Source: Siphonodentalium dalli
Lineage: Eukaryota; Mollusca; Scaphopoda; Gadilida; Siphonodentaliidae
DNA: 64,000 nt
Assembly: GCA_032622095.1 (NCBI GenBank)
Contig: CP136061.1
Span: forward strand, 682,001 to 746,000
Direction of reading: 5' to 3'
Under the pieces are notes generated by a model. That model did not search any database, was not told the DNA's origin, and saw only the letters and a program-made list of their open reading frames with translations. Position numbers and translations under genes: made by a program. Shown here piece by piece: positions 1 to 64,000 of the stretch; positions within the stretch are counted from its first letter, which is position 1; each line of letters opens with the position of its first letter.

Positions 1-466
1 TACTCTTTGCATGACTAAATCCTTTGGCATGGGCTACAGGTCGTACCTTTAGTCAGATCATCATGAAATTTGTCACAGATGTTGACAATGAGATGTAGAT
101 GTGAATGATTCATTTTGGGGTCATTCGACCAAAAAACATGGCCACCAGCAGCCATCTTGGTTTTTACTCTTTACATGACTAAATACTTTGGCACAGGCTA
201 CAGGTCATACATTTGATCTGATCATTATCAAATTTGTTGTGGCTGTTGACATTTATATGTAGATGGGAACGAGTCGTTTTGGGGTCATTCGGCAAAAAAA
301 GTTGGCCTCCAGTGGTCATCTTGGATTTCAAAATTCAATCCATTAGCATGGGTTACAGGCCATACTGTTTGTCTGATCATAATGAAATTTGTCATGGATG
401 TTAATATTGAGATGTAGATGTGGTCATTCGGCCGCCAGCAGCCATGTTGGATTTTACTCTTTGCAT
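1..466. repeat. Dispersed ~175-bp repeat, family A (left part)
   Basis: About 2.5 copies of a unit containing catggccgccagcagccat, ctttgcatgactaaatcctt, ggctacaggtcgta and gatgtagatgggaa. The array continues at 2031 after an inserted element. Related copies lie at 17700-18180 and 20200-20390. Confidence 0.75.
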
Positions 467-2030
467 CAGGGGGGGGTCGGAAATTTTTTCCAGGCACGTA
501 TGATGGGGTGGGTGGGTGTCTCTTGGGTCCAAAAAGCAGTTTTTTCCATATGCCAATTTTTTTTTCCATTCCTGCTATTGAGTCTTATTTTGATGTGTTT
601 TGAACAGAAACGGGTCATATATAGTTAATTGTAATGCTATGCTACATATAGAGGTTATCAGAAGTTGGATCAGTTGCACAATCGCCAACAATAACCCAAA
701 TTCAACTTGATAGAACTAGAAACTGCGCTATTGGAAAAATAAAATTTAATCAGGATTCCATCTACTGATACAACAAAATAAGAATGACTATGCAGAACTC
801 AGCTGAAATAAGTAATAAAATGAAAGCACACTTGACCATATGTGACATGGAAATAAAGATATAATAAATAATGGAATAAAATAGACTTTTGACAACGTAA
901 AACATAAAATCTTAACAAATAAATTGAAGGCCAGCCAGGCCAGCTTGAACAATTTCACATTGTTTTCCATGTTAATGTGGATCAGCTTGTAATGTTAATC
1001 ACAGTAATGAAGATTTTATCGTCACTGATATCGTGAGCAAAAAAAGAAGTGAAATTGGGCTATCCATCCATATTATTCCCAATTATTACGAAGCCTATTA
1101 CTTCAGGCAGTGGCTACCAGCCTGCCATTACACGCTATAACATGTTTCCTCAGTTCTGGTTTCTGAGATGCCCCAAGAAGAGTAGCGCGGTTATATCATG
1201 GTTATGTTTGGTATTAGCATTATTCTTCAAACTGGGATGAACTGGGATGAACAGTTGTATTTCCACATGTTTTGATAAACAATTTGATTCCAGCAATACA
1301 GTAATGCCCTAATTAAACGACTCCATAACCACAGCAGAATAATGAGTAATTTTTCACAATTTAGTCGGAAATATGGCTTGTTGTCATTCATTGGAAAGCT
1401 CTCACCGAGAGCTTTCCGATGAATGACAACAAGCCATATTTCCGACTAAATCCTGAAAAATTACCTATTATTCTGCTGTGTTTATGGAGTCGATTAATTA
1501 GGGCATTACTGTATATCACATAGCAAATATCAAAATATCAAATAATCTGAAATTTGTTGTACCGGTACCATGTATTATGTAGAATACTCAAATGTGATTA
1601 TGTGACTAGATCATGTGACTATATATTATGAAAATGAATGTTAATAAACACTTTGGCACTCTGTCTATATATCCCTTGAAATGTGATTATGTTGACACAT
1701 TTCTTGATTAATGACACTTATATAATAAATTCAAATAGTATCGTTATCTCATTATGCACTGTTCTATTCAAATATCGCGCAATAAATTATGATAATGCAG
1801 GATAATCAGCTATTTGGTTGCTCAATTGATAATTTTCTCAAATTTAGGGGGGTGGGTGTCCAAAACTGACCGGAAAAAAACTTCCTGAAACGGAAAAAAA
1901 AAGGGTGGGTGTCCAAAATTGCCTGGAAAAAAAGACCGGAAACGGAAGAAATTGGGTGGGTGGGTGGTCCGAGGCCGGAAAAAATAAAAATCATCATACG
2001 TGCCTGGATATTTTTTCCGACCCCCCCCTG
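467..2030. mobile_element. Non-autonomous DNA transposon with TIRs and 7-bp TSD
   Basis: The left end begins caggggggggtcggaaa and is matched in inverse at the right end (tttttccgacccccccctg); the match extends about 40 bp, to catacgtgcctgg. Exact flanking duplication tttgcat (460-466 and 2031-2037) interrupts the family A repeat. Size 1564 bp. Contains the 213-bp palindromic MITE at 1299-1511. No transposase frame is seen. The superfamily is unresolved. Confidence 0.75.
1299..1511. mobile_element. 213-bp palindromic MITE, TA target (copy 1)
   Basis: Nearly perfect fold-back: cagtaatgcccta at one end and tagggcattactg at the other, flanked by TA on both sides. The arms meet at ctcaccgagag. 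Two further copies in this window are also exactly 213 bp (52162-52374 and 56173-56385). The TA target suggests a Tc1/mariner-type source. Confidence 0.85.
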
Positions 2031-2460
2031 TTTGCATGACTACTTTGTTTGGAACGAGTCATTTTTTGGTTTTTGGGTCATTCGGCAAAAAAAAAAAAAA
2101 CTGCCACTGGCCATCTTGGATTTCAAAATTCAATCCATTAGCACAGACTACAGCCTGGAGTGTTCGTCTGATCATCATTAAATTTGTCGTGGAAGTTAAT
2201 ATTGACATGTAGATGGGAATGAGTTATTTTTGGTGGTCATTCGGCCATAAAACATGGCCGTCGGTAGCCATCTTGGATTTTACTCTTTGTATGACTAAAT
2301 CATCTGACACAGGCTACAGGTCGTATGTTTTGTCGGATCATCATGAATTTTTTTATGGATGTTAACATTGACATTTAAATGGGAACGAGTCATTTTGGGG
2401 TCATTCGGCAAAAAAACATGGCTGCCAGTGGCCATCTTGGATTTTTCTCTTTGCATAACT
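2031..2460. repeat. Family A repeat (right part)
   Basis: Continues the repeat interrupted at 466, with about two copies of the same unit (ccatcttggattt, gctacaggtcgta). No coding potential. Confidence 0.7.
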
Positions 2461-2699
2461 AGACCTTTCAACTTTCCACATTCCTAATCACTCCATTGAC
2501 TGAAACACATGAAATTATTCCCTTTCCAAGTTGGGATACAGTGTCATTGACACTTTCATTATATATATTGGTATGGATGAGCAAATGGAAACTGAACTAA
2601 TGTGATATCTATCAGTGAGCAGAGATCTTCGCTCCTATGATTCAACACGCGTATGTCCCTGTGTGTGTAAAAATATGTATAAAAGAACTAGTAAAATTT

Positions 2700-3470
2700 G
2701 GTATGTGGGTTTATTAGCCGAAAAGTAAGTTCAAGTTCGAATTTGGGTTCCGCCCGCCAATTTTCACCGGAGTTATGCCCCTTATTTAACGTTTTTTGAC
2801 TTAGAAAATCCTTGAAATTTGTTGTCCGGATGATAACTTTAGTATAGTTTATCGGAATGAATCCAAATTTGGTATATTACTTTCTTTCACCAAAACACAG
2901 GTCAAGTTCGAACTTGGGTTCTGTCCGACCATTTTTGGCAGAGTTATGCCCCTTTTTCGACTCAGAAAATTCAGTTTTTCTTATGTTTTTTGGTTTCCGG
3001 ATGATAACTCGATTTTGGAATGTTTATACGCAAAACCCGTTTTTTGTGGATTACATATATCAAAATACAGCTCACGTCCGAATTTCGTTTTAATCCGATA
3101 ATTTTTGCGAGAGTTATGGCCCCTTTTTTGACGTAATTTGACTTAGAAAATCCCTGAAATTTGTTGTCCGGATGATAACTTTAGTTAGAGTGAACCGATT
3201 TCAATCAAATTTGGTATGTGGATAAAAGACAGCTCAAGTTCGAATTTGGGTTCCGTCCGCCAATTTTCACCGGAGTTATGCCCCTTATTTGATGTAATTT
3301 GACTTAGAAAATCCCTGAAATTTGTTGTCCGGATGATAACTTTACTAGAGCTTATCGGATTCAATGATAATTTGGTATATTACTTTCTCCCACCAAAACA
3401 CAGGTCAAGTTCAAATTTGAGTTCCGTCCGCCAATTTTTACCAGAGTTATGCCCCTTTTTTACCAGTTTC
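2700..3470. repeat. Dispersed repeat family B, about four diverged units
   Basis: Tandem-like units of gtccggatgataacttta, tttggtatgtgg, caagttcgaatttgggttcc and gagttatgccccttatt. A close copy with its presumed 5' start (tatacgcccttttgaaa) is at 57507-57900, and weaker relatives are at 10166-10745 and 23790-24123. The segment 2461-2699 holds no recognised feature. Confidence 0.7.
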
Positions 3471-3534
3471 CGCCGACCCAAGAGAGGGCGTATATTGCAC
3501 GCCCAGCGTAGCTCTTGTTAGCAATGTTATCACT

Positions 3535-3815
3535 GTTAGCGCGATAACTCAATGAAATATTAACCAATTTAAACAATATTTGGTATATGAGTCTATTGCG
3601 ACAATATCTCGGACGAGTTCGAAAACCTGGTTTGTCCGAATTTTTTCCCGGAGTTATGGGTCTTAGTTTGTCTATTTTAATCACAATTTTATCACCGTTA
3701 GTGCGATAACTCAATGAAATATTAACGGATTCAATTGATATTTGGTATATAGGTCTATTGCAATAATATACCACCGTCCAACTTTTTTTCCCGGAGTTGT
3801 GCACCTTATTGGCAG
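3535..3815. repeat. Two-unit repeat related to family B
   Basis: Two ~150-bp units with gcgataactcaatgaaatat, tttggtatat and cccggagttatg. The open minus-strand frame across it is a repeat artefact. Confidence 0.6.
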
Positions 3816-4772
3816 AAGTTTGGTTCAACTGCCAAAAAACTCGACAAAAGCATCTCAGATGTGTACCCCTTGTTAATTATTAAGATTGTGATTATTTGTT
3901 AAATATATATATTTGTAAATGACAACTCTCATGATACATATATCATTCGGGCCGAAAGCATATCCCTTAGGCCTGAGGGGGGGGGGGGGGGTTGGGAGGT
4001 GATGTCCCTCTCCTGTTGGTGCGTGGTCCAGAGGTTTTTCCCCCAGAAAATGTTTGAAAATCCAATGCATTGAGAGCAAATCAAGGGCAGTATTTTGAAT
4101 TGGTCAATTTGATCAAGTTTCTAAAGTGTTTCTAACTTAGGAAATTTTGATATATGTATGGGATTGGAAATGCTTATAAGTTATTGTCAGATATGTTTTG
4201 GTTCAATGGATTTTGCTTATCCTGCTTGAAATGAGACTTACCGTATTATCACTTTAATATGCTATTTTCTAAAATTCAAGTGAGAGACACATGCATAATA
4301 TAGTGCGGAAACAATATATATTAATTTAGTAATTACTAGTTGTAATATTCTCTATGTTAGTTATTCATTTGGTATTATTTGATCACACCTGATAACCATG
4401 TAGATTTTATCAAATTGTCAATGTTCCTGTGCTTTTTTGTGTAATTTCACTTGAATTCAACTGAAAATCTGAAGTCTGAAGGCTGAATGATAACAATCCT
4501 GAACTCAAACTCACAGATGAAAGCTAGATAAAGTCAAACATACTTTACAGTATAATTCCACCTGTTTAACTTAAATCATTTTTAAAACTTAAATGTCTTA
4601 TGTCAATATATAATTGTATTAGTATCTTGGTATGATATGAATTGTGACGTGAATAAAAATATATTTAAAAAAAAAATAGCCTCCCTCTCTCATCTCAATT
4701 CAGATTTAATTGCCTGAGAACAGATTTTTTTTATTTTAATGGCATATAAATTGTTGAATTCTATTATTACAG
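3816..4772. other. Intron, nothing recognised apart from a poly-G tract
   Basis: AT-rich, with a run of about 16 G at 3978-3994. No gene, splice-bounded frame or repeat copy was recognised before the acceptor at 4773. Confidence 0.5.
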
Positions 4773-4910
4773 GCCTCGGATTCAATGATGCATGTTCCGG
4801 AGCTCAGTTCCCAGAAATGCCATGCAGTTCAGAGTTCACATGCTCTGCAGAAGGGAAATGTGTCTGTACTGGAACTAATCAGTATTATACAGGGTCAACT
4901 TGTCAACCCA
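4773..4910 (+). CDS. Exon: EB/EGF-like cysteine-rich module 1
   Basis: 138 bp, phase 1-1. Acceptor ttacag before 4773, donor gtaggt at 4911. The encoded 46 residues have six cysteines spaced C-x9-C-x5-C-x5-C-x-C-x11-C, with the CxC core (KCVC) followed by the aromatic motif QYY and a last Cys four residues before the splice. The spacing matches EB/EGF-like modules of invertebrate extracellular proteins. It is the first recognisable exon here; no upstream exon was found in 1-4772. Its final ~50 bp plus donor are tandemly amplified directly downstream, which leaves a second intact copy of the donor at 4981. Confidence 0.8.
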
Positions 4911-5390
4911 GTAGGTATCATGTGAAAATGTGTTTGTACTGGAACTAATCAGTATTATACAGGGTCAACTTGTCAACCCAGTAGGTATCATGTGAAAATG
5001 TGTTTGTACTGGAATTAATCAGTATTATACAGGGTCAACCTGTCAAGCCAGTATGCATGAAATGAAATGTGTCTGTACTGGAACTAATCAGTATTATACA
5101 GGGTCAACCTATGTGAAAATGTGTTTGTACTGGAATTAATCAGTATTAATCATGGTCAACTTGTCAAGCCAGTATGCATTAAATGAAATGTGTCTGTACT
5201 GGAATTTATCAGTATTAATCATGGTCAATTTGTCAAGCCAGTATGTATAAAATGAAATGTGTCTTACATGTACAGGAACTAATCAGTATTATACAGGATA
5301 AACCTGTCAAGCCAGTATGTATGAAATAAAATGTGTCTGTACTGGAACCAATCAGTATTATACAGGGTCAACTTATCAAGCCAGTACAGC
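4858..5390 (+). repeat. Minisatellite derived from the exon 3' end and its donor
   Basis: Eight units of about 70 bp (starts spaced 70, 70, 69, 52, 69, 69, 74). The first unit is the real end of exon 4773-4910 plus its donor. Each unit begins tgtctgtactggaactaat and runs through cagtattatacagggtcaa to a gtaggtatca-like donor region; units 1 and 2 keep the donor intact. The array lies wholly at the start of the intron. Confidence 0.9.
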
Positions 5391-5393
5391 TAT

Positions 5394-6945
5394 TCTTAAA
5401 GTAATTGACCACTTATAACATATGGTGTCACCCCGGTAATACTGCGGTAACCTCAAACAATGCGGTGAGGTTAAACGGTATTACCGCTTCAAAACTGCGA
5501 GTACCGTGGCTACATTACAATACAGTTGCTTTAATGAGCATGGCATCGGGCATTTGAAGTGCAGATATCAAACAGGTACTACATGTCATCCGTCGTAATT
5601 CTGCGTATCCTGTGAAGCAAAGTCAAGTGCGGGCAGGTCATGCTTTGAATTGATAACTAGATTAATTTTCACACGTGCGCAGTGATAGACATTTCCGGAA
5701 AGGTACATAGTTTCACTTTCAGTTTCTGGTTCGATTATAAACATGGGCGCCAACGTTAACCATAATTGTGGCAAAGGCAATAAAGTTAAACTGAATACAT
5801 ACAAGAATTTGAATATGGGAGGTCAAATTGGGTTGGAGACATCAAAAGTTGATGGCTGTGAATATGTGATTTAAACTTGGTCATCATTGGAAAGCTCTGT
5901 CAAGGAACAATCCACTGCATTACTTACTCCCCAAAAAGGGAAATATTCTGAATCTACAGAGTAAACTAAGTAAAATTGAATTGCTCTTTCCATAATCCAA
6001 ATTTTTTATAAATCCCTTATTTAATTGTTGAATTACAGCAGTATTGTGTCGTTTTATTGGGATTACTAAAATGAAAATATACTAAAATGAAAATATTTGG
6101 TGCCCCAAACAAACTGATGTGTGTATTTTGGTAAGCTGGTGATACATCCCCTATTAATGTGATAATCCTGACGATCTCGTCTGCGAATGTCATGGATACA
6201 CATCTAATTCTGAAACAGATTCGTCCACATTTAAACGCATGCGGGGAGGTCATGGTTAGCGCGTGGTCACTATTGAGATAATCCTGACGATAAAGTGTGC
6301 AAACGTCATGCATGGATACATATGTTTATCTGAAACAGATGCGTCCACTGTAAAGGCATGTGCGGAGGGGAACTTTGTTCTCATTTCATATATCAATTAT
6401 GCGAAAATCTGAAGAGGTCCCAGATATTAAAAGAAATAACCCAACGTGAACCACACGGCAATTAAAAGCAGAAATGTCACAATTACAACAGTAAACACGG
6501 TACAAATAAATCATGTGCACTTTTTGTGGATGCGACATGATTGGTCTTCATTGCAATTTTCCAGCTGAGTGCCCCACAATGTAGCATGCCAGGAACTTTA
6601 TGCAACTTTGAAGTTGTTGACATTGCTTCAGCTGTCAATTTTTATAAACTCCACTCATCGCCTGGTCAGATCGCATTGATTGGCATTACACATGCAGGCA
6701 TGAAAATAAAATGCAGTGATTCACCTTATATCTGTGGAACTTAAAAACATCCTTATAGGCGTACTATTTGTTCAACCGTCGGTGTGATGACCCACTAATA
6801 GACTGTGGTCTCATAAGTGCGCGATACCGATACCACCTAAGTGACCGCCTTGATACTGCGGTGGACACCGTATAGTACCAGTAATACCGCGGTCATGACC
6901 AGGGTATCATCCCATTTTTCAGGTCAATTACTTTGAGGATAGCGG
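5394..6945. mobile_element. Putative TIR element (~1.55 kb)
   Basis: aaagtaattgacc near 5399 is matched in inverse by ggtcaattacttt near 6922-6937; just inside, both ends carry GGTAATACCGCGGT-type motifs. Internal tandem ~120-bp segments (cctgacgat, ctgaaacagat) occur at 6127-6370. No clear target duplication and no transposase frame. Confidence 0.5.
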
Positions 6946-7175
6946 TACAGTGATACCTGTTATGAATGACCACCCGTTTTGCGACGGAAAAACAGTCGAT
7001 AATGACAGGTGGTCGCTCACAAGAGGTTTCTACCAGAAGTACTAATCTGTAAATTTAGAAATTCTCATTCTCTGTTAGGTAGGGAAGACTGAACATATAA
7101 CTTGAAGATGGATTATCTCTTCCTTTAACAAGTTTTATATAGTTTCCTGGGTATAAAATAATAAATATGAATCTA
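6946..7175. repeat. Left flank shared with 34985-35130
   Basis: The part from about 7090 (ggattatctctt, gggtataaaataat) resembles the segment at 34995-35075. The homology resumes after the MITE at 7784 (ctgtctggaaatgcttct), so 35 kb carries a related uninterrupted version. Confidence 0.5.
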
Positions 7176-7783
7176 AGGTAGCAGTACACGATTTCACGGG
7201 TTGTAGGGGGTCTGAAAAATAGAAAAATAAGTATCTGGGGGGCATTACTGTGTATTTACTGGTTTGAAGGTTTAAAGTTCTCAAAAAAGTGAAAAATTTG
7301 GATACGCAACAGGGTTTTCGTATTAAGTGGAGGCCAACTCTGTGTTATTGGTTACAGGAAAATAGCCCGATTTCTCTCCCCTGAATTCTGTCATCTGGGT
7401 TCACAAGACATTTTTTTCAAATTGATACGATAACTGTTTTTCTATTTCAAATATTTCTCAGCTCCAACATAGCTCTATCACGTGGAAGAAGCTGATTTAC
7501 TGACATTCGCTCTATCATGGTCTGTTTTTGGGTTGAAAATGGTCAATTTGAGTCAAAAAATGGGTAAAATTGAGCGTTTTGTGTGTGCAAACCAAGTGGC
7601 ATAACTCAATAACAAATTGTACGAAGAAGCTAATGTACAGACAAATGATTACACCTAAAATTTCTGTCGAAATTAAAACCTGTTTGATGGGACATATGCC
7701 AAAGATAATGGCTCAGCATTGATTTGAAGTACAGTACCCCCTCCCAGGTTGGCAAAATTGCTGGAAATAGTGTACTGCTACCT
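7176..7783. mobile_element. 608-bp MITE with TA target
   Basis: Ends aggtagcagtacac and gtgtactgctacct, flanked by TA (7174-7175 and 7784-7785). Comparison with the related segment near 35,070, which lacks the insert, supports the boundaries. No coding frame. Confidence 0.7.
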
Positions 7784-8822
7784 TAGACCTCTGTCTGGAA
7801 ATGCTTCTATCAATTAATATTGATTTTAATTTAAAAAAAATTATATTCAGTGGTTGCCAAATTGCAATCAATAATAAGACATGTAAGTGAGCCATACTCT
7901 ATATTATTTTATCACTCATTATTTTCACTAAATACCAGTATTGTTTGGTGATGGTTTACCGATCAATCGGTTCATGAGAGTATCGTGATGCGATTACATA
8001 CCATGTGCCTCTGAATTAGAACGAGGCTTCAAAACTATTTTCTGACTGACATTAACATTTCTTCATGAAATTGTTGCGATCATTAAATTTAAAATTCAAC
8101 TGATGATGTTTACTTGTAGAAATCCTTCTGCTCAAGGCACATTGAGAAATCCTTACGCACGAGGGAATTCCCCTAAAAATGTTGTTGACAAATTAATTTG
8201 CTAATTATAAATAATTAGATTTCTCAATAAATTTCAATAAATTTCACTGAATTCAATTAGTCATATAATAAACATACAATGTACTATCATACAGTTAAGT
8301 TATCTGGGTGTCCACATAACGTTGCATCCAGATTTAGAAGGTTAGATCTCCAAGTAGCTTGTCTGATTCAGGATCTCACCTTCTCAACTCGACGTGATAT
8401 GGCGACTCAGATCACTTCACTGTAGTGATAATCTCTAATTTACACATGCATGGCTTGCACACAAATGATGGCTGTGAAGTATGTTTTATCAGTGGGTTGT
8501 CACTCTCTAACTGCCAAAGTATTATGGATTGGATAATCCAGACCACACATGGAATGGCATTAATATCAAGAAAGAGCTGGAAATGTATTTAAACTCTTTA
8601 AATTATTTATTCAAATTTATCACAAACTTTCAAGATTTAAATAATATCGACAGTCTATGATGTAGCCCATTAAATACTTGAGTATAATATACACCTATTA
8701 CTTTTCAGCTCAGTTTGTGGATGCGAGTGGTGACAGTGGTTAATGTTAATCTACTCACATAGGTTGGTGAGGTCTCATGATGAAGGGTTTCATCGTTCTC
8801 TTCTCTTTATAAACTCAGCATT
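7784..8822. other. Intron, nothing recognised
   Basis: After about 60 bp of the flanking repeat (to ~7850) this is AT-rich sequence without recognisable genes or elements. Confidence 0.5.
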
Positions 8823-8925
8823 GCTAAAGTTCTAGATTATATGCTAAGGTTCTAGATTCTATGCTAAGGTTCTAGATTCTATGCTAAGGTTCTAGATTCT
8901 ATGCTAAGGTTCTAGATTCTATGCT
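8823..8925. repeat. 20-bp tandem repeat, five copies
   Basis: Unit atgctaaggttctagattct, with the first copies slightly diverged. It lies about 110 bp upstream of the acceptor at 9037. Confidence 0.9.
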
Positions 8926-9036
8926 ACTCTTTTGTTGTGCTCCTCGTACTTGAATACCTTTTCTCTGCTGAACTCTTTTTCTTGTAATATATTATGTTTA
9001 ATTCTGTAAATAAACATATCACCTTTGTTTTGTTAG

Positions 9037-9174
9037 GAATCACTTATCAACAATCATGTACTGATCCTTTGAATGGGGAGAATCCTTGCCTGAGTAACCT
9101 GCAGTGTTCCAGTAATACTTGTCAATGTGCCTATCAATATTTTTGGAATTCTGTCTCTGAGATATGTGCTCCTG
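9037..9174 (+). CDS. Exon: EB/EGF-like cysteine-rich module 2
   Basis: 138 bp, the same length as the preceding exon, phase 1-1. The acceptor follows a T-rich tract (tttgttttgttag) and the donor is ggtaagt. Six cysteines: C-x9-C-x5-C-x4-C-x-C-x12-C, with the TCQC core and the QYF aromatic motif at the same place as QYY in module 1. Same length, phase and Cys pattern argue for duplication of an exon-encoded module. Function unknown beyond a disulphide-stabilised extracellular domain. Confidence 0.82.
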
Positions 9175-9269
9175 GTAAGTACATTTATAATTTGATATGT
9201 TTTATGTGAACATTATATAAAAGCCAAGTTCATATTAATTGTTCAATAATTAAATAAAAAGAACAAAAA

Positions 9270-9520
9270 GCAATCTAGGAACGTAACACACATGCCCAAA
9301 CCCCAAATAAGTGATAGTTTGAGATGAGATAATTAACACTTAACACGCATGCCCAAACCCAAAGTAAGTAATAATTTAAGATGAAATAATTATTATTATC
9401 GATCCCTTAACTAACACTATTTCTGATTGGGCAGAAGCCGCCACGTGATAATCCAGGAAAAAGTCATATTGGACTCCCGAATGTCATATTGGACTCCCAA
9501 GTGTGCAATATGACTTTTTT
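9270..9520. repeat. Two-copy tandem duplication and short hairpin
   Basis: A ~75-bp segment (taacacgcatgcccaaaccc) is duplicated at 9275-9395. At 9465-9518 a repeated gtcatattggactccc pairs with gcaatatgact, the same motif as in the fold-back element at 9737. Confidence 0.6.
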
Positions 9521-9736
9521 ATCGGGACTCTGTGATGTCACGAATTAACTCTATTGTGAAATGAATCGGTGAAAGTGTAATGCGCGAGCAACACTGGTGG
9601 ATTGAGCAGACGTTTAACTTCCGCATTGAGTTTTTTTTTTACTTCCATGTTTACTTTTCCAAATCATGCTTTCTGATGATCAATTACAGGCTTTTATGGA
9701 GAATTAAGTGCCGACAAATACCAAAATTAACCACAA

Positions 9737-9945
9737 AAGTTTTATTCCCAAAATTTGGATAAACATACAGATGGATAATAAAAATGTCATTATACAATGT
9801 TGTGTACAGTATGTGTTTTTTTGTACTCGTCCAGGTTGTGGTGCAAAAGTCATATTGGACTCGACACTACGTGTCTCGTCCAATATGACTTTTCACCACA
9901 ACCTGGTACAAGAAAAACACATACTGTACACAACATTGTATAGTA
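9737..9945. mobile_element. Fold-back element, copy 1
   Basis: Arms tacaatgttgtgtacagtat and its inverse, with ccaggttgtggtg and gtcatattggac mirrored around cgacactacgtgtc. The unpaired lead-in cccaaaatttggataaac is shared with the second copy at 22838-23052. Flanked by TA. Confidence 0.8.
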
Positions 9946-10165
9946 ACTTTATAACACTTAACACGCTCTTCAAATCCAAATAGGTCATAGAAGCAGACCT
10001 ATTTACATTAGTTACAACACCAAAGTTGTTTGGACCCTGTGAACATTCACCACTAACGTTATTATAGTGAACTTTATTATTGTGCATGTTACTTGTATAT
10101 ATGTAATGCGCCTTGAGCCAACTGGGATTTGGTGTTATTTAAGAAAACTGTTTATTATTATACAC
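9946..10165 (+). mobile_element. Probable LINE/SINE 3' tail remnant
   Basis: Ends in tgtaatgcgccttgagccaa, then ggtgttatttaagaaaact and ttattatta, the style of the 3' end of CR1/L2-like LINEs and SINEs mobilised by them. No coding part is retained. Confidence 0.4.
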
Positions 10166-10745
10166 CCTTTTGAAAATGTCTGTTAACATTTTTGGTTTAA
10201 CATGATCATTTTTGGTTTCCCAATCGATAACTCCAGTTTGGATTATTTGATCTGAACCAAAGTTGGTATATATATTTCACAGCTAAAAATACCGGCCAAG
10301 TTCGAATATGGGTTCCATCCAATTATTTTTGCATGAGTTACTCCCCTTTTTCGACTTAGAATTTACCATCTGTTAACATTTAATTATGGTTTCCAATCGA
10401 TAACTCCAGTTTGAATTATTTGATCTGAACCAAAGTTGGTATGTGTATTTTCCATCTAAAGATACAGGCCAAGTTCGAATATGTGTTCTGTCCAATTATT
10501 TTGACATGAGTTACGGCCCTTTTTCAACTTAGAATTTGACCGGTTTCATAAAATTTCGGTTTCCAACCATTAACTCCATTGGAATATTTTATCTGAACCA
10601 AAGCTGGAATGTCTGTTTTCCAGCTATAACTACAGACCACGTTCAAATATAAGTTCTGTCCAATTATTTTTTACAAGAGTTACGCACATTTTTCGACTTA
10701 GAATTTGACCGCATTTTGCCATTGAAATTAGGGGTATATCAGATA
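10166..10745. repeat. Family B-related repeat, about three units
   Basis: Starts tatacacccttttgaaaatg and carries three diverged copies of ttccaatcgataactccagt, gatctgaaccaaagttggta and gagttacgcccctt. It ends in gcattgaaattaggggtata-like sequence also found at 18310-18425. Confidence 0.65.
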
Positions 10746-11911
10746 TTCTTTGTAAGCTCAAATTTTATTTTATTTTGCAGTAGCACAATTCGAAATGGCT
10801 AAAGGGCTTATTCACACAAATATGCTGTGTCATATTTCACCAGGAAGATTTGTGTCTTGTTTGAGATAATTCCCGTGTACACTGATTATGAAGAATAAGA
10901 TCTGAACTTACCGAAGCATACACATGTATATTTTCCACCATGTCACGTATTGACATATTGACATTAATTTTCATCTTCCGCCCATTGTAGCAGATTCTGC
11001 GTTATGTTATTGCTATTCGTTGAAGCTGCACCTGACACCAAATGTTGCCATTATTTTTATCCATACATTTTGATAGGGCAACATCATAGTTTATTAAATT
11101 ATGTGATGGAATTTTTTGAGAATTTTATGTGTTAAATGCTTTGGATTATCGCTCAACAATCAACCTATGTCTGCTATATGAGAATTCAGAGAGGTGAATC
11201 GAAAATCATTTTTATTTGATGCATCGCATGGCCCTACTCTGCAGGTTTATTAATTGTCATTGAAAATCCCCCCCTGCACTATTATTTTGGTCTACGTACA
11301 CTTATGTTTGGGGCCCGAGTATACTATTGCCACACAAACTTCCGAGAAAAGTACCTGATCATCTCAAACGCTGTACACAGAACTTATAGGTGATAATCTA
11401 TTTTAAAAAGTAATTATGTAATTATTACTGCCATGGGTTGTCAGATCTGAAAGAAAGTTTATATAGAGGTTTGCCATCATTAATGCTTGGAAATGAGGGA
11501 CCAATGGCATTTTCCTTTTTAGAGTTATCATTCTTGTCTATCTAGAAAGCTTGGTTATTTGTCTCTCCATGTTCATCAGATCTCAATGAAATTTGGTTTT
11601 GGAGGTTCACTATCCCAATTGCTTTCAGACTAGAGCCCAATGATGTTGCTTGTATTTTCTGTTCTTGAGTTACCCTTGTTTGTTGGAAGTAATATTTGTT
11701 TTGTTCTCAGCTATAGGCTATAGGATCTCAATGACATTTGGTGTAGATATTTATTTATTAGGCCATACAATTAAGTTCTTCCATTTAAGAGTTACTTATC
11801 CTTTGTTTACTATTTTTAATTTGTATTCCGCCCTGTCCATGTTTCACTTGAAGTGCCACCTTTTGTTTCACATCATATTTCCTCACATTTTACATCCTTT
11901 TCTTTTTACAG
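10746..11911. other. Intron, nothing firm recognised
   Basis: The first ~60 bp match 18360-18425 (ttaggggtatat, gatattcttt). Elsewhere AT-rich intron up to the pyrimidine tract of exon 11912. Confidence 0.5.
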
Positions 11912-12055
11912 CGGGTGGCTATGGAGCAAGTTGCACCTTAGATAGTCAGTGTAATTCAGACAAAGGACTGAGTTGTAGAACCTTGGGAGCTGATCAACTC
12001 TGCAGGTGTCCGTCTACACAATTCTGGTCCTCCAGTGGGGATTATTGTAATGGAT
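11912..12055 (+). CDS. Exon: EB/EGF-like cysteine-rich module 3
   Basis: 144 bp, phase 1-1. Acceptor ttctttttacag, donor gtgagt at 12056. Six cysteines spaced C-x5-C-x7-C-x8-C-x-C-x12-C; the core is LCRC, followed by QFW at the conserved aromatic position. Spacing before the core differs from modules 1 and 2 while the C-terminal half is conserved. It is the last cysteine-rich module before the FN3 series begins. An upstream in-frame run of hydrophobic codons (11650 onward) is intronic pyrimidine-rich sequence rather than protein. Confidence 0.8.
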
Positions 12056-12762
12056 GTGAGTGATCCAAACTAATTCTCATCTACTTAGAACATAGTGGAA
12101 ACAACTGGAATTGGAGAGTTTTTCAACTGAACACAGTACAACAATGTAACATTATTAGATTTGAAGAGCAGCAAACTATACCACATAGTTTCAGCATTGA
12201 CACTTTCTGTAATTAATACTCATTTATGATTAGCTTATTTAGGAAATGTTTAGATCATAAGTTCAACCAACGTGTTTGAACTTATTATCTGAACATTTCT
12301 CACCAGCGAAAACAGATCCTTTTGCACATGTATTGTCATTTTACCTCTCTCCAAATGAAAAATAGACCATTCCAATGTATACTTTATAACTGATGAAGAA
12401 GTGTTAAATAAATGCCTCCATAACTACAATGTCGTGAATCCAATTATCCTGGTAACAGGAATAACTGAGAAACAAGTCGTCCTCAAGAATAAAATAAGTC
12501 ATAAAAGTCCTTCCGTTTGGGGTTAAAATGAAATACATGATGATAGTCGGATGGCTCAGCACAATCCCTTTAAAATATTCAAATGACCTCATTTATTTTT
12601 AGAAATTGACTCTTGGTGGGGCAATTCATGAAGCAGAATTAATGAGGTTGATGCGTGTGAGAAAATCACAATCATCATCTGGCAATATTGAATTCGCATA
12701 AAACATTTTTACTGTTGTTTATAACTTAAAACCTTATAGTTGCATTTGCACATGGAAATCTA
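12056..12762. other. Intron, nothing recognised
   Basis: Unique-looking AT-rich sequence without a supported gene or repeat. Confidence 0.5.
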
Positions 12763-13425
12763 TGGCAAGCCAAACCGCTATTTAATATTAATTTTACTTA
12801 AGTAAAATAAAATGACACTTTATTTCACTTAAGTGAAATAAAATGACATTTTATTTTTTACTTAAGTAAAATAAAGTGTCATTTTATTTTACTTAAGTGA
12901 AATAAAGTGCCATCTACATGGTTTTAAGTAAAATTAAAACGCACACTAATTTTACTTAAGTGAAATAAAATTACCATTATGTTACGCCCTTTTTTTATTT
13001 TACACTTAAGTAAAAAAGAATTTTACTTAAGTGAAATAAAACACAGTTTTTATTTAACTTAAGTAAAATTCTTTTTCACTTAAGTAAATTAAATGAACAT
13101 TTGGGTTTATTTCACTTAAGTGAAATAAACGCCATCTACCGGTCATCGATAGATGTCATTTATTTTTCTTAAGTAAAATAAAGTGCAACCGGGTGTTAAG
13201 AGTTATTAATGATTTCCCCCCAATCAGTTTAGAGACCATCGCCAAATCCCACCAAACCACATGTGACCTTGTTATAAGGACAGCTTAAGTAAAATAAAAC
13301 CATGTAGATGGCGCTTTATTTCACTTAAGTGAAATAAAATGACACTTTATTTTACTTAAGTGAAATAAAGTGTCATTTTATTTTACTTAAGTAAAATTAG
13401 TATTAAATAGCGGTTTGGCTTGCCA
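12763..13425. mobile_element. Fold-back element built of ACTTAAGT palindromes, TA target
   Basis: Ends tggcaagccaaaccgctatt and its exact inverse, flanked by TA (12761-12762 and 13426-13427). The inside holds about 15 copies of the palindrome ACTTAAGT in ttttacttaagtaaaat or tttcacttaagtgaaat context, separated by short spacers such as gacactttat. The outer ~100 bp of each side are mirror images. 663 bp, no coding capacity. Confidence 0.85.
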
Positions 13426-13671
13426 TATGGGGCATGGCGATCAGAACTTTTTATTCATGATGTAAAAAGATGTGATCTGATGAATCTCCAGCTTGATCCA
13501 TCAACTGAAGAAAATCTTTCAAAGGAGTGAAATTTGTGAATAATAGTTACTGTCCTTCTCAATGTTTTATTCAAGATATCGACTTCATGTATCGTTATTC
13601 TCAATCACCTTTTGACCTTAATCTGAACCTGGAGAGATATTATATTCATGTTTTCAATTTTTTAATTACAG

Positions 13672-13941
13672 TGAATAATTTACGTGTCACCACAGTAACA
13701 TGGAAAGATCAGACACCAGATTCTCTTGTTATATCATGGACTGCTCCATCACTCAGTACATTCATTACAAGATACGATGTCACCTACTCTCCTGGTAGTA
13801 GTCTCACAGACCAACAAAGTTCATCCACAACAATCAGTTCTTTGACAGCAGGAACAACATATAGCATTAAAGTCATATCTGTTGTTGTCGAACTTGGAGA
13901 AACAAAGTCTACAGAATCTGCTTCAAATGATTACACCACAG
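13672..13941 (+). CDS. Exon: FN3 domain 1 (single-exon module)
   Basis: 270 bp, phase 1-1, acceptor ttttaattacag, donor gtatgt after 13941. The 90 encoded residues form a whole FN3 fold: B-strand tryptophan in SLVISWTAP, C-strand ITRYDVTY, the LTAGTTYSIKV motif (conserved L...Y of the E-F region), and a terminal strand rich in Ser/Thr. FN3 domains are about 90 residues, so it is complete. Modules of this type mediate protein-protein contacts in receptors and matrix proteins. Confidence 0.88.
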
Positions 13942-14347
13942 GTATGTTGACAACATTCTTATTCACCACATCAGTATAGCTGGTTTGGATTTGAATGTTT
14001 TCATTGATATCATGTACCCTGGATCTCCAATTGTTGACTTTGATACTGAGGATTTCTAAATCTTGCCCAATCAGAACACAATCTGTGACACAGAAACACA
14101 CGCTAAGACGATGACAGCTATTTCGGAATTTCAAATTGCGTAGGCAGACTTATGATAGAAACATGCAATAATTTTTCTCTTTTTTTTTTCAATCAGTCAA
14201 ATTTTGCAAAACAATTTTCGCTTAGGGAGGAGGCAGATTTATAGAATATGTTATTCAGCATTTGACACTTTTATATGGTCAGAGATGCAACAAAATTGAC
14301 CTTGAGTGCATGCATTAAATTGAAGCACATTTGACCTATCTTTGCAG
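13942..14347. other. Short intron between FN3-1 and FN3-2
   Basis: 406 bp with a poly-T tract near 14181. No repeat or element recognised. Confidence 0.6.
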
Positions 14348-14629
14348 AACCAGCCCAGCCGGGAGCCATAACTTCCCCCTCATTAGATGCTATCAATGCA
14401 CCAGATTTTGTACTGGTATGGACAGTCTCATCTGGAATCGTACAACATTACAATGTGAAAGTGATGGATGGAAACACAGAGGCATTCAGTGGGAATACTG
14501 ACAACAATGTTCCTCAGAAAACAGTGACTGGACTGAAGCATGGATATCGGTATCAGGTTCAGATAATGGCATACGTTGGATCTCTAAACAGTGTAACTAT
14601 GACTACGGACATCAGAACTGTTGTTACAC
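14348..14629 (+). CDS. Exon: FN3 domain 2 (single-exon module)
   Basis: 282 bp, phase 1-1; acceptor tctttgcag, donor gtaagt at 14630. It opens with a proline-rich start (PAQPGAI), has the B-strand Trp in FVLVWTVSS, C-strand IVQHYNVKV, and LKHGYRYQVQIMAY in the E-F region, all FN3 hallmarks. The preceding intron is only 406 bp, the shortest between these modules, and I see no repeat in it. The join to the previous exon gives a Glu codon with no stop. Confidence 0.87.
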
Positions 14630-15223
14630 GTAAGTAAATATTCAGTTACACGAGTCACATGACACACTGAGATTAAAATACCTCACAACAGAGATATATA
14701 AAATGCTAAGATCTAAGTCATGATAAGTAACTTGAGATTTGCTTTGAAGGCAATAGGGTCGCAGGAATTTTTCACATCTGCCAGTAACTGGTTCCAAATA
14801 GTTTGTGCGAAATATTGAGAAGACATTCATCCTCACATTTCCACTGTAATTTCGATCATACCATACCTGATATTGCACTCTAAATTAACACTGCTATTAT
14901 GTCACATATGTTTTAATAGCAGGGTGACCCAGTGTTGCCCATTTTAATGTGATGTGGTGCACTCCACTGGGGAAATTTGATGGGAATAGAGAATACTCTT
15001 CCTCAAATGCCTAATATATTTAGAGGAAATTTGGGAACCAACATGGTTTTATCAATTCTAGTGCCTTTAGCTCCCGATCCCTAATGTCACCCAGGGCTGG
15101 GAACCTGTCAACCTATGTCATTAATTGCTCGAAAATGGTGGCGAGATGTCTCACCTTGAAGTGAACATTTATAGTTTTCTTCACCTTTATAAATAACTTA
15201 AATAAAAAGCATCCCATTAGACT
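14630..15223. other. Intron, nothing recognised
   Basis: Short frames on the minus strand lack any recognisable motif. Confidence 0.5.
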
Positions 15224-16156
15224 CAGCTTGCAGGTTGAAATAGGGAGAAGTGAGAAAAAAATAGGGAGAAGTGAGAGACTGGAGAATAATTTCATCTGAT
15301 AATTTATTTAATATGTATAGGTGTTAAACAAACGAAAAAAACGTTATCATGGAAAAGAAATTTAAATTTTTCATTTAAATGTAATATAGATTGTTTGTTG
15401 CATTTGGTTTGCATATATATGCCACAATTAACGACCTTGAGTCATGACATCGACTACCGAGTGTCTCTAAAATCACTGAATCATTGGGAATAAAATTACG
15501 ATTTTCTGGTTATGGATCACGTTTTATTTCGAACAAGGCAATACAACGATTAAAACTTTATTTGCACACTATAAAAGGGTGCTCTCGGATAATTTTGTTG
15601 CCAAATATATTCAGTAACATGAGGTAACATCGGATAATTTAAAGGGACTACGATTCAATAAAATTGTTTGAGGTCTGTTCGATTGGCATTCTGTTATTGT
15701 GTAAAAACATGGAATACCACAAAGACGGAAACGGAACTAAAACAAACAAAACGTTTAAATCGGCAATATAATAATAATTTGAGTCGGCGATTTTAAAGCA
15801 GTCGGTCGGGACGAGCAGAAACCAACACTTTATTAAGTATGGCCAAAACTGAAGGCTTCTTTGTTTGCTATATTATAATCTTTGTCTGAACATTGAAGAC
15901 CGCATTTACTTACTCAACACTGTTAAACAAAAGGAGTCGACCTTGTGTCAACATTTTGTCACTGTTGACTCGCAGGCAATATATTCATAATTGATTTGTA
16001 ACACTACAGCATGCATGGCTTATCGCTTGCTACAGCCATAGGATAATTTTGGGAAAATCGGAGGGCAACTTCACTTCTCCCTGGCGCGACACTAAGGCGA
16101 CTTCGAGGCGTCGAGGGCAATTATTTCGCCCTACTCGCCTGGTAAGCTGAGGCCTG
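15224..16156. mobile_element. Non-autonomous hAT-like element with 8-bp TSD
   Basis: Exact 8-bp duplication attagact (15216-15223 and 16157-16164). The right end ...gctgaggcctg is identical to the right end of the element at 42073-43220, preceded in both by gcgac/gccct-rich sequence. The left end (cagcttgcagg) is diverged. 933 bp, no transposase. Confidence 0.65.
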
Positions 16157-16539
16157 ATTAGACTCCTCATATCATGTAGATGATATCTACCTTTGGCGGA
16201 AATTGGTGTTGAAAAAAATGTCATTTGTTGCCCCTCCCCCTTTTTCTGTCCCTGACCTCAACAGTGTCACTTTAGAAATTTTAACCTGCACCATTATCTT
16301 CCTCATAAAAATTGACCCCTGTCAGACCAATTTTGAGCCCTCTAAATGGTCCCCAGTTAATTTCTATAGCGGACAGACATTCGCAAATATAGATATGAGA
16401 AATGTTGTAGAACCAAATATAGTAGCAGAGCTCACCTCTAAATGTGTGACCATTACACAAATAACTCTCTTGCATATCCTGTCACATGATCAGTCTGCCC
16501 TTGTCACATGACACATTTATAGTGACACCATGTACACTA

Positions 16540-17074
16540 GTACAACAACCATTTTGGGAGAATAGTTTAAAGTTCTCATCCATATCAGACGGTGCATTCA
16601 GTTATGCCAGACCCACACTGTGGAATGCGCTTTCGATAGAGCTTAGAACAGAAGTGTTTGTCAACAATTTCAAGCGGCAGCTCAAAACATATTTATTCTT
16701 TGAACATTTTGGTGCAGACATGGCTAAGAAAGACCTTAAATAATTACTTGTTTATTACACGTGTCACTTAATCAAACTCGTTTTTAATCTATATCTGTCT
16801 TTTGTTTTGTTTTATAATGTTTTTCTTTTATTATTGTTTTTATTTTGTTTTTTAATCGGAGCAATTTTAGACCCTATATTATACATTGATAATATCATGC
16901 AGATAATAATGGTTTATGACCTGATCTTTCTTATTTTAACTAGCATATTTTAATTTAGATGTGTTGCGTGTATATATTTATTATTTTATCATACTTTATG
17001 TTGAATTATAATTGTACTAGTAAGAATTTTAGAGGATGTCAATGGATTTACGCTATATAAAATAAATTAATATT
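16540..17074 (+). pseudogene. 5'-truncated LINE: reverse transcriptase C-terminus and 3' UTR
   Basis: Encodes DGAFSYARPTLWNALSIELR and FKRQLKTYLF, the conserved C-terminal tail of CR1/L2-like LINE polymerases, ending at TAA (16741-16743). A ~330-bp 3' tail follows, closing with cgctatataaaataaatt, typical of such LINE ends. Sense orientation with respect to the host gene. The region 16157-16539 shows nothing recognised. Confidence 0.8.
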
Positions 17075-17350
17075 ATTTTGTATGTAATTATACAAGGCTT
17101 TATAGTCTATGATCATGTTTTACCTGCTATGTGGGACGACCTGAACAAGATATATGGAGACCCAACATACATGTTCAAATGTGCAAATTAGTGATGTGAT
17201 CATATTACCTGAGGGAGAATATGTTTTTTTCTCTTTGATATCTATAATTACCCAATTTATTGCATTATTTTAGTATTTCTGTTGATTAAACATAATGAAA
17301 TTTGCCACATAGCTATTAGAAACTTAACTGTGATTTATTTTCATCCATAG

Positions 17351-17566
17351 GCCCTACTGCTCCTGGTCCTGTGACTCTAACAGTGGAATCATCAAATTCA
17401 GTTCGTGCTCGTTGGTCCATACCATCAGCTGTAAACGGGGATCTCAGAGGCTACGTTATTGAGGTGTATACGAAAATGTATACAGATGAGCAGCTTACTC
17501 TTTCCAATACACTGATCATATCTGTTGTTACTGAAACAACATTGAATACCATCGGTCTTACAGCAG
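17351..17566 (+). CDS. Exon: FN3 domain 3, first part
   Basis: 216 bp, phase 1-1; acceptor catccatag, donor gtaaat at 17567. Encodes the FN3 start PTAPGPV, the Trp of SVRARWSIP, and the C strand GYVIEVYTK, ending at IGLTAG. The remaining strands are on the exon at 19854. Unlike FN3-1 and FN3-2 this module is interrupted by an intron of 2.3 kb just before the F strand. Together the two exons give 103 codons, slightly longer than a minimal FN3. Confidence 0.83.
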
Positions 17567-18430
17567 GTAAATATTCCCTTCATAGATGTCACAATAAGGT
17601 GTGGTGTATATTAATTAACTAATTGTAACTAATTCAATACAAACCAATATAGAATTTCATGCAATTCTAAAGCAGTTCTGTAGAACGAAGATTACAATTT
17701 CAGGACAACATCACCCATCCGATCATCACCAAACTTCATATGGATCTTTGGGGTAACCTCTGGATGGGAGCCATTGATTATATCTGAAATTCGTTAAAAT
17801 AACATGCCTGTCAGCAACCATCTTGGATTTCAAACTTGAATCCATCGGCACATACTGCAGCCCGCATATAGCAAAGAAATGTTTTGTAGATTGACAGGCA
17901 TGTTTATGATCACCTCCAGATGGGAGCTATTGATTTTGAACGGTTTTCTATGGAAAACATGGCCATCAGGAGCCATCTTGTATTTTACTCTTTGCTTGGC
18001 TAAATCCTTTGGCACACCCTACAGACCACATCGCTCATGCGATCATCACCAATCTTTATTTGGATCTTCAGGGTGACTTCCAGATGGGAGCCATCGATTA
18101 TTTCCAAATTTCGTTATACAACATGGCTACCAGCAGCCATCTTGGATTTCAAATTTGAATCCATCGGCAGCCCTAATTTATTGGTGAAATGTTTGAATTG
18201 AAATTAATTTCATCTACACAATATAAGACCTTACTAACTTTTTGACGTTCTTTCTTCTTTATCATTGTATTCGTTGCTCAGCACAAAATTCTCCTTCCCT
18301 GACACTTTCATTTACTTAGAATTTTACCGCATTTTGGCATTGAAATTAGGGGTATATGAGATATTCTTTGAAAGCTCAAATTGATATTGTATTTTGCAGT
18401 ACTAGTAGAACAGTTCGAAATGGCAGAATG
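17567..18430. repeat. Family A copies and a family B end fragment
   Basis: 17700-18180 has about three diverged family A units (agcagccatcttggattt, gatgggagccat). 18310-18425 matches 10690-10800 (gaaattaggggtatat). Confidence 0.65.
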
Positions 18431-19298
18431 GCATATATTGCCACGTCCTACCAATGCTCTTATTAACTACTGTATCGCCCATCAGTAAGCCCGGGTCATT
18501 CCTCAACCATCAAAACTGGCAAAGTCACAATATTAGTGAGTTTACGATTTAATAGGTATAGTTGAGCATCGCAAATGATTTTACATGTAGAATTCTGCAC
18601 ATTGATTAGTTATGTGTGGGAAGCCGACAGGAACAAAAATTTTATATGATATAGAGCAATTGTACTTTTCATTTGACGTTATATTTGTCGTTCAAGAGAT
18701 TACGGCATCTCGATACTTAGTTGCATTCAACAGAGATAAGGCGACAATGGGAGTGGTTGGATGTCTGTCTTCCTTGGTAAAATTTTCAACAATTGGATTT
18801 CACGACTGATTTCATAAACCGATTGACTGTTGACTAAAACAACAGTTAGAATTTATAGACTGAGAAAATGTGATAGCTCTAATATACAACGTTAGTTCAA
18901 GTTCCCAACTAGTTTAACTATGAGCAATAGCAGGTTCTAGATTTTGTGTTGTGTAACATTTCCTCCAATTGCCATTATTGGGTTTTATCTCAGAACTCAG
19001 ATATTTTGAGCTGCTCCTTTAGAGGCATTAAAATGGATTGTGGTCTATGAATTGTACTTAAAAAACAGAATCTATCGTGATAAGTCCTTTTATTCCACAA
19101 AAAAAATATTGGTATTATTATTTTTATTGGAATTTAGAAGCAAATTATCAAATCTCCTTGAGATTGAAGTTTTTGTATGAGAAGGTTAAGACTTTGTTTG
19201 AAGCAGAATGATATATTTATTGTGAAATAAAGACTTAGATAGTCCTTAAAACATGATTTGAAAATTACCAGAATAGAGCACATAATTATGAGCTTTAA
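18431..19298. other. Intron, nothing recognised
   Basis: No supported feature. Confidence 0.5.
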
Positions 19299-19529
19299 CC
19301 CTTTCATGATGGGAGCCATGCTGGTGCAGCATTAATCATCCTGTTCCAGTGCTTTCTCTTATATGATTGAGTCTCCCATAGGGTGCCTCGCATATATAAG
19401 AGAATAAACTGGCTTACACGGTTGGGGTAAATATTGTCAGGCCAGTGCATTCTCTTATGGTATATTTATAAGAGAATGCATTGGCACAGAGTTTTCGCAA
19501 AATTTCAGGAAGCTTCAATCATGGAAGAG
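19299..19529. mobile_element. piggyBac-type MITE copy
   Basis: Starts TTAA/ccctttcatgatgggagc and ends near ttcaatcatggaagag, with the family core gcattctcttat and its inverse. The right TTAA is mutated (ccta). Same family as 37833-37973. Confidence 0.75.
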
Positions 19530-19853
19530 CCTAGACAATAAGCTATTTGCTGATTGAAGTTGTTGTGTGAAATTATTAATTATTCTAGCAGTTCTTGTAC
19601 CGAAAGCGACAAAAAAGAAAATAATATTTTCAACTTTTCAAAATCTTTGTTTTTGTTGTCTCTTAAAACTTGCACAGATTATACATACAATGAAGATGAT
19701 GATATGTGAAATTCAAGGTTTTTCGCTAGATAGATCCAGAGAAATTATTTGTTGAACATCTCTTGTCATTTTTGGCTAGATTTAAGCAAAAAGTGCATCT
19801 CCCCATTAAATAAATGAATGCTTATAAACTAATAGTTTTTTCCTTTTCTACAG

Positions 19854-19946
19854 GAACATTCACTAAGGTTCACATGTATGCTACCAATGATGTTTATAAT
19901 GGAACCTTGATTACTGAAAGCTTGGAAGTGCGGACAACTGCAGGAA
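19854..19946 (+). CDS. Exon: FN3 domain 3, second part
   Basis: 93 bp, phase 1-1; acceptor ccttttctacag, donor gtaagt at 19947. Encodes TFTKVHMYATND (F strand, with Phe at the usual Tyr position) and the closing strand TESLEVRTTAG. It completes the module opened at 17351: the junction codon is Gly and continues LTAG into TFTKV, matching the LTAGTTYSIKV arrangement of FN3-1. A short exon, but splice sites, phase and homology agree. Confidence 0.8.
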
Positions 19947-20540
19947 GTAAGTGTGGACGTTAACAATGAAATTGTTCCAGCTATATACAGATTCATATGA
20001 ATCAATTTCATGGAAAAAAGTCAATTTTATATTAAAGGAGACTAGCAACCCCCCTCCCCTGGAATCTGACATCTAGATTGAAATAGACTTCAGCATCCTG
20101 ACAACTCTAAAACAGAGAGGCAGAATACTGCCAGGTTATCAAAAATCGAAAATAGATCGATGGGTCACAGCAAACTGTAACATCGGATTTTATATTTTAA
20201 TTTATTGGCACACCCTATTGGCTGCAGCCCACATTTATCGAAGAAATGTTTTTAGAGTTTACATGCTTGTTTAGGATCATATGTAGATGGGAACTGTCAA
20301 ATTTGTATGATTTTCAATGAAAAACGTGACCGCTGGCAGTCATCTTGTATTTTACTCTTTAAATGACTAACTTATTCATCCTATAACGATCATTTTCCAT
20401 CCGACTGATCCAAAACCTCTATTATTACTTAAATATTTATACTTTCCGAGTTCCTTATCCCTCCATTTACTGTAACATTATCCTGTCTCCTAGTTGAGCT
20501 ACAGTGTCATTGGCACTTTCATTTTTCATCTGGTGGAAAT
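19947..20540. repeat. Family A copy with its trailing segment
   Basis: 20200-20390 matches family A (ggctgcagcccacattta, agtcatcttgtattttact). It is followed by acagtgtcattggcactttc at 20507-20526, as after the copy at 2460-2560. Confidence 0.6.
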
Positions 20541-22507
20541 TATGGTCCAATGATAAAAACAGTAAAGTGTAATATTCCCGGTCCATAATTGGTAAATCCA
20601 TTTTCCAGTGAAAATTCAGGAATGTGAGCACCGGAAATGTGCGACATTTATGATTCGTCTGTAATTCCATGGTATATAATATGTCACGACGATGAACTGA
20701 ATAAACCCAACACAACCCATTTAAAATATATTTTTGGCTGGCCAGAACGATACTTGTATGTTGAAAATTCTCAAAATTGTGACAGTACACGTGTATAAAA
20801 GGGAACTGGAGCCGTGTTTTATGGAAAGCTGATTATTTTGTAAAAATTATAATCAGGCCATAACCGGTCACATCGACTCATAAACGTACCATATAGCCGC
20901 ATTTATTCAACGGGTGTAAGCATGCATTTTATTTTGTTATATATGCATACAGTACTGTTGCATTGCCACACGAAGTTAATTAAATCCCTTGTAGGGATCG
21001 AGATGTGTGTGTTTACCTCATATTTCTTAAATAACCCATTGCGAACCCCATAGCAGAATTCTAGATAACATGTGCATGAATTTTTGTTACGTTGTAATTC
21101 GTTATAATATCAAAGGTAAAAAAATATGTAAACATTTCATTGAATTGATCTGTTTGCTACAAAGTATTCTGTAAATGAAACTGGTTTGTCACTCAAAAGA
21201 CAAGACAGCATGGACAGATTGACTAAGAAATGAGCCATGCATTTCTATGTTGTGCTCCTTGGTCAATGATCTCAACAAAGTTTGGCAAAGTTTTGTGGTC
21301 AGCAATGTACCCTTTAGATTTGCATTTAATTGAAATTGACGTTGTGTACTTATGGAATAAGTTAAATTCAACTCTAGAATTTTGTAAAATATAGGCTGGG
21401 GAATGGAACTGGAAATGCGTTGATTCGTTTGGACACAAACTATGTGCGTCGTGGCAATTATAAAATTATAGTTTTTTAAATATTTTGTTTCCCGTGTTTC
21501 TTAAATACACTTACCACTCACAAACGCTCTTTATTGTTTCATTCTGAAGAAAACTTTGGCCCCGATTTTCCCAGATTCAATGACCGGACAATGATTTTAA
21601 GGGAGGCCCATATAATTAAAAAGCAAATATTATTGGATATTGAATTTGTCTTGCACAGAATACAATACGGAGCAGACCTGTTAAGTTTTTTAAATGGTCA
21701 TCCGGGAGATTTTTGCGGGAGGGACCACCTCCAATTTGTGAATACATTTCCTGTTCACTGACTGGTTTATTCTATATATCACCTTCAATGAGAGATCACC
21801 TGTTAAACTCGACCGCGCCCACCTAATTGTTGGTTCAAAACACAAATTCCTCCACCTGTGTTGAGAGACCGCCACCATTTATTAAAGAGAAATAAGCAGA
21901 CACTTTGTTTAAATTAATTAAAATACTCAGAACTCCACCAGATACGGCCGGATTTGCAAGAAACTGAAAGTACAAAATTGGAATAAACTATAAAATGGAC
22001 TTGTCTTATGATCTGGATCTGGATGTACACTTCCAAGTAACCAATTATGGTATAATAGGACGGGCAGGAAGAAAAAAGAAATGGACACATTCCACCATTT
22101 ATTAAATAATTTTAAGGAGCAGAAACTTTATTTAAAATAAGTGAAATGAACCAGAGTTACACAGGTTACAACCGGACATGCATGAAACCGGGAGTACAAA
22201 ATGGACCCATCTTACAGTTTAACACGCAAACAAAATTGACTGAGGGTGTAAAATAATGATTAGTGGCCGATGCGTGTTCTCATTTTATCTATTGACATGC
22301 GTGGCCCAACTAATTGGCCACATTGTGACATGCGGGAGAAATGGATGATTATCCGTATTTTAGATGTTTTCGCTATGGCAATATGGGAGTCTCACGGACA
22401 ATCCATGAAACTTAACAACTCTGATTCAGGCTCTGCCCAATGGCTTACATTTCAATAGCAATTGATAAAATATCAGTATTGAGTTACAGGCTGATGAGCC
22501 AATTTTC
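20541..22507. other. Long intron stretch, nothing recognised
   Basis: AT-rich, without splice-bounded conserved frames or identified repeats. Confidence 0.45.
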
Positions 22508-22675
22508 CAATGACATGCAGTCACTTGTAGGCATCCCATGACATGCAGTGACTTGTAGGCATTCCATGACATGCAGTCACTTGTAGGCATTCCATGACAT
22601 GCAGTCACTTGTAGGCATCCCATGACATGCAGTGACTTGTAGGCATTCCATGACATGCTGTCACTTGGTGGCATT
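22508..22675. repeat. 28-bp tandem repeat, six copies
   Basis: Unit atgacatgcagtcacttgta plus ggcattcc, with a C/G alternation (agtcac or agtgac) between copies. Confidence 0.9.
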
Positions 22676-22837
22676 CCAGTACTTACTTGTCAAATATCCA
22701 CATGATACCAATTGAGTGTGCTTGTTGTCGGTAATAGCACACCCGTGTTGCCTAATAATTGACCACCGTGACCTCTTCCTAATCAGGATGGATTATGACA
22801 CCTTGATTTGATGAAAGTATAGGATGTTGACTGCTAC

Positions 22838-23052
22838 AACAGTTTTATTCCCAAAATTTGGATAAACAAACAGATGGATAATAAAAATGTCATTATACAA
22901 TGTTGTGAACAGTATGAGTTTTTCTTGTACTCGTCCAGGTTGAGGTGAAAAGCCATATTGGACTTGACACTGGCGTGTCTCGTCCAATATGACTTTTCAC
23001 CACAACCTGGACTCGTACAAGAAAAACTCATACTGCACACAACATTGTATAT
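22838..23052. mobile_element. Fold-back element, copy 2, next to a splice acceptor
   Basis: Same family as 9737-9945: gttttattcccaaaatttgg lead-in, arms tacaatgttgtgaacagtat and inverse, and gtcatattggac-type centre. It ends 36 bp before the acceptor of exon 23089. Confidence 0.8.
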
Positions 23053-23088
23053 AAATAACTATATAATATATATAATTTTTTCACACAG

Positions 23089-23276
23089 GTCCTGGTGTCG
23101 TCGCCTCTCCATCAGCCAATCAGGTGGCAGCAACTTCATTCCAAATCAACTGGCAGAGACCAGCAGAACCTGGCGGTGACATTGTGGCATACAGCATTGA
23201 ATTAAGAAGCTCTGTAGCGGGTTACTATAAAAGCGAATGTTCCGTCCAGAAAACACTATGTAATAATTGCAATAAT
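23089..23276 (+). CDS. Exon: FN3 domain 4, first part
   Basis: 188 bp, starts in phase 1 and ends in phase 0 (donor aat/gtaagt at 23277). The acceptor ttttttcacacag has a strong pyrimidine tract. Encodes PGVVASPSAN, Trp in SFQINWQRP, C strand IVAYSIELR, then a loop with four cysteines (CSVQKTLCNNC), unusual for FN3 and possibly a disulphide-bonded loop. The acceptor lies only ~37 bp after the fold-back element at 22838-23052. Confidence 0.8.
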
Positions 23277-24123
23277 GTAAGTTGTTACAGTTACTGAATG
23301 TTTATGAATAAAGAATTCGAGTGTCCCCATATCATCAGGTTGCAACAGCAACAACATTCCTTGAAATGCCGCTTCAGTTATCAGAATCGATTATTTGACA
23401 ATAAATAATGCTAACCACTTTCAACTATAGTATAAAATTGCTCAAAAATTGTTATATAATAAAAAATTTCCACTGCAATTTGGTACCGAGAGTATGTTGG
23501 TCAGCATTTATCAAATATTTTCCAGGCCGCCAAATATTCCAGGTGGTGACAAATAACAGATTTAAAAAATCAATATCTGATAACTCTGAGCTTTGATGGG
23601 TGGGTTCCTCGACTCGAATCAAATATTTTTTACCCTCGAAGCCAAACAGATAGTAATTTATGAGCTTTAATTCGGATTGTGCATATTTAATTAACTTTTG
23701 TGCAAACTAAATCTCAAATATTCTCAATAATATCATGACAATGAGATCAAAGTAAGATATAAACACTGCAAAAAAACACTTTGAAGGGGGGAGATACCGA
23801 CTTAATACAGGTTTCGTTCATTCATTTTTAACAGAGGTACGGCCCTTGTTTGACTTCAAATTTGTGAATTTTGTCTCTGTTCAAACAATTCATCTTGTAA
23901 TTCGGGCATGGATCATCAGATATTGTTGTGCTTTGGTATCGTGATACCCCAGCATTTGGTAAAGGATACCCACATACAATGGATTTCGTCAATTAATTTT
24001 TACCAGAGTTACATCCCTTGTTTGACTTGGGAATGTCTGAATTTTGTATCCATATGAAAAGATCAGCTTGTAACTTGGGTTTGGTTGTGCTTTGGTGAAT
24101 TGAATGCCCAGTTTAAGGGGAAA
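23277..24123. repeat. Intron with family B-like repeat at 23790-24123
   Basis: Two units with acagaggtacggcccttgtt or ccagagttacatcccttgtt and gtaacttgggtttgg. The first ~500 bp show nothing recognised. Confidence 0.5.
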
Positions 24124-26550
24124 CAGGGTTCACGCTGCCACTTACCAAATTTTCCAATGGCAAGAAATATTTCTATTTGGCAAATAAAATTTCATTTGGC
24201 AAATATTTTGGCAAGTGGGTTGTAAATTATGTGATGTGAACTATCTAGTCATAAAACAGTATCGAGTGTGGATTATCTGTTACATACAATGCAATGCAAA
24301 AAAACACAGTCAACAAAAGTATCAACCTAGCGGTTAGCAGTATTATATCGTCAGTGATACATGTATTTAATCTTCCGTAGTTTTCACAAATACTCATCTT
24401 TCTGCCTAAATCAAATTGTCATCAAACAGTTATTCAACCGGGGTTAAAATATGACAGTCAGGAAAAAGAGATGTTCTTTAAATTTTTCATTGAGGTTTTT
24501 ATAAGTAATTTGTTTGTAATAGGCTCTCAAGTTAGATTACTTCACTTTACACGAAACAGCCAAAGGTAATTATAAAATTGATTTTACTGTTAATTAATCC
24601 CCATCATATGCAAATTACTGCAGACATTGTACACAGCGTTATGTTAATCAGTCAAAGGTGAATGACGAGCACCGGATTAATTGGTGGCTCAGCTTTGTTG
24701 CCAACTAAAATATAGATCCAAATAATATGTATGCTATGGATCCCGAAGCCACGACAAATAGTTTTCGCAGCTGGCTCAAACAATTTCATGGCTGGTTAGC
24801 TAGCTAAGCCGGCTCAGTCGCGACATTCATGGCAGACAAAATATGGCAGCTGAGACATTATCATTCAGCATATTTTCATTTCTGAAATTGTCCTAATCAT
24901 CAGTTAGTTATAGACCATAAGTCCTTTATTTATTTTTGCCATTATGGAAAAGCCCAGCGCCAAAATAATACTTGTGGACTGGAATTCTACGGGTCCACTA
25001 ACGCTATAAAACACATGGATATACTATGTAGTTTCCCACTTAAATGGTATAAGTTACATTGGGACTTCTGTCGACTTCAGACTGCTATCATCACTGACAT
25101 CTTGCGATATATGTATGCAGCATTGAAGGATGAATCCGATAGTAATCATATATAATATGTCAAAATATTTATATTTTAACCCCTTCAAGTTTGAATACAG
25201 AATGGATGCTCCCATTCAGTTATATGAATGCATGCATTGGAATAGTCTATTCACATTGAGAGGCCCGGGTGTTCTGATAATATAACAACCAAGCAGTGTC
25301 CATTTGTGTATGCCGATATTAGGCAATGCGGATTAGTCTTTTCGATGCAAAGTACTGTTGTGCTTGACATATAAGCCCATGTGCATGGCTCAGCCATTTT
25401 ACAATTCCGGTGGCGGAGTTTTTTTCATGTGGCAGATGTTAAGATAATATGGCTGGCGGTGGCTTGTATCTTGCAATATTAAATGTAATTTTCTGGTGTC
25501 GCTTAGATATTTATTGCTACTTTGATATATATTATAATACTAGCTCATTTTACCTGCGTATGTGGTTAACATGTAACAGGGGTCTTCCCGATCACCCGGA
25601 AGGTATTTTTTAGGGTCAATGTGTCATAATCGGGTACATCTTAGAGATGCTGACTATAGTTACTGTTTATATCTTAGTTTGGTGGAGAATTCCCAGTCAC
25701 CTGACAAGAGTTGAAGCCGGCATGATAATTTCAAATCACACCTTTTATTTAATAGAAGAGAGCAACAACTTGTTTCACATAACATACATAACATGATACA
25801 ATATCATACGATATACATGTGTATATTATATATAAAAACTAATAACTTGCACAAGATGCTTTTACATAACTTTGTTTACCGAACATACACAACATGGTAT
25901 GATATTTAAACTAATTCAAATGTCCCAGTGAATTGTCAATTTTCCTATACTTCTTTCTTCGCAGCATAAGTCGACCAACAGCACTTAGATGGATAATCAT
26001 GGCAGTCAGCTTTTTAACTTTTTAACTTTGGTATTATACCATACATTAGCAAAAATGAAAGAGGGGAGTGAAGCAAAGTACCGTATATATTTGTATTTCA
26101 TTTATATCTTTGTTTGACGGAGAACTCTTTTTTACAACAGTGCCAGTGAATTCGTTCATTCCTGAGGGACTTTATGCTGAACTTATAACTATCAAATATC
26201 TACCATTTGGAATGTAATGCACATTTACTTTGGCATTAGCCACGGTGAAATAAAGATGATTTAAAATGAGAAATATATCATCTTACATCATACTGGTTAC
26301 TGATCACAATTCACAGTGATATATCAAGGTGGGCAAGTGGGAACAAAACATACCCTTAAGTTGATATGGACTATAACTGCGGCTTGTTAATTATGTAACT
26401 GCTCGCTGTCGAGTGAACTGGAATAACCTAGCTGTGTAACAAAGATAACAAAAATTGAATTTTCTTCAAATTCCCTGATTATATACCCTCAATTAAATTT
26501 GCCCAAAAATAATTTCCTTTGGTAAAAATTTTGGCCCAGCGCCAACCCTG
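24124..26550. mobile_element. hAT-like element, 2.4 kb, no transposase seen
   Basis: Ends cagggttcacgctgcc and (inverse) cagggttggcgctgggcc. Flanks aggggaaa and agtgaaaa are a plausible diverged 8-bp duplication. Ends resemble those at 28535-29499 (cagtgttcgcgctg), and both carry subterminal ttggc/ccaaa motifs. No long frame inside. Confidence 0.6.
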
Positions 26551-26694
26551 AGTGAAAAGGATACCTACTTTTTGGATTTATAAAATAATAAATAAAACTC
26601 CATCCATACAAATATTTAGTATTGCCCGATCTCTAAACTGAGCATTGGTGGGGGGCACCTTTAGCACGCTTGGAATTGCAGTTATTTGTTATTA

Positions 26695-26762
26695 ATCCAG
26701 CTCTTCTCTTTTTGTCATTGAGTGTCTCCATAACTTTCTGTTCTCAACAACAAAAATACTTA
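26695..26762 (+). pseudogene. Decayed copy of exon 26845 acceptor and 5' end
   Basis: cttctctttttgtcattgag and ctccataactttctgttctc match the acceptor and start of the real exon (cttctctttcaggcattgag, then ctctataactccctgctctc). Here the AG is lost (tttttgtc for tttcaggc), so this copy should not splice. Confidence 0.85.
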
Positions 26763-26844
26763 TTTTGAAATGCCTCCATGTGTCTTTAAGTTTATATTAT
26801 TTGAATCTTATTTTTATTATTAAAACATGGTTCTTCTCTTTCAG

Positions 26845-27043
26845 GCATTGAGTGTCTCTATAACTCCCTGCTCTCAACAACAGAATATTGTTACTCTGCC
26901 ATACTTCATTGATTTAGCAGTGAATCATTCACCAACTATTCATAACCTGAAGCCAGATACAGAGTACACCATTGATATATATGCATACACATCACAGTAC
27001 AGAGGTCAGAAGCACAGTATGACTCAACGGACAGGTCTTGCAG
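26845..27043 (+). CDS. Exon: FN3 domain 4, second part
   Basis: 199 bp, starts in phase 0 and ends in phase 1; acceptor cttctctttcag, donor gtacaa. Completes FN3-4: ALSVSITPCSQ, then LKPDTEYTIDIYAYTSQY, the canonical L-x-P-x-T-x-Y motif of the E-F region, and a final strand. One further Cys could pair with those of the preceding exon. A decayed copy of the acceptor side and the first ~50 bp of this exon lies ~150 bp upstream (26695-26762). Confidence 0.83.
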
Positions 27044-27136
27044 GTACAAGTCATTTAATTCATAAATAATGGAGAAAATATTAGATAATATGGTTAGAAA
27101 GGAATTATTTTCGCATGCAATAAACTATTATTTGTT

Positions 27137-27305
27137 GAATTCAAAAAGGCGAGGATGATCCTCCAGGGAGGTAATCTCAATCACTTGAACATCCTGGTCC
27201 TGAAGAAGATACACTTGTATCAAAAGCGCTAGACCATTTTTAGGATATTCAAGTGATTGAGATTACCTCCCTGGAGGATCATCCTCGCCTTTTTGAATTT
27301 ATTAA
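27137..27305. mobile_element. Fold-back element with ~60-bp perfect arms
   Basis: Arms ttcaaaaaggcgaggatgat, then cctccagggaggtaatctca, are repeated in inverse around a 45-bp loop. Very little divergence between arms. Confidence 0.8.
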
Positions 27306-28059
27306 CTCACAACTCAATCACATTAAATATGGCCACGAGCATTTCTATCACCAGTGTCACACCCGTTGACATCAACTTCCCCACACCCAACGTGTCCCTC
27401 ACTATAGTAATCCATGATGACAACTTACAAAGGGGAACTAAATGCACACGCACAAATCTGGAACACTAAACCTCAGCACAGCACCTCAGCGCGCAAATAA
27501 AGAGAGAGATAGCGCGGATCTGCACTCTCCGCGCACCCTACCACCAGTAGGCACTAACAAGAAGGACTTTAATTAGTCGCCTCCAATTTATATTATTTGT
27601 TGAAGATGTCCCAATAAGACTTTGTTTGATCCCCATATAACATAAGGCTGGATTGAGCCCCATATAACATAAGGCTGTGTATATGTTGTTTTTATATTTT
27701 TCCCAGGTCAATCTCTTCAGGTGGAGGGCTCGCTATTAAAAGTAGGCAATGGTTCCTCTACCTAATTAGGTAAAACCTTATGCTATTTGTTGTCCCCCAA
27801 ATTTCAGAGGTTATTACAATCTTATTACACAGCCTTGTGGTCCATCCATCTGCCGAGCCATCTGTCCATCAGAATTGTTTTGATGATAACTTGAATAGCA
27901 TTTGACAGAATTTGATGAAACGTTGAACTTCAATCAATATTCAAATGTCATGATATGATGTTTGTATAGAACGTGCGATATGTGGTCACGATGAACACAG
28001 TTGTTGAGCCACTTGTTAATTTGACTTATATCGCGTTGATTCACATTTGTAATAAGAAT
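27306..28059. other. Intron, nothing firm recognised
   Basis: Contains a short direct repeat ccccatataacataaggctg (27630-27680) and a GC-richer patch (27470-27545). No gene. Confidence 0.45.
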
Positions 28060-30990
28060 GTATAAGCTGTCTATTCTAGACACAACAAGTGATAGTGCAG
28101 AAGGTTTGATGGCTTACTCACTCAGAAGGCATTTCACTCTTCCTAGACATCTTAGGTGGAAATAACACGTGCTAATTAAATTGGACACCATAGCACTCAT
28201 AGACATTTCAACAAAGAAAGTTCCAAAGTTACGAAGATTTGAGCTAGATTCTATATCCGTCCCCACACGGTTTATTTTGAACTTACTGGTTGAATTTCAT
28301 TTACATTTGCTGACAACACTTTGAGTGAGTGTTTGGATCCTAGAACTAAGAATTCAGATTTGTCATTATTGAGCTTTAGACATTTGGTCTGCATCCAAAG
28401 CCTGACTTCCAGGAAACACGTTTCTAGTTGATGAAGTGCATTTCTGTAACCTTAAGTTTCTTCTGCGAAAAATCAAGGTATATCTGTGTGTCGTCCGCAT
28501 ACATGTGATATCTGACCTTATGTTTATCAAGGATCAGTGTTCGCGCTGGACCGAAAAAAACTTTAGCCAAAAGTTTAGCCAAATGAAAATTTTATTAGCC
28601 AAATGAAAAAATCTTTAGCCAAAAGTTTTTTGGCCAAATTAAAAAAAACTATGGCCAAATTAAATCATCGTTTTCTGGTCGGTTCACAATTAATGACTAA
28701 AACGTCAAATCTAACAGACACAGGTAAAATAAACATTAATTTAACTAATTTTAATGAACTAGAAATATTTTTATATATATATCATTTATTAAAAAAATAT
28801 TAATCTCTATGTGAAAGAGTGATTTGGGGAGGGGATGACCCGGGATTGTCCTTCTTAATGTCATTATGTTTTTGTTTTATATCAATATCTTTTAATTGAT
28901 TAAATCATGAAATATTAATTATCCTTGCGAAAATATCTAAGTGACATCTGGAAACTAATAAGTTAATATTGTTACGCCATTATCAAATTACAATCTGTCA
29001 TAAAAGCATGCATATTATTTTGAATGTATCGGTTTTGACAAATAGCAACAAAATATCTGTCATGATTCACATTTGGCTGATTAAGCTATTGTCTTACACT
29101 TGGTGCTCATAAACCTTGACCGTCATAAATACAATGTCATCATAAACATGCATTGTGCAGGAGCCCCGTGAGTGACCAGACAGACAATGGGGGATTAGCG
29201 GATTAAATTTAAAATAAATACTTTTGCTGTTTCGTGCAGAGTTAGTGGTTTCCCTTTGTACTGTCTGCGATCGGGTTTCCCTTTGTACAGTCGGCGATAT
29301 ATTCCCACTTACGATGTTTTTGGACTAGATCGTTCACATCACAGAATTGAAAACCCACTTGCCAAAAATTCATGCTTTCATTCTCCATTTGGATTAAAAA
29401 AAAAGTTTAGCCAAAAGTTTAGCCAAATGAAATTTGTATTAGCCAAATTCGAAAAAGATTAGCCATTGGCTAATTTGGCTACCGACAGCGCGAACACTGT
29501 CAAGGATAACATCAATTGGAAGAGTATATACAAGGTGACGGAGAGGTCCTAATATGAATCCCTGGGGTACTCCAAAAGTCAAGCTAACATTCTGTTAGAC
29601 AGAATATGTGTCCCCAATTAAAACCTTCTGTGTTCGCAACATTAAATTGGACCGAAACCCCGCTAATGCTGTTCAGCTAACACCAACCAAATCACTGAGC
29701 CTATTTACCAAAACATCATGATTGCATATTTCAAAAGCTGAGCTCAGGTAGAGTATAAGCAACAGCACACACCTTCGCAATCAAGTGAGAGGTCGATTTC
29801 ATTCTTCACTCATAGTCTCATACCAATGCGTCTCAAGTGAGTGGTGTTTCCTGTATGCCGACTGAAATTTGTTGAAACGATCATGTTTGTTAATGCCATC
29901 TCACGTTTCCTGTATTTATTGAAACGATTATGTTTGTTAATATGTTCGCACAGCTACTGATCGACTTGCTACGTTCACTATTACATTCAAAATTAATGAC
30001 AAATTTGACAATGGTCTATACTTTTTCCAAACATCTTGATCCAAGTTAGATTTGTTCAGGATCGGAATTACTGTGGCCATTTTCATGTGATCTCTGATAG
30101 TTCCTGTAGTTAGCAACATTTACAATTCCTTCATGTAACCATGTGACTGTCATGAATAGCATCATTTTTCAGAATCTTGGTGGGTATAGGAGCATGCATG
30201 TTGTACTCTTCATACCACGAACTGCTGACAATCTTGTCCGTGGAAATGGTGTAAACTTTATCAAGCGTGATGTCTCATGCAAATGGTATGGTGGTGTTGG
30301 AGGCTGTTCCGTCAACTGGAAAACTCATCGGAATTTTGTCATGAAAGAAAGTGGAAAACTTATATGCCAGGATTCTATTGTCCATGCCTCGTGGGAGTTT
30401 GGTTTCAATTTTTAGTCAACATATCGATGCACTGAGAAATATTTTTTTGTGAGGCATTTACTAGCAAAGTTTCATAGTAGTCCCTTTCGCTTCTTTTTTT
30501 GCTTGTCATTAAACCAAGGGTGGTGTTTCCTATTCCATAGGAAACACTACCCTTGATTAACATTATCGGTGGGTGCAAACATATCCGCAGCACGCTACAC
30601 ACTGGAATTGTATAGTTGAACAGTAGCTATATCATCTAACTCAGGCTCCAAAACCTCCATAAATCAAACTGGGTCGAAGTTTTTAAATGACTTTCTTGAA
30701 ACTGGTGCCTTAGTAACATGCGTATATCTACTACTGAATACCAGCTCACACCTCACAGCATGGTGGTCAGAACGAAAATGAATACAATCTAAAACTGTCA
30801 CATTGGTAACAATACTGTGTTGGCCTGTTATAATGTGGTCAAGGGTGTGGCCGGAATAATGTGGTCAAGGCTGTGGCCAGGATAATGTGGTCAAGGGTGT
30901 GGCCGGAATGCAGCACTGCATGTACAGCCTGTCCCAATTACGTCCATCAAGTTTGAATATTTATTATCATAACAGTCAGTATCACCTCAA
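28060..30990 (-). pseudogene. Decayed CR1/L2-like LINE (endonuclease end plus reverse transcriptase), split by a hAT insert
   Basis: Reading the minus strand from 30990 down, several frames give: endonuclease C-terminus (HFRSDHHAVRCEL, ~30750), PWFNDKQKKKRK (~30500), RT region MATVIPILNKSNLDQDV and KYRPLSNLS (~30060), QSAYRKHHSLET (~29840), GVPQGFILGPL (~29560), and, beyond the inserted hAT element at 28535-29499, the catalytic motif MYADDTQIYLDFS (~28490) and SRIDSL (~28080). Stops and frameshifts are frequent, so it is dead. Motif order is that of CR1/L2-like non-LTR retrotransposons. Antisense to the host gene. Confidence 0.85.
28535..29499. mobile_element. Non-autonomous hAT element with exact 8-bp TSD, nested in the LINE
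   Basis: TIRs cagtgttcgcgctg and cagcgcgaacactg; target duplication tcaaggat at 28527-28534 and 29500-29507. The LINE frame resumes on both sides. Subterminal regions carry tttagccaaaagtttagcca in direct orientation at both ends. 965 bp. Confidence 0.92.
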
Positions 30991-31005
30991 CCCTGATGTT
31001 AATAT

Positions 31006-31106
31006 ACAGTTATGCCCTAAATAATCGACTCTTTAACCACAGCAGAATTATGGGTCATTTTTCAGGATTTAGTTGGAAATAAGGCTTTTTACCATTCATC
31101 GGAAAG
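31006..31106. mobile_element. Half copy of the 213-bp palindromic MITE
   Basis: cagttatgccctaaataatc through accattcatcggaaag matches one arm; the other arm is absent. Confidence 0.8.
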
Positions 31107-31623
31107 GTGTAATGTATAGTGCAGTGTTGCGCTAAATTTAGCTCACTACTATACCAAACTTGCATGCAAAAAGCAATAAACAGAGGCAACAATCTTGAGA
31201 ATATATATACAGAAAGATGTCCCAACAATTTACTAAAGCGTGTCCAATAGAAGTTAAAACATTTGAACTGTGTCACAAGAACAACGTCAACTTGTGAAGT
31301 GGCAACATTTGGGTTGAATTCACCTTGTGGCACAGTTTTGGGTTTTCGTGTATTCAAAACTGAACCTAAATACTGCGTGTTTGGTTTATTGAACTAGATT
31401 TTGACACATTCTTGTGGTGTTTATGTTTATGATTTTTTCGGTAAGTTGATAATCATATTTGTTCTTATTAAATCAAGCTGTACTTGATTTCTATTAATAT
31501 CTTTTATGAAGGGAATGTGAACAGTCCAGCTGTTGGTGTTAGTAGGATACGGTTACGTAGTATGCATGCTGTTTGAATTGTTCAGTAAAATATAATAAGT
31601 TTGTTCTGTCATTGACTGTGCAG

Positions 31624-31697
31624 GTATAGTGCCCATTGGGGTGGTTATAGTTCACTACATTTTGTGTCGTGAACTATACCCCCACTGGGCATTATGA
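31624..31697. repeat. Hairpin with ~30-bp arms
   Basis: tatagtgcccattggggtgg and ttatagttcac are inverted at gtgaactataccccc and actgggcattat, with a 13-bp loop. Confidence 0.75.
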
Positions 31698-31869
31698 GTG
31701 TAGTCAACTCCAAGCCATGCTCTATTTAAAATAGTGTCATTCTTAAACTGTATTCATACTTGAATCGGACCGATTACCCCAACCCTGGAATCGGTTCAAT
31801 CCCTAAATATGCTGCAGCAACTCAAAATAATATTTATATCTCCTAATTGGTAAACCTTGATTATTTCAG

Positions 31870-32031
31870 CTCCAGAGAAAGTTACAATCCTTCGCGTTGC
31901 TAGTAAAGCAGAAACATCTGTTACCATGGAATGGAAGATACCCGAAATAAGACCAGGTCCAACAAAGTACATCGTCAAGGTTTTGGATAAATATGAAATT
32001 AGCGGTGCTATGGCAGGATGCATGGGAAACG
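31870..32031 (+). CDS. Exon: FN3 domain 5, first part
   Basis: 162 bp, phase 1-1; acceptor gattatttcag, donor ggtaagt. Encodes PEKVTILRVAS, Trp in SVTMEWKIP, C strand TKYIVKVLD and a loop with one Cys (GCMGN). It is the first half of an FN3 completed at 38225, more than 6 kb downstream across two large satellite arrays. A piggyBac-type MITE starts 26 bp after the donor. Confidence 0.82.
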
Positions 32032-32056
32032 GTAAGTTTCATCTTTCTATGCTTAA

Positions 32057-32172
32057 CCCTTTGATGGCAGGAGCTGCGCTGGTGCCGCTTTAAAGATTCT
32101 GTGCCAGTGCATTCTCTTATATATGTGAGGTTCCCTATGGGAGACCTGTATAAATAAGAGAATGCATTGGCA
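32057..32172. mobile_element. piggyBac-type MITE, right end lost
   Basis: TTAA/ccctttgatggcaggagc start, then gtgccagtgcattctcttat and the inverse gagaatgcattggcac. The terminal right arm is missing. It lies 26 bp after the exon 31870-32031 donor. Confidence 0.75.
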
Positions 32173-32454
32173 CATGATTTTTAAATAATACTTTCGACTT
32201 CAAAAAGTTCTGAGGTTTTGTGCTGGTGGAATATGATTTCTACAAATATTAGCCAGAGTAGAGATTCATGGCATGATCTACAAAAACAGAAACAAAATGA
32301 AGGTTGAAAAAAGCCATGTGTCAAATAAAGCCACCTTATTCGGGGGGACATCAAAATGACTAGGGACCATTGGTGTGTGTTTGGTTGGCCCCAAACCAAT
32401 ATAACATAGCCGTTTATTGATAGATTCTGACCCCAAAGTAAAAAATTAATTACT

Positions 32455-34925
32455 GTTAATTACAATTACAAATTACTGTTAACCCATCCCTGAGATGGTC
32501 TGACATTCAATTACTGTTAATCATCCCTGAAATGGTCTGACATTTAATTACTGTTAGCCCATCCCTGAAATGATCTGACATTTAATTACTGTTAACCCAT
32601 CCCTGAGATGGTCTGACATTTAATTACTGTTAACCCATCCCTGAGATGGTCTGACATTTAATTACTGTTAACCCATCCCTGAAATGATCTGACATTTAAT
32701 TACTATTAACCCATTCCTGAGATGGTCTGACATTTAATTACTGTTAACCCATCCCTGAGATGGTCTGACATTTAATTACTGTAACCCATCCCTGAGATGG
32801 TCTGACATTTAATTACTGTTAACCCATCCCTGAGATGGTCTAACATTTAATTACTATTAACCCATCCCTGAGATGGTCCGACATTTAATTACTGTTAACC
32901 CATCCCTGAGATGGTCTAACATTTAATTACTATTATCCCATTCCTGAGATGGTCTAACATTTAATTACTATTAACCCATCCCTGAGATGGTCTAACATTT
33001 AATTACTGTTAACCCATCCCTGAGATGGTCTAACATTTAATTACTATTAACCCATCCCTGAGATGGTCTGACATTTAATTACTGTTAACCCATCCCTGAG
33101 ATGGTCTGACATTTAATTACTATTAACCCATCCCTGAGATGGTCTAACATTTAATTACTTTTAACCCATCCCTGAGATGGTCTGACATTTAATTACTATT
33201 AACCCATCCCTGAGATGGTCTAACATTTAATTACTATTAACCCATTCCTGAGATGGTCTAACATTTAATTACTATTAACCCATCCCTGAGATGGTCCGAC
33301 ATTTAATTACTGTTAACCCATCCCTGAGATGGTCTAACATTTAATTACTATTATCCCATTCCTGAGATGGTCTAACATTTAATTACTATTAACCCATCCC
33401 TGAGATGGTCTAACATTTAATTACTGTTAACCCATCCCTGAGATGGTCTGACATTTAATTACTGTTAACCCATCCCTGAGATGGTCTTAACATTTAATTA
33501 CTATTATCCCATCCCTGAGATGGTCTAACATTTAATTACTATTAGCCCATCCCTGAGATGGTCTGACATTTAATTACTATTAACCCATCCCTGAGATGGT
33601 CTAACATTTAATTACTGTTAACCCATCCCTGAGATGGTCTAACATTTAATTACTATTAACCCATCCCTGAGATGGTCTAACATTTAATTACTGTTAACCC
33701 ATCCCTGAGATGGTCTGACATTTAATTACTGTTAACCCATCCCTGAGATGGTCTAACATTTAAATACTATTAACCCATCCCTGAGATGGTCTGACATTTA
33801 ATTACTATTAACCCATCCCTGAGATGGTCTGACATTTAATTACTATTAACCCATACCTGAGATGGTCTGACATTTAATTACTATTAACCCATCCCTGAGA
33901 TGGTCTGACATTTAATTACTATTAACCCATCCCTGAGATGGTCTGACATTTAATTACTATTAACCCACCCCTGAGATGGTCTGACATTTAATTACTATTA
34001 ACCCATCCCTGAGATGGTCTGACATTTAATTACTATTATCTGACATTTAATTACTATTAACCCATCCCTGAGATGGTCTAACATTTAATTACTATTAACC
34101 CATCCCTGAGATGGTCTAACATTTAATTACTGTTAACCCATCCCTGAGATGGTCTAACATTTAATTACTATTATCCCATCCCTGAGATGGTCTAACATTT
34201 AATTACTATTAACCCATCCCTGAGATGGTCTAACATTTAATTACTATTAACCCATCCCTGAGATGGTCTGACATTTAATTACTATTAACCCATCCCTGAG
34301 ATGGTCTGACATATAATTACTATTAACCCATCCCTGAGATGGTCTGACATTTAATTACTATTAACCCATCCCTGAGATGGTCTAACATTTAATTACTATT
34401 AACCCATCCCTGAGATGGTCTAACATTTAATTACTGTTAACCCATCCCTGAGATGGTCTGACATTTAATTACTGTTAACCCATCCCTGAGATGGTCTAAC
34501 ATTTAATTACTGTTAACCCATCCCTGAGATGGTCTAACATTTAATTACTATTAACCCATCCCTGAGATGGTCTGACATTTAATTACTATTAACCCATCCC
34601 TGAGATGGTCTGACATTTAATTACTATTAACCCATCCCTGAGATGGTCTGACATTTAATTACTGTTAACCCATCCCTGAGATGGTGTCTGGCATGTATTT
34701 ACTGTTAACCCATCCCTGAGATGGTCTGACATTTAATTACTATTAACCCATCCCTGAGATGGTCTGACATTTAATTACTATTAACCCATCCCTGAGATGG
34801 TCTGACATTTAATTACTATTAACCCATCCCTGAGATGGTCTGACATTTAATTACTATTAACCCATCCCTGAGATGGTCTGACATTTAATTACTGTTAACC
34901 CATCCCTGAGATGGTCTGACATTTT
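32455..34925. repeat. 38-bp satellite array, about 65 units
   Basis: Unit acccatccctgagatggtct plus gacatttaattactgtta. Variable positions (tctgaca/tctaaca, ctgtta/ctatta) are mixed. Rare variants tccgac (32877, 33295) and ttatcccattcc (32933, 33351) recur at exactly 418 bp = 11 units, a higher-order repeat. Confidence 0.95.
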
Positions 34926-34984
34926 GTTTGGAACACAACATAATCAACATCCATTCCTTATATTTATACCTAGATAGCAGATTA

Positions 34985-35544
34985 AAAGAAAATGTAGTTC
35001 AACTGTGGACTATCTCTTTGTAAACATGTATTATATAGTTACCGGGGTATAAAATATTAGATCTCAATCGAAGACTCCTGTCTGGAAATGCTTCTACCGA
35101 TTAATATTGATTTTATTTCAAATATTTTCTGATCTAAAAAGGTGTGGTTGTTTAGCTATCGAACAATAGTAGTTACTGTTAACAGAGACCAGAAAGTTTA
35201 TTTCGTAATTTTGTCACAAATAAATGTTAATTATACCCATTATCGCTTATTACTATGGAATAAAACTATACAACCAATCAATCTGGGTCATTTTATGTTC
35301 GGTACGTAGCCATAAGAAAGCCCAATCCTCTCTATCACTATATGGTATCACCCATATGGTCTGTTCTAAAAATAGACAAATAAAGTGCCCCAATTAATCG
35401 TCTCATTTCATAATAATATAATCGAAATAAAATCAATATTAATTGATAGAAGCATTTCCGGACAGGGATCTTCGGTTCATATTTATTATTTTAAACCCAC
35501 ACAACTATTTCAAATTTGTTATTGATAATCCATCTTTAAACGTT
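34985..35544. mobile_element. Fold-back remnant
   Basis: ctgtctggaaatgcttct and attaatattgatttta (35085-35120) recur inverted at 35430-35480 (aaaatcaatattaattgata, gcatttccggacag). The left arm also resembles the flanks of the MITE at 7176. Confidence 0.65.
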
Positions 35545-37605
35545 ATTCAGATAGTGAGTTGCCAGTTGCATTCATAAGATATGCAAGCAAGTTGGAGTTA
35601 TCATGCGATGTCACAAGGCTCAATTTCAACCAACCAACATGCATGCTGCATTCAAGCTTCACAGCGTGAATACAAGCGTACATGTGTTATAACATGCTAG
35701 CGTGAATACATGCTAGCGTGAATACATGCGTACATGTGTTATAACATACCAGCGTGAATACATGCGTACATGTGTTATAACATGCTAGCGTGAATACATG
35801 CTAGCGTGAATACATGCGTACATGTGTTATAACATACCAGCGTGAATACATGCGTACATGTGTTATAACATACCAGTGTGAATACTTGCCTACATGTGTT
35901 ATAACATGCCAGCGTGAATACATGCGTACATGTGTTATAACATACCAGTGTGAATACTTGCCTACATGTGTTATAACATGCCAGCGTGAATACATGCCTA
36001 CATGTGTTATAACATGCCAGCGTGAATACATGCCTACATGTGTTATAACATGCCAGCGTGAATACATGCGTACATGTGTTATAACATACCAGCGTGAATA
36101 CATGCCTACATGTGTTATAACATGCCAGCGTGAATACATGCCTACATGTGTTATAACATGCCAGCGTGAATACATGCCTACATGTGTTATAACATGCCAG
36201 CGTGAATACATGCCTACATGTGTTATAACATGCCAGCGTGAATACATGCCTACATGTGTTATAACATGCCAGCGTGAATACATGCCTACATGTGTTATAA
36301 CATGCTAGCGTGAATACATGCGTACATGTGTTATAACATACCAGCGTGACTACATGTGTACATGTGTTATAACATACCAGTGTGAATACTTGCCTACATG
36401 TGTTATAACATGCCAGCGTGAATACATGCCTACATGTGTTATAACATGCCAGCGTGAATACATGCCTACATGTGTTATAACATGCCAGCGTGAATACATG
36501 CGTACATGTGTTATAACATGCCAGCGTGAATACATGCCTACATGTGTATAACATGCCAGCGTGAATACATGCCTACATGTGTTATAACATGCCATCGTGA
36601 ATTGATGCCTACATGTGTTATAACATGCCAGCGTGAATACATGCCTACATGTGTTATAACATGCCAGCGTGAATACATGCCTACATGTGTTATAACATAC
36701 CAGCGTGAATACATGCCTACATGTGTTATAACATGCCAGCGTGAATACATGCGTACATGTGTTATAACATGCCAGCGTGAATACATGCCTACATGTGTAT
36801 AACATGCCAGCGTGAATACATGCCTACATGTGTTATAACATGCCAGGGTGAATTGATGCCTACATGTGTTATAACATGCCAGCGTGAATACATGCCTACA
36901 TGTGTTATAACATGCCAGCGTGAATACATGCCTACATGTGTTATAACATACCAGCGTGAATACATGCGTACATGTGTTATAACATACCAGCGTGAATACA
37001 TGCGTACATGTGTTATAACATACCAGCGTGAATACATGCCTACAAGTGTTATAACATGCCAGCGTGAATACATGCCTACATGTGTTATAACATGCCAGCG
37101 TGAATACATGCCTACATGTGTTATAACATACCAGCGTGAATACATGCCTACATGTGTTATAACATGCCAGCGTGAATACATGCCTACATGTGTTATAACA
37201 TACCAGCGTGAATACATGCCTACAATAGCTAGTGAGTTGCCAGTTGCATTCATAAGATATGCAAGCAAGTTGGAGTTATCATGCGATGTCACAAGGCTCA
37301 ATTTCAACCAACCAACATGCATGCTGCATTCAAGCTTCACAGCGTGAATACAAGCCTACATGTGTTATAACATGCCAGCGTGAATACATGCCTACATGTG
37401 TTATAACATACCAGCGTGAATACATGCCTACATGTGTTATAACATGCCAGCGTGAATACATGCCTACATGTGTTATAACATACCAGCGTGAATACATGCC
37501 TACATGTGTTATAACATGCCAGCGTGATACATGCCTACATGTGTTATAACATGCCAGCGTGAATGGATGCCTACATGTGTTATAACATGCCAGCGTTGTT
37601 AATTT
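35545..37605. repeat. 36-bp satellite array with duplicated flank
   Basis: About 50 units of catgcctacatgtgttataa plus catgccagcgtgaata. A 120-bp non-satellite lead-in (agtgagttgccagttgcatt to ttcaagcttcacagcgtgaa) occurs at 35553-35670 and again at 37229-37350. Since 36 is a multiple of 3, several frames on both strands stay open (12-residue periods); these are not genes. Confidence 0.95.
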
Positions 37606-37832
37606 CCATTAACCGACAAATGAAAATAAAAATTTCTCTTCAACTGGATAGTAATTCATATGATTTTATGTAAATTTATCTGTATAACAAGATGTTTTGC
37701 ACCAGCACTATGATTAAACTATAAGCGATAACTCTTGTTTAAACAAAAATGTTTGATGACAGATTTACCATAAAGCACAACACGTTATAGAACTTGTCAT
37801 CAAACCATTTGATTATAACTTATTAAACTTAA

Positions 37833-37973
37833 CCCTTTCATGACGGGAGCTGCGCTGGTGCAGCTTTAAATATTCTGTGCCAGTGCATTATCTTATATAT
37901 GGAGACTTGCATATAAAAGAGAATATATTGGCACAGGTTTGCAAAATTTCAGGAAGCTCCAGTCATGAAAGAG
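37833..37973. mobile_element. piggyBac-type MITE with intact TTAA flanks
   Basis: 141 bp from ccctttcatgacgggagct to agctccagtcatgaaagag, flanked by TTAA on both sides (37829-37832 and 37974-37977). Shortest complete member in the window. Confidence 0.9.
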
Positions 37974-38224
37974 TTAATCAAAACAAGAGTTATTTCTTAA
38001 TTATTTTATATATGACCACCCACCAACAATGTGGATTTAGACATCTTATTCTTACCTGAATGTTAATTTAATATTTCATTCAGGTTGGTGTAAACATACT
38101 TTATTATTCCAAATAAAATATACATATATAATTTGTAACAACAGTTTATTAGCTATTGGCGGAATAAGTGGATTTGGCGTAAAGCAAAGGATACTGAATT
38201 AAAGCGACATCCATATTTTTTCAG

Positions 38225-38359
38225 ATTACATTTCGACAGGATGTCAGGTGACGGGATTAGATGCATTCTGGGAGTATGGAATCTCTGTTACCACGAGCGT
38301 TGGGAGTCCGCCGACGACTGTTGATACTACTGAACTAGTCTTTAGAACAGAAGAAGGAG
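38225..38359 (+). CDS. Exon: FN3 domain 5, second part
   Basis: 135 bp, phase 1-1; acceptor ttttttcag, donor ggtaat at 38360. Encodes YISTGCQVTGLDAFWEYGISV (split here as YISTGCQVTGL and DAFWEYGISV), the L...Y of the E-F region, and the final strand ELVFRTEEG. The junction with the previous exon makes an Asp codon. A Cys on each half-exon (CMGN / TGCQV) could form a disulphide, as suggested for FN3-4. Confidence 0.78.
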
Positions 38360-38893
38360 GTAATTTATGTTGCAAATTCAATTTCAGTTACTCAGGCCAA
38401 AAGTTTTCTGATAAACCTGTTGTATGCTGTTTTTAGTTTAATTTTTTATTTCTATGTTACACGCCAACGAAGCATTACATCTCTGTATCGGCTATTTCTG
38501 GCTCCAATATTAGTTGCCCATGGCTATTACCCTAACGGATGTATGTGAATAAAAAGGTTTTACACGTGGCGTTTATTAAGCAAGTTATTTTTTTGTGTGT
38601 TTCTTTATATTTTTGTTTTAGTTTCTGTTTTCTCCATAGTTGTCCTCACAAAATAAGTCATTGTTCTCATTTCTATTCAAATTAACTTGCTGATTTTGAT
38701 AGTGATAACATGACGTTTCCTAATTTCGTGCAATGACACATGTTTTATGAGTTACCAGGAATTATACAAATTACAATACTACCTTTTCATTGTCTGCTAT
38801 GAGGTTTTAGAATTTATTCCACACCCATCTACGCGAGGCACATGTATTCAACAGAATATGAGCCATTGAATACATATTATTGTGTACCTCTAG
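38360..38893. other. Intron, nothing recognised
   Basis: Searched for a first-half FN3 exon ending in phase 2 and found none. Confidence 0.45.
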
Positions 38894-39025
38894 TGGAATA
38901 CAAGCCGGAACTATTCTTATTGACGTTGTCGCCAAGAAAGATGACGTACATTACGTCAGCGATCCGATTCGGGTGATGCCCAGAAAATTACTGGTTATTC
39001 ATCAGAGAGTAAATCACAATAAAGG
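38894..39025 (+). CDS. Candidate exon: FN3-like second half (alternative or relict)
   Basis: An open stretch after a pyrimidine/AG site (acctctag) encodes QAGTILIDVVAKKDDV and YVSDPIRVMP, close in style to the F-G part of the neighbouring FN3 modules (compare LTAGTTYSIKV). It begins in phase 2, which fits neither exon 38225-38359 (ends phase 1) nor 40246 (starts phase 1); a possible phase-1 donor is ggtagt after 39025. If read on, the frame stops at 39090-39092, at the edge of a fold-back element, so it could be an alternative terminal exon. No partner first-half exon was found between 38360 and 38893. Could also be a relict of a lost module. Confidence 0.35.
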
Positions 39026-39091
39026 TAGTCATAGTTTCAATGAAGGTGGCAGTAATGGATTTAATTTATCTGACACAACAGATGTAGAATA

Positions 39092-39240
39092 AATACAGAA
39101 CACAACTTGCATCATAATCTCAAATCTTTTATCGAACTCGTTGCGGACGGCGCATAGTTACATTATATATCCTTGCGCCATCCCCAACTCATTCGATAAA
39201 AGATTCTTAATTAAGATGCGTGTTGTGTTCTGTCTATATT
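39092..39240. mobile_element. Fold-back element
   Basis: atacagaacacaacttgcat and atcttttatcgaactcg are matched in inverse by cattcgataaaagat and gcgtgttgtgttctgtctat. The centre is GC-richer (ttgcggacggcgca). Confidence 0.75.
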
Positions 39241-39417
39241 TTACATCAATGACCATGCACCGTGGATGAATAATTGGCAAAACCAATAAATTTATTTGTT
39301 TTGTTTCTGAGAATCAAAAAAACAATTGTCGTTTTTTTTGTGTGCATCGGAACCAATGCTTTTTTCGAACATCATGTTCATAATAATAATAATGTGGATT
39401 CTCGGCAGATTTTTCAC

Positions 39418-39520
39418 CCTGTACCGGGTGCACTGCAGTGAACATAGATGTGTCCTGCACTGGGTTCACGGCAGTGGACATAGACTTGTCCTGTACCGGG
39501 TTCACTGCAGTTCGCTATTT
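39418..39520. repeat. ~36-bp tandem repeat, three copies
   Basis: Unit ctgtaccgggtgcactgcag plus tgaacatagatgtgtc. Confidence 0.85.
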
Positions 39521-40245
39521 ATTGATCATATACAACTAGCCAATGTGAGGCTTGATATGTGTTCAACTTTGGAATGATTGCCTATAATGGCTCCTATCTC
39601 ACCAAGAAGATTACATTATTTTAAGCCTTAACTATGAATGACAGCAATGGAAGTTCTGTGGCAGCTACCGCTGGTCCTGCCTCCGGTTTCCAGGTTCATT
39701 CCTTCTCTGCACATGCCGACTTCTTGCCATAGCTACACCAATGTCGGTGGTCCATGTAGCTGGCAAGCCACGTTGCTCTCGACACATTGCCTGCCATCAC
39801 AGTTCAATGTTTCACCTGCCACTGCCTCCATTCCAGGGGAATTTACCATACAGGCTTCGACCTGTCAGGCTACCATCTCTCCAGATTTTGGGGCGGGCCA
39901 GAATCCCTGACACCAGATATATATAGTCACCGCTACAACTAGGGGGGGGGGGGGCCTCTAGTTTACTTTTACTCTTCTTTATTATTCTATTCATGATAGC
40001 AAACAATTAACTACTTCCCAAGTATAGCTACAGTGTAATTGACACTCATTATTCTGGGGAATTGCGACCTAGTACCCTTTTATTTAAAAAGTGATGCTAT
40101 CAGTCTGCTGTAGGTAATACAGCGATTCGATTCGACTAACCGTGCTCAATGCTTTATCGGACAAGGATAGTGGTACAAGAATTAGTCCACTAGTCACATC
40201 TTGAACCCTGGGTGTTATGCGACTAACAATTTTCAATGCTTTTAG
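39521..40245. other. Intron, nothing recognised apart from a poly-G run
   Basis: Run of about 14 G at 39941-39954. Two overlapping short + frames at 39638-39926 show no recognisable motif and lack convincing splice sites. Confidence 0.45.
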
Positions 40246-40382
40246 TTCCAGAAGGAGTTCAGCAATTGAAAAATAGTATGCCAGGGAGTTTTATTCAGCG
40301 TAAAATTACCTGGATGGAGCCCGGACTGAGGAACCGAAATGCGAACATCACAGAATATCAAATCGATATCACCGGTCACAAG
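40246..40382 (+). CDS. Exon: FN3 domain 6, first part
   Basis: 137 bp, starts in phase 1 and ends in phase 0 with donor aag/gtatgt. Encodes PEGVQQLKNS, the Trp of RKITWMEPG and the C strand ITEYQIDITGHK. Joined directly to 38359 it gives a Val codon and an ordinary FN3-FN3 linker. The second half of this FN3 was not found downstream. The last ~50 bp of the exon with its donor have been multiplied into the minisatellite at 40331-41440. Confidence 0.77.
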
Positions 40383-41440
40383 GTATGTGAGGTCAGATTA
40401 AATGTACCCGATAATGTAATAGCATTCATAGAAGTGAAGAAATGTGAACATCACAGAATATCAAATCGATTATAGTGGTTATAAGGTATGATATATCAGA
40501 TTAAATGTACCCATAATCTAATAATATTGATAGAAGAACCGAAATGTGAACATCACCGAATATCAAATCGATTACAGTGGTTACAAGGTATGTGATATCA
40601 GATTAAATGTACCCATAATGTATTAACATTGATAGAAGAACCGAAATGTGAACATCACCGAATATCAAATCGATTACAGTGGTTACAAGGTATGTGCTAT
40701 CAGATTAAATGTACCCATAATGTAATAACATTGATAGAAGAACCGAAATGTGAACATCACATAATATCAAATCAATTACACTGGTTAAAAGGTAGGTGAT
40801 ATCAGATTAAATGTACCCATAATGTAATAATATTGATAGAAGAACCGAAATGTGAACATCACATAATATCAAATCGATTACAGTGGTTACAAGGTATGTG
40901 AGATATCAGATTAAATGTACCCATAATGTATTAACATTGATAGAAGTAAAGAAATGCGAATTTCACTAAATAATAACTGAACTACACAGGTCATAAGGTA
41001 TTAAACATCGGATTAAATGGACCTGTGACGAAATAACATCGATGGAGGAACCGAAATGTGAACGTCAGAGAATATAAACTCCATTACACTGGTCATAAGG
41101 TATGGAGCATCAGATTAAATGTACCCGTAACCTGTTTACACTGGTCATAAGGTAGGTGATATCAGATTAAATGTACCCGTAACCTGTTTACACTGGTCAT
41201 AAGGTATGGAGCATCATATTAAATGCACCCGTAACCTGTTTACACTGGTCATAAGGTATGGAGCATCAGGTTAAATGTAACCGTAACCTGTTTACACTGG
41301 TCATAAGGTATGGAGCATCAGGTTAAATGTACCCCTAACATGTTTACACTGGTCATAAGGTATGGAGCATCAGGTTAATTGCACCCCTAACATGTTTACA
41401 CTGGTCATAAGGTATGGAGCATCAGATTAAATGTAAATAA
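40331..41440 (+). repeat. Minisatellite derived from the exon 3' end and its donor
   Basis: About eight units of 102-105 bp, the first including the real end of exon 40246-40382. Each holds gaaccgaaatgtgaacatca, atatcaaatcgattacagtg, a donor-like aaggtatgtgatatcagatt and tagaagaac. From about 41084 it changes to seven 52-bp units (cactggtcataaggtatgga, gcatcagattaaatgtaccc) that keep the donor motif. Confidence 0.92.
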
Positions 41441-42072
41441 TTAGATCGGACCCAAGATCTCATATGTTTTTGATTACTTTCAAATGAAGTTGTAACATAT
41501 TTTGAATTATTGTCAGCAAAAGTCCAATTTTATAAATATTTTCACCCAAAATTAGTAGATAATAAAGAGCCTTTTGTGATCGTTTTCCACATTTTACTTA
41601 TGGACGATTATGTGGATCTTTAAGATGCTAATGATTTTGATTCTTTATTTTCTATTGCCTGGTATGCAGAAATGTGCTCAGGAACTTCTGAACAATTTTG
41701 GTGTCAAACGGACCATGGTGCTTTAACGTAATAACAGTGACAAATCAATGTAACAGGTTTATTTATTTTACAATGGTCTCAACCAATGAAATTTTGTTAT
41801 TGGAAAACATCAACATTAAATATAAGAAATAGAGGATCTACAATGAGTCCTCAGTTTATAGCGGAATTTACAAAACGAGTCCACTAAATTAGGTCTGGAC
41901 CGAGCCTTTGCCGAGGTCCAGACCTAATTTACTGGACAAGTTTTGTAAATTCGGCTATTAACTTGGGACGAGTTGTAGATTCGATTTATTACATGATCCA
42001 AAACCTCGACAAAACATACTTAAATCAAAAATGGGACGCAAAACTAACATCAACTTCTATTAGGCATGCGAT
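41441..42072. repeat. Intron with hairpin at 41850-41955
   Basis: gcggaatttacaaaacgagt and aggtctggaccgagc are mirrored by gtccagacctaattta and acaagttttgtaaattcggc. A comparable structure is at 58795-58905. Rest unremarkable. Confidence 0.65.
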
Positions 42073-43220
42073 CAGGCCTCAGCCTAGGGGTCCAGAACAG
42101 GGAGACCTGAAGTCTCCCTCCAGGAAATTTAGGGAGACTTCAGGAAATTTAGGGAGACTTCAGGGTGGGGAGACTACCAAAAATTGACAATTTTCAAATA
42201 ACGCTTTATTTTATAACATCTGTCATCTGACAATAAAAAATTTAAAAAGATAAAATAACAAATAAAAAAAAAAAATTTGACTTTATCTGAAATTAGCTTA
42301 ATTAATTGTTATTATTATACATTTAAAAAAATTTTGAAATGTTTTGTGTAGCTACCATTTAAGCAAGACAATTATCAAGTTACAGTAATAGTTACTTTTT
42401 TAACTAAATGAAAGTAGTATTATTTCCAAGACTGCAGCTTGGAAGATACGTTTGTACAGTCTGATGAATCATGATGCATGTAACTTTTTAAGTTTAATTT
42501 GGTCACGGCTGTAATGTGGGTGTCCGCTAAAATAAACAATAAGGACTAACTAACAAAGGAGTTGCAAAAGCTTTTATTAATTAATGGCCTCCCTTAATTA
42601 ATGCCAACATCACTGGTATAATCCGATTAAAGCAATAAACTTGACATTATTTTATTTACGGAAGTCGGTCTCTTCAAAAAGTCCGACGCGGTCTCTTCAA
42701 AAAGTCCGACGCGTTACCGAAACGAACTTCCGAAGCGCCTGGTACATACTCTGATAATGTCGTAATTGTTTTATATCTGAAAAGCGGGACGGCGGTCTTT
42801 TAAGTTAATTAAAACATTTATTTGTGACACTCACGATGGTCAGTAACAACACAGATGCGAACATCTCATCGTGTTTTCAGCGTGTCAAAACATTCGTGAT
42901 TAACATTCATTACCGCAAAGGGAACAAAGGCGACGGAATTTAATAACAACACAATTTTAAAACAATAGGTCATATTTTATTTTTTTATTTTAAACACTTG
43001 GGTCTTTGGCTCTGCATCGTCTGTTTCTTTTTGGGATGGCCGCCACAATTCATCTATATACGGACATGTCCGGAAAAAAAACTAGAAAAAAAATTAAGAA
43101 AAAAAAACATTCCCCCTAAAATTGAAGGCGACTTCGATTTCGCCTTAGAGCGACGATAGGGCGAAGTCAGCGACAGTAAGGCGACAATCTCGCCCGAGTC
43201 GCCTTGTGAGCTGAGGCCTG
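42073..43220. mobile_element. Non-autonomous hAT element with exact 8-bp TSD
   Basis: TIRs caggcctcagc and gctgaggcctg; target duplication catgcgat at 42065-42072 and 43221-43228. 1148 bp. The interior shares agggagacttcagg, gggtgtccgctaaaat and tataatccgattaaagc with the copy at 43927. Confidence 0.92.
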
Positions 43221-43228
43221 CATGCGAT

Positions 43229-43926
43229 GACGTTTCACACAACTCTGCGGTATTTGCCCGCGCAAAGAAATAGTCCCAGATAAATAAAGACTCTTTGGCG
43301 TATTTAATGGCATATATTTAATGACATAACTTTTCAAATCTTCATTTATTATAGTTTGTTGAAATTATATTGGAAGCCATAGTATTTTGAGACGTAGAGT
43401 ACGGAATGTAAAGAAACCACAAACCGGAAGTCAAAGGTCACCTGGCACTATTTCCTGTTATTAAACGAACATTTAATATCACAATTTATAGAATGGGTTT
43501 ATTGAATGGAATAAAGGTAGGATCATGTAATAAATAGGTTTATTTATTTCTCCATGTGATGTTTTTATAGACTTTTTAACAGTGCCTTGGGTCATTTTAA
43601 AATATTCTTTTTTTTATGATTTAATCAATCAATCATAAATATGTCATTCATTTTGATAAAATGATAAAATTATATTCAGTCTAGCATTTGTCATGTAAGT
43701 TGGTTGTATATCTGCATTGGTACAAACCCTAAGGTACTGTAAAAGACTTTAAATTTGTTGGTATAAATTTTTGTGGTTCAAACATTTACAATTTTTTAGT
43801 GTGTTCGTAAATGTGTGGGTCCGCCGGCACTAACTGTCACCTCCAAAGACCCAATAATAACAAACAAGTCCAACTAATAGAAGTGTAGCCACCTCGGCAT
43901 GTGGTCTGAAATTGCATCAGCATCCA
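43229..43926. other. Between the two hAT copies, nothing recognised
   Basis: AT-rich sequence without supported feature. Confidence 0.45.
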
Positions 43927-45140
43927 CCAGGGCCCATGCTAGGGATTGAAAACAGGGAGAGATGAAGTCTCCCTCTGCAGATTTTAGGGAGACTTCAACC
44001 AAAACAGGGAGACTTATAAAAAAAAGATCAATTTTCAAAAATTGCTTTATTTATAATAAATTTTCAAAAATTGCTTTATTTATAACATTAATAAATAAGA
44101 CAAAAACAACAAGATAAAACATGTTTAGCAAGAAACAGCACAAGTATAGCACAAGTATAGATCGACAATCTTAACTAAATTTATTACTTTTATTTTTGTA
44201 AACTGTTGACTGTTTTTAAACAGCAATCTGAAGAAAAATTAATTGTTGAAAATTTGAATAAATGCCATTGAAAGCAAGAAAATTAAAAAAGTTACAGTAG
44301 TTGTTCGAAATAGCTTATGTATTGACATACAAAATTGTATGATTCCGTCATTGTAGCATTAACACTTCCTAGACTGGAAGATATATTTGTAATGTATCAT
44401 TCTGGTATATATATACACGATAATGAGTTAATGAGGAAAATATGCTTGTATTACTAAATTTACTCCCTAGACTGGAAGATATATTAATATCATTATAGTA
44501 ACTACTGTATTTACTCTCTAGACTGTAGTATTCTAGTCTAACTTCCTATACTGGAAGATCTGTTTGTTGTTGTTCGTCTTTGGTAATTTTCGCAATGATG
44601 AGTTTCTGCATTGGCATTTGTTTGGCGAGCTGGCTTTTTGTCACTGCTGTAAGATGGGTGTCCGCTAAAATGAACGATAAGGACTAATCAAGGAGTTGTA
44701 AAGGCTATTTTTATTTCTTAAGCTTTAAATTAATGAATAGGCATGCCAACGTCGACTGTATAATCCGATTAAAGCCATCAATTGGATACAATAGAAATTA
44801 ATGCGTTCTAAACAAAGACCTGTAGAACTTACATATACCATATACCCGTCAGGTAATAGCTGCATTGTGTACATGCAATTAATTTACGAAGTTAAAACGA
44901 AAACACACGTGTTACGCGCGGTATTTTAATAGAGTTTTAATTTCGTGGTAAAATCCGATAAATGTGACAAGTAGGATAGCTGTGTTACGATAGAAATTTA
45001 TGCGTTCTTAACACATACCAATAGAGCTTATAATATACCGAATCAGGTTCTTTCAATACCTGCATTGTTACTAAGTGCATGCAATGAATTTACGAAGTTA
45101 AATCGAAAACGCACGTGTTACGCGCGGTATTTTAATAGAT
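43927..45140. mobile_element. Second, diverged copy of the 42073 hAT family
   Basis: Starts agggcccatgctagggattg, then agggagactt repeats, gggtgtccgctaaaatgaac and tataatccgattaaagcca in the same order as in 42073-43220. It adds a ~200-bp tandem pair (44786-44945 and 44990-45140: cacgtgttacgcgcggtatt). Right end not identified and probably in or beyond the gap; the zinc-finger exon at 45284-45530 lies where the element's gene could be. Confidence 0.6.
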
Positions 45141-45283
45141 AGAGTTATCTTTCGTAGATATAATTTTAATTTCGAGTTGAACAAAATAAAAGAGTTATCC
45201 TTCTTCAATAATCGATACCAAACTGGTAACAATTTTGTCAGATTTGATTCGGCATTCGTTATGGATAATCGAAGTGTACTTAC

Positions 45284-45530
45284 ATAAACCGTGTCGAGTG
45301 TGATTTGTAGTTTTAGCAGGAACAGCATGCCCTCGAGCGTATGCCGTTTCCAGCTTTGCAGCGCGACACACAGAACAATGCCACTTATCATCGTCGTCTT
45401 TGACATACCATTCAAAGGCAGTCTGCGCGAGTTTTTTACAATGTTTTTTACTTGGCGATTCTGATTTACATTCGGTATAGAATTTCCATTTAGAAGCCGG
45501 AGAACTCTTTAACCAAGATGAAAGCGCCAT
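45284..45530 (-). CDS. Exon 1 of a hAT-related zinc-finger protein (partial)
   Basis: Minus-strand frame from an ATG at 45530 to a strong donor (TTTAT/GTAAGT; + strand acttac at 45278-45283). About 82 codons: a Lys/Ser-rich start, then FEWYVKDDDDKWHCSVCRAA and, about 25 residues on, TNHTRH. The W-x-C-x-x-C followed by H-x3-H resembles the TTF/BED-like zinc finger at the N-terminus of hAT-transposase-derived proteins (ZNF862/KIAA1586 type). Unspliced, the frame stops at 45195. No transposase core is visible downstream on the minus strand; the assembly gap begins 75 bp upstream of the ATG. It lies beside a hAT-like element copy (43927-45140), so it may be its residual gene; a host zinc-finger gene is the alternative. 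Confidence 0.5.
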
Positions 45531-45605
45531 CTCGAATGAGAAACTGTTATGAAATGTCTATCGTGACTCGAGCATATATATGCGTGTTGGCTTACAACAA
45601 CAGTT

Positions 45606-45705
45606 NNNNNNNNNNNNNNNNNNNNNNNNNNNNNNNNNNNNNNNNNNNNNNNNNNNNNNNNNNNNNNNNNNNNNNNNNNNNNNNNNNNNNNNNNNNNNNN
45701 NNNNN
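45606..45705. other. Assembly gap (100 N)
   Basis: Exactly 100 N, the conventional length for a gap of unknown size. Sequence right of it is repeated at 60264 onward. Confidence 0.99.
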
Positions 45706-45897
45706 ATAAGAGAATGCATTGGCCTAAAAAAAAATCTTTTTTAACACTTTTTACCATTTTTTCTTACATTCTTTAACAATTTTATAATTTTTAATGTGTT
45801 AAGCCAATGCATTCTCTTATATATGCGAGGCGACCTATGGTCGACTCGCATATATAAGAGAATGCATTGGCACATGGCCGTTCTGTTGGGTAAAGGG
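45706..45897. mobile_element. piggyBac-type MITE, 3' part cut by the gap
   Basis: Core gcattctcttatatatgcga and its inverse, ending gttgggtaaaggg/tcaa. Its left part (60075-60263 in the other copy) is in the gap. Confidence 0.8.
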
Positions 45898-46128
45898 TCA
45901 AAGACCGATTTCGGGGCTGAAAAATTTCCAGCAAGTCGTGTATGCTCTGATCGATGGAATAATCGTTTAAACGCCAAACGACCTAGAAACACCTATTTGG
46001 AAACACATGTCATACGTCAATCAACCGAGATGATGGCCAAAATGGTGCATGCAGTTAAAAACTAAATATTTCATGTATATTATATAGTTTATTTAATTCA
46101 GGCTCAAATGGCCCATATGATAGAAATA

Positions 46129-46338
46129 TCAATTATATGTAATACAGAATGTCTTTCCAATGTTTGAAAAGATAAGATTCTTTCTTATCAACATAGGAAC
46201 AGAGCTCACAGCATTCCTGGCGTACATCCCACTTGCGCTACATCTCCATTCATATGCCATAAACTTCCTATAGGCATTGTTATAACATACAATTATGGGT
46301 GAAATTTTCCCACAAAGTGCAGCTGCAAAGTACAACAA
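46129..46338 (-). pseudogene. LINE reverse transcriptase C-terminal fragment
   Basis: Minus-strand frame gives VCYNNAYRKFMAYEWRCSAS and ARNAVSSVPMLIRK, matching the conserved region after the polymerase domain of jockey/CR1-like LINEs (YN-A-R, R-C-S-AS-MF, N-V-S--LLRK). Truncated at both ends. Copy at 60687-60896. Confidence 0.75.
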
Positions 46339-46470
46339 TATAATGATGAAATATACGATGAAAAAGATGGCGTTTTACATCAAATGAGCACTTGTTAAAA
46401 AATTCATGTGGATATTGGAACGGGAACAAATTATTCTATATTGCCTCATAATATCATCATCAAACGAACG

Positions 46471-46700
46471 CGATTTGATTGATTGATTTTATTTGGCACA
46501 GGGTACCAGGGATAACACAAGAAAGTCTAGCACGCGCCGTTAGGGAGAGTCGTTTCTTGAAGTATCCATCCAGGCACACTATCTGACTCAGACAGGCACA
46601 CTCATCCAGTTTTGCGATTTTTTTTCGATCCACCGGGATTCGAACTGACGGCGCGCACCTGGTCGTTCGTAGAGCAATTGTCTGTCACTGGTGCAGAAGG
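46471..46700 (-). mobile_element. tRNA-derived SINE
   Basis: On the minus strand the head has a B-box like AGTTCGAATCCCGGTGG after GCGCGCCGTC, preceded ~45 bp upstream by an A-box-like segment, and the tail ends CCTGTGCCAAATAAAATCAA with a short TCAATCAA repeat. Order and spacing fit a tRNA-headed SINE. Copy at 61029-61258. Confidence 0.7.
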
Positions 46701-47120
46701 GTTATTTCACTTTTCCGATTGCGCTAACGGAGCTCTCTATAATGATGTTGACGGCTAAATATGGGGAATTTACTTGTACGTATGTGTCAGTAATTATTAA
46801 ATTGAGTACCGGTATATTACTGACCCCCCCCCCCCCGCATTAATAGTTACTTGTTATGTAAATTGTTTATCCTCATGCATTGCAACGTCACGTCAAATGC
46901 GTTGCATGTATACCTTGGTTAATAAACTGCTTTACTCGTATTTAAATGAGGGGAAAAATAGTTGGACTCAAGTTTATCTAAACTACAGTCCATAGGTAAA
47001 ACATAGGTTCGAACGGAAGCAATTGATTTTTAAATTGATTTCAGTTTTGTCATCATTCTGCTTTTCTAATAAATTGGTTATTGTAAACGTCATCCAATTA
47101 GAAAATTATAAGTGGGTTAT
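46701..47120. other. Nothing recognised apart from a 13-C run
   Basis: Poly-C at 46824-46836. No gene. Confidence 0.5.
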
Positions 47121-47520
47121 AAGTGGCACTTTTTGATACATTGTGCGCTATAACTGGGCGAGGCACATTTTGTACATTGTGCGTTATAAGTGAGCGTGGC
47201 ACTTTTTGGTACAGTGTGCGTAATAAGTGGGCGTTTCCAAAGTCGGCAATGACAAAAAACAGTTTTCAGCGCCTTGCTTCGCTCGGACTGCGTAATGAAG
47301 ATGCGCAAACATTGACTCTCAAAGTAACCCGACCAACGGAGAGATAGCGTGCGGATGGGTTCAGACTTTTGGAAAATTCCTCCGTAAATGGCTGTATTTG
47401 AGTGCGGCATCACTAAGCTATTTTTGGTATCGTATGTTGGCGGACGACAAAAATGTTTTTTCAGCGCCTCGCTTCGCTCGGACTATGCAGTGTAGATGCG
47501 CAAACTTTGATCGCACTTTC
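47121..47520. repeat. Inverted leader of the GTACC array and duplicated spacer
   Basis: 47125-47230 carries gtggcactttttggtacagt units in the orientation opposite to the array at 47521. A ~60-bp spacer (cagcgccttgcttcgctcgg) at 47262 recurs at 47462. Confidence 0.75.
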
Positions 47521-49072
47521 AGCGCACACTGTACCAAAAAGTTTACCAAAAAGTGCCACGCCCACTTTCAGCGCACGCTGTACCAAAAATTGTACCAAAA
47601 AGTGTACAAAAAAGTGACACCCACTTTTAGCGCACACTACCAAAAAGTGTACCAAAAAGTGCCACGCCCACTTATACCGTACGCTGTACAAAAAATAGTA
47701 CCAAAAAGTGCCACGCCCACTTTCAGCGCACACTGTACCAAAAGTGTACTTTCAGCGCACACTGTACCAAAAGTGTACCAAAAAGCGTACCAAAAAGTGC
47801 CACACCCACTTTTAGCGCATACTGTACCAAAAAGTGTACAAAAAAGCGTACCAAAAACTGCCACGCCCACTTTCAGCGCACGCTGTACCAAAAAGTGTAA
47901 CAAAAAGTGACACCCACTTTTAGCGCACACTGTACCAAAAAGTGTACCAAAAAGTACCACGCCCACTTTTAGCGTACGCTGTACCAAAAAGTGCCACGCC
48001 CACTTTCAGAGCGAACTGTTCCAAAAAGTGTACCAAAAAGTGCCACGCCCACTTTTAGCGCACACTGTACCAAAAAGTGTACCAAAAAGTACCACGCCCA
48101 CTTTTAGCCTACGCTGTACCAAAAAGTGCCACGCCCACTTTCAGAGCGAACTGTACCAAAAAGTGTACCAAAAAGTGCCACGCCCACTTTCCGCGCACAC
48201 TGTACCAAAAAGTGTACCAAAAAGTGTACCAAAAAGTACCACGCCCACTTTTAGCGTACGCTGTACCAAAAAGTGCCACGCCCACTTTCAGAGCGAACTG
48301 TACCAAAAAGTGTACAAAAAAGTGCCACGCCCACTTTTAGCGCACACTGTACCAAAAAGTGTAGCAAAAAGTACCACGCCCACTTTTAGCGTACGCTGTA
48401 CCAAAAAGTGCCACGCCCACTTTCAGAGCGAACTGTACCAAAAAGTGTACCAAAAAGTACCATGCCCACTTTTAGCGTACGCTGTACCAAAAAGTGCCAC
48501 GCCCACTTTCAGAGCGAACTGTACCAAAAAGTGTACCAAAAAGTGTAGCAAAAAGTACCACGCCCACTTTTAGCGTACGCTGTACCAAAAAGTGCCACGC
48601 CCACTTTCAGAGCGAACTGTACCAAAAAGTGTACCAAAAAGTACCATGCCCACTTTTAGCGTACGCTGTACCAAAAAGTGCCACGCCCACTTTCAGAGCG
48701 AACTGTACCAAAAAGTGTACCAAAAAGTGCCACGCCCACTTTTAGCGCACACTGTACCAAAAATTACCACGCCCACTTTTAACGTACGCTGTACCAAAAA
48801 GTACCACGCCCACTTTCAGAGCGAACTGTACCAAAAAGTGTACCAAAAAGTACCATGCCCACTTTTAGCGTACGCTGTACCAAAAAGTGCCACGCTCACT
48901 TTCAGCGCACACTGTACCAAAAAGTGTACCAAAAAGTGCCACGCCCACTTTCAGCGCACACTGTACCAAAAAGTGTACAAAAAAGCGTACCAAAAAGTGC
49001 CACGCCCACTTTCAGCGCACACTGTACCAAAAAGTGTACAAAAAAGCGTACCAAAAAGTGCCACGCCCACCA
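47521..49072. repeat. Complex tandem array with ccacgcccac motif
   Basis: Dozens of units of gtaccaaaaagtgccacgcc, then cactttcagcgcacact or cacttttagcgtacgct, some with extra gtgtaccaaaaa blocks, giving variable 50-70-bp periods. Long frames on both strands are artefacts of repetition. Confidence 0.95.
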
Positions 49073-50228
49073 TACTGATTCAATGCTACTAACTGTTATG
49101 GACCATACTGATTCAATGCTACTAACTGTTATGGACCATACTGATTCAATGCTACTACCTGTTATGGACCATACTGATTCAATGCTACTAACTGTTATGT
49201 ACCATACTGATTCAATGCTACTAACTGTTATGTACCATACTGATTCAATGCTACTAACTGTTATGGACCATACTGATTCAATGCTACTACCTGTTATGGA
49301 CCATACTGATTCAATGCTACTAACTGTTATGTACCATACTGATTCAATGCTACTAACTGTTATGTACCATACTGATTCAATGCTACTAACTGTTATGGAC
49401 CATACTGATTCAATGCTACTAACTGTTATGTACCATACTGATTCAATGCTACTAACTGTTATGTACCATACTGATTCAATGCATTTACTAACTGTTATGT
49501 ACAATACTGATTCATTGCATTTACTAACTGTTATGTACCATACTGATTCAATGCTACTAACTGTTATGGACCATACTGATTCAATGCTACTAACTGTTAT
49601 GTACCATACTGATTCAATGCTACTAACTGTTATGTACCATACTGATTCAATGCTACTAACTGTTATGGACCATACTGATTCAATGCTACTAACTGTTATG
49701 TACCATACTGATTCAATGCTACTAACTGTTATGTACCATACTGATTCAATGCATTTACTAACTGTTATGTACCATACTGATTCAATGCTACTAACTGTTA
49801 TGTACCATACTGATTCAATGCTACTACCTGTTATGGACCATACTGATTCAATGCGACTACCTGTTATGTACCATACTGATTCAATGCTACTAACTGTTAT
49901 GTACCATACTGATTCAATGCTACTAACTGTTATGGACCATACTGATTCAATGCTACTAACTGTTATGTACCATACTGATTCAATGCTACTAACTGTTATG
50001 TACCATACTGATTCAATGCTACTAACTGTTATGGACCATACTGATTCAATGCTACTAACTGTTATGGACCATACTGATTCAATGCTACTACCTGTTATGG
50101 ACCATACTGATTCAATACTACTAACTGTTATGTACCATACTGATTCAATGCTACTAACTGTTATGTACCATACTGATTCAATGCATTTACTAACTGTTAT
50201 GTACAATACTGATTCAATGCATTTGATG
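49073..50228. repeat. 33-bp minisatellite, about 35 units
   Basis: Unit ccatactgattcaatgctac plus taactgttatgga (or gta). 33 bp keeps frames open: the + frame reads an 11-residue repeat (HTDSMLLTVMY/D) and runs directly into the C-terminal exon at 50237. Some units carry a 3-bp insertion (catttac), still in frame. Confidence 0.95.
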
Positions 50229-50236
50229 TTCACCAG

Positions 50237-50411
50237 ATTGGAGTACAAGTATTGTAAGCTGATTGATGAGACGAGTGGTAAGGGTGAACTACCACCCTCC
50301 GAAACGTGTGCCTTTGATGACGATGAAGACGAAGAGGCCGACCAAGTTGAATTCAAAAGTAATAAGAGTGGGATGCTATTTAGTAAGCTCAAAAACAAGA
50401 TTTCAAAAAAG
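50237..50411 (+). CDS. Exon: acidic C-terminal region
   Basis: Open frame between a probable acceptor (gatgttcaccag) and donor aag/gtttgt at 50412. If 50237 is the first base it starts in phase 2 and ends in phase 0. Encodes YKYCKLIDE, a proline-containing linker, the acidic run FDDDEDEEADQ, and the basic segment KLKNKISKK. This looks cytoplasmic rather than FN3. The 5' boundary is uncertain because the same frame runs upstream, unbroken, through the 33-bp minisatellite; a later start at 50249 (after gtacaag) is possible. The phase-0 end matches the next exon. Confidence 0.62.
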
Positions 50412-50943
50412 GTTTGTGTCACGCATAATTCTCCATCTATTTATATAAAAAAAATAGCAGGATCTGTCTGTCCGTCTGTCTATTTGTTCACGATTTTTCT
50501 TGCAGACCCTGGACTGATTTCAACCAAAGTTGTTGTTGTGACTTGAGGCAGATATTATAACGGCATTAGTTTTTCAAAATTTTAATTTAAAAAACAGTTT
50601 GTTTTATTAAAGCTACATGACTTTTGATTTTTTTCTGATGTCGAAATTGGTCGATAAATACTTTCTATGAGCATTATATGTCCCAGAATGACATATTGAA
50701 GTCATAAAAAATACAACTTTGAACAAGATGTTTTGGTCCCAAACAAAAAAACAGCCATGTGCAGGGCATGGGACAGAAAAGAGCGTTCAGTGTTATTCTA
50801 TTCCTGATTTGACCTAAACACTTCGGAAAATTAAAATCAGTCTTTATACCGGTTACTTTTTACTCCCTGAGTGGTAATAATATATAAATTCTGTCTTTTT
50901 ACTACCTGAGTGGTAATAATATATAAATTCTGTCTTTTTACAG
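50412..50943. other. Last intron
   Basis: 532 bp between donor gtttgt and acceptor ctttttacag. Contains a 43-bp direct duplication (ctgagtggtaataatatata, 50868-50935) just before the acceptor. Confidence 0.6.
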
Positions 50944-50991
50944 GATGATTTTGATAACATGAAGCTGGACGAGAAAATGCCATTGACGTAA
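50944..50991 (+). CDS. Terminal exon: last 15 codons and stop
   Basis: 48 bp after the acceptor ctttttacag, phase 0, encoding DDFDNMKLDEKMPLT and then TAA at 50989-50991. It joins the preceding exon in frame (KISKK then DDFDN) and ends the protein with a charged tail. Short, but the acceptor, phase and immediate stop agree. A candidate polyadenylation signal AATAAA is at 51431-51436. Confidence 0.65.
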   Translation, partial: DDFDNMKLDEKMPLT

Positions 50992-51042
50992 ACAGCTGTG
51001 CTGACATAATCGTATGATTATCAATGTAATCTGACATAATTG

Positions 51043-51386
51043 TTGACTCATTAGGTAGTGCAGACGCTCATCACCCATGACTCATTAGGTAGTGCAGACG
51101 CTCATCACCCATGACTCATTAGGTAGTGCAGACGCTCATCACCCATGACTCATTAGGTAGTGCAGACGCTCATCACCCATGACTCATTAGGTAGTGCAGA
51201 CGCTCATCACCCATGACTCATTAGGTAGTGCAGACGCTCATCACCCATGACTCATTAGGTAGTGCAGACGCTCATCACCCATGACTCATTAGGTAGTGCA
51301 GACGCTCATCACCCATGACTCATTAGGTAGTGCAGACGCTCATCACCCATGACTCATTAGGTAGAGCAGACGCTCATCACCCATGA
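51043..51386. repeat. 34-bp tandem repeat, ten copies, each with TGACTCA
   Basis: Unit tgactcattaggtagtgcag plus acgctcatcaccca, almost identical between copies; TGACTCA starts at 51044 and then every 34 bp to 51350. TGACTCA is the AP-1 (Fos/Jun) consensus. The array starts 52 bp after the stop codon of the main gene. Confidence 0.95.
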
Positions 51387-51430
51387 CATATTTCCTCATA
51401 ATTTTTTTGAACATATGATATTGTTGCCTG

Positions 51431-51436
51431 AATAAA
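51431..51436 (+). terminator. Candidate polyadenylation signal
   Basis: AATAAA about 440 bp after the stop codon, just past the 34-bp tandem array, so the array would lie in the 3' UTR. AT-rich DNA yields this hexamer often by chance. Confidence 0.3.
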
Positions 51437-51479
51437 TAATATAATATAGTTATCATATTTATATTGTACAGAAATGACA

Positions 51480-53005
51480 TTTGCAGAATGTGTCTGACAT
51501 TTGAAGAATGAGGTCCCCAAAGGGTGATTTTAATGACGCTATCCCGCATAGTTGGCTAGCATCACCAAATTCACCATCTGGCTACCTCATTCTATATCCC
51601 ATAATTTGCAGAAGATAAATTGCATAATCGAGGTGACTAATGGGTGAACATCACCAACCTCAACTTGGGAACTTCAATCATAATAGATACTCATGTCTCC
51701 CTCTAGGCTGGTTCCCCGCCTGGTATAATGATCTACTGATGTAATCTCCAGTCTATGTAATCATAATAGATACTCATGTCTCCCTCTAGGCTGGTTCCCC
51801 ACCTGGTGTAATGATCTACTGATGTAATCTCCAGTCTATGTAATCATAATAGATACTCATGTCTCCCTCTAGACTGGTTCCCCACCTGGTGTAATGATCT
51901 ACTGATGTAATCTCCAGTCTATGTAATAGATATACTCATGTCAGTCTCATGTGTAATCACCATTATAATCACTCACCAGTTAGAGCAGAATCTCATTTAC
52001 TATCTTTGCTTTGGGGCTGCGACGATACAAAATTTTATATGATATGCATCGTGATATAAATGGGTCACAATGAGGTGATGTGTATTGTGGTGCATTGATG
52101 AAATGTTGCAGCCCTTTGTTCATGCTTTGTAGCGGCATATTAACACATTACCACCATTCTACAGTAATGCTCTAAATAATCGACTCCTTAACCACAGCAG
52201 AATTATGGGTAATTTTTCAGGATTTAGTCGGAAATATGGCTTGTTGCCATTCATCGGAAAGCTCTCAGTGAGAGCTTTCCAATGAATGGCAACAAGCCAT
52301 ATTTCCGACTAAATCCTGAAAAGTTACCTAAAATTCTGCTGTGGTTAAGGAGTTGATTATTTAGAGCATTACTGTATATCACATCCCCATTTACTTATCA
52401 AACTACTATCGCAGAAACACTGCTATAGATTACGTGGTGATATTGTACATTCCGTAATATTGACATTGATCATATTCCAAGCCATGAATGTCAATCGACC
52501 ATAATAACACATGTCTCTTTGTCTCAAACTTTTAAATGAATTGCCATGACTTTGTTTCATATACATCAAGGAAACTATAGGGAACTATAGAAGCCTGGAA
52601 ATACTGTGTCTGACATTTTCAGAATGAGGTCCCCAGACGGTGAGATTAGTGATGCTACCCCACAAAGGGAACTAGCATCGCCAAATTCACCCTCTGGAGA
52701 CCTCTTTCTGCTTAGACCTCATCTTCTGTGAAGTATCTACAGTCTCAAATTAACATTGTTTTAGTTACTTTTTCCCTTCTGTTCAGTTTCTATATCCCAT
52801 AATTTGCAGAAGATAAAATGTTTAATCGATGTGACTAATGGTGAACATCACAAATGTCAGCTGGGGAACATCAGGTCTCCCATAGCAGTTGAGGCCTGAG
52901 CAGAATGAGGTTCCCTATGGATGAATTTGGTGACATTCACCATGTGTGTGTGGTAGCATTACTATATTCACAATCCTGGGACCTTATTCTGCAAATGACA
53001 GACAG
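51480..53005. repeat. Dispersed inverted-arm repeat (agaatgaggtcccc) and 92-bp triplication
   Basis: 51497-51595, 52609-52720 and 52890-53000 carry gaatgaggtcccca...gtga and inverse ttcaccctctgg...cctcattctg arms. 51676-51930 has three ~92-bp units (gatactcatgtctccctcta). Similar arms occur at 56992-57315. Confidence 0.75.
52162..52374. mobile_element. 213-bp palindromic MITE, TA target (copy 2)
   Basis: cagtaatgctctaaataatc to tttagagcattactg, flanked by TA; centre ctcagtgagag. Same length as the other full copies. Confidence 0.9.
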
Positions 53006-53210
53006 AGTACTTCCAGACTTGGAACTATATTGTGAACGGTGCAAGGATATGAGATATATGAGTGAAATGTGATTGCACCATTCACAATGAATCTCATGCT
53101 TACGACATTCCATGTTTGTTACAAACCTTGTATCATATATATCCAGCACATGAATATGACTCAGATGTATATTTTAATGTTTGCTGTTTTGTACTGCTGA
53201 AACCTCTAAC

Positions 53211-54043
53211 TTAGGCCAATGGGGGAATTGTCACAAGGCACCGATCACATTTGTAGCCAGATTTTAAAATCGATCACAAATGTAGCCAGCTTTTCACAGG
53301 CAATCACATTCGTAGCTAGCTTTTCAAATTCCATCGTTTTATATGCAATATATGACATTGCGTAAGTTATATGACTAAAATTTGCGATGTCATGCTTCAG
53401 AACTGGGTTCATTTTTTGGTTGAAAGCCCTATGTATATAAATGATTAAATAATATTTAATGTATTTCTTCCATTATAAATGTATGTTGTTTTTCATTCAT
53501 CTACTCAAGAATATGATTAGCCAAACAATTAGTCTCGTTCATTAACCCTTTACCCAACAGAACGGCCCTGTGCCTCGCATATATAAGAGAATGCATTGGC
53601 TTAACACATATTAAAAATGATAAAATTGTCAAAGAATGTAGAAAAATATTATAAAAATTGTTTAAAAAATGTAAGAAAAAATTATAAAATTGTTAAAGAA
53701 TGTAAGAAAAAATGGTAAAAAGTGTTATGGTCGACTCGCATATATAAGAGAATGCATTGGCACAGGGCATAACTGTAACCATCACAATGTGGTCAATGAA
53801 CCGGTTCCAATGATATCCATATTTGTATGGTGTTATTGAGACAGACCGAAGATATTTTAGGCTGTTGAAGCTTTATTTGGGCGTTTTTGGCCGTTTTGTT
53901 GGGTAAAGGGTTAAACCCACATGAAGATGAAAAGCTGGCAACGAATGTGATCGCCCTTGAAAAGCTAACTACATTTGTGTTCAATTTTAAAAGCTGGATA
54001 CGAATGTGATCGATGCCTTGTGACAATGACCCCATCGGCCTAA
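53211..54043. mobile_element. TIR element with ~110-bp arms, hosting a piggyBac MITE
   Basis: ttaggccaatgggg, ttgtcacaaggca and cgatcacatttgtagccag (left) are mirrored at the right by ctggatacgaatgtgatcg, tgccttgtgacaa and ggcctaa. 53546-53910 is a nested MITE. No frame. Confidence 0.75.
53546..53910. mobile_element. Full-length piggyBac-type MITE with TTAA flanks
   Basis: 365 bp from ccctttacccaacagaacgg to ggccgttttgttgggtaaag/gg, with TTAA at 53542-53545 and 53911-53914. Inside lies gcatatataagagaatgcat on both sides of an A/T-rich loop. Confidence 0.9.
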
Positions 54044-54269
54044 CTTTGATGCCCTAAATTTTCTGGTTTGCTCTGTTTATCCTGACAATGTCCACAATAA
54101 TAATGTCAATTGGCTGAACATGAAATGTACCTGTAACTTATCTTGTCTTCCTGTAATTATTTCCGTTGATGACAAAAGTTATAAATATAGTTAGGTTTCA
54201 TTTGTTTATTTAAATGATGCTCAATTTATTTACAAATGCTTTTTAATCCTTTTTAACTTTCAATTTTTG

Positions 54270-54432
54270 CAAATGCATTCTCTTATATATGCGAGTCTCC
54301 CACAGGAGCTTCATACATATATAAGAGAATACATTGACCTAACAATATTTACCTATGGTCGACTCACATATATAATAGAATGCACAGGCACAGGATCTTT
54401 AATGCTGCACCAGCGCAGTTCCCATCATGAAA
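54270..54432. mobile_element. piggyBac-type MITE fragment
   Basis: aatgcattctcttatatatg, its inverse, and a degenerate right end (ttcccatcatgaaatta). Confidence 0.65.
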
Positions 54433-56172
54433 TTAATTTAGACCAAGTAGGGTAATAGTGCTTAGTTAAGAACTGCTTTTAGAAGTGAATTTTACTTGGC
54501 TAAATAGATAAAAAAAAAAACTATGTTCTCAGGTGCCTTCCTATCACATCAAGAGGCCTCATAAAACATGTTATTTACAAATTTATGCAGATTTCAAAAT
54601 CTGATGTTCCATTTTTCCACATTTTGATAATTAGATTGTTTATAATGACTATAAAGCACTGGGTGAGGGTTTTATAAAACTCTGTATATCTGCTAATTTC
54701 TAAAATTCTTGAGAAATAGTAAAAGTCCGGCCTCCCTTATTCAGTTTTCCATGTTTAATTATCTGTGAACAGATATTTATTTCTATGACCTAATTTTGTT
54801 TTCTAGCATAATATAACTTGTTAAAGTGAAAGTGCAATACAGCTGAAGGCCAGTGTTTTGTTAAACAAGACGTGAATTGTGTCACTGTACGGAAATTTGT
54901 TAATTCTTCTGAATACTTAATGGATTCTCCCATTCAGTGATAAAAGAGTACACTGGAATGGTCCATTCTTCATTTGTAGGGGTGTTTAGATACTATAATC
55001 AGACGTCAATCGGAGAAACATTCTTTTTGGATTCATTTGTAATGGTGTTCAGATAATAAGGCTCGCTGTTGAACTTATAAACTGAACATCATACAAATGA
55101 ATTATTAGGAATCGAGTAATTATGCATCATCACATATTTAGTTATCAGCCCGTTGAATGATAAATGTAACTAATTTAACAAGTTTGATAGATGATTGTGT
55201 GAATTGTGTTCTATAGTTATTCCACATCTCAGCACCAAGGCCATTATTAAAGTGATGTGAAACATTCTGGTAGGTTGATAAAATAAAAATGGAGAATAAT
55301 CTTACTCAAAGTAGTTATTATTACAAATATTATATCCAAATTGACAACACATGCCGTCATTCTTATATATTAATTGAATGCAATGAATCTCGGTGGCCAA
55401 ATCATTTTTGTTAGCTTATCGCCGATAGTTGCGTCCCAAATAGAGAAGTAAATATTTACAATTGAGCGTGGTTCAGACGATGTTTCTATGCAGTTGTACG
55501 GTCGATTTGCTTGAGATTTTCGCCGATGTGAGTAGAATGCTACATTCCCACAGTTGACATAGCGCCTGAATACTAAATTATCAGTTCCACGCACCCGAGC
55601 AAGTCCATAATATATCTTTAATGTGTATTTTGTATTATGTATTATGTTTCACATGTGAGAAATTGAAATGTTTATTTCATGCTGATGATTTAGTATGCTA
55701 AATACTTATTGGACATTGAAAGATGTATTCAGGGTTCCAGGGCAAGTTTTACGATTAAATTCTAGTGTTTATAAGTTAGCATGTGTGGAATTGGAATGCC
55801 ACCTCAAAAACTAACCATTAATTTCATATAGTTTTGTTGATCTGGATGGACAATAAAAGTTAGCACCTTGATTTTTCAACAACTATATGACAATTTTACA
55901 CTCGAGTCATGAACTCTTTTCATTATAATTACCATGTTGTTTGCATCGTTCATAGAACACATGAGTGTATTTTGCACTAATCCATGGCTCAAATTCATTA
56001 ATTTGTTGCATATATTCGGTTGAGTATAAAAGGAAATGGTACCATAAATGGCCAGTGTACAGTACCCTTTTAACAAGCTATTTGTGTGTGGATCTTCAAA
56101 TTCAGGTATCACCTCCCAGAAAAAACAAACATCCAGAGCAACACATAAACCCATATCGCTAAATTGATCATA
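54433..56172. other. Intergenic stretch, little recognised
   Basis: 55235-55310 (attaaagtgatgtgaaacat, ggagaataatctta) recurs at 57435-57505. No gene supported. Confidence 0.5.
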
Positions 56173-56385
56173 CAGTAATGCCCTAAATAATCAGACCCCT
56201 TAACCACAGCAGAATTATGGGTAACTTTTCAGGATTTGGTCGGAAATATGAATTGTTGCATTCATCAGAAAGCTCTCAGTGAGAGCTTTCCGATGAATGG
56301 CAACAAGACATATTTCCAACTAAATCCTGAAAAATTACCCATAATTCTGCTGTGGTTAAGGAGTCGATTATTTAGTTCATTACTG
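56173..56385. mobile_element. 213-bp palindromic MITE, TA target (copy 3)
   Basis: cagtaatgccctaaataatc to tttagttcattactg with TA flanks and centre ctcagtgagag. Confidence 0.9.
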
Positions 56386-56574
56386 TATGTTGTAACTCTC
56401 GAATCGTGAGTATATCTTTAACAGATGTGTATTAAGTTATGTTGCAGGATACATCTTTAACAGGTGTGTAATAAGTTATGTTGCATGATACTTTTCTGTA
56501 AATCAAAGCTAACATTTTGTGATCCTTCGAATATTGTTATAAAACGGTCACACATCAATCATGTTATTTTAGAT

Positions 56575-56755
56575 TGCTAAATATAAATTAATACACAACT
56601 ATTGTTTATATGAACGGTTCTAAATGTCAAATTAATAGACAACTATTCTTTATATGTATGATTCTAAATGTCAAATTAATAGACAACTATTCTTTATATG
56701 TATGGTTCTAAATGTCAAATTAATAGACAACTATTCTTTATATGTATGGTTCTTT
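56575..56755. repeat. 44-bp tandem repeat, about four copies
   Basis: Unit ttctaaatgtcaaattaata plus gacaactattctttatatgtatgg; the first copy is diverged. Confidence 0.85.
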
Positions 56756-56959
56756 TTCCAATTTTCCACATTCCAAAATTTATTTTCTCGTTTCATATTT
56801 GTTTATATAAAACACAAACTTACTTTCTTATTTTCTTAGATTAACACGAACATTCCATTTATTATACTATCTTTATTTATTACATATTTCTTATTTCATT
56901 CCGAGATGTAAACAGATGGCGAGATGTACGAAGCTTGTGTATTATATGATACGATTTTA

Positions 56960-57330
56960 TTTCGTAGTAACACAAGCATGCCTGGTGTGTCTGACATCTG
57001 CAGAATGAGGTCCCCAGAGGGTAAATTTAGTGATGCTACCCTGCATGGTGGGCTAGCATAACCAAATTCACCCTCTGGGGACCTCATTCTGCTTTGGCCT
57101 CATCTTCTGGGAAGTATCTACAGTCTCAAATTAACATTGTTTTTAGTTACTTTCTCCATTCAACTGGGGAACTTCAATTTGATCCTAGGCCTCCCATAGC
57201 AGTTAACGCCTAAGCAGAATGAGGTCCCCAGTGGGTAAATTTGGTGATGTTAACCCTCTATGCAGGATAGCTTCACTAAATTCACCCTCTAGGGACCTCA
57301 TTCTACAATTGACAGACACACTATGTGCAG
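56960..57330. repeat. Copies of the agaatgaggtcccc inverted-arm repeat
   Basis: Two hairpin-like arms pairs at 56992-57092 and 57215-57315, spaced as in 52609-53000. Confidence 0.7.
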
Positions 57331-57506
57331 GCTTGAACACGAGCTATCTGTTACAAGTAATGTCATCTCAAACAATTTATGTATAGAATGTTCTGTAATA
57401 TTGTGATCTGAAGTACTGAACTTTGTGTTGTTATATTAAAGTGATGTGAAACACTCCGGTAGGGTGATCAAATATAAAAGGAGAATAACCTTGTTCAAAG
57501 TAGTAA

Positions 57507-57900
57507 TTTTTATACGCCCTTTTGAAAAAAAAGGCCGTATTATAGTATTGGTCTGTCCGTCCGGGCGGGCGTCCGGTGCGTCCGTTAACCTGTTGTCCGG
57601 ATGATAACTTTAGTTAGAGTGAACCGATTTCAATAAAATTTGGTATGTGGGTTTATTAGCCGAAAAGTAAGTTCAAGTTCGAATTTGGGTTCCGCCCGCC
57701 AATTTTCACCGGAGTTATGCCCCTTATTTGACGTTTTTTGACTTAGAAAATCCTTGAAATTTGTTGTCCGGATGATAACTTTAGTATAGTTTATCGGAAT
57801 GAATCCAAATTTGGTATATTACTTTCTCCCACCAAAACACAGGTCAAGTTCGAACTTGGGTTCTGTCCGACCATTTTTGGCAGAGTTATGCCCCTTTTTT
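57507..57900. repeat. Dispersed repeat family B with its 5' start
   Basis: Begins tatacgcccttttgaaaaa, ggccgtattatagtattggt, then a GC-rich gtccgtccgggcgggcgtcc, followed by the gatgataactttagttagag units seen at 2700-3470, nearly identical to 2705-2955. Confidence 0.8.
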
Positions 57901-60074
57901 GATAAACTATGATACCTGTGGTATTGTTGTGAATATTTATTGTTAATAAACTAATTTTGATCACTGAAGCAGCGTTCGATGTAATACTGATGTAACTAGA
58001 TGATACTGGGGACCCTTGAAGCGGACAGTGAATCTCTAAGAATAATGTCTCCAATAATACTTGTGTTCACATACAAAATTAGGTTTCCTGAGTGAAGTAA
58101 TATCCAGGAATTTTCTGTTTCTATGTTTTGTTTCTACAGTTTCATTTCTATATTTTAAGATGTTTATATTATTTCTGTTGTATAAATTGTGTTTTTCATG
58201 TGATAATACAGGTCAGATGTACAAGTTCAATGTCTACTTATTTCATTTGAATACTAACCACCTATGGATAAAGCTGATCAAAATATGTTTTAAGTCAGTC
58301 ACTGTCTGTTTTCTTGAGGAAATCCCTGGCGTAACCCTTTCATGACTGGAGCTTCCTGAAAGTTTGTGAAAACCCTGTGCCAGTGCATTCTCTGATATAT
58401 GCGAGTCTCCCATAGGATTATGCATATTAATCTTCTGCAAACAAGGGGATATAGAAACTGAGCAGAAGTAACTAAAAACAATGTTAAATTGAGACTAAAG
58501 ATACTATCCCAGAAGACGAGGCAAATAAGATATTCTGAAATATGTAGACATTATCTGTGATCCATACAGTTTAGAGATGACTCAGATAAGGTATAGTGTG
58601 ACCTGTATGATTGTTTACTTATGACATGCTTCATAAATTATACATTTTATACTCTACTTCATACCCTTTCTTTCTCTAACACTGCCTGATTATTTTATTT
58701 ACAGTAAAATAATTCAATTTACATTGTGTTTGACTTAGTTATTCCCTGACACCCAGTTCTGACATATATTGCCAAAAAATCACATGAGTTTCTATTTTAT
58801 ACGGAATTTATCAACCGAGTTGACAAAATTCGATTCGAGCCGAGGTTTACCGAGGCTCAAATAGAATTTAGTGGACGAGGTTGATAAATTACGCATAAAA
58901 TAGGACGAGTATGAGATACCTTTTATCACATGATCAAATAAACGCGAAGCAACGCGAACAATTCATCGAAAACAACAATCATAAACTACAGCGATCGCAA
59001 GTTATTTGAAGAACGCCGTGACGTCATCGCACGCGCTGATATTAAACGTGTCTATTACCGATAATTATGAAACTGCTTTTATGGCCAAATTATGTGATAA
59101 AACCAAATATGACGTACCAACAGAGAATACTTTATCTTGTTAGCATTCTCAATCAAGGAAAATTGCAGATCAGCTGAGCTGAGAGATTTAATGTGAATTA
59201 TGATAAAATTAATCCAATTTAGGCCAAAATAAAAAATGTGTTTTGATTCTCGGGCATAGCTGCGTCTGGAAAAAAGACCCGCATTGAACCATTTGATTAC
59301 GATTTTCAAATTTTACCAAAGCTGTCAAATGATAACACGAAAATAGGAAACTAGAAAACAGAAATTAGTTATGTTTCAAACATCGAATATGATAGACATA
59401 CAATGGTGCATGTGTTGGTATTCAAAAACAGACACTAGGCAACGATAACTACCAGGTATATTGTCACCACAAGCTGCCCAAACCCCAAGTTTATTAAATC
59501 TAATGTGTTAAAATATTTCGGTATTTTATCAATTCGAAAAGGTAAACGGTAAACAATTTTGAGATTTACAATTTCGGGAACGCAAACCGGAAAGAAATAT
59601 GGTGAGTATTGGTGATGTGTATGCTGGTTTAATATTTGAAGTTTTTATGGCTAGCATGTATTGAGGTACATAATACTTATTCAGATACGACAGACTAAAT
59701 CATTCTAGACTTTCTATGAAGATCATTATATATATCTTTTCGTTTCGATTGTATTCACGTTCCGTATTTTTATTTGAGTAATTGAACCGGATATTTAGGT
59801 GACACTCGAGAGTTTCGAATGATCAGTAGGGGTAAATTTCTTAGAATAGAGTACCAGTGTTTTCTGTCACCGTGGGTGTGGTATGTTTATTGAGAGAAGG
59901 TTAGTTATGAATTTGTGGATTTTTAGAGGATGTCTTTGAGTTTTGAAAAATATTGTTTCAGGTTACCTTGACCCCACCAGTATGAAGTAGTAGCGATTTC
60001 TGCGAAACAGTGGCTCCAGACACCAGCGTGACTTTTTAGCACCTAAAATTGCAGCGTTCTGTTTAGATACTTAA
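57901..60074. other. Intergenic stretch with a MITE fragment and a hairpin
   Basis: 58335-58430 is a piggyBac-type MITE fragment (taaccctttcatgactggag, gtgccagtgcattctc). 58795-58905 is a hairpin (cggaatttatcaaccgag and inverse) like 41850-41955. Nothing else is firm. Confidence 0.55.
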
Positions 60075-60455
60075 CCCTTTACCCAACAAACCGGCCAAAT
60101 AAAGCTTCAACAGCCTAAAATATCTTCGGTCTGTCTCAATAGAACCATACAAATATGGATATCATTGGAACCGGCTCATTGACACACTGTGATAGTTACA
60201 GTTATGCCATGTGCCAATGCATTCTCTTATATATGCGAGTCGACCATAGGTCGCCTCGCATATATAAGAGAATGCATTGGCCTAAAAAAAAATCTTTTTT
60301 AACACTTTTTACCATTTTTTCTTACATTCTTTAACAATTTTATAATTTTTAATGTGTTAAGCCAATGCATTCTCTTATATATGCGAGGCGACCTATGGTC
60401 GACTCGCATATATAAGAGAATGCATTGGCACATGGCCGTTCTGTTGGGTAAAGGG
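60075..60455. mobile_element. piggyBac-type MITE, full copy at the duplication edge
   Basis: TTAA/ccctttacccaacaaacc to gttgggtaaaggg, the right TTAA mutated to TCAA. Its part from 60264 equals the sequence right of the gap. Confidence 0.85.
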
Positions 60456-63400
60456 TCAAAGACCGATTTCGGGGCTGAAAAATTTCCAGCAAGTCGTGTA
60501 TGCTCTGATCGATGGAATAATCGTTTAAACGCCAAACGACCTAGAAACACCTATTTGGAAACACATGTCATACGTCAATCAACCGAGATGATGGCCAAAA
60601 TGGTGCATGCAGTTAAAAACTAAATATTTCATGTATATTATATAGTTTATTTAATTCAGGCTCAAATGGCCCATATGATAGAAATATCAATTATATGTAA
60701 TACAGAATGTCTTTCCAATGTTTGAAAAGATAAGATTCTTTCTTATCAACATAGGAACAGAGCTCACAGCATTCCTGGCGTACATCCCACTTGCGCTACA
60801 TCTCCATTCATATGCCATAAACTTCCTATAGGCATTGTTATAACATACAATTATGGGTGAAATTTTCCCACAAAGTGCAGCTGCAAAGTACAACAATATA
60901 ATGATGAAATATACGATGAAAAAGATGGCGTTTTACATCAAATGAGCACTTGTTAAAAAATTCATGTGGATATTGGAACGGGAACAAATTATTCTATATT
61001 GCCTCATAATATCATCATCAAACGAACGCGATTTGATTGATTGATTTTATTTGGCACAGGGTACCAGGGATAACACAAGAAAGTCTAGCACGCGCCGTTA
61101 GGGAGAGTCGTTTCTTGAAGTATCCATCCAGGCACACTATCTGACTCAGACAGGCACACTCATCCAGTTTTGCGATTTTTTTTCGATCCACCGGGATTCG
61201 AACTGACGGCGCGCACCTGGTCGTTCGTAGAGCAATTGTCTGTCACTGGTGCAGAAGGGTTATTTCACTTTTCCGATTGCGCTAACGGAGCTCTCTATAA
61301 TGATGTTGACGGCTAAATATGGGGAATTTACTTGTACGTATGTGTCAGTAATTATTAAATTGAGTACCGGTATATTACTGACCCCCCCCCCCCCGCATTA
61401 ATAGTTACTTGTTATGTAAATTGTTTATCCTCATGCATTGCAACGTCACGTCAAATGCGTTGCATGTATACCTTGGTTAATAAACTGCTTTACTCGTATT
61501 TAAATGAGGGGAAAAATAGTTGGACTCAAGTTTATCTAAACTACAGTCCATAGGTAAAACATAGGTTCGAACGGAAGCAATTGATTTTTAAATTGATTTC
61601 AGTTTTGTCATCATTCTGCTTTTCTAATAAATTGGTTATTGTAAACGTCATCCAATTAGAAAATTATAAGTGGGTTATAAGTGGCACTTTTTGATACATT
61701 GTGCGCTATAACTGGGCGAGGCACATTTTGTACATTGTGCGTTATAAGTGAGCGTGGCACTTTTTGGTACAGTGTGCGTAATAAGTGGGCGTTTCCAAAG
61801 TCGGCAATGACAAAAAACAGTTTTCAGCGCCTTGCTTCGCTCGGACTGCGTAATGAAGATGCGCAAACATTGACTCTCAAAGTAACCCGACCAACGGAGA
61901 GATAGCGTGCGGATGGGTTCAGACTTTTGGAAAATTCCTCCGTAAATGGCTGTATTTGAGTGCGGCATCACTAAGCTATTTTTGGTATCGTATGTTGGCG
62001 GACGACAAAAATGTTTTTTCAGCGCCTCGCTTCGCTCGGACTATGCAGTGTAGATGCGCAAACTTTGATCGCACTTTCAGCGCACACTGTACCAAAAAGT
62101 TTACCAAAAAGTGCCACGCCCACTTTCAGCGCACGCTGTACCAAAAATTGTACCAAAAAGTGTACAAAAAAGTGACACCCACTTTTAGCGCACACTACCA
62201 AAAAGTGTACCAAAAAGTGCCACGCCCACTTATACCGTACGCTGTACAAAAAATAGTACCAAAAAGTGCCACGCCCACTTTCAGCGCACACTGTACCAAA
62301 AGTGTACTTTCAGCGCACACTGTACCAAAAGTGTACCAAAAAGCGTACCAAAAAGTGCCACACCCACTTTTAGCGCATACTGTACCAAAAAGTGTACAAA
62401 AAAGCGTACCAAAAACTGCCACGCCCACTTTCAGCGCACGCTGTACCAAAAAGTGTAACAAAAAGTGACACCCACTTTTAGCGCACACTGTACCAAAAAG
62501 TGTACCAAAAAGTACCACGCCCACTTTTAGCGTACGCTGTACCAAAAAGTGCCACGCCCACTTTCAGAGCGAACTGTTCCAAAAAGTGTACCAAAAAGTG
62601 CCACGCCCACTTTTAGCGCACACTGTACCAAAAAGTGTACCAAAAAGTACCACGCCCACTTTTAGCCTACGCTGTACCAAAAAGTGCCACGCCCACTTTC
62701 AGAGCGAACTGTACCAAAAAGTGTACCAAAAAGTGCCACGCCCACTTTCCGCGCACACTGTACCAAAAAGTGTACCAAAAAGTGTACCAAAAAGTACCAC
62801 GCCCACTTTTAGCGTACGCTGTACCAAAAAGTGCCACGCCCACTTTCAGAGCGAACTGTACCAAAAAGTGTACAAAAAAGTGCCACGCCCACTTTTAGCG
62901 CACACTGTACCAAAAAGTGTAGCAAAAAGTACCACGCCCACTTTTAGCGTACGCTGTACCAAAAAGTGCCACGCCCACTTTCAGAGCGAACTGTACCAAA
63001 AAGTGTACCAAAAAGTACCATGCCCACTTTTAGCGTACGCTGTACCAAAAAGTGCCACGCCCACTTTCAGAGCGAACTGTACCAAAAAGTGTACCAAAAA
63101 GTGTAGCAAAAAGTACCACGCCCACTTTTAGCGTACGCTGTACCAAAAAGTGCCACGCCCACTTTCAGAGCGAACTGTACCAAAAAGTGTACCAAAAAGT
63201 ACCATGCCCACTTTTAGCGTACGCTGTACCAAAAAGTGCCACGCCCACTTTCAGAGCGAACTGTACCAAAAAGTGTACCAAAAAGTGCCACGCCCACTTT
63301 TAGCGCACACTGTACCAAAAATTACCACGCCCACTTTTAACGTACGCTGTACCAAAAAGTACCACGCCCACTTTCAGAGCGAACTGTACCAAAAAGTGTA

Positions 63401-64000
63401 CCAAAAAGTACCATGCCCACTTTTAGCGTACGCTGTACCAAAAAGTGCCACGCTCACTTTCAGCGCACACTGTACCAAAAAGTGTACCAAAAAGTGCCAC
63501 GCCCACTTTCAGCGCACACTGTACCAAAAAGTGTACAAAAAAGCGTACCAAAAAGTGCCACGCCCACTTTCAGCGCACACTGTACCAAAAAGTGTACAAA
63601 AAAGCGTACCAAAAAGTGCCACGCCCACCATACTGATTCAATGCTACTAACTGTTATGGACCATACTGATTCAATGCTACTAACTGTTATGGACCATACT
63701 GATTCAATGCTACTACCTGTTATGGACCATACTGATTCAATGCTACTAACTGTTATGTACCATACTGATTCAATGCTACTAACTGTTATGTACCATACTG
63801 ATTCAATGCTACTAACTGTTATGGACCATACTGATTCAATGCTACTACCTGTTATGGACCATACTGATTCAATGCTACTAACTGTTATGTACCATACTGA
63901 TTCAATGCTACTAACTGTTATGTACCATACTGATTCAATGCTACTAACTGTTATGGACCATACTGATTCAATGCTACTAACTGTTATGTACCATACTGAT
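60264..64000. repeat. Segment identical to 45706-49442 (copy 2)
   Basis: Same order and spacing: LINE fragment 60687-60896 (minus), SINE 61029-61258 (minus), inverted leader 61679-62078, GTACC array 62079-63630, 33-bp minisatellite from 63631 to the window end. No difference was noticed in spot comparisons. Confidence 0.95.

Follow-up and report, generated by a model that had tools for sequence, protein, structure and literature searches.

A tandem repeat lying across an exon/intron boundary in the amphioxus Adh3 gene was reportedly described in a Nucl Acids Res paper of 2002. Such repeats were named "mirages" in Adh3, and the globin genes BflGb6 and BflGb9 are described as carrying them too (PMC3087553); a lancelet PGBD5 mirage has been added, with troponin C cited as well (PMC3902484). 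In these accounts, either boundary of the exon may be affected, AG or GT is found in many of the units, repeat lengths vary, the edges of the cluster are left out of homogenisation, and splicing is regular by RT-PCR (PMC3087553, PMC3902484). The architecture of the array at 40331-41435 in the window studied here (the whole stretch of 64,000 nucleotides that was analysed, to which all positions refer) is the one already known from the amphioxus mirages, and the array is very probably a further example with many units. A literature search beyond lancelets, over titles and the starts of abstracts, returned no recognised case of the same architecture.

The window has a G+C content of 36.5% and the appearance of eukaryotic DNA. 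Its plus strand carries one spread-out gene, eleven exons of which could be placed in the window (Table 1); each has an AG acceptor, a GT donor, and an open frame, and the phases chain together from exon to exon. The list is surely incomplete; the FN3 domain that starts at 17351, for one, lacks its second half there. Matches to Pfam fn3 exceed the curated cut-off in three exons (13672-13941, 14348-14629, and 17351-17566) and fall below the cut-off of 25 bits in three others (23089-23276, 23.7 bits; 26845-27043, 24.7 bits; 31870-32031, 16.1 bits). Pfam gave no match for the exons at 38225-38359 and 40246-40382, and the cysteine-rich exons have sub-threshold matches or none. A tRNA scan and an Rfam scan (gathering threshold) of the window found no hits.

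Table 1. Exons of the host gene, units of the array, and other boundary duplications placed in the window
Feature	Position	Strand	Evidence or remark
Cysteine-rich exons (three)	4773-4910, 9037-9174, 11912-12055	+	AG/GT, phase chain
Cysteine-rich exon; its end forms unit 1 of the other array	4773-4910	+	Pfam EGF_2 E = 0.25, below cut-off
First case: eight units of ~70 bp, CCA/GTA in 7/8	4856-5386	+	
FN3-type exons, first four of eight	13672-13941, 14348-14629, 17351-17566, 23089-23276	+	
Third case: single diverged upstream copy of intron end, acceptor, and exon start	26685-26755	+	59/73 identical
FN3 second-half exon with duplicated acceptor region	26845-27043	+	Pfam fn3 E = 2.7e-05, 24.7 bits (cut-off 25)
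FN3-type exons, last four of eight	26845-27043, 31870-32031, 38225-38359, 40246-40382	+	
Probable exon, FN3 first half	40246-40382	+	Acceptor tgcttttag, donor AAG/GTATGT, phase 1 in / 0 out
Unit 1: last 52 nt of the exon, then the authentic donor and the intron start	40331-40433	+	TRF start, donor spacing
Units 2 to 8, ~102 bp each, intronic, AAG/GTA in each	40434-41130	+	TRF, donor spacing
First in-frame stop on read-through of the authentic donor	40473-40475	+	Before donor 2 (40485)
52-bp units; donor copies ending 41099 to 41411	41084-41435	+	TRF, donor spacing

Several other features of the window are repetitive. Two stretches of 3737 bp (45706-49442 and 60264-64000) are 100% identical, the first following directly on a gap of 100 N (45606-45705); this repeat seems to be an artefact of assembly duplication, not a biological feature. 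An element of ~220 bp is present in three copies that are 87-92% identical (1296-1521, 52160-52384, and 56165-56388) and that align with one another in either orientation, as a short palindromic mobile element would. Two far-separated stretches of 266 bp (2692-2957 and 57634-57899) share 98.9% identity and are perhaps a recent mobile-element copy. A minisatellite with a 36-bp period (35708-37596) has long frames open on both strands, which stay open because the period is a multiple of three; it is probably not coding.

TRF resolves the array at 40331-41435 into two overlapping parts, one of period 102 (40331-41130, 7.8 copies, score 1039) and one of period 52 (41084-41435, 6.8 copies, score 590). 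The array begins 52 nt ahead of the exon end, so that its first unit overlaps the exon at 40246-40382. Fourteen units can be counted, every one with AAG/GTA (14/14), and the donors are spaced 103, 102, 102, 102, 102, 104, and 102 bp apart and then 52 bp six times. A 52-bp unit comprises the last 16-18 nt of the exon copy, the donor, and ~30 nt of intron, and the first of these units overlaps the end of unit 8. Only unit 1 adjoins a full open exon with an acceptor; the other 13 units sit in the intron. The initial annotation had proposed this succession of exon end, donor, and intron start, first in units of 102 bp and later in units of 52 bp, and both TRF and the donor spacing bear it out. A search with 40331-41440 against the rest of the window gave no match outside the array, and the idea that the array is a piece of a dispersed element was rejected in the absence of a second copy within the window.

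The array is very probably a mirage, that is, a minisatellite derived from a tandem duplication that straddled the exon 3' end, the donor, and the start of the intron. An initial duplication of ~102 bp would have been spread by slippage or unequal exchange, and a shortened 52-bp unit would later have undergone a second expansion. The first donor presumably remains in use because it is the only one that adjoins the full exon, and the duplication would be tolerated because one exon-donor junction is intact and all of the extra sequence is intronic. Copying of this kind is most likely harmless.

This interpretation depends on the exon at 40246-40382, which is open in one frame and whose phase matches that of the preceding exon (38225-38359). 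At its two ends it has the same phases as the first-half exon 23089-23276. It encodes an FN3-like motif, ITWMEPG..NITEYQI; the pattern, composed after the exon had been seen, occurs in 3 of the 1984 open reading frames of the window, all three belonging to this gene. In the PDB, with E values of 10 or less admitted, the exon matches only one entry, an FN3 domain from receptor phosphatase delta (PTP delta), and not significantly (E = 0.29). An HMM built on the five other first halves of the gene did not include this exon among its matches, which is evidence against its being a typical FN3. The second half of this domain was sought with an HMM of four second-half sequences, which recovered the four exons it was trained on at E <= 2.6e-17; the best other row among the matches listed had E = 0.93, and three open frames downstream of the exon contained no FN3 according to Pfam. 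The label "FN3-6 first half" given in the initial annotation is supported as regards an open, phase-matched exon and finds no match in Pfam or the first-half HMM. That 40246-40382 is a real exon is probable, not proven, and its FN3 identity rests on the FN3-like motif and the intron phase.

The fourteen donor sites carry the hexamers GTATGG (6), GTATGT (4), GTAGGT (2), GTATGA (1), and GTATTA (1). An earlier count of more than ten sites like gtatgt or gtatgg thus holds for 14 donor-like sites, of which 10 have strictly one of these two hexamers. Out of nine consensus positions, six of the donors match 8, seven match 7, and one matches 6; among other GTs taken for comparison, 15% reach 6 matches and 2.6% reach 7. 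Predicted U1 pairing ranges from -5.7 to -11.1 kcal/mol over the 14 donors. The authentic donor is at -7.6 kcal/mol, and the two GTAGGT decoys, in units 5 and 9 (40791 and 41151), are at -11.1 kcal/mol; silence of the decoys is accordingly not guaranteed. The units holding these two decoys have the same 14-nt intron start despite lying four units apart.

If the decoys were in use, a donor array of variable copy number might tune what proportion of this gene's transcripts is aberrant, truncated, or degraded. We regard such a role as highly improbable. The retention of AAG/GTA at all sites, the 6 to 8 consensus matches of each donor, and the two decoys that exceed the authentic donor in predicted U1 pairing speak for it. 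However, the stop that follows the authentic donor precedes donor 2, so that every distal donor (13/13) would lead into a premature stop; donor positions +4 to +6 are not conserved; and the published mirages left splicing undisturbed in RT-PCR (PMC3087553). Decoy donors are probably seldom used, and any use would be expected to yield truncated or degraded messages.

The copies could also be read as additional exons. Stops in the host frame are found in 4/7 of the downstream full exon copies (units 2, 5, 6, and 7), the stop of unit 2 sitting in the first codon only. At the unit junctions, the places where extra exons would have to begin, there is no pyrimidine tract: pyrimidines make up a fraction of 0.32-0.42, compared with 0.58-0.84 at the gene's real acceptors. 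On the basis of this difference and of the stops in several copies, spare or mutually exclusive exons were rejected. Recursive splicing, in which the AG/GT of each unit would serve as acceptor and donor and the intron would be removed stepwise, is very unlikely. It would draw on the AAG/GTA of each unit and on the pyrimidine fraction ahead of AAG in units 8-14 (0.58-0.63), which overlaps the weak end of the range of real acceptors; in units 1-7, however, this fraction is only 0.47-0.53, and the individual steps, at 52-104 nt, would be very short. We know of no recursive splice site in array form.

Comparison of the units agrees with a mirage in which the copies resemble neutral debris. Mean pairwise identity, taken over the 21 pairs that units 1-7 form, is 84.0% in the exon-derived part (46 nt) and 82.7% in the intron-derived stretch that follows (56 aligned positions), the latter taking in six exon-derived nt that open the next unit and being somewhat depressed by a 2-nt insertion in unit 6. 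Within units 2-6 the corresponding values are 93.3% and 90.4%.

When changes were mapped to a neighbour-joining tree that related the units with the donor columns left out, donor positions -3 to +3 showed zero changes in the 14 units, with a nominal P of ~0.0015 for a span that was picked after the columns had been seen. Over the full 9-nt donor there are 6 changes, compared with an average of ~8.6, or roughly one for each column; among other stretches of nine columns the count goes down to 3. These donor-column changes could hint at constraint; the evidence is weak and mixed. Selection for decoy donors was considered and not accepted, as the -3 to +3 core is unchanged yet all six changes fall at +4 to +6.

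Units 2-6 are homogenised, with 0-6 differences in 47 core columns. Over the same columns unit 1 has 9-15 differences from every other unit; unit 7 has 13-15 from units 2-6, and unit 14 has 7-14 from all others, partly since the array ends inside its core. Unit 9, which differs at 5-6 positions from the adjoining units 8 and 10, is a patchwork of an exon end of the 52-bp type and an intron start identical to that of unit 5 over 14 nt; this is as expected of exchange between units, and a retained older state could produce it too. Taken together, the homogenised units 2-6, the outlying units 1 and 7, and the patchwork of unit 9 point to exchange between units in addition to plain slippage.

Two other boundary duplications were found in the same gene. 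The initial annotation called the array discussed above a second case, and its first case is taken to be the array at 4856-5386, whose unit starts are spaced 70, 70, 69, 52, 69, 69, and 74 bp apart. Compared with the rest of the window, this array had only one outside match, of 14 bp, which is attributable to chance. The third case is on the acceptor side: the duplicate at 26685-26755 pairs with 26813-26885, the acceptor region of the exon at 26845, and has no AG at the acceptor position. In all three cases (3/3) the intact copy is the one that adjoins the exon body, which is what neutral duplication followed by selection would predict.

The recurrence of such duplications raises a further explanation, that a mutational process aimed at exon/intron junctions (for example, splice-site repair or slippage during transcription) makes arrays repeatedly. 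Two donor-side arrays and one acceptor-side duplicate within one gene, and the mirages in several amphioxus genes, favour such targeting. Array placement gives it some support: 40 arrays, merged by hand from the TRF output, together occupy 12,704 of the 60,263 bp taken into account, and random placement of them yields a mean of 0.34 cases with a donor in the first unit, with P = 0.047 for two or more. Restricting the placement to the ten arrays with a period of at least 50, a cut that was chosen afterwards, gives P = 0.012; when either boundary is counted, P is 0.15. In the first 41.5 kb alone, with 24 arrays, the values are P = 0.046 (donor) and 0.15 (either boundary), and 8 arrays of period 50 or more give P = 0.018.

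A test by local similarity, in which exon boundaries and random non-exon points were handled alike, tells against targeting. The donor configuration was seen at 2/11 donors and 71/1135 random positions (P = 0.15), and the acceptor configuration at 1/11 and 54/1135 (P = 0.42). Any local copy was found at 3/22 exon boundaries compared with 343/1135 random non-exon positions, a difference towards fewer copies at the boundaries (Fisher P = 0.10). Furthermore, 38/40 merged arrays touch no placed exon, and 2/40 overlap one, compared with 3.6 expected; selection may remove arrays that break exons, so that survivorship would shape what is seen. The 95% interval for 2/11 donors extends from 2% to 52% around a background of 6.3%, and a several-fold bias is hence still compatible with the data.

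The placement and local-similarity tests disagree mildly; targeting is not established, and the sample is too small to exclude a bias. Of the earlier proposal that two independent cases reflect a recurrent junction-linked process "rather than chance," the two donor-side cases stand, joined by the acceptor-side duplicate, while the process itself is not established. We consider a mutational process aimed at junctions quite improbable as the origin of the array. The broader proposition, that minisatellites in the host genome arise preferentially at exon ends, on both donor and acceptor sides and far above chance, and feed intron evolution, seems unlikely, even if the array-placement test (P = 0.047) leans towards it.

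A second known system for comparison is the gain of introns. Rogers is said to have proposed in 1989 a model in which introns arise by tandem genomic duplication of AGGT. The array resembles this model in that tandem duplication of an AG/GT segment makes extra potential splice sites. It differs in that the model duplicates an exonic segment and turns the sequence between the copies into a new intron, whereas here the copies lie downstream of the exon end and are putatively intronic; the AG/GT is duplicated, and the pyrimidine fraction ahead of it is low in units 1-7. A review presents AGGT duplication in tandem as a real source of new introns (PMC3443670), and a potato RdRp gene is reportedly a case of intron gain by tandem duplication (PMC4974935). 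With ordinary intronic minisatellites, many others of which TRF detects in the window, the array shares its tandem arrangement and homogenised centre; unlike them, it holds an exon end and a plausible donor in its first unit.

The closest likeness is to the amphioxus mirages. Given the probable exon, the repeat spans an exon/intron boundary; one intact boundary copy, unit 1 alone, stands beside the exon body; splice signals are present in many units, in this array and in that at 4856-5386; and the centre is homogenised and the edges are not. The array differs from the amphioxus mirages in its 14 units and two periods (102 and 52 bp). It is a clear example, in that the pre-mRNA would carry one authentic donor with 13 near-copies behind it, two of them with better predicted U1 pairing, and it offers a case for asking whether adjacency to a complete exon outweighs donor strength. 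With three boundary duplications in one gene, the host genome is a candidate for a genome-wide count of mirages, where the question at stake is whether mirages are products of a targeted process or the residue of high minisatellite turnover and selection.
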